A stretch of 40,541 nucleotides of DNA. Origin: an uncultured bacterium. Lineage in GTDB: Bacteria > Cyanobacteriota > Vampirovibrionia > Gastranaerophilales > Gastranaerophilaceae. The position numbers were made by a program, and so were the translations under genes. Every line of letters begins with the position of its first letter. The stretch's first letter is position 1. The notes beneath the pieces are model-generated. The model ran no database searches and was not told where the DNA came from. It saw only the letters and a list, made by a program, of their open reading frames with translations. The stretch lies in the NCBI GenBank assembly GCA_949296355.1, contig CASFPS010000017.1:1-40541 (forward strand), in the 5' to 3' direction. Below, one piece after another: positions 1-40,541 of this stretch.

Positions 1-32
1 TCGGACTAAAGACCGACCTATTTGCTACTCCC

Positions 33-176
33 CATCCTAACCTTCCCCAACTGGGGAAGGAATGCGCCCGCGGCGTCCAACTAACGCATTCCCCTCGCCC
101 AATAATCGCGCCGACCTCCCAAGTTGGGGAGGTCGCAGTTGTGCGAACGTCAGTGAGCTACAAATGCGGGTGGGGA
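33..176. repeat. Dispersed palindromic element, family R1 (full copy)
   Basis: This is a full-length copy of a roughly 130-145 bp intergenic element. It opens with CATCCTAACCTTCCC and a CTTCCCC/GGGGAAG hairpin. GGAATGCGC follows, and later its complement GCGCATTCC, which can close a second stem. A third hairpin (GACCTCCCAAGTTGGGGAGGTC) lies near the right end. The related copy at 678-805 keeps the same order of hairpins with different loop sequences, as expected for an element whose fold is conserved. No transposase is encoded. Confidence 0.75.
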
Positions 177-184
177 TTAAATAA

Positions 185-260
185 CACCCCCTCCCTAACC
201 CTCCCCGCCGGAGAGGGAATGCGCTTATGTCGCTCGATTAGCGCATATCCCTCGTCCTCT
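185..260. repeat. R1 element, left-half copy
   Basis: This copy starts CCCTAACCCTCCCC, then has a CCCTCC-type hairpin, GGAATGCGC and its partner GCGCAT. It matches the left half of the R1 copies at 33 and 678 and stops before the third hairpin. Confidence 0.65.
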
Positions 261-269
261 AAAAATCCC

Positions 270-450
270 GTCATTGCGGGGGTAAATGTTTGGTTTGGTA
301 TGCAATACTACAAGCCCGACGTCATTGCGGGGGAGCAGCCATTCATCACGAAGCAATCCGGAACAAATTTCACAATTAAAAAATGTAGGTTGGGTGGAAC
401 CCAACAATAACTGTATGGATTGCCGCGTCGCTTCCGCTCCTCGCAATGAC
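270..450. repeat. Cluster of GTCATTGCG...GCAATCC palindromes (R2) with one R4 copy
   Basis: R2 is the family GTCATTGCGAGG...GGCAATCC. Copies lie at 270-289 (short form GTCATTGCGGGGGTAAATG), 321-361 (long form) and 417-450 (inverted). The 321 and 417 copies face each other and could form a large stem. Between them, at 385-410, is an R4 hairpin, GTAGGTTGGGT facing ACCCAACA. Open frames across 141-726 are repeat-driven and are not called as genes. Confidence 0.7.
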
Positions 451-677
451 ACCCAACTGGTAGGCTTACCTACCAGTCAAAATACATTTACTCCTGACGC
501 TCAATTTGCGCATACCGCTCGCCCCATTGGGAAGAGCGGATTTACGGACGGAGCGGGTGAAACAGCCAAGACAGCCACCCCTCCGGATAGCGAGCGGATT
601 GAGCCAACAGGAGCTTTGCTCCGAAGGCGAAATTTACGGACGCGGGTGAGGAGCGGAATATTAACCGAACAATCACC
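451..677. other. Non-coding repeat-derived sequence
   Basis: This stretch contains small inverted repeats such as GGTAGG/CCTACC near 460-475 and AGGAGC/GCTCC near 610-622. It also holds R1-like pieces (CTCGCCCC near 510) and the recurring string ACATTTACTCC. I see no credible gene, promoter or RNA in it. Confidence 0.5.
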
Positions 678-805
678 CATCCTAACCTTCCCTCAAGGGA
701 AGGAATGCGCGCTGACGCTCAATTAGCGCATTCCCCTCGCCCCTTGTGGGAGAGGGCAGAATTTGTTAGCGAGCTGTGCGAGCTTAGAAATTCGGGAGAG
801 GGGCT
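678..805. repeat. Dispersed palindromic element R1 (full copy)
   Basis: Same organisation as the copy at 33: CATCCTAACCTTCCCTCAAGGGAAG hairpin region, then GGAATGCGC (702-710) complementary to GCGCATTCC (726-734), then CCCTCGCCCCTTGTGGGAGAGGG (third hairpin region, about 735-757). It ends in AAATTCGGGAGAGGGG. The element stops about 75 bp before hpf, just upstream of the likely hpf promoter. Confidence 0.75.
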
Positions 806-823
806 GAAAAACTATCCCCCCCC

Positions 824-852
824 TTTAAAAATGTAAAATAATGTAGTACAAT
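824..852 (+). promoter_or_regulatory. Likely sigma-70-type promoter of hpf
   Basis: TTTAAA (824-829), a 17-bp spacer and TACAAT (847-852) precede the hpf start by 27 bp. The -35 match is weak. The directly repeated GTAGTAC near 843 and 860 is noted but unexplained. Confidence 0.4.
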
Positions 853-879
853 AGAAGGGTAGTACTTTAGGAGGTGTAA

Positions 880-1257
880 ATGCATATACACGTAAATGGT
901 AAAAACATTGAGATTACAGATGCTATCAAGGCTTATGTAAAGGAAAAAATCGGTAAAGTGGCTAATCATTATGACCAGATTACCGGAATTGATGTAATCC
1001 TGTCTGTAATCAAAAATCCGGCAGCAACCGGCAAACACGTTGCAGAAGTTTCCTGCAAAATGAACACCGGCGTAGTACACTGCGAAGAAGCTGCTGAATC
1101 TATGTATGCAAGCATCGATTTGTTGGCGGACAAATTGTCAAGACAGGTTAAGAAATTCAAAGACAAAGCTCTTTCTTCTGACAAATCTTCCATCAGAAAC
1201 GTTGAAGTTGAAAGTTCAGCAGAATCTGATGAAGCAGCAGAGGCTGTAGAGAGCTAA
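880..1257 (+). CDS. hpf: Ribosome hibernation-promoting factor, short form (HPF/RaiA family)
   Basis: This 125-residue protein matches the S30AE/HPF fold. It opens MHIHVNGKNIEITDAIKAYV, followed by the KIGKV and amphipathic segments typical of the family, and has a CEEAAESMYASID helix near residues 68-80. Family members bind the 30S subunit in the tRNA/mRNA channel and inactivate ribosomes in stationary phase. The acidic tail after residue 105 (SSAESDEAAEAVES) is short, so the C-terminal dimerisation domain of long HPF is absent. The ATG is fixed by an excellent AGGAGGTG eight bases or so upstream. It is the first gene after the repeat island and appears to be monocistronic, with about 100 bp before the next gene. 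Confidence 0.9.
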   Translation: MHIHVNGKNIEITDAIKAYVKEKIGKVANHYDQITGIDVILSVIKNPAATGKHVAEVSCKMNTGVVHCEEAAESMYASIDLLADKLSRQVKKFKDKALSSDKSSIRNVEVESSAESDEAAEAVES

Positions 1258-1323
1258 TAATCTGTTTTCCCCGGCAGAGGGAGTACTATAACATATAAGA
1301 AGAGTTAAGTAGGTCAGATAGCG

Positions 1324-1343
1324 GATATGCAAAAGAGCATATC
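1324..1343 (+). promoter_or_regulatory. Hairpin in the leader of the glycosyltransferase gene
   Basis: GATATGC (1324-1330) and GCATATC (1337-1343) are perfect complements around AAAAGA. The hairpin ends 17 bases before the ATG at 1361, so it could affect translation initiation. There is no T-run to make it a terminator. Confidence 0.35.
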
Positions 1344-1360
1344 GGGAAGTGAAATAAAAG

Positions 1361-2155
1361 ATGATTAACAACAAAAAAGTTGTAGTAATAATGCCGGCTT
1401 ATAATGCAGAAAAAACTTTAGAAAAAACTTATAATGAGATTTATCAAAAATTCGTCGACGAGATAATCCTTGTCGACGATTTCTCTTCTGATAAGACTAA
1501 AGAAATTGCAAAGAATTTAAACATAACAACGATTGTTCATGAAAAGAACAAGGGTTACGGCGGGAACCAGAAATCGTGTTACCGCGCTGCATTGAAAGCC
1601 GGAGCGGATATTGTAATAATGCTCCATCCGGATTATCAGTATACACCGAAACTTATTCCCGCAATCGCTTCTATGATGGCATTTGAAGAATACGACGCGG
1701 TAATTGCTTCGAGAATGCTCGGAAATTCTGCATTAAAAGGCGGCATGCCAATGTATAAATTTGTCTCTAACAGGTTTTTAACAGAGTTTGAAAATTTTGT
1801 TACCGGAGAAAAACTCTCTGAATACCATACGGGCTTCAGGGGGTTTACGAGAGAAATACTGGAAAAGCTGCCGCTTGAAGATTGCAGCGACGATTTTATT
1901 TTTGATAATGAAATGCTTGCTCTTATTTTGTTTAACGGATATAAAATCGGCGAGATTTCCTGCCCGACAAAATATTTTGCGGAAGCTTCGTCTATAAACT
2001 TTGTCCGCTCCTGCAAGTACGGGCTTGAAGTTCTGCTTGTAAGTTTAAAATACCGCCTTGCAAAAACGGGATTTAAGATTAAACTGTTTAATAAAGGCGG
2101 AAGAGTTCTTGATACTCAAAAAGAGCTTAATTATTATTACAAAAAGGGAGAATAG
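1361..2155 (+). CDS. Family 2 glycosyltransferase (DPM/DolP-mannosyltransferase-like)
   Basis: A 264-residue GT-A glycosyltransferase. The N-terminal KVVVIMPAYNAEKTLEKTY, the nucleotide-sugar binding ILVDDFSSDKT and the DPD-type metal site in MLHPDYQY (near residue 90) are classic for GT2. ASRMLG and the later HTGFRGF segment fit the dolichyl-phosphate-mannose-synthase-like subgroup. There is no C-terminal membrane helix, so it is probably cytosolic or peripheral and could transfer a sugar to a polyprenyl phosphate or envelope glycan. The donor and acceptor cannot be told from sequence. It ends three bases before rdgB, so the two are probably co-transcribed. The Shine-Dalgarno is weak (GGGAAG) and a hairpin precedes it. 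Confidence 0.85.
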   Translation: MINNKKVVVIMPAYNAEKTLEKTYNEIYQKFVDEIILVDDFSSDKTKEIAKNLNITTIVHEKNKGYGGNQKSCYRAALKAGADIVIMLHPDYQYTPKLIPAIASMMAFEEYDAVIASRMLGNSALKGGMPMYKFVSNRFLTEFENFVTGEKLSEYHTGFRGFTREILEKLPLEDCSDDFIFDNEMLALILFNGYKIGEISCPTKYFAEASSINFVRSCKYGLEVLLVSLKYRLAKTGFKIKLFNKGGRVLDTQKELNYYYKKGE

Positions 2156-2158
2156 GTT

Positions 2159-2731
2159 TTGAAAATAGTTCTGGCAACTTCTAACAAGCATAAGGTACAG
2201 GAAATTAATGATATGGTCGCCGGAAGCGGTATAGAATTTATCCTGCCTCCGGAGGGGTTTGATCCGATAGAGGATGGTGATACTTTTGAAGAAAATTCTA
2301 AAATCAAAGCGCTTGAGGCGTGGAAAATTTCTAAAACGTGGACACTTGCCGATGATTCAGGGCTCTGCATAAAAGCGCTCGGCGGAAAACCGGGAATACA
2401 TTCCGCAAGATACGCCGAAACTCCTGCAAAAAGGATTGAGCGGGTTTTAAGAGAAATGGTCGGAATTTCTGACAGAGAAGCCGAATTTGTCTGCGCTATG
2501 ACCCTTGTGAATCCTGATGGCAAAGTAGAATTTGCCTGCCGCGGAGTCTGCGAAGGGAGTATTGGAGAAAAACCTTCCGGACATAACGGGTTTGGATATG
2601 ACCCTATTTTCTTAATCAAAGGAACAAATACAACAATGGCAGAGCTTTCGGAAGAAGAAAAGAATAAAATTTCCCACCGTTCGCAGGCTTTGGGCAGAGT
2701 TATCGAATATTTGAAAGGATTACAAGCCTGA
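2159..2731 (+). CDS. rdgB: Non-canonical purine NTP pyrophosphatase (RdgB/HAM1)
   Basis: This 190-residue protein has the full set of ITPase signatures: VLATSNKHKVQEI at the N-terminus, EENSKIKA, ADDSGLCIKALGGKPGIHSARYA in the middle, then GHNGFGYDPIF and SHRSQALG near the C-terminus. The family hydrolyses dITP/ITP and XTP to monophosphates and keeps deaminated purines out of nucleic acids. The start is a TTG at 2159, three bases after the glycosyltransferase stop, with GGGAG well placed. No better in-frame ATG precedes the conserved VLATSN. A second pool-sanitising enzyme, maf, lies two genes downstream. Confidence 0.93.
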   Translation: MKIVLATSNKHKVQEINDMVAGSGIEFILPPEGFDPIEDGDTFEENSKIKALEAWKISKTWTLADDSGLCIKALGGKPGIHSARYAETPAKRIERVLREMVGISDREAEFVCAMTLVNPDGKVEFACRGVCEGSIGEKPSGHNGFGYDPIFLIKGTNTTMAELSEEEKNKISHRSQALGRVIEYLKGLQA

Positions 2732-2828
2732 GCCTTTGAATAACCATATTTTTACAGAGATAAAGAGAAAAACTCAGCACTGCTTGAATTCTCTCTTTTG
2801 TATTATAATTTACTAAGGAGGCTCTGAA

Positions 2829-3458
2829 ATGTATACACTGGTTTATTCTATAGATAATAGCGAACATCCGGAAACGGTTTATGTAAATCTCACAAATTCT
2901 TGCACAAATTCGTGCATATTCTGTCTGAGAAACCAGAAAGACGACGTTTGCGGGGCTGAGATGTGGCATGACGATAATTACACGCTGGAAGACATTATAG
3001 ACCAGTTCAAAAAATACAATCCGGCGCCGAAAAATGTTGTATTTTGCGGTTACGGCGAACCGTTTTTGAGACGTGAAATGATGAAGGAATTCTGCAAATA
3101 TCTGAGAGCAAATTATCCTGAAGTCAAAATCAGAGTTAATACAAACGGGCATGCCAACGCTATTTATAAAACTTGTATTCCAAAAGAGTTTAAAGGACTT
3201 ATCGACTCTTATTCAGTAAGTTTGAACGCTGCAAATGAAACCGATTATGATACAATTTGCAAACCTAAAATCAAAAACGCTTATGAAGAAGTTAAAAATT
3301 TTATTAAATCTTGCGCTGATGAAGATATAGAAGTAACGGCATCCGTTGTTACCGGTTTTGATAAGATTCATTATATAAATGCTGATGAATGCAAGAAAAT
3401 AGCAGACGAACTTGGCGCAAATTTCAGAAACCGGGAGTTTATAGAAAACGGGTATTAA
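2829..3458 (+). CDS. Radical SAM protein, TatD-associated type
   Basis: A compact 209-residue radical SAM enzyme. The 4Fe-4S motif is CTNSCIFC (C-x3-C-x2-C, about residues 24-31), followed by a GYGEP motif (radical SAM 'GGEP' position, near residue 75) and RVNTNGHAN (about 104). The sequence resembles the small family often annotated as 'TatD family-associated radical SAM protein', which lacks an auxiliary cluster domain; its substrate is unknown. No tatD gene is visible here. It starts with a strong AAGGAGG Shine-Dalgarno and ends nine bases before maf, so the two are probably in one transcript. TATAAT at about 2800-2810 may be its -10 box, but no convincing -35 is visible. Confidence 0.8.
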   Translation: MYTLVYSIDNSEHPETVYVNLTNSCTNSCIFCLRNQKDDVCGAEMWHDDNYTLEDIIDQFKKYNPAPKNVVFCGYGEPFLRREMMKEFCKYLRANYPEVKIRVNTNGHANAIYKTCIPKEFKGLIDSYSVSLNAANETDYDTICKPKIKNAYEEVKNFIKSCADEDIEVTASVVTGFDKIHYINADECKKIADELGANFRNREFIENGY

Positions 3459-3467
3459 GGAGAAAGT

Positions 3468-4043
3468 ATGAAGCTGATTCTTGCATCAAATTCACCGCGC
3501 AGAAAAAAAATAATGGCTGAGCTTGGCTTAGAATTTGAAGTTGTTCCGTCAAATTATGACGAAAAACTTCCGGATGATATATTCTCGTATGAAAAGATAG
3601 AAGATCTGGCAACAAAAAAATGCCTTGATGTGTCTAACCGTTCGGACAAGAATTCAGTCGTACTTGCTGCTGACACGGTAGTTGTCCTGCACAACAGGAT
3701 TTTAGGCAAGCCGCATTCAAAAGAAGAAGCTTTTAATATGCTGAAATCTCTTTCCGGCGTGACTCATTCTGTTGTCACATCAGTATGTGGAATTAATACG
3801 AAAACCAACAGGGCAGCACTCCTTTCAACAACCAGCTATGTAAGGTTTAATGAGCTTTCTGACTACATGATAAACTACTATATAGATACCTATAACCCGC
3901 TTGATAAAGCCGGAAGCTACGGAATACAAGAACTTCCGCCAAAATTTCTTGACAAGTATGAGGGCAGTTTTGAAAACATTGTCGGACTTGATCCGGAAGC
4001 GGTTACTGCTGTATTGAAACAACTTGAATACGAATTAAATTAA
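3468..4043 (+). CDS. maf: Maf-family nucleotide pyrophosphatase
   Basis: A 191-residue protein with the Maf signatures: LILASNSPRRKKIM at residues 3-16, ADTVVVL (catalytic Asp) near residue 68, GKPHSKEEAFNML, and the C-terminal NIVGLDPEAV. Maf proteins hydrolyse modified pyrimidine nucleotides (dTTP, UTP, m5UTP, pseudo-UTP depending on the subgroup). GGAGAAAGT precedes the ATG. It ends 17 bp before a convergent gene, with no clear terminator between. Confidence 0.92.
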   Translation: MKLILASNSPRRKKIMAELGLEFEVVPSNYDEKLPDDIFSYEKIEDLATKKCLDVSNRSDKNSVVLAADTVVVLHNRILGKPHSKEEAFNMLKSLSGVTHSVVTSVCGINTKTNRAALLSTTSYVRFNELSDYMINYYIDTYNPLDKAGSYGIQELPPKFLDKYEGSFENIVGLDPEAVTAVLKQLEYELN

Positions 4044-4060
4044 CAGTCGGAAAAATATTT

Positions 4061-4492
4061 TTATCTAAATTCGTTTGGCTGGAATCTTGTAAAGTTGTTC
4101 AAATATCCGCCAATCGGAAGCATTGTATCTGTTTTGTCAAACATTTCCTGAGGACCCATTCTTGCTTGATCCTGCGCCTCAATTTTTGCATTATATTCGC
4201 TGTTTTGCTGATATTGTTTGACCTTCAATTGCTGATAACACCCGAGTTTTTCGTCATTAGTCTCTATTGCACGGCATTCCTGAATTCCGTTTTCAAATTC
4301 AACTCTTCTTTTATACCAGTATGCTGCAGTTTCATTTAATTTACCGAGTCCTTTCGGCTCCTCAACATCCACATAAGCAGGCGGAACAAAATCCTTCCAT
4401 TCAGGCTCATTGAGTCCTTCAAGGCTTACAATTTCATCTGCAAATACACAAAGCGGTACCATTAGCGCCATTAAAACAAAAATCTTTTTCAT
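4061..4492 (-). CDS. Small secreted protein of unknown function
   Basis: A 143-residue protein with a clear signal peptide: KK, a hydrophobic core IFVLMALMVPLCVFA and a probable cleavage site after VFA. The mature part is hydrophilic, with two cysteines about 16 residues apart (ECRAIET and LGCYQQ) that could form a disulphide, and a charged Gln/Lys-rich helix between about residues 80 and 105. I recognise no domain. The start is the ATG at 4492; an adjacent TTG at 4495 is possible but less likely. It lies 39 bases downstream of the histidine kinase, in the same direction, and may be co-transcribed with it. Confidence 0.75.
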   Translation of the reverse strand: MKKIFVLMALMVPLCVFADEIVSLEGLNEPEWKDFVPPAYVDVEEPKGLGKLNETAAYWYKRRVEFENGIQECRAIETNDEKLGCYQQLKVKQYQQNSEYNAKIEAQDQARMGPQEMFDKTDTMLPIGGYLNNFTRFQPNEFR

Positions 4493-4531
4493 CAATTATT
4501 TCCTTTTGAATTCCCCTTTTTCTAAATTATA

Positions 4532-6211
4532 TCATACCTGCTTTGAATCCGCTACAGGCATGAACACCTTAACACAGAATCCGCATTCTTCGTTTGAATA
4601 CAGCCTTATTTTGCCGTTCATGGCTTCCACAAGTCCTTTTACAATAAACAAGCCAAGCCCTGTTCCTCTTGTTGTGCGCGTCGTAGAATCATCCACCCTT
4701 GTAAATTTGTCAAACAGAGTCTTTAACTTTTCCCTCGGAATTATGTCGTATTCGTTTTTGACACTCACAACAAGCGTTTCATTTTGTATTTCATAATCCA
4801 GAACGATAGGCGTATCATCCTTTGCATACTTGATAGCGTTTTCAATCAGGTTTACAAAAACCTGTTCTATTCTGTCATTGTCTGCAAGAATTTCTATATT
4901 GCAATTCTCAATATTATTTATAATTTCTTTATTGGAATCGTTTCTTACAAGCATAATAGAGTTTTCTATAGCGTTATTAATAGGTACATTGACCGGATTA
5001 ACATTGAGTCTTGCGCCTTCAATATCAGGAATAACCAGCAAATCCTCAATCATTCTCTTTAATCTTTCTGACTGTTTTTTTATAACTTTAAGAGATTTCT
5101 GCTTTGTCTCTTCATCAATCTGAATATCCTGCCTCAAAAGTCTTGACGTGTATCCGAGAATACTCGTCAGAGGGGTTCTGAACTCATGGCTCACCGTATC
5201 AATCATATTTGAGCGGAATTCATTCACCTGTTTAAGTTCCTTATTCTTCTTCTTAAGCTGGATATAGGATTTGTGAATCTGGTTAACCATTCTGTTGAAC
5301 TCGGTTGCGAGGAAAATAAGTTCAAAAGGCGTGAAAATATTGGTTAAGAGCCTGATTCTACGTTCGTAGTTTCCTTTTGATATCGCAATTATTGCCTTGA
5401 AAAGCTGACGAATATTGATATACAGGTAATATGTGTATAATCCGACAACAAAGAATACAGTAAGTATTGTAATGAGTATGGAAAGTATGATTTTATTGCG
5501 GTTATGGTCGATTGTATGGCGCTTGACAGCTTCTGTCGTATTTACAATTATCAAAACTTCGGGGTCTGTTTTTTTTAGATATGCAAGCGGCTGGTTTTTG
5601 GTATCACCGTATATTGTCGCAATATCCTCCTCAAGCTTATCCGGCAGCTCTGCAACACTCTTTTCATAACCTTCTTTGGTATAATTACTGGAGGCAACCA
5701 GAACATTATCTACCAGTACATAAATCTGGCGCTTGTCCTCGGTAAGCGTTTTAAACAGGTTTTTCTTAAGCATTTTCATATCAAGAACGGCAACCAGATA
5801 CCGCCCGTCTTCCATCTGACGTTCAAAAACGGCATAATCGTCTATAATGCTGTATGCCTTATATTTTTCAAGTCCATTTTTATCAACAACAACGAGTTCT
5901 TTATAAAACGGCAGACTTTTTATAATTGTATCAAGATACGTTTGTTCCTGATTTTTGGATTTGTAATACTCAAGCGTTTCGGTAATTTGCGTAAGTTCGT
6001 TGTTTATTGAATGAACAAATACATCAACTTCTTCCGATACGATATTAGCTATCATCATTGCGGCAGAACGAAGCTGTGCACGGTTTGACTGCTGGTTAAT
6101 GTTATTAATAATTACTCCGCTCACGGTCATAGGAATCAAAACCGCAAAAAATATAACGATAATGATTTGTTCTGCTATTTTAAGATGTCGTTTGGAGAAA
6201 AACTGTGCCAT
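4532..6211 (-). CDS. Membrane sensor histidine kinase
   Basis: A 559-residue kinase. Transmembrane helices at about 12-34 and 240-264 enclose a roughly 200-residue extracytoplasmic sensor domain (Cache-like in length; ligand unknown). A HAMP-like linker (about 266-320) follows. The dimerisation H-box DTVSHEFRTPLTS gives His-342; the N-box is VNLIENAIKYAK (453-464) and the G-box GTGLGLFIVKG (516-526). This layout is shared with WalK/VicK and with cyanobacterial NblS, but orthology cannot be asserted from motifs alone. Its gene begins 11 bases after the response regulator stop. No good Shine-Dalgarno is visible, so translation may be coupled to the regulator. Confidence 0.92.
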   Translation of the reverse strand: MAQFFSKRHLKIAEQIIIVIFFAVLIPMTVSGVIINNINQQSNRAQLRSAAMMIANIVSEEVDVFVHSINNELTQITETLEYYKSKNQEQTYLDTIIKSLPFYKELVVVDKNGLEKYKAYSIIDDYAVFERQMEDGRYLVAVLDMKMLKKNLFKTLTEDKRQIYVLVDNVLVASSNYTKEGYEKSVAELPDKLEEDIATIYGDTKNQPLAYLKKTDPEVLIIVNTTEAVKRHTIDHNRNKIILSILITILTVFFVVGLYTYYLYINIRQLFKAIIAISKGNYERRIRLLTNIFTPFELIFLATEFNRMVNQIHKSYIQLKKKNKELKQVNEFRSNMIDTVSHEFRTPLTSILGYTSRLLRQDIQIDEETKQKSLKVIKKQSERLKRMIEDLLVIPDIEGARLNVNPVNVPINNAIENSIMLVRNDSNKEIINNIENCNIEILADNDRIEQVFVNLIENAIKYAKDDTPIVLDYEIQNETLVVSVKNEYDIIPREKLKTLFDKFTRVDDSTTRTTRGTGLGLFIVKGLVEAMNGKIRLYSNEECGFCVKVFMPVADSKQV

Positions 6212-6222
6212 GCAAATTTATT

Positions 6223-6936
6223 TTACGCCGACTCACCGAACGGTGTCAATTTGTACCCGACATTTGTTACAGTATGTAAGTATTTAGGATTCTTGGAATC
6301 CGGCTCAATTTTGTTCCTCAAAGCCCCGACGTGAACCCTGAGCATTCTGACATCCTCATCACTGCTGTATCCCCACACTTCTTCCAATAGTGTTGCAAGA
6401 GTTACCGGCTTATTAAAATGCTGCATCAGGCAGTATAAAATCTCAAATTCCGTAGGAGTAAGCTTCATCCTCTTATTCAAAATTACAGCCTCTAAAGTAT
6501 CCGGCAGAATTTCAATTTCACCGGCTTCAAGAATTTCATTGGACATAATAGTCTCTTCCTGCGGCTGGCTGCGTCTCAATAAAACTCTTATTCTTAAAAG
6601 AACCTCCTGAATATCAAACGGTTTAACCAGATAATCATCCGCTCCGCTGTCAAATCCGCTGGTTTTGTCACCAATTGTACCTTTTGCCGTAAGCATTAAA
6701 ATCGGAACATTAATCTTTGCCTGACGGATGTTTTTGCAAACATCAAATCCGTTCATCTTCGGCATCATAACATCCAACAGAATTAAATCATACTTGTTGT
6801 TGAGAGCTTTATTAAGCCCTTCCATGCCGTCTGCGGCAGTATCGACAAAATATCCGCTTGATGAAATATCAAATTCCAGCAAGTCACGGATTTCTGTATC
6901 ATCGTCAACTATTAATATTCTCTTTTTTTCAACCAT
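6223..6936 (-). CDS. OmpR/PhoB-family response regulator
   Basis: A 237-residue two-domain regulator. The receiver domain has the acidic pocket VDDD (10-13), phospho-acceptor Asp-55 in LILLDVMMP, the T/S switch in MLTAKG and Lys-105 in YLVKPFD. The C-terminal winged helix (about 140-232) has the TPTEFEIL and RMLRVHVGALRNKIE segments of the OmpR class. It is the partner of the kinase directly downstream, and the pair should form one operon. AAAGG lies well placed before the ATG. A pyrimidine-rich array (6957-6985, read on this strand as CTATTCACTATTCACTCC) lies immediately upstream. Confidence 0.94.
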   Translation of the reverse strand: MVEKKRILIVDDDTEIRDLLEFDISSSGYFVDTAADGMEGLNKALNNKYDLILLDVMMPKMNGFDVCKNIRQAKINVPILMLTAKGTIGDKTSGFDSGADDYLVKPFDIQEVLLRIRVLLRRSQPQEETIMSNEILEAGEIEILPDTLEAVILNKRMKLTPTEFEILYCLMQHFNKPVTLATLLEEVWGYSSDEDVRMLRVHVGALRNKIEPDSKNPKYLHTVTNVGYKLTPFGESA

Positions 6937-6956
6937 ATTTAACCTTTCTTTTGTTA

Positions 6957-7158
6957 GTGAATAGTGAGGAGTGAATAGTGAATAGATTTTTTTCTGTCAT
7001 TGTGAGACCCGTCAAGGTCACGGCAATCTGCCTGTCATTGCGAGGCGCGTGAGCGCCGTGGCAATCCGTTTTTATTTAGAGTTTTTGTTGGGTTTCACCC
7101 AACCTACATTTTTATAACTTTTCTTGATCACTTGGTCACCTGGTCACTTGATCACTTG
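6957..7158. repeat. Repeat island upstream of the response regulator
   Basis: The left edge is the array GTGAATAGTGAGGAGTG... (6957-6985). Two R2 palindromes follow, at 6997-7030 (GTCATTGTGAGACCC...) and 7034-7068 (GTCATTGCGAGG...GCAATCC). An R4 hairpin, GTTGGGT facing ACCCAAC, is at 7086-7108. The right edge is a second array of TCACTTG/TCACCTG units at 7125-7158. The edge arrays are of opposite orientation. No gene is visible. Confidence 0.65.
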
Positions 7159-7179
7159 CAATCATACATTTACCCCTGA

Positions 7180-7797
7180 TTACTGCTTCTTAAACACCGG
7201 CGGCGGCTGGATATACAACGGCTTTAGCTTCCGCCAGTCTGCCGGCTCTTTTTCCTGAGCCAGTTTTGATAATATTTCACCTAAAGGATAATCCCCGGCT
7301 TCATAAGAAACTGCGGATTCAGCATTGGCGCTAACCCGCTCAAAAAGGCTGTTATCAGTAACGACATTCCTGCCTTTTACCATTTTATCAACTTCTTCAA
7401 GTTCAATAGCGCCTAAAATTTTGCCATCATAAACGTAAGCTTTGTTTTTTCTTGCATCAAGAACAACCATATCATCTCTTCCACGAATTTTTGAAAGAAT
7501 TTCAAGAGAGCTTACCCCGACGGTTTTTATATCAAGCTGCTGCGCAAAAACTCTTGCAACAGTAGTACAAGCCCTTATTCCGGTAAAACTCCCCGGACCG
7601 ATATCGGTTGCAATTAATTCCACATCACGAGGGGTTAAGCCGGCATCTTTCAAAACCTCTTTTATTGTCGAGATTAAATAAGCAGAATGATAATTCTCTC
7701 CGTCGGATAGAATTGTCTTGCTCCCGAGAACATTACCATCTTCGCTTAACGTTATATATGTTTTATCAAGACAGGTGTCAAATCCTAATATTTTCAA
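7180..7797 (-). CDS. tsaB: tRNA threonylcarbamoyladenosine biosynthesis protein TsaB
   Basis: A 205-residue ASKHA-fold protein. The N-terminal ILGFDTCLDKTYITL and the ATDIGPGSFTGIRA segment (about 63-76) are the TsaB signatures. TsaB is the non-catalytic partner of TsaD in the t6A37 tRNA modification complex with TsaE. The start is a TTG at 7797 that overlaps the tsaE stop by four bases (TTGA), with AAGGA upstream, so translation is probably coupled. The C-terminus ends PPPVFKKQ. tsaD is not in the window. Confidence 0.93.
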   Translation of the reverse strand: MKILGFDTCLDKTYITLSEDGNVLGSKTILSDGENYHSAYLISTIKEVLKDAGLTPRDVELIATDIGPGSFTGIRACTTVARVFAQQLDIKTVGVSSLEILSKIRGRDDMVVLDARKNKAYVYDGKILGAIELEEVDKMVKGRNVVTDNSLFERVSANAESAVSYEAGDYPLGEILSKLAQEKEPADWRKLKPLYIQPPPVFKKQ

Positions 7798-8255
7798 TTC
7801 TCTAGTCCTTCTATTACCTTTTTATATTTTTCGCCGACAGCTTTGAACTCATAAATTCTGCTGTCATCGCTGTCATCATATTTTACATTCATTTCAATTC
7901 TGTCAAACGGAAGTTCGCCCTGAGAAAATTCCGCCCACTCTACAAATGTAATCTTCTTACCCTCGCTGTATTCTCTTAATTCATCAGCAATGGTCTTAAT
8001 TCCGACATTTTCCAGCCTGTATAAATCAAAGTGATATACAGGAATTGAAGCGCTGTGGTATTCATTCAATATTACAAAACTCGGGCTTGTGACTTTTTCT
8101 TTTATCCCTAATGCCTCTGCCGCAAGTTTTACAAATGCAGTCTTGCCCGCTCCGATTTCTCCGAACAGGTTCACAAAACAACCCTCATCTTTTACAAGAT
8201 TCGCAAACTTGTAAGCAAGAGCCTTCGTATCATCTAATGTTTTACATTTTTTCAT
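7794..8255 (-). CDS. tsaE: tRNA threonylcarbamoyladenosine biosynthesis ATPase TsaE
   Basis: A 153-residue P-loop ATPase. The Walker A motif GEIGAGKTAFVK lies at about 33-44. TSPSF (switch) and VYHFDLYRL, followed by ITFVEWAEF, are typical of TsaE/YjeE. It energises the TsaB-TsaD-TsaE t6A complex. The start ATG follows AGGTTAAAAAAA; this leader is the last unit of a 104-bp tandem repeat, so the upstream regulatory region has been multiplied. Confidence 0.93.
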   Translation of the reverse strand: MKKCKTLDDTKALAYKFANLVKDEGCFVNLFGEIGAGKTAFVKLAAEALGIKEKVTSPSFVILNEYHSASIPVYHFDLYRLENVGIKTIADELREYSEGKKITFVEWAEFSQGELPFDRIEMNVKYDDSDDSRIYEFKAVGEKYKKVIEGLEN

Positions 8256-8260
8256 TTTTT

Positions 8261-8538
8261 TTAACCTATCTTATCGGGCAATATTGGTCATTGCTCCACT
8301 TTTATATTATCTTCTACTGCTTGCCCTCTGCTGACTTTGCTCTAAGCTGGCTGCATCGGGCGTTTTAACCTATTTAGTCGGGCAATATCGGTCATTGCTC
8401 CACATTTATATTATCCTTACTGCTTGCCCTCTGCTGACTTTGCTCCAAGCTGGCTGCATCGGGCGTTTTAACCTATTTAGTCGGGCAATATCGGTCATTG
8501 CTCCATTTTATATTATCTTTTACTGCTTGCCCTCTGCC
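8261..8538 (-). repeat. Tandem leader repeat upstream of tsaE (about 2.6 units of 103-104 bp)
   Basis: Units begin at 8261, 8365 and 8468 (last one partial). Read toward tsaE, each contains CGCCCGATGCAGCC, the core AGCAAAGTCAGCAGAGG, an AT-rich GATAATATAAA, then a hairpin of the GCAAT...ATTGC type, and finishes GATAGGTTAAAA. The unit nearest tsaE supplies the gene's own Shine-Dalgarno region. A related 101-bp repeat, in the same relation to its gene, lies upstream of fliG (36209-36467). Confidence 0.85.
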
Positions 8539-8543
8539 GTCAT

Positions 8544-8852
8544 CCCCTCGCCCCTTGTGGGAGAGGGAAGAATTTCTTAGTGAGCGTTTAGCGAACTTAG
8601 AAATTCGGGTGAGGGGCTGCCTCCTTGTTTAATTTTGTCGGGCAGGTATGCCCAACCTACTTATTGCCTGCTGGCTGTATCTGTTGCTTTTACAGTTAAT
8701 GTTGGGTTTCACCCAACCTACATTTCTGACAACCCAAATACATTTACTCCTGCCGTCATTCAGAGGGCGTGAGCCCGAAGAATCTCTATAACTTTTGAAA
8801 TTTGTCTATTCACTAGTAGGCTGGGTTTACCAACCCGATATTAACTTTCTTT
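8544..8852. repeat. Mixed palindromic repeats downstream of the GGDEF gene
   Basis: An R1 right half lies at 8544-8619 (CCTCGCCCCTTGTGGGAGAGGG ... GGGTGAGGGG). CCCAACCTAC pieces are near 8650. An R4 hairpin GTTGGGTTTCACCCAACC is at 8699-8723. An R3 element GTCATTCAGAGGGCGTGAGC...GAAGAATCTC is at 8755-8786. None encodes a protein. They separate the divergent-facing ends of tsaE's leader and the GGDEF gene. Confidence 0.7.
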
Positions 8853-10238
8853 CTATTCCGCACAAACAACCCTGTTTCTGCCGCTTTCTTTTGCTTTGTA
8901 AAGCGCTTTGTCTGCCTGCGCAAACAATTCTTCGCCGCTTTCATCCTGCCTGAATTCCGCCAGACCCATGCTTATTGTGACATTTATATTTAAATTGTCA
9001 AGAGAAACTGTTGTTTCTTCGACGGCTTTTCTTAAACGCTCGCCCACGATTTTTGCCTCGTCAATATGTGTGTAAGGGAGAAGTACCGCAAACTCTTCCC
9101 CGCCGTATCTTGCAGGAATGTCAGATTCTCGAAGCTGCGCTTTAATAACAGATGCGACTGTTCTCAAAACTTCATCCCCGCTTGCGTGACCGTAGGTGTC
9201 GTTAACTTTTTTGAAGAAGTCAATATCTATCATCATTGCGCAAAGCGGGTTATTTTGACGTTTTGTGATTGCAATTTCCTGTTTAAGTCTTGTCTCAAAC
9301 TGACGTCTGTTATTGAGGTTTGTAAGCGCATCTAAAGTTGCGTACTGCAGAACTTTTGAATACGCATTTGCTCTGCTTATCGTGATTGCCGATTGTCTTG
9401 TAAGCTGCTCCAGATAACTGATATCACGCTTTGAAAGTTTATCCAGCGTGCTTCTTGCAACAATACATCCGGTAATCTCACCTTCAGAAATCAAAGGAAA
9501 CGCCCCGATTTTGTCATTGTTTGTAAGAATATATTCGGTTTCAGGCGTTAATTCCTTCAAAACTTCATAAATCCTCTCATCCTTGCACGCTTTAGGCCAA
9601 ACGAGCTTAAATTCGCCTTCCTGTTTTAGAAAAACATAAATCAAATGGTCTGAAATAAACCGGTCAAGCATTTCTCCGATTAGCGGAACAATATAATTAA
9701 GCTCGTACTGGGTTTCAATTATCTTTGCAATATTTTTCATTGAATCGTGAAAATCGACGTTAATTTTTGACTGTTCATTCAGTACAATATTCTGAAGCTT
9801 AAGAGAAATCTGGGCAGATAGAATTTTCATCAAAAATAAAAATTCCGTATTAACCGAAGTGTTATCTTCAAAATCGATTTCAATCAGCCCGAAATCCTGC
9901 CCTTCTTTTGCCGTCGGAATAAAAAGAGATTCCAGTTTGAAAGTTATATCCCCGATGTGTGCGGGCATTTTGTAAGCTCTGGAATTAATAATAAAATCTT
10001 CATTTTTAATATCACTAAATGCCCTGTAAACTCCTGAATCATCCGGAATAACGCTCCAGCCTTCCGCCGCATTTCTTATTGTGTTTGTAATATTGTCAAA
10101 AACATAGATATACAGGTTTTTAACCGCAACAATTTCCTGCAAAAACTGTTTAACTCCTTCCGCAAGCTCGTTTGCGTCTATCTGTTTTTCCAGAAGCTCT
10201 GAAATTTTTATTAATATTTGAAGATATTTATTTTCCAT
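8853..10238 (-). CDS. GAF-like/GGDEF diguanylate cyclase
   Basis: A 461-residue soluble protein. The first ~290 residues look like one or two GAF-like sensor modules (no membrane helices). A GGDEF domain follows at about 300-460. The active-site motif is GGEEF (379-383), preceded by RESD (370-373), an intact product-inhibition I-site, and by DIDFFKKVNDTYGH, the metal/nucleotide-binding segment. It is therefore expected to make c-di-GMP with feedback control. No EAL domain is attached. The ATG at 10238 is preferred over 10289, because the longer form would overlap the upstream TPR gene by about 30 bases; AGGGGG lies before the chosen start. The gene follows the TPR gene by about 19 bp. Confidence 0.9.
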   Translation of the reverse strand: MENKYLQILIKISELLEKQIDANELAEGVKQFLQEIVAVKNLYIYVFDNITNTIRNAAEGWSVIPDDSGVYRAFSDIKNEDFIINSRAYKMPAHIGDITFKLESLFIPTAKEGQDFGLIEIDFEDNTSVNTEFLFLMKILSAQISLKLQNIVLNEQSKINVDFHDSMKNIAKIIETQYELNYIVPLIGEMLDRFISDHLIYVFLKQEGEFKLVWPKACKDERIYEVLKELTPETEYILTNNDKIGAFPLISEGEITGCIVARSTLDKLSKRDISYLEQLTRQSAITISRANAYSKVLQYATLDALTNLNNRRQFETRLKQEIAITKRQNNPLCAMMIDIDFFKKVNDTYGHASGDEVLRTVASVIKAQLRESDIPARYGGEEFAVLLPYTHIDEAKIVGERLRKAVEETTVSLDNLNINVTISMGLAEFRQDESGEELFAQADKALYKAKESGRNRVVCAE

Positions 10239-10257
10239 ATTATACCAGCCGCCCCCT

Positions 10258-11322
10258 TTACTCCGGCTCTTCTTCGTTAAAATATTCAAATCCGGCGCAG
10301 GTTTTAAAGTTCTTTAATATTGCTTTATCAAATTCTTCATCAGGAACAATTCTTCCGTTAACATAAGTATAGCTTATATTACCGAGAGGCTCATCTGTAA
10401 GTTTTTCTGTATAATACTCATCACTTGATATAAATTTTCTGGTTGCATCATTTAATAAATTAAATATATACGTAGACTCAAGCGGTGAAGAGTCTGGCTC
10501 TTCCAGAATAAGTATTGCAGCCTTGTGAAGTTCGTTTATTGAATCCCTATGGAGGTTTAGCTGTCTTAAAAGAACTGCAAGGTTATAATGCGCTTCAAAC
10601 TTCATCGGCTCAAGCTGAATAGCTTCGCAGTATTCCAGACCTGCCTCTCTGTATTCTCCCCTCAGATGATGTGCAACTGCTTTGTTGTAATGTACATCAT
10701 AGTTCTTTTTAATAAATTTTAAGGCTTTTTTATAAGCTTCTATTGCGTCTCCCAGATACGTATAAACAAGATATCTTTTATCAAGCGGCAAATACATAGC
10801 TTTTTGTTTATAAGCAACCCCTTTGTTATAATAAGCAAGCCCCCTGTTCATCTTTACACTTTTTACATTGCTGTAAACAAACGGTATCCAGAGTTTGAAC
10901 AGTCTTAACTGGGCAACATAATCAAACTGGTCTATCGCTTCATCAAAAAACCCTAAATCCTCAGAATACACTATACCCAGATTCATACGCGCAAGAACAA
11001 ATTTCGGATTGTGCTTTATTGCGTTTTCGTAAGCGTCTACGGCTGAAAAATAATCTTCGTATACAGCATAAATATTTCCTAAATTAAACCATGCCTCATA
11101 ATGCTCCGGATAAAGTTTAAGTCCTTTGTGATAAAACTCAAGAGTTTTTGCCATATTATCCTGAGAATACGCCTGATCACCTTTGTAAATAAAGTACATC
11201 CCTTTTGCTTTCATGACCTGTTTTTCTATCCAGCCCCAGAAAAAAAATGTCAAAAGAGCAAGAATAACAAGCAGAATAACAAGCGTAACTTTAGAACATA
11301 ATTTTCGTAAAAAACGTTTCAT
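10258..11322 (-). CDS. Membrane-anchored TPR protein
   Basis: A 354-residue protein. A single N-terminal transmembrane helix (about 13-32, VTLVILLVILALLTFFFWGW) with positively charged residues before it suggests an N-in anchor. It is followed by several 34-residue TPR motifs between about 40 and 275 (for example YEAWFNLGNIYAVYEDYFSAVDAYENAIKHNP-type repeats). The C-terminus is acidic (EEEPE). TPR domains mediate protein assembly; the partner is unknown. The operon link to the GGDEF gene suggests a cyclic-di-GMP-related complex, but this is inference. The ATG lies nine bases from a TATAAT box on this strand, so the transcript may be leaderless. Confidence 0.85.
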   Translation of the reverse strand: MKRFLRKLCSKVTLVILLVILALLTFFFWGWIEKQVMKAKGMYFIYKGDQAYSQDNMAKTLEFYHKGLKLYPEHYEAWFNLGNIYAVYEDYFSAVDAYENAIKHNPKFVLARMNLGIVYSEDLGFFDEAIDQFDYVAQLRLFKLWIPFVYSNVKSVKMNRGLAYYNKGVAYKQKAMYLPLDKRYLVYTYLGDAIEAYKKALKFIKKNYDVHYNKAVAHHLRGEYREAGLEYCEAIQLEPMKFEAHYNLAVLLRQLNLHRDSINELHKAAILILEEPDSSPLESTYIFNLLNDATRKFISSDEYYTEKLTDEPLGNISYTYVNGRIVPDEEFDKAILKNFKTCAGFEYFNEEEPE

Positions 11323-11331
11323 ACAGCTGTA

Positions 11332-11360
11332 ATTATACCATAAAGTTCGGATTATATAAA
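11332..11360 (-). promoter_or_regulatory. Promoter of the membrane TPR gene, probably giving a leaderless mRNA
   Basis: On the minus strand TTTATA (11360-11355), 17 bp, TATAAT (11337-11332). Only nine bases separate the -10 box from the ATG at 11322, which leaves at most about three untranslated bases. No Shine-Dalgarno is present, consistent with leaderless initiation. Confidence 0.5.
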
Positions 11361-11367
11361 AGACGGA

Positions 11368-11396
11368 TTGTCCTTGCCGGGAATTTGGTGTATATT
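11368..11396 (+). promoter_or_regulatory. Promoter of the CpaE-like gene
   Basis: TTGTCC (11368-11373), exactly 17 bp, TATATT (11391-11396); the start codon follows at 11419. It is placed back-to-back with the TPR promoter, so the two genes are divergently transcribed from a 96-bp region. Confidence 0.6.
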
Positions 11397-11418
11397 AAGA
11401 GGATAAGAGAGGTCTTGC

Positions 11419-12576
11419 ATGGAAAATATTTCTACAGTTTTTGTTCTGGATAAAAATGAACAGTCAAGAGAAGTTATAAAATCTTTTATAGAAGATTTAA
11501 GTTTTATAAAAGAAATCAAGTTATATGAAGATTACAGAGAAGGGTATGAGGCAATAAAGCAGGCTTCCAATCCTATAGTAATTATGGATATTTCTGACAA
11601 TTTGGCGGAACTTAAAGAAATTGCTGATAATATTAAACTTGTTACCTCAAGAATCATCATTACTTCAATAGATTATTCCACGAATACAATCATTCAGGCT
11701 CTTAGATCAGGCGCTAAGGAATTTTTGCCAAAGCCTGTTTTAAAGGAAGATTTGATAAGAGTTTTAACAATGTTTGCGAGTATTTCTCCGGAGGATGAAA
11801 ATACAGGGTCAAAAATAATAACCGTGTATTCAAACAAAGGCGGCATCGGCAAAACCACAATTGCAATAAATCTTGCCTCAGAGCTTGCAAAAGTAACAAA
11901 AGACAAGGTTGCGCTTATTGATTTAAACCTCCAGCTCGGGGATATTTCTACATTTTTGAATCTTAACCCGCCGTTTGATGTAAACTATGTTATTCAAAGG
12001 CTTATAGACAAAGATGATGATATTTTTATGAAGGGTTTTGAGAAATATAAGGATACTTCTCTGTACATTTTATCAGACCCGAGTTATATTGAACAGTCCG
12101 GAAGTATTACAACCCGGCAGATTTCCGCTCTGTTTACAAAACTGAAAAAAGTTTTTCCGTATATTGTAATAGATATGTCATCAAGCATTGATCCGATTTC
12201 ATTAAAAATTCTGGATGAGTCGGATTGGATTCTGTTCACTACAATTGTCAATATTCCGGCAATAAGAAATGCGCAGAGATGTTTGAACCTCTTCCGCTCA
12301 CGCAATTATCCGGCAAAAAAGGTGAAAATTGTTGTCAACAGATATATGGAAAATGACGAGATTAAAATTGAAGATATTGAAAACACACTGGGCGAGTCTA
12401 TTTACTGGAAAATCCCGAACAATTATTTCACAATTATGGAAGCTATAAACAAAGGCGTAAGCATCTCGGAAATTAATCCCGACTCCAATATCGGCAGCAA
12501 TTTCAGAGATTTTGCCTCGAAAGTTTCCGACGATATTATTGAACAGGCGGTTGTCCAATACAGAATGCCGGTTTAA
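11419..12576 (+). CDS. CpaE-like protein: receiver-like domain fused to MinD/ParA-type ATPase
   Basis: A 385-residue fusion. Residues 1-125 look like a response-regulator receiver domain with Asp-57 (IVIMDISD) and Lys-105 (FLPKPV) conserved, but with only one acidic residue (Asp-11) at the usual metal pocket, so phosphorylation is uncertain. Residues 130-385 are a P-loop ATPase with deviant Walker A SNKGGIGKTT (138-147), then LIDLNLQLGD (Walker A') and YIVIDMSSS (Walker B). This layout is that of CpaE/TadZ, which position pilus machinery at the pole. No tad genes are adjacent, so the target could instead be the flagellum or the PilM-type system nearby. It ends nine bases before a membrane protein gene and is probably co-transcribed with it. 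Confidence 0.85.
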   Translation: MENISTVFVLDKNEQSREVIKSFIEDLSFIKEIKLYEDYREGYEAIKQASNPIVIMDISDNLAELKEIADNIKLVTSRIIITSIDYSTNTIIQALRSGAKEFLPKPVLKEDLIRVLTMFASISPEDENTGSKIITVYSNKGGIGKTTIAINLASELAKVTKDKVALIDLNLQLGDISTFLNLNPPFDVNYVIQRLIDKDDDIFMKGFEKYKDTSLYILSDPSYIEQSGSITTRQISALFTKLKKVFPYIVIDMSSSIDPISLKILDESDWILFTTIVNIPAIRNAQRCLNLFRSRNYPAKKVKIVVNRYMENDEIKIEDIENTLGESIYWKIPNNYFTIMEAINKGVSISEINPDSNIGSNFRDFASKVSDDIIEQAVVQYRMPV

Positions 12577-12585
12577 GGAGATTAA

Positions 12586-13407
12586 ATGTTAAATTGTTTT
12601 AAAAAAAGTTTTAAGTTAACAAATAAATATATTGTTCTGGCAACACCATTAATACTATTTTCGCTTTTTTCAAGCCTGTACATATTGTTTTCTCTGAGAG
12701 GTGATTTAATAAATATACTAACAGCGCTTATATTATTTGTATTTATGTTCGCTGCTTTTTTGTCCGGCTGGGCATACATGCTTAAACTTGTTGTCTCTGA
12801 CTGCGCAAAAGATGAACCAAACGCTCTGATAAAAGAATTTCCCGCAGGAGTCGGAGAATACTTTCTGCCTGTTCTGGGATTGATGGTTAATATTCTGGTT
12901 TTGTCCGTATTATTTTTCTTTGCAGCCTATTTTATCGGAATGAAAACTATAGGCAATGTTGAAATTTCCTCAGCAGCTCTTTCCAGCGCAATGGAGTCAA
13001 CAGAAGAACTTAAAAACTTTTTGATGTCGCTTCCGAAAGATCAGGTTCTCAAACTCAACCTTTGGAACCTTTTGATACTTGCAGCAATGGGAGTTGAATA
13101 TTTTCTTCTGATGTTTCATCTGCCTGCAATTGTGTTCAAATGCACAAATCCGTTTAAAGCATTTTTTATTTCTTTGAAAGATATATTCAGTAAAGCCTTT
13201 TTTAAGAATATTTTGCTCTATCTTAGCATATTCTTTTCCTATGCGGTTTTATCTGTTTTGACAACAATTTTTACGCTCAATGTCATTACTCATTTTATAT
13301 TTACACTGATAAATTTCTATTATATCGTATTTATCGGGGTTCTGGTATTTAATTATTATTATCAGAATTTTGTCAGAATCGGCGGAAAATTTGATGAAAC
13401 TGTTTAA
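12586..13407 (+). CDS. Multi-pass membrane protein of unknown function
   Basis: A 273-residue protein with about six hydrophobic segments: roughly 17-35 and 43-65 near the N-terminus, 95-120 around VLGLMVNILVLSVLFFFAAYF, then about 165-190, 210-235 and 240-262. Loops are short and mostly basic. The family is not recognised; the overall layout resembles the DUF4013-type/YesL-like integral membrane proteins, but this is a guess. AAGGAGAT before the ATG is strong. It is the second gene of the CpaE-like operon. It ends in a four-base overlap with the convergent CheR-like gene. Confidence 0.7.
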   Translation: MLNCFKKSFKLTNKYIVLATPLILFSLFSSLYILFSLRGDLINILTALILFVFMFAAFLSGWAYMLKLVVSDCAKDEPNALIKEFPAGVGEYFLPVLGLMVNILVLSVLFFFAAYFIGMKTIGNVEISSAALSSAMESTEELKNFLMSLPKDQVLKLNLWNLLILAAMGVEYFLLMFHLPAIVFKCTNPFKAFFISLKDIFSKAFFKNILLYLSIFFSYAVLSVLTTIFTLNVITHFIFTLINFYYIVFIGVLVFNYYYQNFVRIGGKFDETV

Positions 13408-14129
13408 GGTTTAGTATAAACAAGTTCGACTCCGGAATTTACAAACCCGTATTTTTCAAGGAGTTTATCCGCATTGCAGGCAGAATCGTGTTCTCCTATT
13501 GAAACAAGAGATGTTTTATTGAGTTTTTGCGCAAGTTTTAAAGCAAGCGTTTCCCTCAAATCCGGTAAAAGATATTGCCAGAAATTACGGCATAACAAAA
13601 CGGTATTTTCTTCCGGCAAACTCTCCACATCCTGAAAAATGTCGGAACATGCAAATTCAACCTTGTCTTTAATATTATTTTTAGGAATCAAAACTAAATC
13701 ATTCTCAGGATTTTTTGCTTTATCAAATCTGAAAAAGTCTGTAAGCCTGTTATTTGTACAGTTGTTTATTTTGTATATGTCCGGAAGTTTTATACCAAGA
13801 TGCCCTCTTTTCGCGCTTTCTATGTTATCAAAATCAATATCTCCGGCTTTTATCGGGAAATACTTTTCAGCTTTTTCACCCAGTTTTTGTATAAGTTTTA
13901 CCACCAGAGAATACGGCTCCTGTCCGTTCGAGCATGCCTGATTAATTATATTAACTTTTTCAGCCTCCCTGTATTTATCTCTGATTAAACTTACGAATCT
14001 GTCCCAGTTCAAGTCTTCTCTAAAAAAATATGTGGTTGTTTTATACATCAAAGCGCCTTTTTTATCAAAAACGCTCCTTCTGTTTCCGTGAAAAGCAGGG
14101 GTATTGTATTTTGAAGATAGAATTTTCAT
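13404..14129 (-). CDS. CheR-like SAM-dependent methyltransferase
   Basis: A 241-residue protein with the CheR methyltransferase layout. ACSNGQEPYSLV (about 64-75) corresponds to the CheR SAM-binding GCSxGEEPYSL motif, GDIDFDNIESAKRGHLG to the next acidic SAM contact, and LLCRNFWQYLLPDLR to the CheR LxCRNVxIYF segment. The usual N-terminal CheR helical domain is reduced to about 50 residues, and there is no CheB, CheA or receptor gene beside it. The substrate may therefore not be a chemoreceptor. The Asn in CSNGQE replaces the usual Thr/Ser and Gly-Glu is Gly-Gln, so activity needs checking. The gene is 32 bp downstream of a TPR gene in the same direction. Confidence 0.75.
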   Translation of the reverse strand: MKILSSKYNTPAFHGNRRSVFDKKGALMYKTTTYFFREDLNWDRFVSLIRDKYREAEKVNIINQACSNGQEPYSLVVKLIQKLGEKAEKYFPIKAGDIDFDNIESAKRGHLGIKLPDIYKINNCTNNRLTDFFRFDKAKNPENDLVLIPKNNIKDKVEFACSDIFQDVESLPEENTVLLCRNFWQYLLPDLRETLALKLAQKLNKTSLVSIGEHDSACNADKLLEKYGFVNSGVELVYTKP

Positions 14130-14161
14130 ACTCTTTTTAAAATCCGTAAAAAATAATTTTG

Positions 14162-15925
14162 CTAAGAAAGTTTTCTTATCATCTCATGAGCTTCTTCATC
14201 TTCAGGGAATATTGTAACAACTTTATCTAAATATTCAAGCGCTTTGTCGTTATCTTTTTTGCCTTCATAACATTTTGCAAGGCTCATCAAAACAGAAATA
14301 TTATCCGGCTTTTTAACCAGAAGATTGTTAAATATATTTATTGCAGAATCAAACTCTCCGAGTTCATAATAAGTGAGCGCAAGAGTGTTTTGCGTTTCTA
14401 TGTCAGGATTTTGTTCAACAGCATGAATGAGGAAATGTTTTGCTTCATCATACTCTTTTCTTGCAAACAAAATTCTTCCAGCGCAAAATTGAATATATTC
14501 ATGATGCGGATTAATTTTAACCGCTTTCATAATGTATTCTTTAGAAGCGTCAAGCTGGTTCAGGATAAGTTTATTTAATGCCATAAACGTCAGGGCAAGG
14601 ACATTATCCGGCTGCAAATCCAGAGCCTCCTGATAATATCTTTCCGCTTCCGTATTTTTGGAAATTGAATAGAGGAAATTTCCGTACTCAAATATTATTT
14701 CAAAATCATTCGGCGCAAGCTTTAGAGCAGTCTGAAACTCCTCCTCCGCGTATTTAAAAAGCCTTTTATTCAGAAAAATAATTCCTAAATCCTTATGAGC
14801 TTTAGCAATATCAGGATTCATTTTTATAACTTTTTTAAGTATTTTTTCAGCCGTATCCGTATCGCAGAGACTCGAGGAAAGAACCGCATACTGATGAAGG
14901 GTCTCTGCAGACGGTTTGTTTTTCAAAAGAATATTATCATAAATTTCTTTTGCTTTAGAAAGCTGATTTGTCTTAATATAAAGGCTTGCAAGTTTTTGTG
15001 CCGGAAGAATAAATTTCTGGTTAACATATACCATTTTCTCCAGCATGGAAATTGCGGTTTGAATATCTCCCAGTGCCTCGTAGCAGGATACAAGATTGTA
15101 TTTATAATTGTCTTTCTCAGGATGCGCAATAAGGAGACTCTTATAAATATCCGCAGCTTCCCTGTATTGTCCGGATTTAACTTCTGACATAGCAAGAGCC
15201 ACTTTAAACCCTTCATCCTCATCGTCAAGTTGAACGGCTTTTTTCAAATATTCGCATGCCTCCTGATGATTTTGCTGTATCTGGTAAACCGAACCGATAT
15301 TATAATATGCCATCGGATTTTCCGGATCTAAATCAAGAGCTTTTTGATAGAACTTCAATGCTTCTTCTGTTTTTCTTGACGCCATACAGGCAGTACCCAG
15401 GCTGTTTAAAGTGCTCAGATTTTCAGGATTCTTCTCAAGCGCCTTTTTCAAAGGTTCAATACTTTTTTCAAACTCTTTGATTTTCATATAAGCCGTGCCT
15501 ATTATGAAATCAAATATATAGTCCTCCGGATCAAGCGCCGATGCCTGATATGCGTATTTAATTGCATTTTCTGAATCATCAAGTTTCATAAGCGCAACAC
15601 ACAAGCTTTTATACGCTTCTATGTATTCAGGGCGCAGTTTTATTACAGAAAGGTAAGCATTTTTTGCGGAAATATAGTCGCCTGCATTGTCATAACAATT
15701 ACCTAGATAAAAAAGAGAAGTGGCATCCTCCGGTCTGTATTTAACAACCGTTTCAAAGTTTTTACGCGCCTCCTCCCACTGATTAAGATTCACCTCAACA
15801 AGCCCTGCAAGCTTTATGAGTTCTACGTTATCAGGTTCTTCTTTAAGGGCGGAAGCTATCATTTCCTGAGCTTTATCAAATTCTTTTTCTCCGACCAGTT
15901 CGTTAATTCTATCTATATCAGCCAT
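14162..15925 (-). CDS. Large soluble TPR protein
   Basis: A 587-residue protein made almost entirely of tetratricopeptide repeats, about sixteen by eye, each with the A/G-Y and P spacing of the family (for example NAYLSVIKLRPEYIEAYKSL, YQKALDLDPENPMAYYNIGS). There is no signal peptide or transmembrane helix, so it is cytosolic. It is a scaffold by fold; the partner is unknown. AAGGA lies seven bases before the ATG. Upstream is a pyrimidine-rich array (15948-15974 read on this strand). The downstream CheR-like gene may be co-transcribed, and fused or adjacent TPR-CheR pairs are known in chemosensory systems. Confidence 0.85.
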   Translation of the reverse strand: MADIDRINELVGEKEFDKAQEMIASALKEEPDNVELIKLAGLVEVNLNQWEEARKNFETVVKYRPEDATSLFYLGNCYDNAGDYISAKNAYLSVIKLRPEYIEAYKSLCVALMKLDDSENAIKYAYQASALDPEDYIFDFIIGTAYMKIKEFEKSIEPLKKALEKNPENLSTLNSLGTACMASRKTEEALKFYQKALDLDPENPMAYYNIGSVYQIQQNHQEACEYLKKAVQLDDEDEGFKVALAMSEVKSGQYREAADIYKSLLIAHPEKDNYKYNLVSCYEALGDIQTAISMLEKMVYVNQKFILPAQKLASLYIKTNQLSKAKEIYDNILLKNKPSAETLHQYAVLSSSLCDTDTAEKILKKVIKMNPDIAKAHKDLGIIFLNKRLFKYAEEEFQTALKLAPNDFEIIFEYGNFLYSISKNTEAERYYQEALDLQPDNVLALTFMALNKLILNQLDASKEYIMKAVKINPHHEYIQFCAGRILFARKEYDEAKHFLIHAVEQNPDIETQNTLALTYYELGEFDSAINIFNNLLVKKPDNISVLMSLAKCYEGKKDNDKALEYLDKVVTIFPEDEEAHEMIRKLS

Positions 15926-15947
15926 TTTTGATTCCTTTTTATGGTTT

Positions 15948-16064
15948 GTGAAGTGTAAAGCGTGAGAGGTGAAGGGACGGTTTTAAAATTTCTTTAATTT
16001 GACCTCGTTCACTTGTTTAATTTTTTAATGCTTACTTCACTCTTCACACCTCACTCTTCACACT
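15948..16064. repeat. Short gap bounded by GTGAAG/CTTCAC arrays
   Basis: GTGAAGTGTAAAGCGTGAG (from 15948) at the left and CTTCACTCTTCACACCTCAC (from 16037) at the right are roughly inverted relative to each other. They enclose about 60 bp with no other feature. The arrangement resembles the edge arrays at 6957, 30498/30764 and 33850. Confidence 0.5.
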
Positions 16065-17063
16065 TTAATTCCCGAAATAATTCTTCAATCCGGAAGTCAG
16101 ATTTTTGTTTTTGCACAATTTTTTGAGCTTTGAAATTGCGCGGTTTTCAATCTGTCTTATTCTTTCTCTTGAAACTCCGTATATTGAACCGATTTCATCA
16201 AGAGTTTTTTTGTTTCCGTCATTGTTAAGCCCGAACCTTAAAATAAGTACATCTCTTTCTTTAGGGCTTAATTGTTCGAGCATGCCTTTTATATCGTCGA
16301 GCATGCTCTCCTGAGAAACAAGAGAATCCGGCGCAATTGTTGATTCATCCACAATGTAGTCAATAATCTTGTTTGAATCATCTTTTTGCCCTGTCGGAGT
16401 ATCAATACTTATAGTCGACTGGGTTGCTTTAATTATTGAAGTAAGTTTGGAAACCGGAATACCCATCTTATCCGCAATTTCCTGCTTTACGGGAATTCTG
16501 CCGAGCTCTGTTGTTAAATCCATGGTTGCTTTTTTGATTTTGTTAATGGATTCAATCAGGTGGATAGGAAGCCTTATAATTCTTGCCTTGTCTGCAATTG
16601 CCCTTGTTATTGACTGCTGAATCCACCATGTGGCGTAAGTTGAGAATTTGTAACCTTTTGTATAATCAAATTTCTCGGTCGCTTTGATTAATCCTAAGTT
16701 GCCTTCCTGAATTAAATCAAGGAAAGAAAGTCCTCTTCCTATATATTTTTTAGCAATACTTACAACAAGTCTCAAATTCGCGTTAATAAGAACTTTTCTT
16801 GCAATTTCACTCTGGGTTTCATAAATTTTCTTGGCAACTTCAAGTTCTTCTTCGGCAGAAAGCAGCGGGATTTTGCCGATTTGCTGCAGATAAATTCTCA
16901 CTGAATCGTCCGAGTTTACGGAATTTAAACTCTCTTGAGTTTTAGGCTCTTCTATTGAGATAGAATCCTCATCATCTTCAATAGGTTCAATACTGTTAAA
17001 ATCTACGCCTTCATCAGAGATATCGTCTGCCATTAAGTTAAGTGTTTCGGTTTTTCTAGCCAT
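16065..17063 (-). CDS. rpoD: Primary sigma factor, group 1/2 type (RpoD/SigA)
   Basis: A 332-residue sigma-70. Region 1.2 is around [17 protein letters not shown] (about 53-70). Region 2 includes [12 protein letters not shown] and [18 protein letters not shown]. The -10 recognition helix is [19 protein letters not shown]. Region 4 ends with [20 protein letters not shown], the -35 helix-turn-helix. Region 1.1 is missing; the first 40 residues are acidic. Length and motif completeness suit the housekeeping factor, although a group 2 paralogue cannot be excluded. The ATG at 17063 has AGAGGT upstream and sits one base after the rlmB stop; a start at 17111 would overlap that gene. Confidence 0.9.
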
Positions 17064-17064
17064 A

Positions 17065-17826
17065 TTATCTACCTCTTTTCTCTGCTTTAAGAATTTGCCT
17101 GCATCTCTCAAACAATATTATAGCAGCTGCGTTGGAAACATTTAAAGAATTAAAATTTGTTAACATCGGAATTTTTATTACAAAATCCGACAATTTTAAT
17201 AATGATTTTGATATACCGGCATGCTCGGCGCCCATTATAAGCGCAAAATTCATATCTGTATAATCAACATCATAATAATTATCTTTAGCATGATGGTCAG
17301 ATGCAATTACCCACCAGTTGTTTTCTTTTAGCCTTTGAACAGTGTTAACAAGACTGTTGACTTTGATTATTGAAATGTGGTTTATAGCGCCGGCGCTGGT
17401 TTTCTCTACAGTGGAATTTATTAAAACCCCTCGCCTTGAAGGCAGAATAATACCGTCAACTCCGGCACAAACACAGGAACGTATTATTGCGCCGACATTA
17501 TGTGAATCTTCAACTCCGTCTAAAATTACAACCGAAGCATGCCCGCCGCGGTTTTGTTCTATAAAATCTTCCAAATCAACATATTTAATCGGAGAAACCT
17601 GCGCAATAACTCCCTGATGCCTTCCTTCCGGCACAAGCTGGTTGAGCTTCTGGATGTTTACAAATTGAAAAACAATGCCGCCGGCTTTTGCAAGTTCTTT
17701 TATTCTTTCTATTTTAGAATCAGCATGCGAAGCTGAGGATATGAGGATTTTGTTAAAAGTCCTGCTTCCTGCCTCTAAAGCTTCTATAACCGCATTTTTG
17801 CCGTATATGATTGTGTCCTGTTCCAT
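17065..17826 (-). CDS. rlmB: TrmH/SpoU-family RNA 2'-O-methyltransferase (RlmB-like)
   Basis: A 253-residue SPOUT enzyme. The N-terminal substrate-binding domain begins [14 protein letters not shown]. The catalytic domain has motif 1 [19 protein letters not shown] (Asn and Arg of the active site), motif 2 [11 protein letters not shown] and motif 3 [20 protein letters not shown], forming the deep knot. RlmB methylates G2251 of 23S rRNA; related TrmH proteins act on tRNA, so the exact target is inferred. It overlaps the end of nadA by one base (TAATG) and is followed one base later by the sigma factor, a tight three-gene operon. Confidence 0.88.
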
Positions 17827-18734
17827 TATTTTGATACCTTAAGCATGCGCTCAATACAATTTGCACTGCGCTTTCTGACGTTTTCATCAAGAGTTATTTC
17901 ATTAACTTCATGCTCTAGTGAATACAAAATTTCATCAAGCGTCGTAAGTTTCATGCTCTCACAGAGCATGTTATTTTTTATTAATATAAATTTCTTATCC
18001 GGATAATCTCTTTCAAGTCTGTCACAAACACCTTTTTCAGTCACAATTACAAACTGTCTGTCCTTGCTTTTCCTTACATATTCCATAATTCCGCTTGTAC
18101 TTCCGACATAATCACCGAGAACACTCACTTCCGGCTTGCACTCAGGATGGATAAGTATTTTAGCATTAGGATATTTCTTCCTTGCAAGCTCAATATCTCT
18201 TATTTCAACACCGTGGTGAACCGGACAATTGCCGTCATAAGTTATAACTTCAACATCTTTAAGCTTTTTCTCAACCCATTTGCCCAGATTAGCATCCGGA
18301 AGAAATAAAACCTTCGGAGTGTTAAGACTCTTAACAATTTTTAACGCATTTGAACTTGTACAGCAAATATCGCATTCTGCCTTAACTTCAGCGGTTGAAT
18401 TTATGTAACATACAACTGGTGCATTTGGATGATTTTTTTTGAAATTTACCATCTGGTCATGGTTAATCATATCCGCCATAAGGCAGCCTGCATTTAGGTT
18501 TGGGAGCAAAACTTTTTTCTCCGGAGAAATTATTTTTGCAGTTTGTGCCATGAAATATACTCCTGCAAAAACTATAATATCCGCATCTGTCTCTTTTGCT
18601 TTCTGACTCAAATATAAAGAATCGCCGACAAAGTCTGCAACGCTGTCTACCTCTATATTCTGGTAACTGTGAGCAAGAATAATTGCGTTTTTCTCTTCTT
18701 TTAATTTCTTTATTTTTTCAATTAAATATTTCAT
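17826..18734 (-). CDS. nadA: Quinolinate synthase NadA
   Basis: A 302-residue 4Fe-4S enzyme that condenses iminoaspartate with dihydroxyacetone phosphate to give quinolinate, the NAD precursor. Visible family motifs are LAHSYQNIEVDSVADFVGDS (N-terminal), AQTAKIISPEKKVLLPN, AGCLMADM with the first cluster Cys, CCTSSNA with the second, and HPECKPEV with the third. nadB and nadC are not in the window. AGGAT precedes the ATG. The divergent promoter region shared with pilM contains an inverted repeat. Downstream it overlaps rlmB by one base. Confidence 0.95.
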   Translation of the reverse strand: MKYLIEKIKKLKEEKNAIILAHSYQNIEVDSVADFVGDSLYLSQKAKETDADIIVFAGVYFMAQTAKIISPEKKVLLPNLNAGCLMADMINHDQMVNFKKNHPNAPVVCYINSTAEVKAECDICCTSSNALKIVKSLNTPKVLFLPDANLGKWVEKKLKDVEVITYDGNCPVHHGVEIRDIELARKKYPNAKILIHPECKPEVSVLGDYVGSTSGIMEYVRKSKDRQFVIVTEKGVCDRLERDYPDKKFILIKNNMLCESMKLTTLDEILYSLEHEVNEITLDENVRKRSANCIERMLKVSK

Positions 18735-18746
18735 TTATTTATCCTG

Positions 18747-18773
18747 TGTACAAATTTTAAATTTTATTGTACA
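18747..18773. promoter_or_regulatory. Inverted repeat in the nadA/pilM divergent promoter
   Basis: TGTACAA (18747-18753) and TTGTACA (18767-18773) are perfect complements 13 bp apart. They double as near-consensus promoter parts in both directions (TTGTAC on the minus strand, TACAAT on the plus strand at 18771-18776 region). The symmetry could be a dimeric repressor site or simply two facing promoters. Confidence 0.45.
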
Positions 18774-18799
18774 ATAAAAAAAAATAGGAAGAAACAGAT

Positions 18800-20461
18800 A
18801 TGAGTTTAAAGAAGAGCAGTATAGTAGGCGTGTCCGTTACGCCGGAGATAGGTTTAGAGGTTGCAATCATAGATTTTGCATCCCAAACAGTTGTAAAATA
18901 CGGAACAAAACCGCTTGAATACGATACAAACAGGCGTGAAATTGCAGATATGGACTTATTTAAAGAAGCCCTGCAGGATTTATTTTTTGAACTGGGTATT
19001 CCAAAAGGAATGGAGGTTGTATTAAACCTGCCGTCCGTAGTGTTCAAAACAGTGGATTATCCTGCTGCAATGGATGAAGCACAAATCAGCAGCGCAATTG
19101 AAGAAGAGCTTGCTGACCATTTTATCTTCAAATCCGTTGAACCGGTAGTCAGTGCTACAAGATTGCCAAACTCTACCATACAGTTTAACAAAATAGCTTA
19201 TACTGCCGCACAAAAGCAGATGGTTATTGAAATAGCGCTTAGCCTTAAAGATATGGGTCATAAATTATATGCTATCGACACCTCTGTAAATTCCGTGCTT
19301 AACGCATTAATGTACAAACAAAGGCTTGATATTACTGACGATGTATCATGGCTTCTTTTAATTGTCGATAATATGTGCTGCAGAATTATGACAATGAGCG
19401 GAAGTAATTATGTTGATACTTATGAAGAAAGAATCAGCATAGGCGAAGTTCTCGGTGATGCTGAAAACTACGGAACCGTAGTAAGCGCAGTATCTCCTAT
19501 ATTGAAAAATCTGCCGTCAAAATACCTTTGTGTAGTATCAAAAACAAATATTATAAGCGCAGAAGTACTTGCAAGTAAATTAACATACAGTGCTCCGATT
19601 ATTCATCAGGAGGCTAACAGCTTCTCTAAAGAAGCTTTTCTGGATATCGGACCGGAAGTTGAACATAAATATGCAACTCTTGTGTCTCTTGATATTATCG
19701 GCGCTGCTATTTATAAAGAATTTGAGCAATACAGCAATGCCCACTTTAATTTATTCAATAAATCACTGGGTGACATCTATACAATGGATCAGCCTCCTGA
19801 ATTCAATTTAGGCGGAAGTTTAATTGTATTAACCAATGCACTTCTGATTAAATTATTTATATTTATTGCATGTGTTGTTCTGATTCCTTGCTCAATTGGT
19901 TATGTATACTTAGTCGGACAAATCAATTCTGCAAAAGACGAACAAAAGTCATTAGAAGCAAAGGCAGCCCAGATTGAACAATTCTTAAAAGATAATGAAA
20001 ATATATCTTCCGAATTGTTTGATGAAGGTTATGAAATCCGCATGGGATTAGAGCATAACAAAGGAATTTATTCTTATTATACAATTGTCGGAACAGAAAT
20101 CCCTAAAAAACTCTGGCTTACGCATTTGCATCTGTCAGACAAAACCACTATTGAAGGACAGGCAGACAATCTGGAAAGTGTATATGCCTTCTTTAGAAGT
20201 ATAAAAGATTACGATCCGAATTCTGATATAAAACTTCAAAAACTCGGATTGGCGGCTCAATCTAATATGCAGGTGATTCCTGCTGACGGCAGTGATGCCG
20301 GTTTTGATACGGATTCTATTTTGACATCATTGAATGCAGATTATTATGAATTTGTAATTTCTGATGAAGCACCGAAAAAGGCTAATACAAACAACAATAA
20401 TAACAAGAAAAAACAGAGTTCAGGCAATATTGGTCTTCCGGAGTTGGAACCTTTAGAATAA
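18800..20461 (+). CDS. PilM-like protein fused to a PilN-like membrane domain
   Basis: A 553-residue protein. Residues 1-330 have the ASKHA/PilM layout: VGVSVTPEIGLEVAIIDF at the N-terminus, VVLNLPSVVFKTVDYPA (the PilM SxxVFxxxxxLP-type segment), and the DTSVNSVLNAL acidic/Ser motif. A transmembrane helix follows at about 348-372, then a periplasmic coiled coil and a PilN-like ferredoxin-fold region (WLTHLHLSDKTTIEGQA). In standard systems PilM is cytoplasmic and PilN is a separate membrane protein; here both seem joined. The tail is Asn/Lys-rich (NTNNNNNKKK). The PilO-like gene follows after 18 bp. No pilT, pilB, pilC or pilQ is in the window, so it may serve a type IV pilus or a related secretion system. 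Confidence 0.75.
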   Translation: MSLKKSSIVGVSVTPEIGLEVAIIDFASQTVVKYGTKPLEYDTNRREIADMDLFKEALQDLFFELGIPKGMEVVLNLPSVVFKTVDYPAAMDEAQISSAIEEELADHFIFKSVEPVVSATRLPNSTIQFNKIAYTAAQKQMVIEIALSLKDMGHKLYAIDTSVNSVLNALMYKQRLDITDDVSWLLLIVDNMCCRIMTMSGSNYVDTYEERISIGEVLGDAENYGTVVSAVSPILKNLPSKYLCVVSKTNIISAEVLASKLTYSAPIIHQEANSFSKEAFLDIGPEVEHKYATLVSLDIIGAAIYKEFEQYSNAHFNLFNKSLGDIYTMDQPPEFNLGGSLIVLTNALLIKLFIFIACVVLIPCSIGYVYLVGQINSAKDEQKSLEAKAAQIEQFLKDNENISSELFDEGYEIRMGLEHNKGIYSYYTIVGTEIPKKLWLTHLHLSDKTTIEGQADNLESVYAFFRSIKDYDPNSDIKLQKLGLAAQSNMQVIPADGSDAGFDTDSILTSLNADYYEFVISDEAPKKANTNNNNNKKKQSSGNIGLPELEPLE

Positions 20462-20479
20462 TAAAAAGAAGGATTAAAA

Positions 20480-21121
20480 ATGGAAAAATATAAAAAATAC
20501 TATGGTATAATTTTATTTTGTGCATTAGTTCTGACTGTTGTATATGTAGGATATCAGATGACAATGCCTAATTACAACACTTATTTATCAGAAAAAGCAA
20601 AAGTAGAAAAAGCGCAGAAAAAAATTGATGACTTAAATAATAAACTGCAGATAGTACAGAACAAAATTAAAAAGATTAAAGATTCAATTGTATCTTCCCA
20701 GAAGAAAATATATTCTCCTGTAGAATCTGATTTAGGTGATGAAACATTGTTCTTTACATTATATAATGATGTAATAGAAATGCTTCATGCAAACTCTATC
20801 AAGATTCAGGCTATAGATTACCAGTATAATCCAAATACGGATAACTTTGTTAAATTTGGTAAGGATATATACTTTGTCTGCGATATCAACATGGAATTGA
20901 TTTCTAACTATGTAAATCTTGGAAAACTGATTCAGGACATCTATCAATATCCTTATTATATTAGAATTAATGATTTAGAAGTTAAACCTTATGCTAAAGA
21001 TAAGAAAATCTTATTATCAAGTTTAAGCCTCAGATTATACGCTCATACAGAGCCGGCAGAAGCAGCAACAACACCTGCAGTTCCGGCACTGGACGGAGCT
21101 AATACTGCATTGCCGCAATAA
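20480..21121 (+). CDS. PilO-like inner membrane protein
   Basis: A 213-residue protein with a short cytoplasmic N-terminus, one transmembrane helix (about 8-28, GIILFCALVLTVVYVGYQMT), a coiled coil (about 38-75, rich in Lys/Asn) and a periplasmic alpha/beta domain, the layout of PilO. The C-terminus is Ala/Pro/Thr-rich (AEAATTPAVPALD), probably disordered. PilO normally pairs with PilN, which here appears as the C-terminal half of the preceding gene. AAGGAT precedes the ATG. Confidence 0.65.
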   Translation: MEKYKKYYGIILFCALVLTVVYVGYQMTMPNYNTYLSEKAKVEKAQKKIDDLNNKLQIVQNKIKKIKDSIVSSQKKIYSPVESDLGDETLFFTLYNDVIEMLHANSIKIQAIDYQYNPNTDNFVKFGKDIYFVCDINMELISNYVNLGKLIQDIYQYPYYIRINDLEVKPYAKDKKILLSSLSLRLYAHTEPAEAATTPAVPALDGANTALPQ

Positions 21122-21143
21122 TGTTACAAGAATAAGCAAATAC

Positions 21144-21172
21144 TTGATAATAAATTTTGTTTAGTATAGAAT
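21144..21172 (+). promoter_or_regulatory. Candidate promoter of the tRNA-Gly region
   Basis: TTGATA (21144-21149), 17 bp, TAGAAT (21167-21172). If active, the primary transcript would run through the hairpin at 21186-21204, an R1 left half (21222-21256) and both partial tRNA copies, giving a leader of about 385 bases before tRNA-Gly. No better promoter is visible closer to the gene. Confidence 0.4.
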
Positions 21173-21221
21173 TTTTGTATCAACTCTGACAGTTGTGTTG
21201 TCAGCAAGTTAAGCCGGCACC

Positions 21222-21256
21222 CATCCTAACCTTCCCTCATAAGGGAAGGAAAGCGC
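21222..21256. repeat. R1 element, left-half copy
   Basis: CATCCTAACCTTCCC, a CTTCCCTcATAAGGGAAG hairpin and GGAAAGCGC match the left half of the R1 copies at 33 and 678. Just upstream, CTGACA/TGTCAG (21186-21204) is an unrelated small hairpin. Confidence 0.6.
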
Positions 21257-21298
21257 CAGATTTGACGTTAAGCCGATGAATGACAATTGAATATGAGT

Positions 21299-21562
21299 GC
21301 GGAAGTAGCTCAGTTGCCCAAGCGAGGCTAATTTGAGCAACTGCACAAAGAAAGCGAAGTTGAGCCGAGCGTATCTGAGATATACTCTACCAACTGAGCG
21401 GTTGAAAGTTTAATAAGTTTGAATATGAGTGCGGAAGTAGCTCAGTTGCCCAAGCGAGGCTAATTTGAGCAGCTGCATAGGAAAAGCGAAGTTGAGCCGA
21501 GCGTATCTGAGATATACTCTACCAACTGAGCGGTTGAAAGTTTAATAAGTTTGAATATGAGT
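21299..21562 (+). repeat. Two 132-bp units, each a partial tRNA-Gly with an inverted D-arm
   Basis: Units 21299-21430 and 21431-21562 are nearly identical. Each starts with the first 18 bases of tRNA-Gly (GCGGAAGTAGCTCAGTTG), continues with about 65 bases of unrelated insert, then carries an 18-base inverted copy of the tRNA D-arm (21382-21399; 21514-21531), complementary to 21572-21589 of the real tRNA. It ends with the linker GAAAGTTTAATAAG and the leader TTGAATATGAGT. Within a unit CAGTTGC can pair with GCAACTG (in unit two GCAGCTG, still paired through G-U), or alternatively the inverted arm can pair with GCTCAGTTG. These partial copies cannot make functional tRNAs. Confidence 0.9.
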
Positions 21563-21635
21563 GCGGAAGTAGCTCAGTTGGTAGAGTATCTGCCTTCCAA
21601 GCAGACTGTCGCGAGTTCGAGTCTCGTCTTCCGCT
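21563..21635 (+). tRNA. tRNA-Gly (anticodon TCC)
   Basis: A 73-base cloverleaf: acceptor GCGGAAG/CTTCCGC, D-stem GCTC/GAGT, anticodon stem TCTGC/GCAGA around loop CTTCCAA (anticodon TCC, reads GGA/GGG), a five-base variable region and T-stem GCGAG/CTCGT with loop TTCGAGT. The discriminator is T and CCA is not encoded. It is immediately preceded by two partial copies of its own 5' end. Confidence 0.96.
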
Positions 21636-21639
21636 AATA

Positions 21640-21669
21640 AAAAAGAGTCCTTAAAGGACTCTTTTTTAT
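21640..21669 (+). terminator. Rho-independent terminator after tRNA-Gly
   Basis: AAAAGAGTCC, loop TTAAA, GGACTCTTTT followed by TT. A strong ten-pair stem with U-tract, only a few bases after the tRNA 3' end. The A-rich 5' side could also let it act in the opposite direction. Confidence 0.9.
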
Positions 21670-21696
21670 TGTTTTATTAATACAATAAGTAAAGTA

Positions 21697-21722
21697 GTAG
21701 TGTGGAGCTTGCCCCACACTAC
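21697..21722. repeat. GTAGTGTGGAGC palindrome, left copy (R6)
   Basis: GTAGTGTGG faces CCACACTAC around AGCTTGCC. It is a near-copy of the perfect palindrome at 22021-22046. The two flank the candidate toxin-antitoxin module. Confidence 0.75.
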
Positions 21723-21742
21723 TTAGCTTTTAGTGTTATTGC

Positions 21743-21771
21743 TTGAAAAAAATAACCATATGCGCTATAAT
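21743..21771 (+). promoter_or_regulatory. Consensus promoter for the candidate antisense RNA
   Basis: TTGAAA (21743-21748), exactly 17 bp, and a perfect TATAAT (21766-21771). No protein-coding frame follows on this strand, which points to a small RNA starting near 21778. Confidence 0.75.
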
Positions 21772-21777
21772 TAAAAA

Positions 21778-21877
21778 GTAAAGGAAAAGCCCTAGCTGGG
21801 ACTAGAGCTTAACCACTTCCTTTACAGGGCAATTTGTAAAGTAGCTATCATCACTAGAATGGTGATAGCTATTTTTA
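21778..21877 (+). ncRNA. Candidate antitoxin antisense RNA (about 100 bases)
   Basis: Predicted from a consensus promoter at its 5' end and an intrinsic terminator at its 3' end (AGCTATCATCA facing TGGTGATAGCT, then ATTTTTA, 21843-21877). The 5' part folds: GTAAAGGAA pairs perfectly with TTCCTTTAC (about 21778-21825), enclosing a smaller AAGC...GCTT hairpin. It overlaps the minus-strand 23-residue peptide gene for almost the whole coding length, so it is perfectly complementary to that mRNA. This is the geometry of type I antitoxin RNAs. No experimental support; the RNA class is inferred. Confidence 0.65.
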
Positions 21878-21893
21878 TCAGCCATTTTGCCAT
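21822..21893 (-). CDS. Candidate type I toxin: 23-residue hydrophobic peptide
   Basis: A 72-base gene. The peptide starts MAKWLIK and continues with 16 almost wholly aliphatic residues, ending in LQIAL: one membrane helix with two N-terminal lysines and a tryptophan, as in known type I toxins. A textbook AAAGGAGG sits six or so bases before the ATG, far stronger than at many genes here. A minus-strand promoter (TTGATT at 22013-22008, 16 bp, TAAAAT at 21991-21986, with an extended TGG) would give a leader of about 87 bases. That leader folds (TCTCGG facing CCGAGA) right up to the ribosome-binding site. The antisense RNA above overlaps it. No homologue is recognised; the call rests on architecture. 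Confidence 0.65.
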   Translation of the reverse strand: MAKWLIKIAITILVMIATLQIAL

Positions 21894-21985
21894 GCAGACC
21901 TCCTTTCTCGGCAAATAACCACAAAATTTGTTGTTCCGAGAGAAAGTCTTAGAAAGTGCTTCCTTGCATATAAATATGCATATCT

Positions 21986-22013
21986 ATTTTACCATACAAA
22001 AAGCAATAATCAA
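21986..22013 (-). promoter_or_regulatory. Candidate promoter of the toxin mRNA
   Basis: On the minus strand TTGATT, a 16-bp spacer ending in TATGG (extended -10 TG) and TAAAAT. The transcript would start near 21980 and carry a structured leader (CTTTCTCTCGG ... CCGAGAAAGG) that partly involves the purines upstream of the Shine-Dalgarno. Confidence 0.5.
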
Positions 22014-22020
22014 TTAATCG

Positions 22021-22046
22021 GTAGTGTGGAGCAAGCTCCACACTAC
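22021..22046. repeat. GTAGTGTGGAGC palindrome, right copy (R6)
   Basis: A perfect 12-bp inverted repeat, GTAGTGTGGAGC, AA, GCTCCACACTAC. It lies ten bases before the stop end of the uracil-DNA glycosylase gene and could stop minus-strand reading upstream of the toxin promoter. Confidence 0.8.
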
Positions 22047-22055
22047 TCGGTTTTC

Positions 22056-22673
22056 TTATACAGCCAGCTTATCGTATTCGCGTTTAATTTCCTGAATATC
22101 CTGCCACATAAGCCATTTAGGACTGCCTTTCTCTCTTGAATCATTTCTTAGAAGATAAGAAGGGTGAAAAATCGGCATCATTTTCGCGCCATAAACATCG
22201 ACAATTGCACTCTCGGGTGGAAACCAGCTCCCTCTGATACGTGTAATTCCGCCTGCATTACCTAAAATAGATTGAACTGCAACATTTCCGCAGAGCAGAA
22301 TAATTTTTGGTTTTATAATTTCTATTTGAGCTTTCAAATATTCCCAGCATGCTTCTTTTTCGTCTGTAAGCGGATTCCTGTTATCTGGCGGACGGCATTT
22401 GAGGGTATTACAGATATAAACATCTCTTTCCCTTGTAAACCCGACCGAAGCAAAAATTTTATCCAGAAGCTGTCCGGCTTTTCCGACAAAAGGTTTTCCC
22501 TGCATATCTTCATAATATCCGGGCGCTTCTCCTATCAGCATTAGTTTCGGGTTCGGAATTCCGTCATCAAAAACAATGTTGTGTCTGGTTTGAAAAAGCG
22601 GACATTTCCGGCAGGAAAGGCATTTTTCCCTGATTTCATTTAATTTTTTACGAAGTTCTTCTGTTGTTTCCAT
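22056..22673 (-). CDS. Family 4 uracil-DNA glycosylase (4Fe-4S)
   Basis: A 205-residue enzyme that removes uracil from DNA. The N-terminal CLSCRKC supplies cluster cysteines; further cysteines lie in NTLKCRPP and EACWEYL. Motif A is GEAPGYYEDMQGKPFVGKAG (about 47-66), with the Glu/Gly-rich pattern of family 4, and motif B HPSYLLR near residue 168. This matches family 4 (UDGa) rather than family 5. The ATG has only an A-rich upstream region, with no clear Shine-Dalgarno. Its upstream neighbour, the acyl-CoA synthetase, ends 54 bp away with an R7 hairpin (GTCGGCTTaataAAGCCGAC, 22691-22710) between. Confidence 0.9.
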   Translation of the reverse strand: METTEELRKKLNEIREKCLSCRKCPLFQTRHNIVFDDGIPNPKLMLIGEAPGYYEDMQGKPFVGKAGQLLDKIFASVGFTRERDVYICNTLKCRPPDNRNPLTDEKEACWEYLKAQIEIIKPKIILLCGNVAVQSILGNAGGITRIRGSWFPPESAIVDVYGAKMMPIFHPSYLLRNDSREKGSPKWLMWQDIQEIKREYDKLAV

Positions 22674-22690
22674 CTTTTTAATTAAGTTAT

Positions 22691-22714
22691 TGTCGGCTTA
22701 ATAAAGCCGACCTA
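22691..22714. repeat. GTCGGCTT hairpin (R7)
   Basis: GTCGGCTT, loop AATA region, AAGCCGAC followed by CTAC. Similar in style to the other GTAG...CTAC palindromes. It lies between the acyl-CoA synthetase and the glycosylase gene, so it may attenuate read-through. Confidence 0.5.
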
Positions 22715-22727
22715 CACTGCCACTTTG

Positions 22728-24404
22728 TCACTTTAGATAAACCAGCTCTTTAACCTTTTTGCGCTGGATTTTTCTTGTAGCAGTTCTCGGCAGAGCCTGC
22801 TTAACAACAGATATATTAATCGGACGCTTGTATGGAGTAAGCCTTTGTGAAAGCTTTTTAACTTCATCTTTCATAAGCTTGTCCAGGGTAGCGTCGTCAT
22901 ATTTATTCTTTAATTCTTCCGCCGGAACAACAACAGCTGCAATGTCTTCCGTGCCGTCTTTTGCGCCGCCTTCACGTGAAACGCCGAAAACACATACTTC
23001 TGCAAACAGGTCGCTTTTCTCAAGGACAGCTTCGACTTCCTCCGGAAAAACTTTTTTACCGCCGGAAAGTACAATCATATTCTTAATTCTGCCTGTAATA
23101 TAAACTCTTCCCTGCTCATCGATTCTGGCAATATCGCCTGTATGGAACCATCCGTCTTTATCGATTGCTTCATTAGTCAAATCCGGCTGGTTATGATATC
23201 CTTTCATAATCGAAGGACCTTTGAGTAAAAGTTCGCCTGTCTGAGGGTCGGTTTTTGCTTCATAGCTTGGAAGCGGCTTGCCTACAGAGCGGAGGTCTCT
23301 ATGCCGTTCTATATTAATTGTCGCAATCGGACTTGTTTCAGTAAGCCCGTAAACTTCATAAACCTGAATACCGACTCTCTGGAAGAATTTTGCGACATTC
23401 AAATCAAGCGGCGCTCCGCCGGACATACAGCCCTTGAATGAGCCGCCAAAACACTTATGAATCTTTCTGAACATGAGTTTTTTAGCCCAGATAAACGGAA
23501 CAAATTTTGCAAAATGGTATAAAAACGGGAATATTTTCTGAGAAAATTTAGAAGTGTTTTTCATCTCGGCTTCCAAACCTGTTTTCAAAAGCTTCAAAAA
23601 TGCCGGAACAACAACCATAAATGTAATTTTTCTGTCACGCATTGTATTTAAAATATCTTTTGGCTTCAAATTATGCGTGTAATATACAGTAAATCCAAGA
23701 TTCAGGAAAGTCGAAAAACCGACTGTCATTTCAAACAAATGGTTCATCGGAAGAATTGATAATACTCTTACATCACCGTATGGAAGAATTTTATCAAAAG
23801 CCGCTTTCAAATCCTTAAGCTGCGCAAGCATATTACCGAAAGTCGTTTCGACCCCTTTTGGCTTGCCTGTTGTACCGGAAGTATAAATTATAAAAACCGT
23901 AGATTTTCTTGAGCGGTGTCTCCATTTGCAGGTGTAATTGTTCGGAATCGTATAAATGCTCTCTAAATTGTCATAAACAGGATGCTCATCCATTACTATA
24001 ATATGCTTAAGAGACGGAATAACTTTCTGGAGTTCAAGCGCTTTATCTATATAAGTCTGCGAAACAAGCATTACAGATGGCAGACAGTCTGAAAGAATTG
24101 ATTGAAGCTCATATTTTGTAAGTTTTATATCAAGAGGAACGGTAATAAGCCCCGCAATAACAGAGGCGAAAACACAAGCTCCGTATTCAGGCTTGGATTC
24201 TGAAAGTATTGCAAGCTTTTCTTCCCGCTTAAGCCCTAAATCGTTCATCAAATATGCCGCAAGCCTTCTGGACATCAGACCCAGCCCGTCGTATGTAATT
24301 TCCTTCCAACCGAACTGCGTTTTCATCCCGAGTGCAATTTTGCGCGCATAAATATTTGTCTTATCTTCAAGTAAAGATAATACGTTGCTTTCACGTTCCT
24401 TCAT
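22728..24404 (-). CDS. Long-chain acyl-CoA synthetase-like AMP-binding enzyme
   Basis: A 558-residue ANL-superfamily enzyme that would activate a fatty acid to acyl-AMP and then acyl-CoA (or acyl-ACP). It carries the P-loop FIIYTSGTTGKPKGVE, the A5-type YGLTETSP, the A7 motif DGWFHTGDIARIDEQGR and the A8-A10 region with ITGRIKNMIVLSGGKKVFPEEVE. The conserved C-terminal lysine region is TRKIQRKKVKELV. A start at 24404 is preferred because a near-perfect AGGAGGAAG precedes it; a longer frame from 24440 has no Shine-Dalgarno. Substrate chain length is not determined by the motifs. It is 88 bp from nrdG, same strand. Confidence 0.88.
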   Translation of the reverse strand: MKERESNVLSLLEDKTNIYARKIALGMKTQFGWKEITYDGLGLMSRRLAAYLMNDLGLKREEKLAILSESKPEYGACVFASVIAGLITVPLDIKLTKYELQSILSDCLPSVMLVSQTYIDKALELQKVIPSLKHIIVMDEHPVYDNLESIYTIPNNYTCKWRHRSRKSTVFIIYTSGTTGKPKGVETTFGNMLAQLKDLKAAFDKILPYGDVRVLSILPMNHLFEMTVGFSTFLNLGFTVYYTHNLKPKDILNTMRDRKITFMVVVPAFLKLLKTGLEAEMKNTSKFSQKIFPFLYHFAKFVPFIWAKKLMFRKIHKCFGGSFKGCMSGGAPLDLNVAKFFQRVGIQVYEVYGLTETSPIATINIERHRDLRSVGKPLPSYEAKTDPQTGELLLKGPSIMKGYHNQPDLTNEAIDKDGWFHTGDIARIDEQGRVYITGRIKNMIVLSGGKKVFPEEVEAVLEKSDLFAEVCVFGVSREGGAKDGTEDIAAVVVPAEELKNKYDDATLDKLMKDEVKKLSQRLTPYKRPINISVVKQALPRTATRKIQRKKVKELVYLK

Positions 24405-24492
24405 ACTTCCTCCTGAATACACCATAGCCTCAATCAGCATTATACCAGAAGAAAGAAACTAAGAAAACTTATCTTAATATTTTGTGACAATT

Positions 24493-24984
24493 TTATGTGT
24501 TATGCAGAACAATTTCGCCGGTTTCGAGAGTCGGCTTAACGTCAATAACCCTCTGGTTTGTACTTCCGACCCAGTGCGCATTGTTATCCAGAAGCTCCTC
24601 GACAAACTTACCTTCCGCAATAACGTCAATGTCAGCAATATCCGGAATATCTTTAATTTCTTCCCACAAAAAACCTGTATAAAGCCAGATGGTTTTCTGA
24701 GGCAATTCTTTTCTGATTTTTTTAATTAATCTGAAAACTTCTTCTCTGTTAAACGGATGCAGAGGATCGCCGCCGGAGAAAGTTATGCCGGAAATATGAG
24801 GTCGTGCAAGCGCTTCAAATAACTCATCTTCAGCAGCCTCATCAAAAGGAATACCGCCGGCAACATCCCAGGTAATCGGGTTCTGGCAGCCGTGACAGTG
24901 ATGTGTGCACCCTGCAGTCCATAAAACAACTCTCAAACCGTCGCCGTTAAGCATGTCATCTTTTGTAATATTGTGATAATTCAT
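24493..24984 (-). CDS. nrdG: Anaerobic ribonucleotide reductase activating protein NrdG
   Basis: A 163-residue radical SAM activase that generates the glycyl radical of NrdD. The radical SAM motif CTHHCHGC (C-x3-C-x2-C, about 26-33) follows GDGLRVVLWTAG, and TFSGGDPLHPFNRE (about 68-81) is the SAM-binding GGxP region. nrdD is not in this window, though the pair is usually adjacent. GGAGAAGAGG precedes the ATG. This gene is good evidence of an anaerobic lifestyle. Confidence 0.94.
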   Translation of the reverse strand: MNYHNITKDDMLNGDGLRVVLWTAGCTHHCHGCQNPITWDVAGGIPFDEAAEDELFEALARPHISGITFSGGDPLHPFNREEVFRLIKKIRKELPQKTIWLYTGFLWEEIKDIPDIADIDVIAEGKFVEELLDNNAHWVGSTNQRVIDVKPTLETGEIVLHNT

Positions 24985-25014
24985 CTCTTTCTATACCTCT
25001 TCTCCAATATATCT

Positions 25015-25043
25015 ATCATATCATTGACATAAAATTTGTACAA
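25015..25043 (-). promoter_or_regulatory. Promoter of nrdG
   Basis: On the minus strand TTGTAC (25043-25038), 17 bp, TATGAT (25020-25015), 31 bases before the ATG. TTGTAC also serves as a -35-like box at nadA. Confidence 0.5.
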
Positions 25044-25074
25044 AATTTTAAGTTCTATGAAGGAGAAGGAAAGA

Positions 25075-25106
25075 AAAAAAGACCGGTTTAAAACCGGTCT
25101 TTTACC
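25075..25106 (-). terminator. Intrinsic terminator after ftsZ
   Basis: On the minus strand AAAGACCGGTTT faces AAACCGGTCTTT, followed by TTTTTC. A strong stem about 25 bp past the ftsZ stop; symmetric enough to work both ways. Confidence 0.85.
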
Positions 25107-25128
25107 TATATACTAACCTCTACACATA

Positions 25129-26298
25129 TTATTTACGCAAGAAATCAGGGATTTGAATGTCTGAAAAATTAGACATTGTAGGAGCTTTAGGCTGTTGTGT
25201 ATTATTGAAAGCTCCGGAGAAGAACTCTGCTGCGCTGATTGAGCGGTTTTCAACCTTTTCTTCAATCGGCATTTGAGACTTAAGTTCAAACCCTGTTGCA
25301 ATAACAGTAATCTGGATTTCACCCTGAATATTGTCATCAACAACCGCCCCGATGATAACTCTTGCATCATCCAATACTGCATCGTTAATGATATTTGTCG
25401 CGTCAGTAACTTCATGAAGCGTCATATCAGGACCGCCTGTAATGTTAACAATAACACCTGAAGCGCCGTTGATTGAAGTTTCAAGAAGCTGTGAGTTAAT
25501 TGCAATTTTAGCAGCTTCAATAGCTCTGCCTTCACCGGTACCGCGACCGATACCCATAAGAGCTGAGCCTGATGCAGCCATTACACTCTTAACATCGGCA
25601 AAGTCAACGTTAATCAAGCCCGGTATAGTAATTATGTCTGAAATACCCTGAACACCTCTTAGAAGAACTTCATCAACAACAATGAAAGATTCCTGAAGTG
25701 ATACACGTCTGTCTACAACATCTAGCAGCTTGTCGTTCGGAATAACAATAAGAGCGTCAACAGATTCTCTTAATTTTTCCAGACCCTGCTGAGCCTGATT
25801 CTGTCTTCTCTTTCCTTCAAAAGAGAACGGCTTGGTAACAACACCGATAGTTAAAATACCTAAATCTTTTGCGATTTTAGCAACAACAGGAGCAGCACCG
25901 GTACCTGTTCCGCCGCCCATACCTGCAGTTACGAAAACCATATCAGCGCCTTCTATTGCGCTTGTAATTTCCTGCTGCGCTTCTTCTGCAGCCTTTTCAC
26001 CAACCTGAGGCTCACCGCCGGCGCCAAGACCGTTAGTTAATTTTGCTCCAAGCTGGATTTTATTTTTGCATACAGAGTAATTTAATACCTGTAAATCTGT
26101 ATTCATTAACCAGAATTCAACGCCGGTTAAACCTGATTTAATCATTCTGTTAACAGCATTTCCGCCGCCGCCGCCGACACCGATTACTTTAATTTTTGCG
26201 GGATTAATACCCGGAGCAGGCTGCAGCTCCATATTGTCAGACGATTGAACATTTTCAATCTCTTTTCTTCCAAAAATATCCGGTCCTAAATTGTCCAC
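25129..26298 (-). CDS. ftsZ: Cell division GTPase FtsZ
   Basis: A 389-residue tubulin homologue. [15 protein letters not shown] (about 35-49) binds nucleotide; [13 protein letters not shown] is the tubulin signature; [11 protein letters not shown] is the T7 loop that completes GTP hydrolysis in the next subunit. The linker after residue 345 is short, and the protein ends in [10 protein letters not shown], the conserved C-terminal peptide that binds FtsA/SepF-type tethers. The start is a GTG with GAGG upstream. The gene stands alone, with no ftsA or ftsQ beside it, as in cyanobacteria-like lineages. A terminator follows. Confidence 0.97.
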
Positions 26299-26537
26299 GA
26301 TTATTCCTCTTTTTCTACATTAACTATACTATACCACTATAGTAACATACTATTTTAAATAGAAACAAATGTAAAGTTATTAGAGCTAAATTTAATATAA
26401 ATTTACATGATAAAACCATGTCGTAACAAGGGTTAGAAGGTTTTGCAAACAGAGAAATTAAGAAATGTAAATTTTTTTTAATATAGTTAGCAAAAAAATC
26501 TGTTATAAGGTTTCAGGATAGTAAGAAAGTAAAAATA

Positions 26538-28154
26538 ATGTCAGCTTTTGGTGATTACAAATCATATAAACAATTTGAGCCGGCGTATGAAGGCTGGCAC
26601 GACAGGCGCGAATATGTAGAAGCCAAGCGTCTGGAATATTTGCGCAGAAATCCGGAAAAGATTGATAATAACGATATACAGCGCGGCAAAACACTTATTC
26701 ACGCAATTGATGTTATGGATGAATATTCCCAGAAGCGCGCTGAAGATATGGAAGTCGCAACAGAAACAGCTGTAGGTTACGGACTTGACGCAGCAATTTT
26801 CGGCGGGGCTGCAATAGGCGGTCTTATCGGGAACTTGAAACCTGTTAAGAATTCTGTACAAAAATATTTCAAAAACAGTAAGAATAAAAAATTAATAGCA
26901 ACGGCTTTACCTATGGGGGTTGGCGCAATTGCCGGCATTATTGCGGCATTTCCTCTCTATGCATGGGCAGCAAAGGCGGAAATAGCTGCCTCAAGACGCG
27001 GAAGATTTGAAGCTATGCGGAAAGATTTAAAAAATCCAAAAGGGTTTGCAATTCTTACGGACGAGCAGGCAAAACTTGCAAAGGAGAGGGCAAAAAATAT
27101 TGTTCTTGAATCTGACAAAAAACATAGTTTCCAAATCGGGCAGAACCTGAAAGCCCTCAAGGATATGGCTCTTGACAGCAAAGAGTATAAAGCACATAAA
27201 AAACAGTTTGATTTAGAACTTATGGAAGCCGAGAAGCATTTTAACGACCGGATGACACCTGAGGAGGTTTTAAAAGCCAAAAAAGACCAGCAGCTTTTGA
27301 CCAAACTTGTGGAAAAAATTGATATAGCATCTCAGGATTATGCGGAAAATGCCGAGCTTGCAACCCAAACTGCAGTAGTAGGGGCTTTAGGGTTTGGAAC
27401 ATTATTCAATATTGCTTTAAGCAAATTTTTAAAAGCAATAAAAATAAAATCAGAAGGCAAAATTACAGCAATTTCACAGGTTGTTTCAATATTAATCCCG
27501 ATAGCGCTTTCAATTGCCGCTGCACAAATTCAGAAGCAGGCTTCCAGAGTGGGAAGGTTTAAGATTAAGCAGGAACTACTCAACAATCCGGAAAAACTCG
27601 TCTATGTATCCGACGAAAACACCGGCGAGATTAAAAACATTGCAGTACAAAAAGAGCGCAAAGATAATATTTTTAAGTTTCTTACTAATGTATGGAAAGA
27701 TAACAGAGAATATAACAAATATAAAAAGACAGCTGCAAAAGAAGAAGAAAAATTCTATAAAGCTGTAGAAACACTCGATTTGAGTCCGGAACAGATGAAA
27801 GATGCGCAAACTTTGCAGAGAAATGCTTTCAAAACCTTCAATAAAGTTGATGAAAAATCCCAGAAGTATTCTGAAAGCATAGAAGCTCTGGGGCAGGCAG
27901 TAGCACTTCCGATTTCACTTTTATTTACCGGAGCCGGCGCTGCTATCGGTACAAAATATCTCGTAAAATCCGCAAATATGAAATCAAAGCTTGCAATGGC
28001 TTCAAATATGAGTAAATATCTCGGAATTATCCTTTTCAGCACAATTCCGTCGGTTTTAGTAAATGCATATATTACAAAAGAACAGAAAAAGGCTTCAAGG
28101 ATTGCAAATATGCTTGCAATAAATGAAATGCAGGATTACAGATTTTTCAGATAA
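26538..28154 (+). CDS. Membrane protein with three internal repeats, function unknown
   Basis: A 538-residue protein not recognised from any family. It contains three homologous units, roughly 24-172, 215-365 and 390-536. Each has a charged helical stretch (R/K-E-Y...K...), a stretch like ID..SQ.YAE..E.ATQTAV, two hydrophobic helices separated by a basic loop, then a conserved cytosolic-like tag QKKASRxGRF followed by NP. The hydrophobic pairs lie near 80-100/118-145, 273-293/310-330 and 450-472/490-512. Gly/Ala-rich helix faces hint at membrane packing or pore formation. There is no signal peptide. AGGAT lies upstream of the ATG; the 240-bp gap to ftsZ holds no other gene. Confidence 0.75.
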   Translation: MSAFGDYKSYKQFEPAYEGWHDRREYVEAKRLEYLRRNPEKIDNNDIQRGKTLIHAIDVMDEYSQKRAEDMEVATETAVGYGLDAAIFGGAAIGGLIGNLKPVKNSVQKYFKNSKNKKLIATALPMGVGAIAGIIAAFPLYAWAAKAEIAASRRGRFEAMRKDLKNPKGFAILTDEQAKLAKERAKNIVLESDKKHSFQIGQNLKALKDMALDSKEYKAHKKQFDLELMEAEKHFNDRMTPEEVLKAKKDQQLLTKLVEKIDIASQDYAENAELATQTAVVGALGFGTLFNIALSKFLKAIKIKSEGKITAISQVVSILIPIALSIAAAQIQKQASRVGRFKIKQELLNNPEKLVYVSDENTGEIKNIAVQKERKDNIFKFLTNVWKDNREYNKYKKTAAKEEEKFYKAVETLDLSPEQMKDAQTLQRNAFKTFNKVDEKSQKYSESIEALGQAVALPISLLFTGAGAAIGTKYLVKSANMKSKLAMASNMSKYLGIILFSTIPSVLVNAYITKEQKKASRIANMLAINEMQDYRFFR

Positions 28155-28160
28155 TAATAC

Positions 28161-28188
28161 TTGATTTCTGTTATTGGCGTTTTATAAT
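28161..28188 (+). promoter_or_regulatory. Promoter of the tRNA-Pro locus
   Basis: TTGATT (28161-28166), 16 bp, TATAAT (28183-28188). The start point (about 28195) lies 15 bases before the partial tRNA copy at 28210, so the partial copy would be transcribed as part of the tRNA leader. Confidence 0.65.
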
Positions 28189-28209
28189 TAAATATATTGA
28201 ACAGTATAT

Positions 28210-28355
28210 CGGGATGTAGCAGGGTCTCCCGTTGACAAGGTGCCGGTGGCACGTTGGAAATGGGGCAGGCGAGTTGAGAGCGGAAGCTCGAGCGAGCCGT
28301 TTAGAAGATTGACCAAACTGCGCGTTCCGGAAAGTTTAACAATTGAATAGTATAT
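28210..28355 (+). repeat. 146-bp partial tRNA-Pro unit with an inverted D-arm
   Basis: It begins with the first 11 bases of tRNA-Pro (CGGGATGTAGC) and continues with about 90 bases of structured insert. The insert includes the hairpins GTGCC-GGT-GGCAC and GAGC-GGAA-GCTC. It then carries ACCAAACTGCGC (28312-28323), the exact reverse complement of the real tRNA D-arm (28365-28376), followed by GAAAGTTTAACAA and a leader copy TTGAATAGTATAT. The layout and the GAAAGTTTAA linker match the units upstream of tRNA-Gly, although the inserts differ. Confidence 0.85.
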
Positions 28356-28429
28356 CGGGATGTAGCGCAGTTTGGTAGCGCACCGTGTTCGGGTCGCGGG
28401 GGTCGCAAGTTCGAATCTTGTCATCCCGA
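28356..28429 (+). tRNA. tRNA-Pro (anticodon CGG)
   Basis: A 74-base cloverleaf: acceptor CGGGATG/CATCCCG, D-stem GCGC/GCGC, anticodon stem CCGTG/CGCGG around loop TTCGGGT (anticodon CGG, reads CCG), variable GGGTC, T-stem GCAAG/CTTGT with TTCGAAT. The discriminator is A and CCA is not encoded. The G-U in the anticodon stem is acceptable. Confidence 0.95.
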
Positions 28430-28436
28430 TTTTTTA

Positions 28437-28466
28437 AAGAAGAAGCTTAGGGGCTTCTTTTTTTTG
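28437..28466 (+). terminator. Rho-independent terminator after tRNA-Pro
   Basis: AAGAAGC, loop TTAGGG, GCTTCTT followed by a run of Ts. It lies a few bases after the tRNA and separates it from typA. Confidence 0.85.
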
Positions 28467-28524
28467 CGGAAGATTTGTGTAAGAGTTAAATTGACAAATA
28501 TTGACAACCAATTGAAATTTTCTA

Positions 28525-28552
28525 TTGATTGATTAAAATATAAGTGTAAAAT
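28525..28552 (+). promoter_or_regulatory. Promoter of typA with a small inverted repeat
   Basis: TTGATT (28525-28530), 16 bp, TAAAAT (28547-28552). AGTGT...ACACT (about 28543-28559) overlaps the -10 box and could bind a regulator, but the arms are only five bases. Confidence 0.45.
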
Positions 28553-28590
28553 TAACACTAGACGAAACTTAAAAAACAGGGATTGGAAAT

Positions 28591-30384
28591 ATGACAAATA
28601 AGAATATAAGAAATATCGCAATAATTGCGCACGTTGACCACGGCAAAACAACGTTAGTGGATTGCATGCTTAAACAAAGCGGAGTTTTCAGGGAAAACCA
28701 GCAGGTTCAGGAAAGAGTTCTGGACAGTAATGACCTTGAACGCGAACGCGGTATTACTATTCTTTCAAAAAACATTTCCATTAATTATAAAGGAACAAAG
28801 ATTAATGTTGTGGACACTCCGGGTCACGCGGATTTTGGCGGCGAAGTTGAGCGTGTACTGGGCATGGTTGACGGCGCGCTTCTTATCGTTGATGCGGCAG
28901 AAGGTCCTATGCCCCAGACAAGATTTGTTTTATCAAAAGCACTTGAACTCGGAATTAAAATTATTGTTGTAATCAATAAAATTGATAAACCTGCAGCAGA
29001 TCCGGACGGAACGTTGGACAAGGTTTTTGATTTGTTTACAGAACTCACTGACAGAGAAGATTTGATTGATTTTCCTTATATTTATGCAAGCAGCCTTCAC
29101 GGCTTTGCAATTAAACATCTTGAAGATGAAAAGAAAGACATGACACCGCTTCTGGATTGTATTTTAGAAAATATTCAGCCTCCCGCCGGAGATGCTGACA
29201 AGCCTTTCCAGTTCAGAGCAACAACTCTCGATTACAATGAATACGTAGGAAGAATCGTTATCGGGCGTATCGTAAACGGAAGAGTTCATTCTCAGGAGCA
29301 GGTTGCATGGGTTAAAGCTGACGGAACTGTCGAAAGAGGGAAAATTACAAAGCTTTTCGGGTTTAAAGACCTTGGAAGAGTTGAAATTGAAGAATCAGAA
29401 GCCGGAGATATTGTCGGTATTGCAGGTTTTTCAGACATTCATATCGGTGAAACTTTGTGCGACCCGAACAATATTAATCCGCTTCCTTTGATTCACGTTG
29501 ACGAACCGACTTTACAGATGAATTTTTCAGTAAACGACAGCCCGTTTGCAGGTCAGGAAGGTAAGTTTGTAACATCAAGACAGCTTAGAAAAAGGCTTTA
29601 TGATGAGTTAGAAAAAAATGTAAGCTTGAGAGTCGAGGACACGGACTCTACAGATTGTTTCAAAGTCAGCGGCAGAGGCGAATTGCATCTCGGGATTCTT
29701 ATTGAGACGATGAGAAGAGAAGGATACGAATTTCAGGTATCCAAGCCGGAAGTTATATATAAAGGCGAAGGCGAGAATTTGCAGGAACCGTTTGAAAACC
29801 TTCTGATAGATGTTCCTGAAGAATATGCAGGCTCCTGCATTGACAGGCTTTCCGGAAGAAAAGCCACCATGCTTGAAATGCAAAACAACGGAAACAGAAC
29901 AACTATGAGATTTTCTATTCCGGCAAGAGGTTTAATCGGGTTCAGAACTGAATTTATCCGCATGACAAGAGGCGAAGGTATTATGTACCATACATTTGAT
30001 GAGTACAAACCTTATGCCGGAGATATTCCGAAACAGAGATGCGGCTCAATTCTGGCTCACGAACAGGGCGAAGCTATTCCTTACGCTCTGGCGCAGTTTG
30101 AAGACAGAGGTGTATTCTTTGTAACTCCTAAGACTAAAGTCTACAGAGGAATGATAATCGGCGAAGGCAACAGACCTCAGGATATTGTTGTTAATATCTG
30201 CAAAACAAAGAAATTAACCAATATGAGAAGTTCAACGGCAGATGTTATGGTAACTTTGCAGGCGCATAAAGAACTTTCGCTTGAAGACTGCCTTGAATAC
30301 ATCGGCGATGACGAACTTGTAGAAATCACTCCTCAAAATATCAGAATGAGAAAACAGGATCTGGTTAAGTTCAAAAGCATATAA
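28591..30384 (+). CDS. typA: Translational GTPase TypA/BipA
   Basis: A 597-residue ribosome-binding GTPase. The G1 motif is [10 protein letters not shown] (12-21 region), the G2 region [12 protein letters not shown]3 [14 protein letters not shown] and G4 INKIDKPAA. The EF-G-like domains II, III and V follow, and the C-terminal TypA-specific domain includes RSSTADVMV and [18 protein letters not shown]. It assists 50S assembly and stress adaptation in other bacteria. Full length, single gene, ATG with GGGATTGGA upstream. The region after it is a repeat island. Confidence 0.96.
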
Positions 30385-30448
30385 ACCGGGCATTCACGTG
30401 ATGAAGGGGTAAATGTATCGGTCTGGTATCAAGACTTCCTGGAGTGCA

Positions 30449-30793
30449 GTCATTCTGAGCCCAACAGTAATTCAGGGGCGAAGAATCTCTTTAACTAGTG
30501 AATAGTGAGGAGTGAATAGTGAATAGATATTCAAGTAAGTTAACAAAAGTTATAGAGATTCTTCGGGCTGACGCCCTCTGAATGACAGCACTTTGGTAAG
30601 TGAACTTACAAGTCTCACGTCATTGCGGGGGTAAATGAATTAGATTATTAAGTAAACCTACAAGCCCGATGTCATTGCGAGGGAACAGCAATTCAGCCCG
30701 AAGCAATCTTAAACATATTGGACAATTGAATAGTTTTTGTTGGGTTTCACCCAACTTACAGTTCTATTCACTATTCACTCCTCACTATTCACT
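30449..30793. repeat. Repeat island between typA and the phosphatase gene
   Basis: In order: an R3 element GTCATTCTGAG...GAAGAATCTC (30449-30490) and its inverted partner GAGATTCTTC...GAATGAC (30554-30586), which together could form a stem of about 30 pairs. Inside lies the array GTGAATAGTGAGGAGTG (30498-30526). R2 short (30619-30637) and long (30671-30709) copies follow, then an R4 hairpin (30738-30759). The array reappears inverted, CTATTCACTATTCACTCC (30764-30793), 25 bp before the next ATG. No gene is visible. Confidence 0.7.
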
Positions 30794-30818
30794 AAAAAAC
30801 ACCGGAGCAATATAAAAT

Positions 30819-31445
30819 ATGAAATACATAGCATTAACAGATATACACGGAGAGTTGGGAAAACTTGAAAATGTTCTTGCAAAAATAGATACAAAACCTG
30901 ACGACGTATTCGTTTTTATGGGCGATTATATTGACCGCGGTCCGGACTCCCGCGGAGTTGTCGACAGGATTATTGAACAGGGAAATTCAAACAAATGTAT
31001 TTACCTCATAGGTTCGCACGAATATGCACTTTTGCATTCTGATGAAGAGTATTACAGATATTTGTTTGACAACTACGGCGGACCTGCAACTGTCCGGAGT
31101 TACGGAAGTTTTGAAAATATTTTTAAAATTCACGGAGATTTTTTCAGAAGCCTTAAATTCTACTATCTTACGGATAAATACCTTTTTGTACATGCCGGAA
31201 TTAATCCTGATTATCCTCTTGATGAGCAGCAGGAAGAGGATTTAGTATACATTAGAGGCAAGTTTATTTATTCAAAACACAACCTTCCGCAAAAAATTAT
31301 ATTCGGACACACGGAGTTTGAAGAACCTTATATTGATGAAGGCAAAATCTGTATTGACCTTGGCTGCGGAAAATATCCGGAGGCGCATTTGTGCGCTTTA
31401 ATTCTTAATGAGGACGGCAGCGAAGAATTTATCTATTCTGATTAG
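30819..31445 (+). CDS. Metallophosphoesterase, PPP-type serine/threonine phosphatase-like
   Basis: A 208-residue calcineurin-like phosphoesterase. Metal-binding motifs in order: TDIHGELG (Asp-8/His-10 region), GDYIDRGPDS, GSHEY in place of the usual GNHE, HAGI, and FGHTEFEEPY. The layout is that of bacterial PPP phosphatases (PrpA/PrpE, ApaH-like). The GNHE Asn, a metal ligand, is replaced by Ser, which may lower or alter activity. No kinase is adjacent. Substrate is unknown: phosphoprotein or dinucleoside tetraphosphate. GGAG lies 12 bases before the ATG. Convergent with rsmA. Confidence 0.85.
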   Translation: MKYIALTDIHGELGKLENVLAKIDTKPDDVFVFMGDYIDRGPDSRGVVDRIIEQGNSNKCIYLIGSHEYALLHSDEEYYRYLFDNYGGPATVRSYGSFENIFKIHGDFFRSLKFYYLTDKYLFVHAGINPDYPLDEQQEEDLVYIRGKFIYSKHNLPQKIIFGHTEFEEPYIDEGKICIDLGCGKYPEAHLCALILNEDGSEEFIYSD

Positions 31446-31459
31446 GTGTTTCAGAAGAA

Positions 31460-32296
31460 TCATTTTAGCAGTTTCTCTGACAATTCTCCGAATTGTTCAA
31501 TCGAAAGCTTTTCACCGCGGATATTTTCGTCAAGCTTCATTTCTGCAAGTATTTGAGAAACTTTGTTTTTGTCAAATCCTGCACCTGTAAGACAGTTTTT
31601 CAAAGTTTTACGTCTCTGAGAAAAAGCAGCTTTGATTGTTTTTCTAAAATGCTTATAGTTAGTAAGTTTTAACAGTGGTTCCGGTCTAACCTTCATGGAT
31701 ACAAGAGCGGAATTAACTTTTGGCGCGGGATAGAAAGATTTTCTGCCAACGAGCCTCAAGATTGAACATTCCGCCCAGAATTGGGAAAGAATTGAAAGCA
31801 GCCCGTACTGTTTGGCAGGACTTTTTTCCGTTGCAACAATCCTTCTTGCAACTTCTTCCTGAACCATCAGAATGATGTCTTTAATCCGATTCCTGTTTGA
31901 ATTGTTTAAATCGTCGATTTCTCCAAGAAGATGGGCGATAATCGGAGAAGTTATATAATAAGGAATATTTGCGACAACTTTAACTTTCTCTTCCGTTAAA
32001 TCAGCAATTTGCGTTTTTAAAATGTCGTTATGTATAATCTCCAGATGGTCACATTCAAGCTTGTTAAGCTCTTTAACCGCTTCTTCATCAAGCTCAACCG
32101 CTATAACTTTTTTTGCGTATTTAACAAGCTGTTCGGTCACAAACCCTACGCCTGGTCCGATTTCCAAAACAACATCGTCCGGCTGAATATCTGCAAATTC
32201 AATAATATCAGAGATTACATCAGGGTTAATCAAGAAATTCTGACCTAATCTTTTTTTTGTTCTAAAGTATTTTGCGCGTTCAAAATAATCCACCAT
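31460..32296 (-). CDS. rsmA: 16S rRNA dimethyladenosine transferase RsmA/KsgA
   Basis: A 278-residue enzyme that dimethylates two adjacent adenosines near the 3' end of 16S rRNA. Motifs: RLGQNFLINPDVI (N-terminal), VLEIGPGVGFVTE (SAM binding), VELDEEAV, NIPYYITSPII (catalytic NIPY) and the C-terminal AAFSQRRKTLKNCL. No Shine-Dalgarno precedes the ATG, and a TTATAA/TATTAT box ends only some seven bases upstream, so a leaderless or nearly leaderless mRNA is possible. A start a few codons downstream is not excluded. Divergent from the next gene. Confidence 0.93.
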   Translation of the reverse strand: MVDYFERAKYFRTKKRLGQNFLINPDVISDIIEFADIQPDDVVLEIGPGVGFVTEQLVKYAKKVIAVELDEEAVKELNKLECDHLEIIHNDILKTQIADLTEEKVKVVANIPYYITSPIIAHLLGEIDDLNNSNRNRIKDIILMVQEEVARRIVATEKSPAKQYGLLSILSQFWAECSILRLVGRKSFYPAPKVNSALVSMKVRPEPLLKLTNYKHFRKTIKAAFSQRRKTLKNCLTGAGFDKNKVSQILAEMKLDENIRGEKLSIEQFGELSEKLLK

Positions 32297-32389
32297 GGTA
32301 TTTATAATAGTACAAACAGGGAAATGTTAAAACTTATAATCTCTCCTAAAATTATAATGTCTTTGATATAATAGGGAAAGGAGAATATC

Positions 32390-33652
32390 GTGAGTTACTT
32401 AAGCGCAAAACCTAAAGAACATCTGGAATACAATCAACTCTTGGACGAATTTTTACTCGGGTGTAAAACAACAAAAAAAATCGGTATGGAATATGAGCGT
32501 ATTCCTATTATAAAGCTAACGAATCAGGTTGCGCCATATGGCGGTGAATACGGAGTTTGCGAACTTTTACGGGAGTTTGCAAGAAACGATAACTGGGATT
32601 ATATCTTAGATGATATTCATATAATAGGACTCAAAAAAATTCACGATACAATTACACTTGAGCCGGGATGCCAGATAGAATTAAGCATTGAGCCTCAGGA
32701 ATTTATCAGAGATTTAAAAAAACGCATTGAAGAAATCGATTCTGAATTGCTACCGGTTCTGGATAAATTCGGGATAAAACTTATTAACAAAGGCGTTTCT
32801 CCGACTACCACGTATAAAAATATAAAACTTTTGCCTAAAAGACGGTATCATCTTATGGCAAATTATCTCTGGGGAATATTATCTGATGTTATGATGAGAG
32901 AAACAGCAGGAATTCAGGTCGGGGTAGATTATAAATCCGAAGAAGATGCCATGAAGAAATTCCGCATAGCAAACATGATGATGCCGTTTGCAACTGCAAT
33001 GTATGCAAATTCACGTTACAGAGGCGGAGTTGATACAGGATATAAATCCTTTAGAGCGCTTGCCTGGCTTAATACAGACAACGAACGCTGCGGATTTGCA
33101 ACAAAATTTCAGGACGGCATGGGGTTCAAAGATTATGTTGAACTTCTTCTTGATACTCCGATGATTTTCATTAACCGTGACAACAGAACCGTTAATATGA
33201 ACGGCAGACTGACTTTCAGGCAGTTTATGGACAAGGGATTTGAAGGTTTTGATGCGGAAATTGACGACTGGCAGCTTCATTCAAATTTGTATTTTCCGGA
33301 AGTCAGACTCAGAAACTTTATAGAAATCCGCAACCACGATTGTGTAGGAGGCGGACTGGAATATTCTATCCCTGCGCTCTACAAAGGCATAATGTACAAT
33401 CCGTCCGCGCTTGAAGAAGTTCAGAGCATGCTTGTTAAGTATTCGTATAATGAAATTAATGAACTAAGATACAATGTCGCACGATACGCAATAAATTCCA
33501 AACTCAGAAAATTCCCTATTTCCGGAATTTGCAAAGAGCTTGCGGAAATCGCTTATTATTCACTCAAAAACCAGTTTGAAGATGAAGAAAAGTTCCTTGA
33601 GCCGTTGATGGAAATGCTTAAGCAGAACAAAGTTCCGGCAGATATGGGATAG
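32390..33652 (+). CDS. Glutamate-cysteine ligase-like protein (GCS2 family)
   Basis: A 420-residue protein with the layout of the plant/proteobacterial-type GCS2 glutamate-cysteine ligases: GMEYERIPI (Glu-binding, about 32-40), TLEPGCQIELSIEP (about 92-105, substrate and ATP-binding), ETAGIQVGVDY, and RALAWLNTDNERCGF. The C-terminal half keeps the YFPEVRLRNFIEIRNHDC segment. Gamma-glutamylcysteine synthesis, or an EgtA-like ligase with a different amine acceptor, are the options. No glutathione synthetase is present. The GTG start is set by AAAGGAG seven bases upstream; TATAAT at 32367-32372 is a likely -10 box. Confidence 0.82.
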   Translation: MSYLSAKPKEHLEYNQLLDEFLLGCKTTKKIGMEYERIPIIKLTNQVAPYGGEYGVCELLREFARNDNWDYILDDIHIIGLKKIHDTITLEPGCQIELSIEPQEFIRDLKKRIEEIDSELLPVLDKFGIKLINKGVSPTTTYKNIKLLPKRRYHLMANYLWGILSDVMMRETAGIQVGVDYKSEEDAMKKFRIANMMMPFATAMYANSRYRGGVDTGYKSFRALAWLNTDNERCGFATKFQDGMGFKDYVELLLDTPMIFINRDNRTVNMNGRLTFRQFMDKGFEGFDAEIDDWQLHSNLYFPEVRLRNFIEIRNHDCVGGGLEYSIPALYKGIMYNPSALEEVQSMLVKYSYNEINELRYNVARYAINSKLRKFPISGICKELAEIAYYSLKNQFEDEEKFLEPLMEMLKQNKVPADMG

Positions 33653-33913
33653 TAAATTTTCAAACAGCGGTCACGCGGCTAAGATGGCTAAAGCCCGACA
33701 ATAACTTTTCCGGTGGGAACGCTAACGCTTTTCCCACCCTACGCCGACTCAAAGTGCCGTCATTGCGGGGGTAAATGAATTAGGTTAGTAAGTAAACCTA
33801 CAAGCCTCACGTCATTGCGAGACCCGTGAGGGTCGTGGCAATCCATTTTCTATTCACTATTCACTCCTCACTATTCACTCACAAAATACTCCCCCTTCAT
33901 AAATATTTACAAG
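33653..33913. repeat. Repeat island upstream of fliF
   Basis: R5 palindrome GGTGGGAACG...CGCTTTTCCCACCC (33712-33752). R2 short (33759-33778) and R2 long (33811-33845, GTCATTGCGAGACCC...GGCAATCC) copies follow. Then comes the pyrimidine array CTATTCACTATTCACTCC (33850-33880), about 90 bp before fliF. No gene is visible. Confidence 0.65.
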
Positions 33914-33942
33914 TTGAAAAGATTTTTTTGATAGGATATTAT
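33914..33942 (+). promoter_or_regulatory. Sigma-70-type promoter of fliF
   Basis: TTGAAA (33914-33919), 17 bp, TATTAT (33937-33942), 29 bases before the ATG. It looks like a housekeeping promoter; no sigma-28 or sigma-54 box is visible. Confidence 0.65.
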
Positions 33943-33971
33943 TATATTGAAGAATTGTGCACGGGGAGTAA

Positions 33972-35519
33972 ATGGAAAATAATTATTTTGCACTGTTGGC
34001 TAATGACGTAAAAAAATTATGGAACGGGCTGGATGGTAACCAGAAGCTGGGTATGCTGGCTTTAATCATCCTTACAATAGTCGCTGCGACATTTTTCCTG
34101 TCAAAAGCCATGGAGCCGGATTGGGTAGTATTATATTCAGACCTTAACGAAGTTAATGCAATGAGCATTGTTGAGGGTATGAAAAAGAACGGATATCAGT
34201 ATAAAGTATCGGAAGATCATAAGACAATACTTGTTCCTTCTAATGTTCGTGATGATATGCGGGTATTTGTTGCCGAGAATGATTTAATAAAAGACGGAGA
34301 TACGGGTTTTGAATTATTAGACGATATGCAGCTCGGCTCTACTGATTTTAAAAACAAATTAACCAAACAAAGAATTTTTCAGGGAGAACTCACCCGCTCT
34401 ATTGAAAAAATTCAGGGCGTAAAATACGCCAGAGTTCAGCTTGCGGAACCTGAACGTTCAATTTTTGATGACAATGATGAAAAACCGACAGCTTCAGTTG
34501 TTCTTGTTTTGGAGCCGGGTTATAAAATAAAAAGTTCTCAGGTTAAAGCTATCAAAAACCTCGTTGCATACGCAATTCCGAGAATGACAGCAGAGCAGGT
34601 TTTTATTACTGACCAGAACGGAAACAGTCTTTCTGATGAAACGTCTAAAAATTCTACCGATATGGAAAGCTTTAAATCCAATCTGGAAAAAGAGACTGCC
34701 AAAAAGGTTTCAGATGTTCTGGAAAAAATCGTTGGAAAAGGAAACGTATCAGTTCAGGTTAACGCAGATATTGACTTCAATTCAGCAAAAGCTACAATCG
34801 AAAGCTATATACCTGTTAATGATAAGGGCGAAGGTGTTGTTACAAGCTCGCAGACGGAAGTTGAGACATACGAAAATCCGAACAATGTCCCAAACCCGAA
34901 TAATGTTAACCAGAGAAACCTGAATTATTCAAAACAAAAGACGGCAATTAATTACAGCGTTTCAAAAGAGGTCAAACAGGTTGTTTATGCGCCCGGTACG
35001 GTTAAGCGGCTTTCAATAGCAGTTGCCGTTAATAAAATTCTAACTGACTCCGAAAAAGAAGAATTAAAAAATCTTGTACTTTCTGCTGCCGGTGTAGATT
35101 ATTCAAGAGGGGATGTAATATCCGTGTCCGGACTTCAGTTTGAAGGGGCAACGATTGACAAGCAGGCTAAAGAAGCTTTCACGGAACAGTATCAGAAAGA
35201 ACAAATGTTCTATTTCATTACTTCCTCTGTAGTTCCGTTGCTGGTAGTTCTGATTCTCGGATGCTTTGCTCTGTATATACTTAAGAATTTCATATCTAAA
35301 CTTCCATCGGCAAGGCGTACAGAGAAGATTGCTTATCAGGAAGAACCTGTTGTAGAACATCAGGAAGAAGTTGAGCAGGAAGAAGATATGCCAAAAATAG
35401 AATTGAGCAGGAAAGAAATAAAATCTCAAAAAGAACAGAACATTAATGAACTTAATGAAGCTGTCATGGCATCACCAGAAGATGCTGCCAAACTCTTGAC
35501 GTCATTTATCAGGGATTAG
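33972..35519 (+). CDS. fliF: Flagellar MS-ring protein FliF
   Basis: A 515-residue inner-membrane protein that forms the basal-body MS ring, the FliG-binding platform. There are two transmembrane helices, at about 23-43 (LGMLALIILTIVAATFFLS) and 415-440 (FITSSVVPLLVVLILGCFALYIL). Between them is the ring-building periplasmic region, with KLTKQRIFQGELTRSIEKI and VQLAEPERSIFDD (YscJ/FliF motif). The acidic C-terminus (EEPVVEHQEEVEQEED and onward) is the FliG-binding tail; it ends DAAKLLTSFIRD, typical for FliF. GGGGAG lies before the ATG. In most genomes fliG follows at once; here a 948-bp gap intervenes. Confidence 0.95.
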   Translation: MENNYFALLANDVKKLWNGLDGNQKLGMLALIILTIVAATFFLSKAMEPDWVVLYSDLNEVNAMSIVEGMKKNGYQYKVSEDHKTILVPSNVRDDMRVFVAENDLIKDGDTGFELLDDMQLGSTDFKNKLTKQRIFQGELTRSIEKIQGVKYARVQLAEPERSIFDDNDEKPTASVVLVLEPGYKIKSSQVKAIKNLVAYAIPRMTAEQVFITDQNGNSLSDETSKNSTDMESFKSNLEKETAKKVSDVLEKIVGKGNVSVQVNADIDFNSAKATIESYIPVNDKGEGVVTSSQTEVETYENPNNVPNPNNVNQRNLNYSKQKTAINYSVSKEVKQVVYAPGTVKRLSIAVAVNKILTDSEKEELKNLVLSAAGVDYSRGDVISVSGLQFEGATIDKQAKEAFTEQYQKEQMFYFITSSVVPLLVVLILGCFALYILKNFISKLPSARRTEKIAYQEEPVVEHQEEVEQEEDMPKIELSRKEIKSQKEQNINELNEAVMASPEDAAKLLTSFIRD

Positions 35520-36208
35520 GAGTCCAATCAGCGGTCAAGAGGGTTTAAAACATTTAAACAAGTGAAATTTGACAACTTAATAGAATATATAGAAACTGGT
35601 GACTGAGTGATTAAGTGACTGAGATAATAAAACTGTAGGTTGGGTGAAACCCAACAATAACTTGACAATTAAATAAAAATAGATTACCGAAAAATCAAAG
35701 GTTTTCCCGTAAAGACAAATGGATTGCCACGACCCTGACGGGTCTCGCAATGACAGCAGGGGTAAATGTATTTGGGTTGTCAGGTGAGACTACAAGCAAG
35801 TCGTAGGGTGGGAAAAGCGTCAGCGTTCCCACCGGAATAGAAAAGTTATTGTCGGGCTAAAGTCCTACATATATTTCTTACAGGTATAGCGCCATTGCGG
35901 GGGTAAATGATTTCAGTCAGGAGGCAAGCATACAAGTCGGGCGTCATTGCGGGGGTAAATGTTTGGGCTGGTCGGCAAAACTACTAGTTGGCGTCATTGC
36001 GAGGGAACAACCATTCAGCCCGAAGCAATCCGGAACGAGGGTTAACCCCTCACCCGCATCCGTAACTTTCGCCTGACGGCTCAAGAACGGCTGCTCCCTC
36101 TCTTGGATTATTCGGGGTGTCGGAAAGTTCACAGCTTTCCTCCACCTTACGGGCTGGGCAAAGCCGTCGCCCTACCGAAAATCCGCTCTCCCACAAGGGG
36201 CGAGGGGA
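35520..36208. repeat. Long repeat island between fliF and fliG
   Basis: In order: a GTGACTGAG-type array (35596-35622), R4 hairpin (35635-35660), inverted R2 (35721-35753) and R5 GTAGGGTGGG...CCCACC (35803-35833). Two short R2 copies (35892-35909, 35942-35960) and a long R2 (35993-36032) follow. Last is an inverted, interrupted R1 (about 36046-36207, CCCCTCACCCGC ... CTCTCCCACAAGGGGCGAGGG). Only small spurious frames cross it. It separates two genes of one flagellar operon. Confidence 0.7.
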
Positions 36209-36467
36209 GAGGTAAAATAATCAGGGAGACATTACCAATGTCCCCCGACCAAAAACCAAAACGCCCGTTGCAGCCCTCTAGTAGCAGAGTCAGCAGAGGA
36301 TGACGGGAAGAGGTAAAATAATCAGGAGGGCATTACCAATGTCCTCCGACCAAAAACCAAAACGCCCGATGCAACCCTCCGGTAGCAGAGTCAGCAGAGG
36401 AGGACGGGGAGAGGTAAAATAATTAGGGAGGCATTACCAATGTCCTCCGATAAGTAAGGTAAAAAAA
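36209..36467 (+). repeat. Tandem leader repeat upstream of fliG (101-bp period, about 2.6 units)
   Basis: Units start at 36209, 36310 and 36411. Each contains GAGGTAAAATAATCAGG, a hairpin GGAGG-CATT-ACC-AATG-TCCTCC (with one bulge), CCAAAACGCCCGATGCA, and the core AGCAGAGTCAGCAGAGG set between CCCTCC/GGAGG arms that change together (CCTCT/AGAGG in unit one). The last unit leads straight to TAAGGTAAAAAAA-ATG of fliG. It is the same family as the tsaE leader repeat, on the opposite strand. Confidence 0.87.
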
Positions 36468-37517
36468 ATGGGTATAGAAGAAATAAAAAAAGCGAAAGAA
36501 GAAGCGAAAAAGACGATAACCCGTCCGAGTCAGAAGGTAGCGGCGTTGTTAATTGCGCTGGGTCCGACAACCGCTTCTGAAATCCTTAAAAATATAAAAG
36601 ATGAAGATTTATTGGAGCAAATAACGCTTGATATTGCGAATTTAGGCAAGATTTCCGATGAAGACTTGAATGAAGTTTTGCTGGAATTTAAGACTGTTTT
36701 TCAGGCAAGAAATTATATTGCGCAGGGCGGTGTAAGTTATGCAAAACAATTGCTGTCGCAAACTTACGGTGAAGCTGAGGCTGCCAAAATGCTTGAACGT
36801 GTTAACTCTATGGTTAACACAAACCCGTTTTATTTTCTAAACGACGCAGATCCGTCACAGCTTGCAAACACTTTTGCTTCAGAAAATCCGCAATTATTAG
36901 CGCTAATATTAGCATACTTAAGACCGGAGCTTGCGGCGCAGGTTCTTGCGTTTCTGCCTCCTGATATTCAGGCGGTTGTTTCGATGAAGATTGCAGATAT
37001 GACGCCTACAAACCCGGAAATTTTGTCTACAATTGAGGATATTGTAGAGCGCAAATTTTCAGCCCTTCTGGTTCAGGATTTCTCAAATGCCGGCGGCGTT
37101 GAGTCTTTGGCAAATATTCTTAACTGCTGCGACAGAGGTACTGAAAAGAATATTATGGAATGGCTTGATATTGAAAACCAGAAAATGGCTCAGGAAGTCA
37201 GGGATCTTATGTTCGTATTTGAAGATATTATTATACTTGATGACAGAGCTATTCAGAGACTTCTTCGAGAAATCGATACAAAACAGCTTGCACTTGCACT
37301 TAAGGGAACGAAAGACGAGATTAAAGAAAAAATCTTCAAGAATATGTCTGAAAGAGCAAGACAAATGCTTACTGATGATATGGAATACTTAGGACCTGTA
37401 AGAGCCAAAGAGGTTCAGGAAGCACAAACAGCTATTGTTAATTCCATCAGAAATCTTGAAGCAACCGGAGAAATTACTATTACACGTGCCAGCGTTGAGG
37501 ATGAATTAATTGAGTAG
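36468..37517 (+). CDS. fliG: Flagellar motor switch protein FliG
   Basis: A 349-residue rotor protein. The N-terminal domain (KVAALLIALGPTTASEILKNI) binds FliF; the middle domain has NPQLLALILAYLRPELAAQVLAFLP (EHPQ-like motif and helix); the C-terminal torque domain includes FEDIIILDDRAIQRLLREID and the ILKGTKDEIKEKIFKNMSERA segment, with the charged residues that face the stator. It is the first gene of fliG-fliH-fliI. The Shine-Dalgarno AAGG comes from the repeat unit upstream. Confidence 0.95.
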   Translation: MGIEEIKKAKEEAKKTITRPSQKVAALLIALGPTTASEILKNIKDEDLLEQITLDIANLGKISDEDLNEVLLEFKTVFQARNYIAQGGVSYAKQLLSQTYGEAEAAKMLERVNSMVNTNPFYFLNDADPSQLANTFASENPQLLALILAYLRPELAAQVLAFLPPDIQAVVSMKIADMTPTNPEILSTIEDIVERKFSALLVQDFSNAGGVESLANILNCCDRGTEKNIMEWLDIENQKMAQEVRDLMFVFEDIIILDDRAIQRLLREIDTKQLALALKGTKDEIKEKIFKNMSERARQMLTDDMEYLGPVRAKEVQEAQTAIVNSIRNLEATGEITITRASVEDELIE

Positions 37518-38268
37518 CAACAGAATAAAATCTCAGGAAATCCAGATGGGTGATAATTACGTTCTGCCGATTGAGCAGACTAATGTCACGCGCCAGCAGG
37601 CAAAAGTTCAGAAAATCATTGAAGAAACCGACGCAAAAGCCCAGCAAATTATTCAAAATGCGGAAAGTAAATCTCAGGTAGTAGTTCAGGCGGCAAATAC
37701 AGAAGCTGAAACAATTATTGAGAATGCTAAGAAGAAAGCTGAAAAAGAGTATGAAGCTATAAAAAACCAGGCTTATGAAGAGGGATTTAAAAAAGGCGAG
37801 CAAGATGGTCTTTATAAGTTTCAGAAAGATGCCGCCGACGGGATTAAATCTCTGGAGACTTTAGCTTCCAGCTCTTTTGATATAAAGAAAAATATAATTG
37901 ATTCCGCATCGCGTGATATTGTTGATCTCGTTATTGCAATAGCGGATAAAGTCTGCCACCGGACTTTTGACAAAGAGGTTTTACATGACATAACTCTTGA
38001 TGCAATCAAGCAGCTTAACGACAAAGAAAATATTACAATAATTGTAAACCCTGCACTTGTAGATAATATCAACCATTTGGCTTCAACCTTCAGAGAAGAA
38101 ATTCCGAAGTTGGAGACATTAAAAGTTTTAGAAGATAACTCCTTATCAGCTGACGGTGTAATTGTGGAAACTCCGGACACAAGGCTTGATTCGCGGGTTT
38201 CTGTCCAGATAGCGGAAATTGCAGAAAAAATGCTTACAGGTGCAGACGATGGAATGGAACAAGAATAA
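37510..38268 (+). CDS. fliH: Flagellar export protein FliH
   Basis: A 252-residue protein. SSNRIKSQEIQ at the N-terminus resembles the usual RIIKS start of FliH, then a long Ala/Glu/Gln coiled coil (about 30-95) and the V-ATPase E-subunit-like C-terminal domain. It regulates FliI and links the ATPase to the C-ring. The start is a TTG at 37510, overlapping the fliG stop by eight bases with GAGG upstream; an ATG at 37546 is the alternative but would lose the conserved N-terminal segment. Confidence 0.85.
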   Translation: MSSNRIKSQEIQMGDNYVLPIEQTNVTRQQAKVQKIIEETDAKAQQIIQNAESKSQVVVQAANTEAETIIENAKKKAEKEYEAIKNQAYEEGFKKGEQDGLYKFQKDAADGIKSLETLASSSFDIKKNIIDSASRDIVDLVIAIADKVCHRTFDKEVLHDITLDAIKQLNDKENITIIVNPALVDNINHLASTFREEIPKLETLKVLEDNSLSADGVIVETPDTRLDSRVSVQIAEIAEKMLTGADDGMEQE

Positions 38269-39562
38269 GTATCTGGACATAATAAAAGAAACCCGGACAA
38301 TAAAAGAAATCGGTAAAATAACCGAGATTATAGGTTTGACGATAGAATCTGACGGACCTAAATCTTCTATCGGAGATTTGTGCTACATTTATAACAATTA
38401 CAGTGATAAGCCTACAATGGCTGAGGTTGTAGGGTTTAAGAAAGATAAAATCCTGCTTATGCCTCTGGCGTCTCCGGATGGAATTCACCCCGGAGCGCTT
38501 GTAGTAAATACCGGCGAAGCTATGAAAATCGGAGTAGGAAATCAGCTTATCGGAAGGGTTCTGGATGGTTTGGGACGCCCTATTGATACTCTGGGTGATA
38601 TAAGATTTACGGAATACCGTTCAACAAGAGCGGAGGCAATTAATCCGCTTAAGAGAAAACGAATATCAGAACCTTTGTCTCTGGGTATAAAATCAGTGGA
38701 CGGTTTTATGACTGTTGGTAAAGGTCAGAGAATGGGTATTTTTGCAGGTTCAGGCGTCGGGAAAAGTACGACAATCGGTATGATGGCAAAAAACACTTAC
38801 GCGGATTTGAACGTTATTGCGCTAATCGGAGAACGCGGGAGAGAGGTTAAAGAATTTATTGAAGAGATTCTGGGCGCTGAGGGTATGAAGCGTTCTATTG
38901 TTGTAGCAGCGACTTCCGAGCAGCCTTCTCTTGTCAAAATAAAGGCGGCATTTGTTGCGACATCTATTGCGGAATACTTTAGAGACAAAGGCTTGGATGT
39001 TCTGTTTATGCTGGATAGTATAACCCGTATTGCAATGGCTCAGAGGGAAGTCGGACTTGCAATCGGCGAACCGCCTGCTACAAGAGGATATACACCTTCT
39101 GTTTTTGCACTTATGCCTAAACTTATGGAAAGAGCCGGTACAAATGAATTCGGGACAATAACAGGATTGTATACGGTACTTGTTGAAGGCGACGACTTTA
39201 ACGAACCGATTTCCGATACAGCAAGAAGTATTCTTGACGGTCACATAATGCTTTCAAGGGATCTGGCGCATAAAAACCACTATCCGGCAGTGGATGTCCT
39301 TCAATCCTTGAGCAGGGTTATGGGTGATGTTACAACAAAAGAACACCGCGCTGCTGCGGGGAATCTCAGAAATCTGCTTGCGGTACACAGAAAAAATGAA
39401 GATTTAATTAATATCGGCGCTTACGTTAAAGGCTCAGACCCTGTTTGTGACAAAGCTATTGCTATGATGGAGGATATTAATAAGTTTCTCAAACAATCAA
39501 CCGACGAAAAAGTTGAATATGAAAACACTGTCCGGCAGCTTATTCAACTGGGTAATATATAA
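38249..39562 (+). CDS. fliI: Flagellar export ATPase FliI
   Basis: A 437-residue F1-beta-like ATPase that drives flagellar protein export. Walker A is GIFAGSGVGKST (about 163-174), then ALIGERGREVKEF, Walker B VLFMLDSITRIAMAQREVGLAIGEPPA, and the FliI-specific ATRGYTPSVFALMPKL. The ATG at 38249 overlaps the fliH stop by 20 bases with AGGTG upstream; the longer frame from 38219 has no support. Downstream is a convergent gene; a weak AATCC/GGATT hairpin with Ts (about 39561-39578) may stop the transcript. fliJ is not the next gene, which is unusual. Confidence 0.95.
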   Translation: MEWNKNKYLDIIKETRTIKEIGKITEIIGLTIESDGPKSSIGDLCYIYNNYSDKPTMAEVVGFKKDKILLMPLASPDGIHPGALVVNTGEAMKIGVGNQLIGRVLDGLGRPIDTLGDIRFTEYRSTRAEAINPLKRKRISEPLSLGIKSVDGFMTVGKGQRMGIFAGSGVGKSTTIGMMAKNTYADLNVIALIGERGREVKEFIEEILGAEGMKRSIVVAATSEQPSLVKIKAAFVATSIAEYFRDKGLDVLFMLDSITRIAMAQREVGLAIGEPPATRGYTPSVFALMPKLMERAGTNEFGTITGLYTVLVEGDDFNEPISDTARSILDGHIMLSRDLAHKNHYPAVDVLQSLSRVMGDVTTKEHRAAAGNLRNLLAVHRKNEDLINIGAYVKGSDPVCDKAIAMMEDINKFLKQSTDEKVEYENTVRQLIQLGNI

Positions 39563-39575
39563 TCCTTTCCGGATT

Positions 39576-40130
39576 TTACTTAATTATATTTTGTATGGCG
39601 TCATCTATACTTTTATATAACTCATAGTTTTTACAGTGTATTTTCTTCATAAGTTCTGCAGCTTTATCTTCATCTTCTTTTGTAAAACAAGAAACGTGCC
39701 ATTTTGCATCATGTTTTCTGTTCTGATTTACCAATAATTTTTTCGGTGCAGATTGCAGGTCTTTTAATTTTATTTTTTGGGAGGAATTTTTATTTAGTGC
39801 ACGAACGTAATCTTTGATAATATATTCATCAATTTTTGATTGTTCAAATAAAAGTTTCTTGAGTACGGCGAATTTTTCTTTTTTAGTAACAGGTTCAATA
39901 ATTGTAAAATCACCGCCGTATTTTTTTTGGGCATAATTCATTCTTAACTGCAAATCATCATCAGGATTATATCTTTTAAGGTTTATTTTGGCTTCTTTTT
40001 CATATTCACTTTGTAAACTTGCAGCACTTTTTAAAAATCTAAAATATTCATAAAAATCTTTATAACCGGTTTTCAAATTTTGCCATAAATCAAAACCATT
40101 ACCGATTATAACCAGCGTATCTTTTTTCAT
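39576..40130 (-). CDS. Short AbiH-like protein
   Basis: A 184-residue protein whose start, LVIIGNGFDLWQNLKTGYKDFYEYF, matches the opening of AbiH-family abortive infection proteins (the IIGNGFDL...L.T.Y.DF signature). Characterised AbiH proteins are considerably longer, so this is either a short variant or a C-terminally reshaped copy. The rest is Lys-rich and shows no recognised domain. There is no signal peptide. AAGGGG lies before the ATG. It sits convergent to fliI, and nothing else in the neighbourhood is defence-related apart from the candidate toxin module 18 kb away. Confidence 0.65.
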   Translation of the reverse strand: MKKDTLVIIGNGFDLWQNLKTGYKDFYEYFRFLKSAASLQSEYEKEAKINLKRYNPDDDLQLRMNYAQKKYGGDFTIIEPVTKKEKFAVLKKLLFEQSKIDEYIIKDYVRALNKNSSQKIKLKDLQSAPKKLLVNQNRKHDAKWHVSCFTKEDEDKAAELMKKIHCKNYELYKSIDDAIQNIIK

Positions 40131-40513
40131 TCCAACCCCTTGTTAATTTTTAATAAAGCTTTTTCAGATAAATTATTTATCAGTTTAAACCAATTAAAAT
40201 AATTTTTCATCTATTAGCACTTTGTAGTCCGGACTGCCTTACTCGCCGGCGTTAAACGGGGTTATTGTAAAAGAACAACCATTTCAGGAATATTTGACAA
40301 TCAGTTCGGGAATTTTAGGATAGATAAACTTAGAAAAATGCATTAATGTTATTTTTTTATGTGCTGTTTACATTTTGTAATAATCAAGAAGCATATCTGC
40401 TATTTCATTTTTGCACAGAGGCAGTTTTTTATCTACGGTTGTATTTTGTTTTTTGAAGAAATTTAAATTTTCAATAATCTTTATAATATAATATTTTGTA
40501 TAAGGAGTATGTT
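40131..40513. other. Intergenic region without a recognisable gene
   Basis: AT-rich sequence between the AbiH-like gene and the partial gene at the window end. TATAATATAAT near 40480-40492 is probably part of the promoter for the following gene. A stop-ended minus-strand stretch (about 40370-40490) reads like a 37-codon fragment but has no start codon. None of the dispersed palindrome families is obvious. Confidence 0.5.
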
Positions 40514-40541
40514 ATGAAATTATCAAAAGTTGGGGGCAGAG
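40514..40541 (+). CDS. 5' end of a gene cut by the window edge
   Basis: ATG at 40514 preceded by TAAGGAGTATGTT, a good Shine-Dalgarno, then codons for MKLSKVGGR. Only nine residues are inside the window, so no function can be given. Confidence 0.55.

Follow-up and report, generated by a model that had tools for sequence, protein, structure and literature searches.

In bacteria, the control of tRNA genes is generally taken to act chiefly at initiation and through gene dosage. The described systems that come closest to the arrangement considered here include the rtT repeats of the E. coli tyrT operon, which are tandem non-coding units beside a tRNA gene and contain a partial copy of the tRNA, and the T-boxes, which control mRNAs and read the anticodon and 3' end of a tRNA supplied in trans. 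We know of no precedent for tRNA control of the kind proposed below.

The window, by which we mean the whole 40,541-nt stretch of DNA analysed here (contig C17 of G000, the 2.09-Mb genome of a Candidatus Gastranaerophilales bacterium from a group of gut bacteria), contains a complete tRNA-Gly(TCC) gene that is preceded by two tandem units. When Rfam was run over the locus only the tRNA reached the gathering score, and the matches below threshold are those expected by chance. No covariance match to the T-box was found at E values up to 5 in positions 20900-22100, and the downstream gene is a tRNA rather than an amino-acid gene. Neither was there a match to a group I intron model; the insert is some 60-110 nt long and a complete tRNA lies downstream, so the gene is not interrupted. 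The literature searched, which had most subscription journals outside its coverage, contained no report of such leaders.

We hypothesise that the units belong to a widespread and undescribed class of tRNA leader, in which a partial tRNA copy and an antisense arm would decide, during transcription, if the tRNA they are linked to is to fold and be set free by RNase P, a general claim to which we give slightly less than an even chance of being right.

The tRNA-Gly locus

ARAGORN places the tRNA-Gly(TCC) at 21563-21635 of the forward strand, which is also the strand of every feature given below. Before it, the repeat search finds two units of 132 nt that are 96% identical, unit 1 at 21299-21430 and unit 2 at 21431-21562, which the covariance model R1 matches with E values of 4.6e-20 and 7.5e-20, respectively. 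Each unit starts with a copy of nt 1-18 of the tRNA (21299-21316 and 21431-21448) and later carries an 18-nt inverted copy, antisense to tRNA positions 10-27 (21382-21399 and 21514-21531), which the inverted-repeat search shows to be 100% complementary to the D-arm target at 21572-21589. The sequence-only reading of this DNA had described two such 132-bp units, each with a 5' tRNA copy and a perfect D-arm antisense, and this is borne out by ARAGORN and the repeat search, the latter also giving a 30-nt direct repeat that is present in three copies at the locus. From 5' to 3', a unit is composed of the copied nt 1-18, CCCAAGCGAGGC, a variable part, GCCGAGCGTATCTGAGAT, the antisense ATACTCTACCAACTGAGC, the motif TTGAAAGTTTAATA and a short AT-rich stretch. 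The TTGAAAGTTTAATA leader motif, which is common to units of different classes, lies at 21402-21415 in unit 1 and was read from the sequence at 21534-21547 in unit 2.

A scan identified a putative sigma-70-like promoter before the units (TTGATA-17-TAGAAT, 21144-21172), which is the sole good candidate for the whole leader and tRNA, and an intrinsic terminator 3' of the tRNA (21635-21671). A second promoter within the units was rejected, by eye and by scan, there being no -10-like box at the right distance. In relatives without units (loci L033 and L035) a similar promoter directly adjoins the tRNA. Downstream of the tRNA there is a palindromic repeat, GTAGTGTGGAGC...GCTCCACACTAC, in two near-identical copies about 300 bp apart (21696-21723 and 22022-22050).

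The insert of the unit contains a covarying helix, P2, with tandem G.A, the conserved strands of which, GCGAGGC and GCCGAGC, were located by covariation analysis at 21322-21328 and 21364-21370 in unit 1, with the corresponding strands at 21454-21460 and 21496-21502 in unit 2. Four of the five pairs of P2 change on both sides, with 20 double-change cells compared with 6.6 in shuffles (none of 500 shuffles reaches 20), and in the pair that varies most all 31 cases are either C-G (17) or T-A (14). A conserved structured RNA thus lies between the predicted promoter and the gene, as would be expected of a bistable cis-regulatory leader. P2 falls outside the CAGTTGC/GCAACTG hairpin of the insert, which had earlier been put forward together with a G-U change between the units; both of these features are present in the window, but the hairpin cannot be generalised, as its region is 37% identical between species.

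A search for 16S genes recovered none from the genome of the window and one from the relative G322 (L312), the 16S leader of which contains CTTTGAAAACAGAATACT, similar to the motif before unit-bearing tRNAs. We take CTTTGAAAACAGAATACT to resemble the boxA of Gram-positive bacteria. In this comparison with a single 16S leader (n = 1), the resemblance is suggestive of TTGAAAGTTTAATA being a boxA-like motif, and that between the TTGAAAATTAAATA stretch accompanying the units and a stretch before the 16S rRNA hints that the long structured leader may be subject to antitermination.

Distribution of the units

In the window's genome, 10 of the 39 tRNA genes are preceded, at a distance of no more than 400 nt, by a copy of their own 5' end, as against 9 of 1482 mismatched tRNA/leader pairs, and at least 12 nt of antisense to the gene's own D-arm is found for 5 of the 39, as against 5 of 1482; the arrangement is therefore not due to chance. 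The ten tRNAs with an upstream copy are Gly-TCC, Ala-TGC, Phe, Pro-TGG, Pro-CGG, Asp, a tRNA with a CAT anticodon, Leu-TAG, Leu-CAA and Leu-GAG. Beyond this genome, the covariance model of the unit has matches in 61 of 334 genomes of the family and in 18 of its 41 genera, with arrays of at least four units in some genomes, and in the loci read the units stand before tRNA-Gly, Val, Lys, Trp, Arg and Ala, the first five of these in loci from genomes matched by the model. A unit homologous to that of the window's tRNA-Gly is present in about 30 of the 65 genomes of the genus, the orthologous site being empty in L035. Those relatives with a window-type unit that carry names are Candidatus Gastranaerophilales or Melainabacteria MAGs, and the 30 tRNA loci of one genome from a different family of the same class contained no units. 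The unit is thus no local scar, but recurs across the family.

In further genera, units were seen before tRNA-Trp, Arg-ACG and others (L294-L295, L299, L308 and L310), and some Gly and Lys arrays consist of two to four units. Contigs often end inside or beside unit arrays (G046:C48, G053:C61, G036:C57, G027:C169 and G039:C127), so that the assemblies probably undercount them. Comparable units are also found in a genome outside the group, G065 (L104), where they precede Asn, Thr-GGT, Arg-TCG and Thr-CGT (L122, L132, L138 and L140), the Thr-CGT unit having a copy of about 46 nt and an antisense to the anticodon arm. The sigma factor of G065 is a 658-aa ORF that is just 49% identical over the matched part, and the genome apparently belongs outside Cyanobacteriota.

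Two other classes of insert were observed. A class II unit consists of tRNA nt 1-11, a conserved insert that reads ACTCTGNCGA-stem-GAGAGG (L046 and L069 in the window's own genome; L196 in G100) or also CUCUGNCGA-stem-GAGAGG (L196 and L069, for example), and then a hairpin, before which the Leu and Val units have an extra sense copy of about nt 18-28. These units are about 100-135 bp long and precede the tRNAs Met/CAT, Leu-TAG and Val-GAC, those of Met and Val being tandem; a clear antisense is present in the oldest Met unit alone. A hammerhead identity for the class II inserts (CUCUGNCGA...GAGAGG) was rejected, since the core A14 is missing. The third class has a GC-rich insert, CCCCGCGGCGAGCGGTAAGGC...GAGCGGAGCCGTTA, at L004 (tRNA-Asp), L034 (tRNA-Gly of G007) and L244; it is common to the tRNA-Asp and tRNA-Gly leaders of different species and has no antisense.

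One explanation of this distribution is a small mobile RNA element, intron-like or retro-type, which inserts in the tRNA D-arm, uses the antisense as a target guide and keeps the host gene intact by means of the copied 5' end. The sequence-only reading had raised the scar of an element inserting in D-loops as its alternative, and several of the expected marks are there: the copies and insertion points fall at defined tRNA positions (11, 13-14, 18, 25 and about 46), the antisense spans the junction 18|19, tandem arrays occur at a single site, and presence and absence of the unit are observed at one locus, where such patchiness would be expected. Moreover, the promoter-proximal copy preserves the promoter spacing of the empty sites, the 3' motif TTGAAAATTAAATA travels with the insert, and there are several insert classes, with units even in the unrelated genome G065. 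Such an element would, however, have to move without a protein of its own, none being codable in 60-150 bp, it has no match in viral contigs, and in Phe the antisense does not span the junction. Spread within a genome finds no support either, as Gly and Val units taken from the same genome are as distant from each other as those from different genomes, and Gly units resemble the Gly units of other species more than the Val units of their own genome. A jump from one type of tRNA to another would disrupt the acceptor stem, given that the copy and the antisense are each specific to their tRNA. A mobile element also leaves unexplained the selection on RNA pairing that is described in the next section, and we consider it unlikely.

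Selection on the antisense arm

Among the Gly units identity is 37% in the variable insert, 100% in the copied D-arm and 92% in the antisense. Should the inverted arm not be conserved in relatives, the units were to be regarded as a neutral duplication, according to the sequence-only reading; the arm is clearly conserved across them. In the interior of the main-class antisense (positions 13-25) all 22 of 22 substitutions keep RNA pairing, 21 being A>G opposite U and one C>T opposite G, whereas the copies in the scored units have 31 changes, of which 12 are G>A, eight C>T, four G>T and the rest others, with no A>G at all (these counts take no account of shared ancestry, and the first drew on 11 genomes). 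The 13 changes that are incompatible with pairing are all in Phe, Met and Pro units, where the antisense covers another stretch.

The antisense also follows differences between the tRNAs themselves, changing along with those between isoacceptors and with the loss of a D-loop base in one tRNA and the gain of one in another. It tracks GTTC/GAAC in the Trp tRNA, CAGCTG in the Ala tRNA, AGTTTGG versus AGCTTGG in the Pro tRNAs of two species, C25 in the Gly tRNA of genus g4, the flanks of the Lys and Val tRNAs and the additional D-loop A of the Arg tRNA, and in genome G001, where the D-loop of the Gly tRNA is one base shorter, antisense and copy are shortened too. Taken together, the wobble-only changes in the antisense and the different spectrum of the copy indicate that selection acts on RNA pairing, in so far as this can be judged by comparing sequences, and not that the arm is maintained by copying at the DNA level, as a DNA-level process has no reason to spare G.U and selection on RNA pairing has. 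The copied acceptor strand behaves otherwise, its changes being mostly G>A, which is unlike selection for pairing with the 3' strand. Where copy and tRNA differ it is the downstream tRNA that keeps a regular acceptor stem, so that the downstream tRNA is the functional product, and an antisense that is kept complementary to that tRNA must act on it.

Selected RNA complementarity would fit pairing in trans as well as in cis. A leader cut off by RNase P could act as an antisense fragment that binds the tRNA, tRNA fragments or another RNA, as a sponge or a small RNA targeting tRNA, and pre-tRNA spacer sponges are known in E. coli (the 3'ETS of leuZ). We judge a role of this kind improbable: access to the D-arm is poor once a tRNA has folded, action in trans has no need of the copied acceptor strand, and the arm tracks the flanking bases of its own linked tRNA (positions 25-28).

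Very improbable in our view, and already weakened by the above data, is a neutral by-product of tandem duplication and template switching at quasi-palindromes, in which the DNA of the arms would be corrected to match the tRNA and so stay perfect. Perfect arms, homogenised tandem units, variation in copy number and clean empty sites are to be expected of slippage and quasi-palindrome correction, yet correction of this kind would erase G.T mismatches, and the 22 interior changes and the differing spectrum of the copies do not conform to this. Nor would it be expected that P2 covaries, or that the core motifs of the insert and the unit itself recur in 18 genera.

Predicted folds and proposed mechanism

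Ensemble folding was performed with Vienna, which considers nested structures only, on 101 units, each joined to its own tRNA. The antisense lies on the tRNA D-arm at 0.96 and nt 1-7 of the copy pair with the tRNA 3' strand at 0.86, while the tRNA's own acceptor stem forms at 0.001, a value to be read in the knowledge that Vienna excludes pseudoknots, so that an acceptor stem beside an antisense-bound D-arm is not scorable. When a unit is folded by itself, its antisense finds a partner within the unit at 0.78. The energy gained by interaction between unit and tRNA is -12.3 kcal/mol if the tRNA is the cognate one, as compared with -1.8 for two other sequences of tRNA. A series of folds of the growing transcript from the window has the arm of unit 2 paired in the leader until the tRNA D-arm emerges, upon which it re-pairs. 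When both units are present, the partner of lowest energy is at times the tRNA and at times, in a mixed pairing, a different stretch of the leader, which makes the two-unit leader less clear-cut than single units.

Folding thus predicts two exclusive states, one with the antisense held in the unit and the other with the antisense on the tRNA D-arm and the copy's acceptor strand on the tRNA 3' strand. One arm would then have two exclusive pairings, both conserved and one of them with the controlled gene, as a bistable leader should; the pairing of arm and tRNA is strongly supported, and the partner of the arm within the unit differs between classes. In nested folding the non-productive state is the default, which is odd for essential single-copy tRNAs.

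A spliced tRNA intron, with the copy as exon 1, an intron reaching to the D-loop of the downstream tRNA and the antisense as an internal guide aligning the exon ends, might be read from a predicted fold that builds a tRNA from the copy and the 3' part, and from a main-class antisense whose pairing covers about 9 nt in each of exons 1 and 2, but it is hardly credible, as there is no match to group I or any other intron model in Rfam, the unit is smaller than known self-splicing introns, Phe lacks the exon 1 pairing, and the copy, as the would-be exon, decays (G>A) while the downstream tRNA stays complete and regular.

Because the antisense is kept able to pair with the tRNA as RNA, the units probably control tRNA folding and maturation, and we give an even chance to the proposal that they do so as a cis-acting bistable leader, on the strength of sequence comparison and modelling. 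Before the tRNA is synthesised, the arm would be held in the unit, partly by the copied D-arm. As the tRNA D-arm emerges the arm could move onto it, since pairing with the tRNA (up to 18 bp) exceeds that with the copy (about 9 bp), and the copied acceptor 5' strand would then pair with the tRNA 3' strand. RNase P recognises the acceptor/T-arm stack, so that capture of the D-arm alone might not block the enzyme; the copied acceptor strand would do so, we infer, and this would provide a role for the copy. In the state with the arm on the tRNA, the true acceptor stem and D-arm would be blocked, RNase P would be drawn to the 5' end of the copy and no mature tRNA would result, whereas with the arm in the unit RNase P would release the tRNA normally. 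The ratio between the two states would set the tRNA yield, and the choice between them may depend on the speed at which the 3' half is transcribed, or on a ligand or protein at P2. A kinetic decision of the former type needs no ligand and fits the variable inserts. That the leader could sequester the D-arm of the nascent tRNA had been suggested beforehand, and the suggestion is now supported by conservation, tRNA-specific co-variation, the pattern of wobble substitutions and predicted folding. Units before Asp, Leu-TAG and Leu-CAA, and before Thr-GGT and Arg-TCG in G065, have no clear antisense, and the bistable leader therefore does not cover all classes. The patchy distribution of the units, seen even at the orthologous tRNA-Gly locus, likewise counts against this reading.

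Comparison with known systems

If the bistable leader is correct, the supply of each tRNA would be adjusted individually by the folding of RNA. This would add a new level at which the translation machinery is controlled, separate for the Gly, Val, Lys, Trp, Arg, Ala, Phe and Pro tRNAs, and would offer a natural system for co-transcriptional strand exchange and for the choice of RNase P site. Even if the unit were a selfish element, an RNA that builds a tRNA-specific antisense at its point of insertion would be new.

The nearest comparisons, namely the rtT repeats, the T-box and attenuators, differ from the units in defining features. Like rtT repeats, the units are tandem, non-coding, next to a tRNA gene and hold a partial tRNA copy, but rtT repeats copy the 3' end, lie downstream and have no antisense D-arm, whereas the units copy nt 1-18 and lie upstream, and they fall outside the rtT definition. 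With T-box leaders they would share a cis-acting leader RNA, two exclusive folds and pairing with a tRNA; here, however, the controlled gene is the tRNA itself and the pairing is to its D-arm. Similarly, riboswitch or attenuator leaders with anti-antisense arms have an arm that sequesters and that a different partner is able to capture, although the proposed output here is tRNA folding or processing instead of a terminator or ribosome site. The group I introns of bacterial tRNA genes are likewise inserts in a tRNA with guide pairing on both sides of the junction, but those known are located in the anticodon loop and are longer than about 200 nt, and here a complete tRNA is kept downstream. Finally, the 3'ETS-leuZ spacer sponges are a non-tRNA part of a pre-tRNA with antisense capacity, as the units are, but while these sponges target small RNAs, the complement of the unit is the tRNA to which it is linked.

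Follow-up and report, generated by a model that had tools for sequence, protein, structure and literature searches.

Short structured units with copies of tRNA gene ends, and often an antisense copy of a tRNA arm, in Gastranaerophilales

Units upstream of two tRNA genes

The window, by which we mean the whole stretch of 40,541 nucleotides analyzed here, is contig 17 of a Gastranaerophilaceae genome (G000) of 2.09 Mb in 41 contigs, in which 40 tRNA matches were obtained and all 40 were screened. At the gathering threshold, two tRNAs are the sole Rfam matches in the window, and the genes for both, tRNA-Gly (TCC) and tRNA-Pro (CGG), are preceded by units containing sequence of the gene that follows. 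The features are listed below, with the basis of each assignment.

21287-21418, plus strand: first unit upstream of tRNA-Gly (TCC), antisense at 21382-21399 (repeat comparison)
21419-21550, plus strand: second unit upstream of tRNA-Gly (TCC), antisense at 21514-21531 (repeat comparison)
21563-21635, plus strand: intact tRNA-Gly (TCC), junction TTG18^G19-T-A (tRNA gene match)
28161-28188, plus strand: promoter-like TTGATT-16-TATAAT upstream of the Pro unit (consensus match alone)
28196-28220, plus strand: left copy, leader and tRNA-Pro positions 1-11, the tRNA part being 28210-28220 (direct repeat)
28221-28266, plus strand: insert hairpin 1 (sequence reading and fold)
28268-28298, plus strand: insert hairpin 2, GGCGA..GAGCC type with a GGAA loop (sequence and fold)
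28312-28323, plus strand: antisense ACCAAACTGCGC to tRNA-Pro positions 10-21 (12/12 complementary)
28324-28355, plus strand: linker and second leader (sequence)
28356-28429, plus strand: intact tRNA-Pro (CGG) (tRNA gene match)

The architecture that an earlier note had read at the tRNA-Pro locus was borne out: a copy of the tRNA 5' end is followed by an insert of its own, an exact complement of the D-arm and the intact tRNA. The segments 28196-28220 and 28342-28366 form a 25-nt direct repeat (24/25 identical, spacing 146 nt), and ACCAAACTGCGC is the exact complement of 28365-28376, that is, of tRNA-Pro positions 10-21. The commonest insert hairpin, found in units of different tRNAs, is ACTCTGCCGA-stem-GAGAGG, hereafter the core. 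This exact core is absent from the Pro insert of the window, which is of a second type; its GGCGA..GAGCC hairpin is common to the Leu-GAG unit and to Pro units of relatives. Hairpin 1 begins across from the junction C11^G12-C-A14 in the intact tRNA-Pro and is related to the type A core hairpin through its tip (GTGCCGGTGGCAC), which also occurs in cores of genome G104. As stated in the earlier note, TTGATT-16-TATAAT lies upstream of the partial tRNA-Pro copy, and judging from its position, transcription of this copy is plausible. Sites of this type number three in the 551 nt scanned, with 1.4 expected.

The two Gly-TCC units are arranged in tandem, are 132 nt long each and share 96% identity. 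Each holds one antisense segment of 18 nt that complements tRNA-Gly positions 10-27, and the inverted segment thus begins at tRNA position 10 in both loci, as had been noted. The linker said to be common to them, GAAAGTTTAA, does precede Pro and Gly exactly, but these two alone among the 40 tRNAs; the general linker is AT-rich and reads roughly TTGAAAATTRAATA, as judged by eye from units of this genome and its relatives. Just past tRNA-Gly, at 21696-21723, lies a REP-like, GTAG-tagged palindrome, AGTAGTGTGGAGC/GCCCCACACTACT.

Units at many tRNAs and at both gene ends

The general layout of a unit comprises a leader, the tRNA 5' end, a folded insert and often an inverted D-arm copy, followed by a leader and the intact tRNA. 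An upstream copy of at least 11 nt of the own tRNA 5' end was found at 10 of the 40 tRNAs, against 18 of 1,494 mismatched tRNA/flank pairs, and an upstream complement of at least 11 nt to own positions 9-30 at 5/40 against 8/1494; these controls rule out a chance origin of the tRNA-matched copies and antisense. Upstream units precede Pro-CGG, Pro-TGG, Gly-TCC, Ala-TGC, Phe, Met, Asp, Leu-TAG, Leu-CAA and Leu-GAG, and the Lys-CTT unit is partial in this genome because of a contig end. Full antisense is present in the Ala, Gly and Pro units. That of Leu-GAG has one mismatch to the tRNA, yet pairs inside its unit, and the Leu-TAG unit has a direct copy of the 3' part of the D-arm and no antisense. 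The arrangement, whose confinement to two tRNAs would have counted against the reading of the earlier note, occurs at many tRNAs and in several species. Among relatives identified through TypA, those with a name are mostly Candidatus Gastranaerophilales. TypA rarely adjoins a tRNA in relatives (80 TypA-anchored loci), nor does it in the sister genome G370.

The units are outside Rfam. At E<=2, the matches of eight unit loci were to tRNA, to tmRNA and, below threshold, to unrelated families, and the units at 14 loci and in the window could not be identified as a T-box or another known Rfam RNA.

The relatives surveyed were represented by one assembly per species, and array lengths are lower bounds because many of these are fragmented metagenome assemblies. 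Targets of 137 distinct cores were sought by taking the sequence in front of the core, finding its repeat downstream on the same strand and identifying the RNA gene that contains this repeat. In this way 58 cores were assigned to a tRNA. All 45 that lie on the tRNA strand fall at tRNA positions 7-20 without exception, and the other 13, which are oriented against the tRNA and located at its 3' end, all fall at positions 41-66. The 79 cores without a resolved target include contig ends, tandem neighbors, the repeat of G104 described below and chance matches (L175, L202, L216). In the 3'-side loci inspected (L153, L163, L181), the flank that is repeated is the tRNA terminator, beyond which the unit lies. 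The duplicated flank varies in length, from 9 to at least 55 nt. This same architecture at both gene ends is the main reason for an explanation at the DNA level.

Other RNA genes and insert types were also encountered. By eye, tmRNA is a target in L181 (about 1510-1650), where the insert is of another type, and L218 (about 1286-1600) has two core units in tandem that apparently lie in the reverse complement of the 3' part of a 5S rRNA. Another insert type, GTCTTG..CGC..TTAAACG.., occurs at tRNA/tmRNA 3' ends (L016, L163, L171, L181, L195) and sometimes nests a core. In L181 (2000-2684), genes for a RelE/ParE-type toxin and a HigA-like antitoxin lie, cargo-like, between two 3'-side units near tRNA-Glu.

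The point of entry follows a junction rule. The core stands directly 5' of G-N-A in 28/28 distinct resolved targets, against 8% on average for G-N-A at neighboring offsets, and the fourth junction base is G in 16 of the 28. Both junctions of the window, C11^G-C-A in tRNA-Pro and G18^G-T-A in tRNA-Gly, obey it. The tRNA bases A14, G19 and A21 are conserved, and since G-N-A partly coincides with them, the 28 targets are not independent and correspond to some seven independent contexts.

The sequence following each core was then scored for its match to the complement of the arm it targets and, for comparison, to the complements of arms from other tRNAs. Among upstream units, the own arm exceeded at least 95% of other arms in 16/45 and all 60 shuffles in 16/45; the corresponding figures for downstream units were 11/13 and 12/13. 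Some 5'-side units lack any antisense. The proposal that the antisense follows its own tRNA consequently stands as a tendency beyond chance, with target-matched units in several species, and falls as a universal rule: antisense that tracks the target is common, not obligatory. It is most regular in the 3'-side units, where co-transcription with the tRNA cannot occur. Of the two options offered in the earlier note, an element that copies its target is supported by the target-matched copies and antisense at many tRNAs and in several species, whereas a D-arm antisense mechanism fails as a general explanation, because 3'-side units on the opposite strand have the same architecture and their antisense is more often arm-matched. 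It could at most be a by-product at one of the two gene ends.

The core hairpin, its folding and its variation

Comparing inserts for a common core, as had been suggested, revealed hairpins common to units of different tRNAs and species. The core was searched with the pattern CTCTGCCGAN{16,46}GAGAGG, using the reversed pattern as control. It is present in all 15 genomes of the genus and in 168 of 192 genomes of the order (164/170 in the family, 4/22 in the rest of the order), with 0 for the reversed control. In a phylum sample of 292 genomes, 15 genomes outside the order had core matches and 19 had control matches, and the 8 out-of-order inner sequences fetched all fail to form the stem; matches outside the order are at chance level. 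Among the matches listed for viral contigs, one of 112 distinct inner sequences was above the stem threshold of 0.8 and three reached at least 0.7, of which one (L382) was judged a real core, and on these listed matches a phage origin was rejected. The hairpin of L382, at about position 10090 on the minus strand, has no obvious tRNA neighbor.

Compensatory changes maintain the stem. In 80 distinct inner sequences with the hairpin, out of 91, stem pair 2 is paired in 69 and uses all four Watson-Crick types (C-G 28, G-C 19, A-T 12, T-A 9), whereas 500 shuffles gave a mean of 29 and a maximum of 40. Core stems contain 23 G-T and 7 A-C combinations. In G104, loci L236-L264 belong to a dispersed intergenic repeat of 250-350 nt in many copies, which starts near TGTCTGAGTGGGACC and ends with GTCAGTTGACTATATGAAA. 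The core hairpin is present or absent at two positions of this repeat, where it replaces GGA or GGAA hairpin loops, and six of its loci gave no Rfam match at E<=1.

Folding was compared with that of dinucleotide shuffles for 46 distinct units of the 58 (35 upstream, 11 downstream). On the strand reading into the gene, median z was -3.6 upstream and -4.8 downstream with RNA parameters, and -3.2 and -4.1 with DNA parameters. In upstream units the inward strand exceeds its shuffles by more than the other strand does, a preference of degree because the other strand also folds better than shuffles. The Pro unit of the window has an RNA fold z of -4.85 and a DNA fold z of -0.91. The hairpins that follow the core end in GNA triloops in 16/24 cases (112/1696 in control loci) and in GNRA tetraloops in 6/14 (45/1577 in control loci). 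GNRA loops are favored in RNA also. GNA/GNNA loops form extraordinarily stable DNA mini-hairpins, according to PMC4686876. In all five transcripts of unit plus tRNA folded with RNA parameters, the minimum-energy fold has the antisense bound to the real tRNA instead of within the unit, and in 4/5 the copied acceptor strand is also paired with the tRNA 3' strand. The joint fold is 8-15 kcal/mol better than unit and tRNA folded separately; under co-transcriptional folding, the unit would form first.

Presence and copy number of units differ between species. The sister genome G370, whose TypA third codon positions are 94% identical to those of this genome, has one Gly-TCC unit versus two here, and carries a Val unit and a 3'-side copy at Lys-TTT that are both absent here. 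It retains the Pro-TGG unit, with a changed upstream flank and a hairpin 2 loop of GCAA in place of the GTGA found here; the comparison excludes the Pro-CGG leader, at which the G370 contig ends. Flanks of the sister pair at Val, Lys-TTT, Asp and Pro-TGG are replaced or rearranged, the difference at Gly is a tandem-copy change, and no clean empty site for an insertion was seen in this pair. Within the genus, 8 of 14 Pro-TGG loci have a unit and 6 have none (by eye). At Lys-CTT, the exact core occurs within 170 nt in 14 of 24 loci (L432 repeats L406), and the remaining loci carry a different type of unit or no unit. Across eight genomes, identity is 91-99% for the Lys-CTT insert, 53-76% for its linker and 52-61% for TypA third positions. 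Arrival of a cassette together with its linker ought to leave both conserved, so the insert may be under selection; repeated arrival is another possible reason. Unit divergence and species divergence gave r 0.05 (28 pairs, saturated).

Possible origins and significance

The units are real, widespread in one bacterial order, and undescribed in the open-access text searched, which included parts of PMC8266576, PMC3733652, PMC4686876 and PMC2800124. We lean towards placing the Pro unit among small structured insertion cassettes of about 85-150 nt, a family confined to Gastranaerophilales whose members take up a copy of their target's end and of one of its arms. Such a cassette would enter a tRNA gene (also tmRNA and 5S rRNA) from either end, on the inward-reading strand, and would stop in an early arm (D-arm, T-arm, sometimes the anticodon side), directly 5' of G-N-A. 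It would bring or duplicate the flank and end of the gene, so that an intact gene is left at the inner side, and an arm copy in inverted orientation would usually close it into a hairpin, which is why the antisense matches the neighboring tRNA. Cassettes may be mobile and move as a folded single strand, an enzyme, for which a RAYT transposase is one candidate, may choose G-N-A, and any effect on tRNA folding would be secondary. The variable length of the flank duplication, unlike a fixed target duplication, speaks against the cassette reading. The same holds for the sister pair, which showed no clean empty site, for the Lys-CTT insert conserved without its linker, for the DNA fold of the window's Pro unit, for a strand preference that is one of degree, for G-N-A targets that are not independent and for the 79 cores without a resolved target. 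A more specific version, which we put forward tentatively, is that of target-copying mobile hairpins that recognize, as folded single strand, a G-N-A in an arm of a stable RNA gene, copy the gene end and the arm complement into themselves, and re-target the same gene from either side to build arrays.

Known systems resemble the units in part. As in tRNA-integrating islands, the gene end is duplicated and displaced and the tRNA stays intact, but the units contain a folded core, occur at 5' and 3' ends, form arrays and, at about 100 nt, hold no gene, an integrase included. Rickettsia palindromic elements are likewise palindromic inserts in genes, in-frame in proteins; we know of no target-derived antisense in them, which sets the units apart. 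Integron attC is a site folded from a single strand and recombined by IntI, whose stem recreates a duplex target; the units would resemble it in their folded single strand, and no integron integrase was linked to them. Mitochondrial hairpin-forming and double-hairpin elements are also small, potentially mobile hairpins, and the passages of PMC2800124 examined do not mention copying of a target arm. With REP/REPIN sequences and their RAYT, the units share short length, folding, high copy number and strand-specific hairpins; GTAG at the D-loop junction and a RAYT in some of these genomes may be further likenesses. They differ in that REP/REPIN repeats are independent of the target, whereas units hold a copy and an inverted copy of the end of the target gene itself, matching the neighboring gene; moreover, they are mostly confined to ends of stable RNA genes, their junction is G-N-A, and RAYT is not found in every core-rich genome.

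A PF01797 (Y1) profile search of 18 genomes returned 10 matches in 8 genomes, including 5 of 9 core-rich genomes. Two of these proteins are RAYTs by NCBIfam, one of them from this genome (NF047646, E 1e-42), encoded about 0.4 kb from tRNA-Gly-CCC and beside a 3'-side unit. In L268 (1357-1893) and L269 (1477-2013), a RAYT gene adjoins the 3' end of a tRNA and is neighbored by palindromes, GTTGGGCAGGTATGCCCAAC for example. It is conceivable, if doubtful, that RAYT (TnpA_REP, a Y1 HUH enzyme), which acts on folded, GTAG-tagged single-stranded DNA, moves the units and that these form a divergent REP/REPIN family. This would fit the RAYT adjoining a 3'-side unit here, the RAYT of G104, which has repeat copies on both sides (upstream with the core, downstream without), and the Y1 loci, 6/10 of which have a tRNA within 1.5 kb, with Y1 always at its 3' side. 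TnpA_REP needs GTAG and cleaves single-stranded REP at CT (PMC8266576), to which the GTAG of the D-loop junction and the start of the core, A-CT-CTGCC, can be compared. Yet four of nine core-rich genomes are without a Y1 match and G061 has Y1 without cores, the RAYT of this genome is flanked by another palindrome (GTTGGGCAGGTATGCCCAAC), GTAG lies on the 3' side and other targets read GGAA, GGAT or GCAG, and the 3'-side islands may be mere permissive sites.

The cassette reading has further competitors. The 5'-side units could be leader RNA switches, with the antisense alternating between closure of the unit and capture of the D-arm and so controlling maturation of its own tRNA. The promoter-like site upstream of the Pro unit, the RNA z of this unit, the pairing of antisense with the real tRNA in all five transcripts with its energy gain, and the Lys-CTT insert conserved over saturated flanks are consistent with it; we consider it unlikely given the 13 of 58 units at tRNA 3' ends on the opposite strand (arm-matched in 11/13), clearly own-specific antisense in just 16 of 45 5'-side units, and the many congeners without a unit at the same tRNA, and the antisense:D-arm energy is trivial given a full complement. 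Integration into tRNA genes typically leaves displaced 3' ends with terminators, and this, together with the RelE/ParE-HigA pair between 3'-side units in L181, is what remnants of ordinary tRNA-targeting integrative elements, with displaced gene ends kept as attachment sites, would explain. Such an origin is very unlikely for tandem units of about 100 nt with a folded core in common that also occur at 5' ends downstream of promoters, and no unit-linked integrase was found (the 7 PF00589 matches in this genome are a genome-wide count). Replication template switching, in which a growing strand runs into the tRNA gene, turns back within an arm, copies that arm in inverted form and resumes at the flank, so that a partial copy plus antisense is left, accommodates fold-backs ending at various points (D-arm, anticodon stem), tandem copy changes and the symmetry at both ends. 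It does not predict a conserved core across tRNAs and species, G-N-A in 28/28 targets or conservation of the insert, and appears highly improbable.

If the cassette reading is true, most genomes of one order would harbor undescribed structured elements at essential RNA genes. The units would then offer a test of how miniature hairpins multiply while sparing their targets, and of whether folded single-stranded tRNA genes serve as recombination substrates. They may also add long structured leaders to pre-tRNAs, a burden for maturation.
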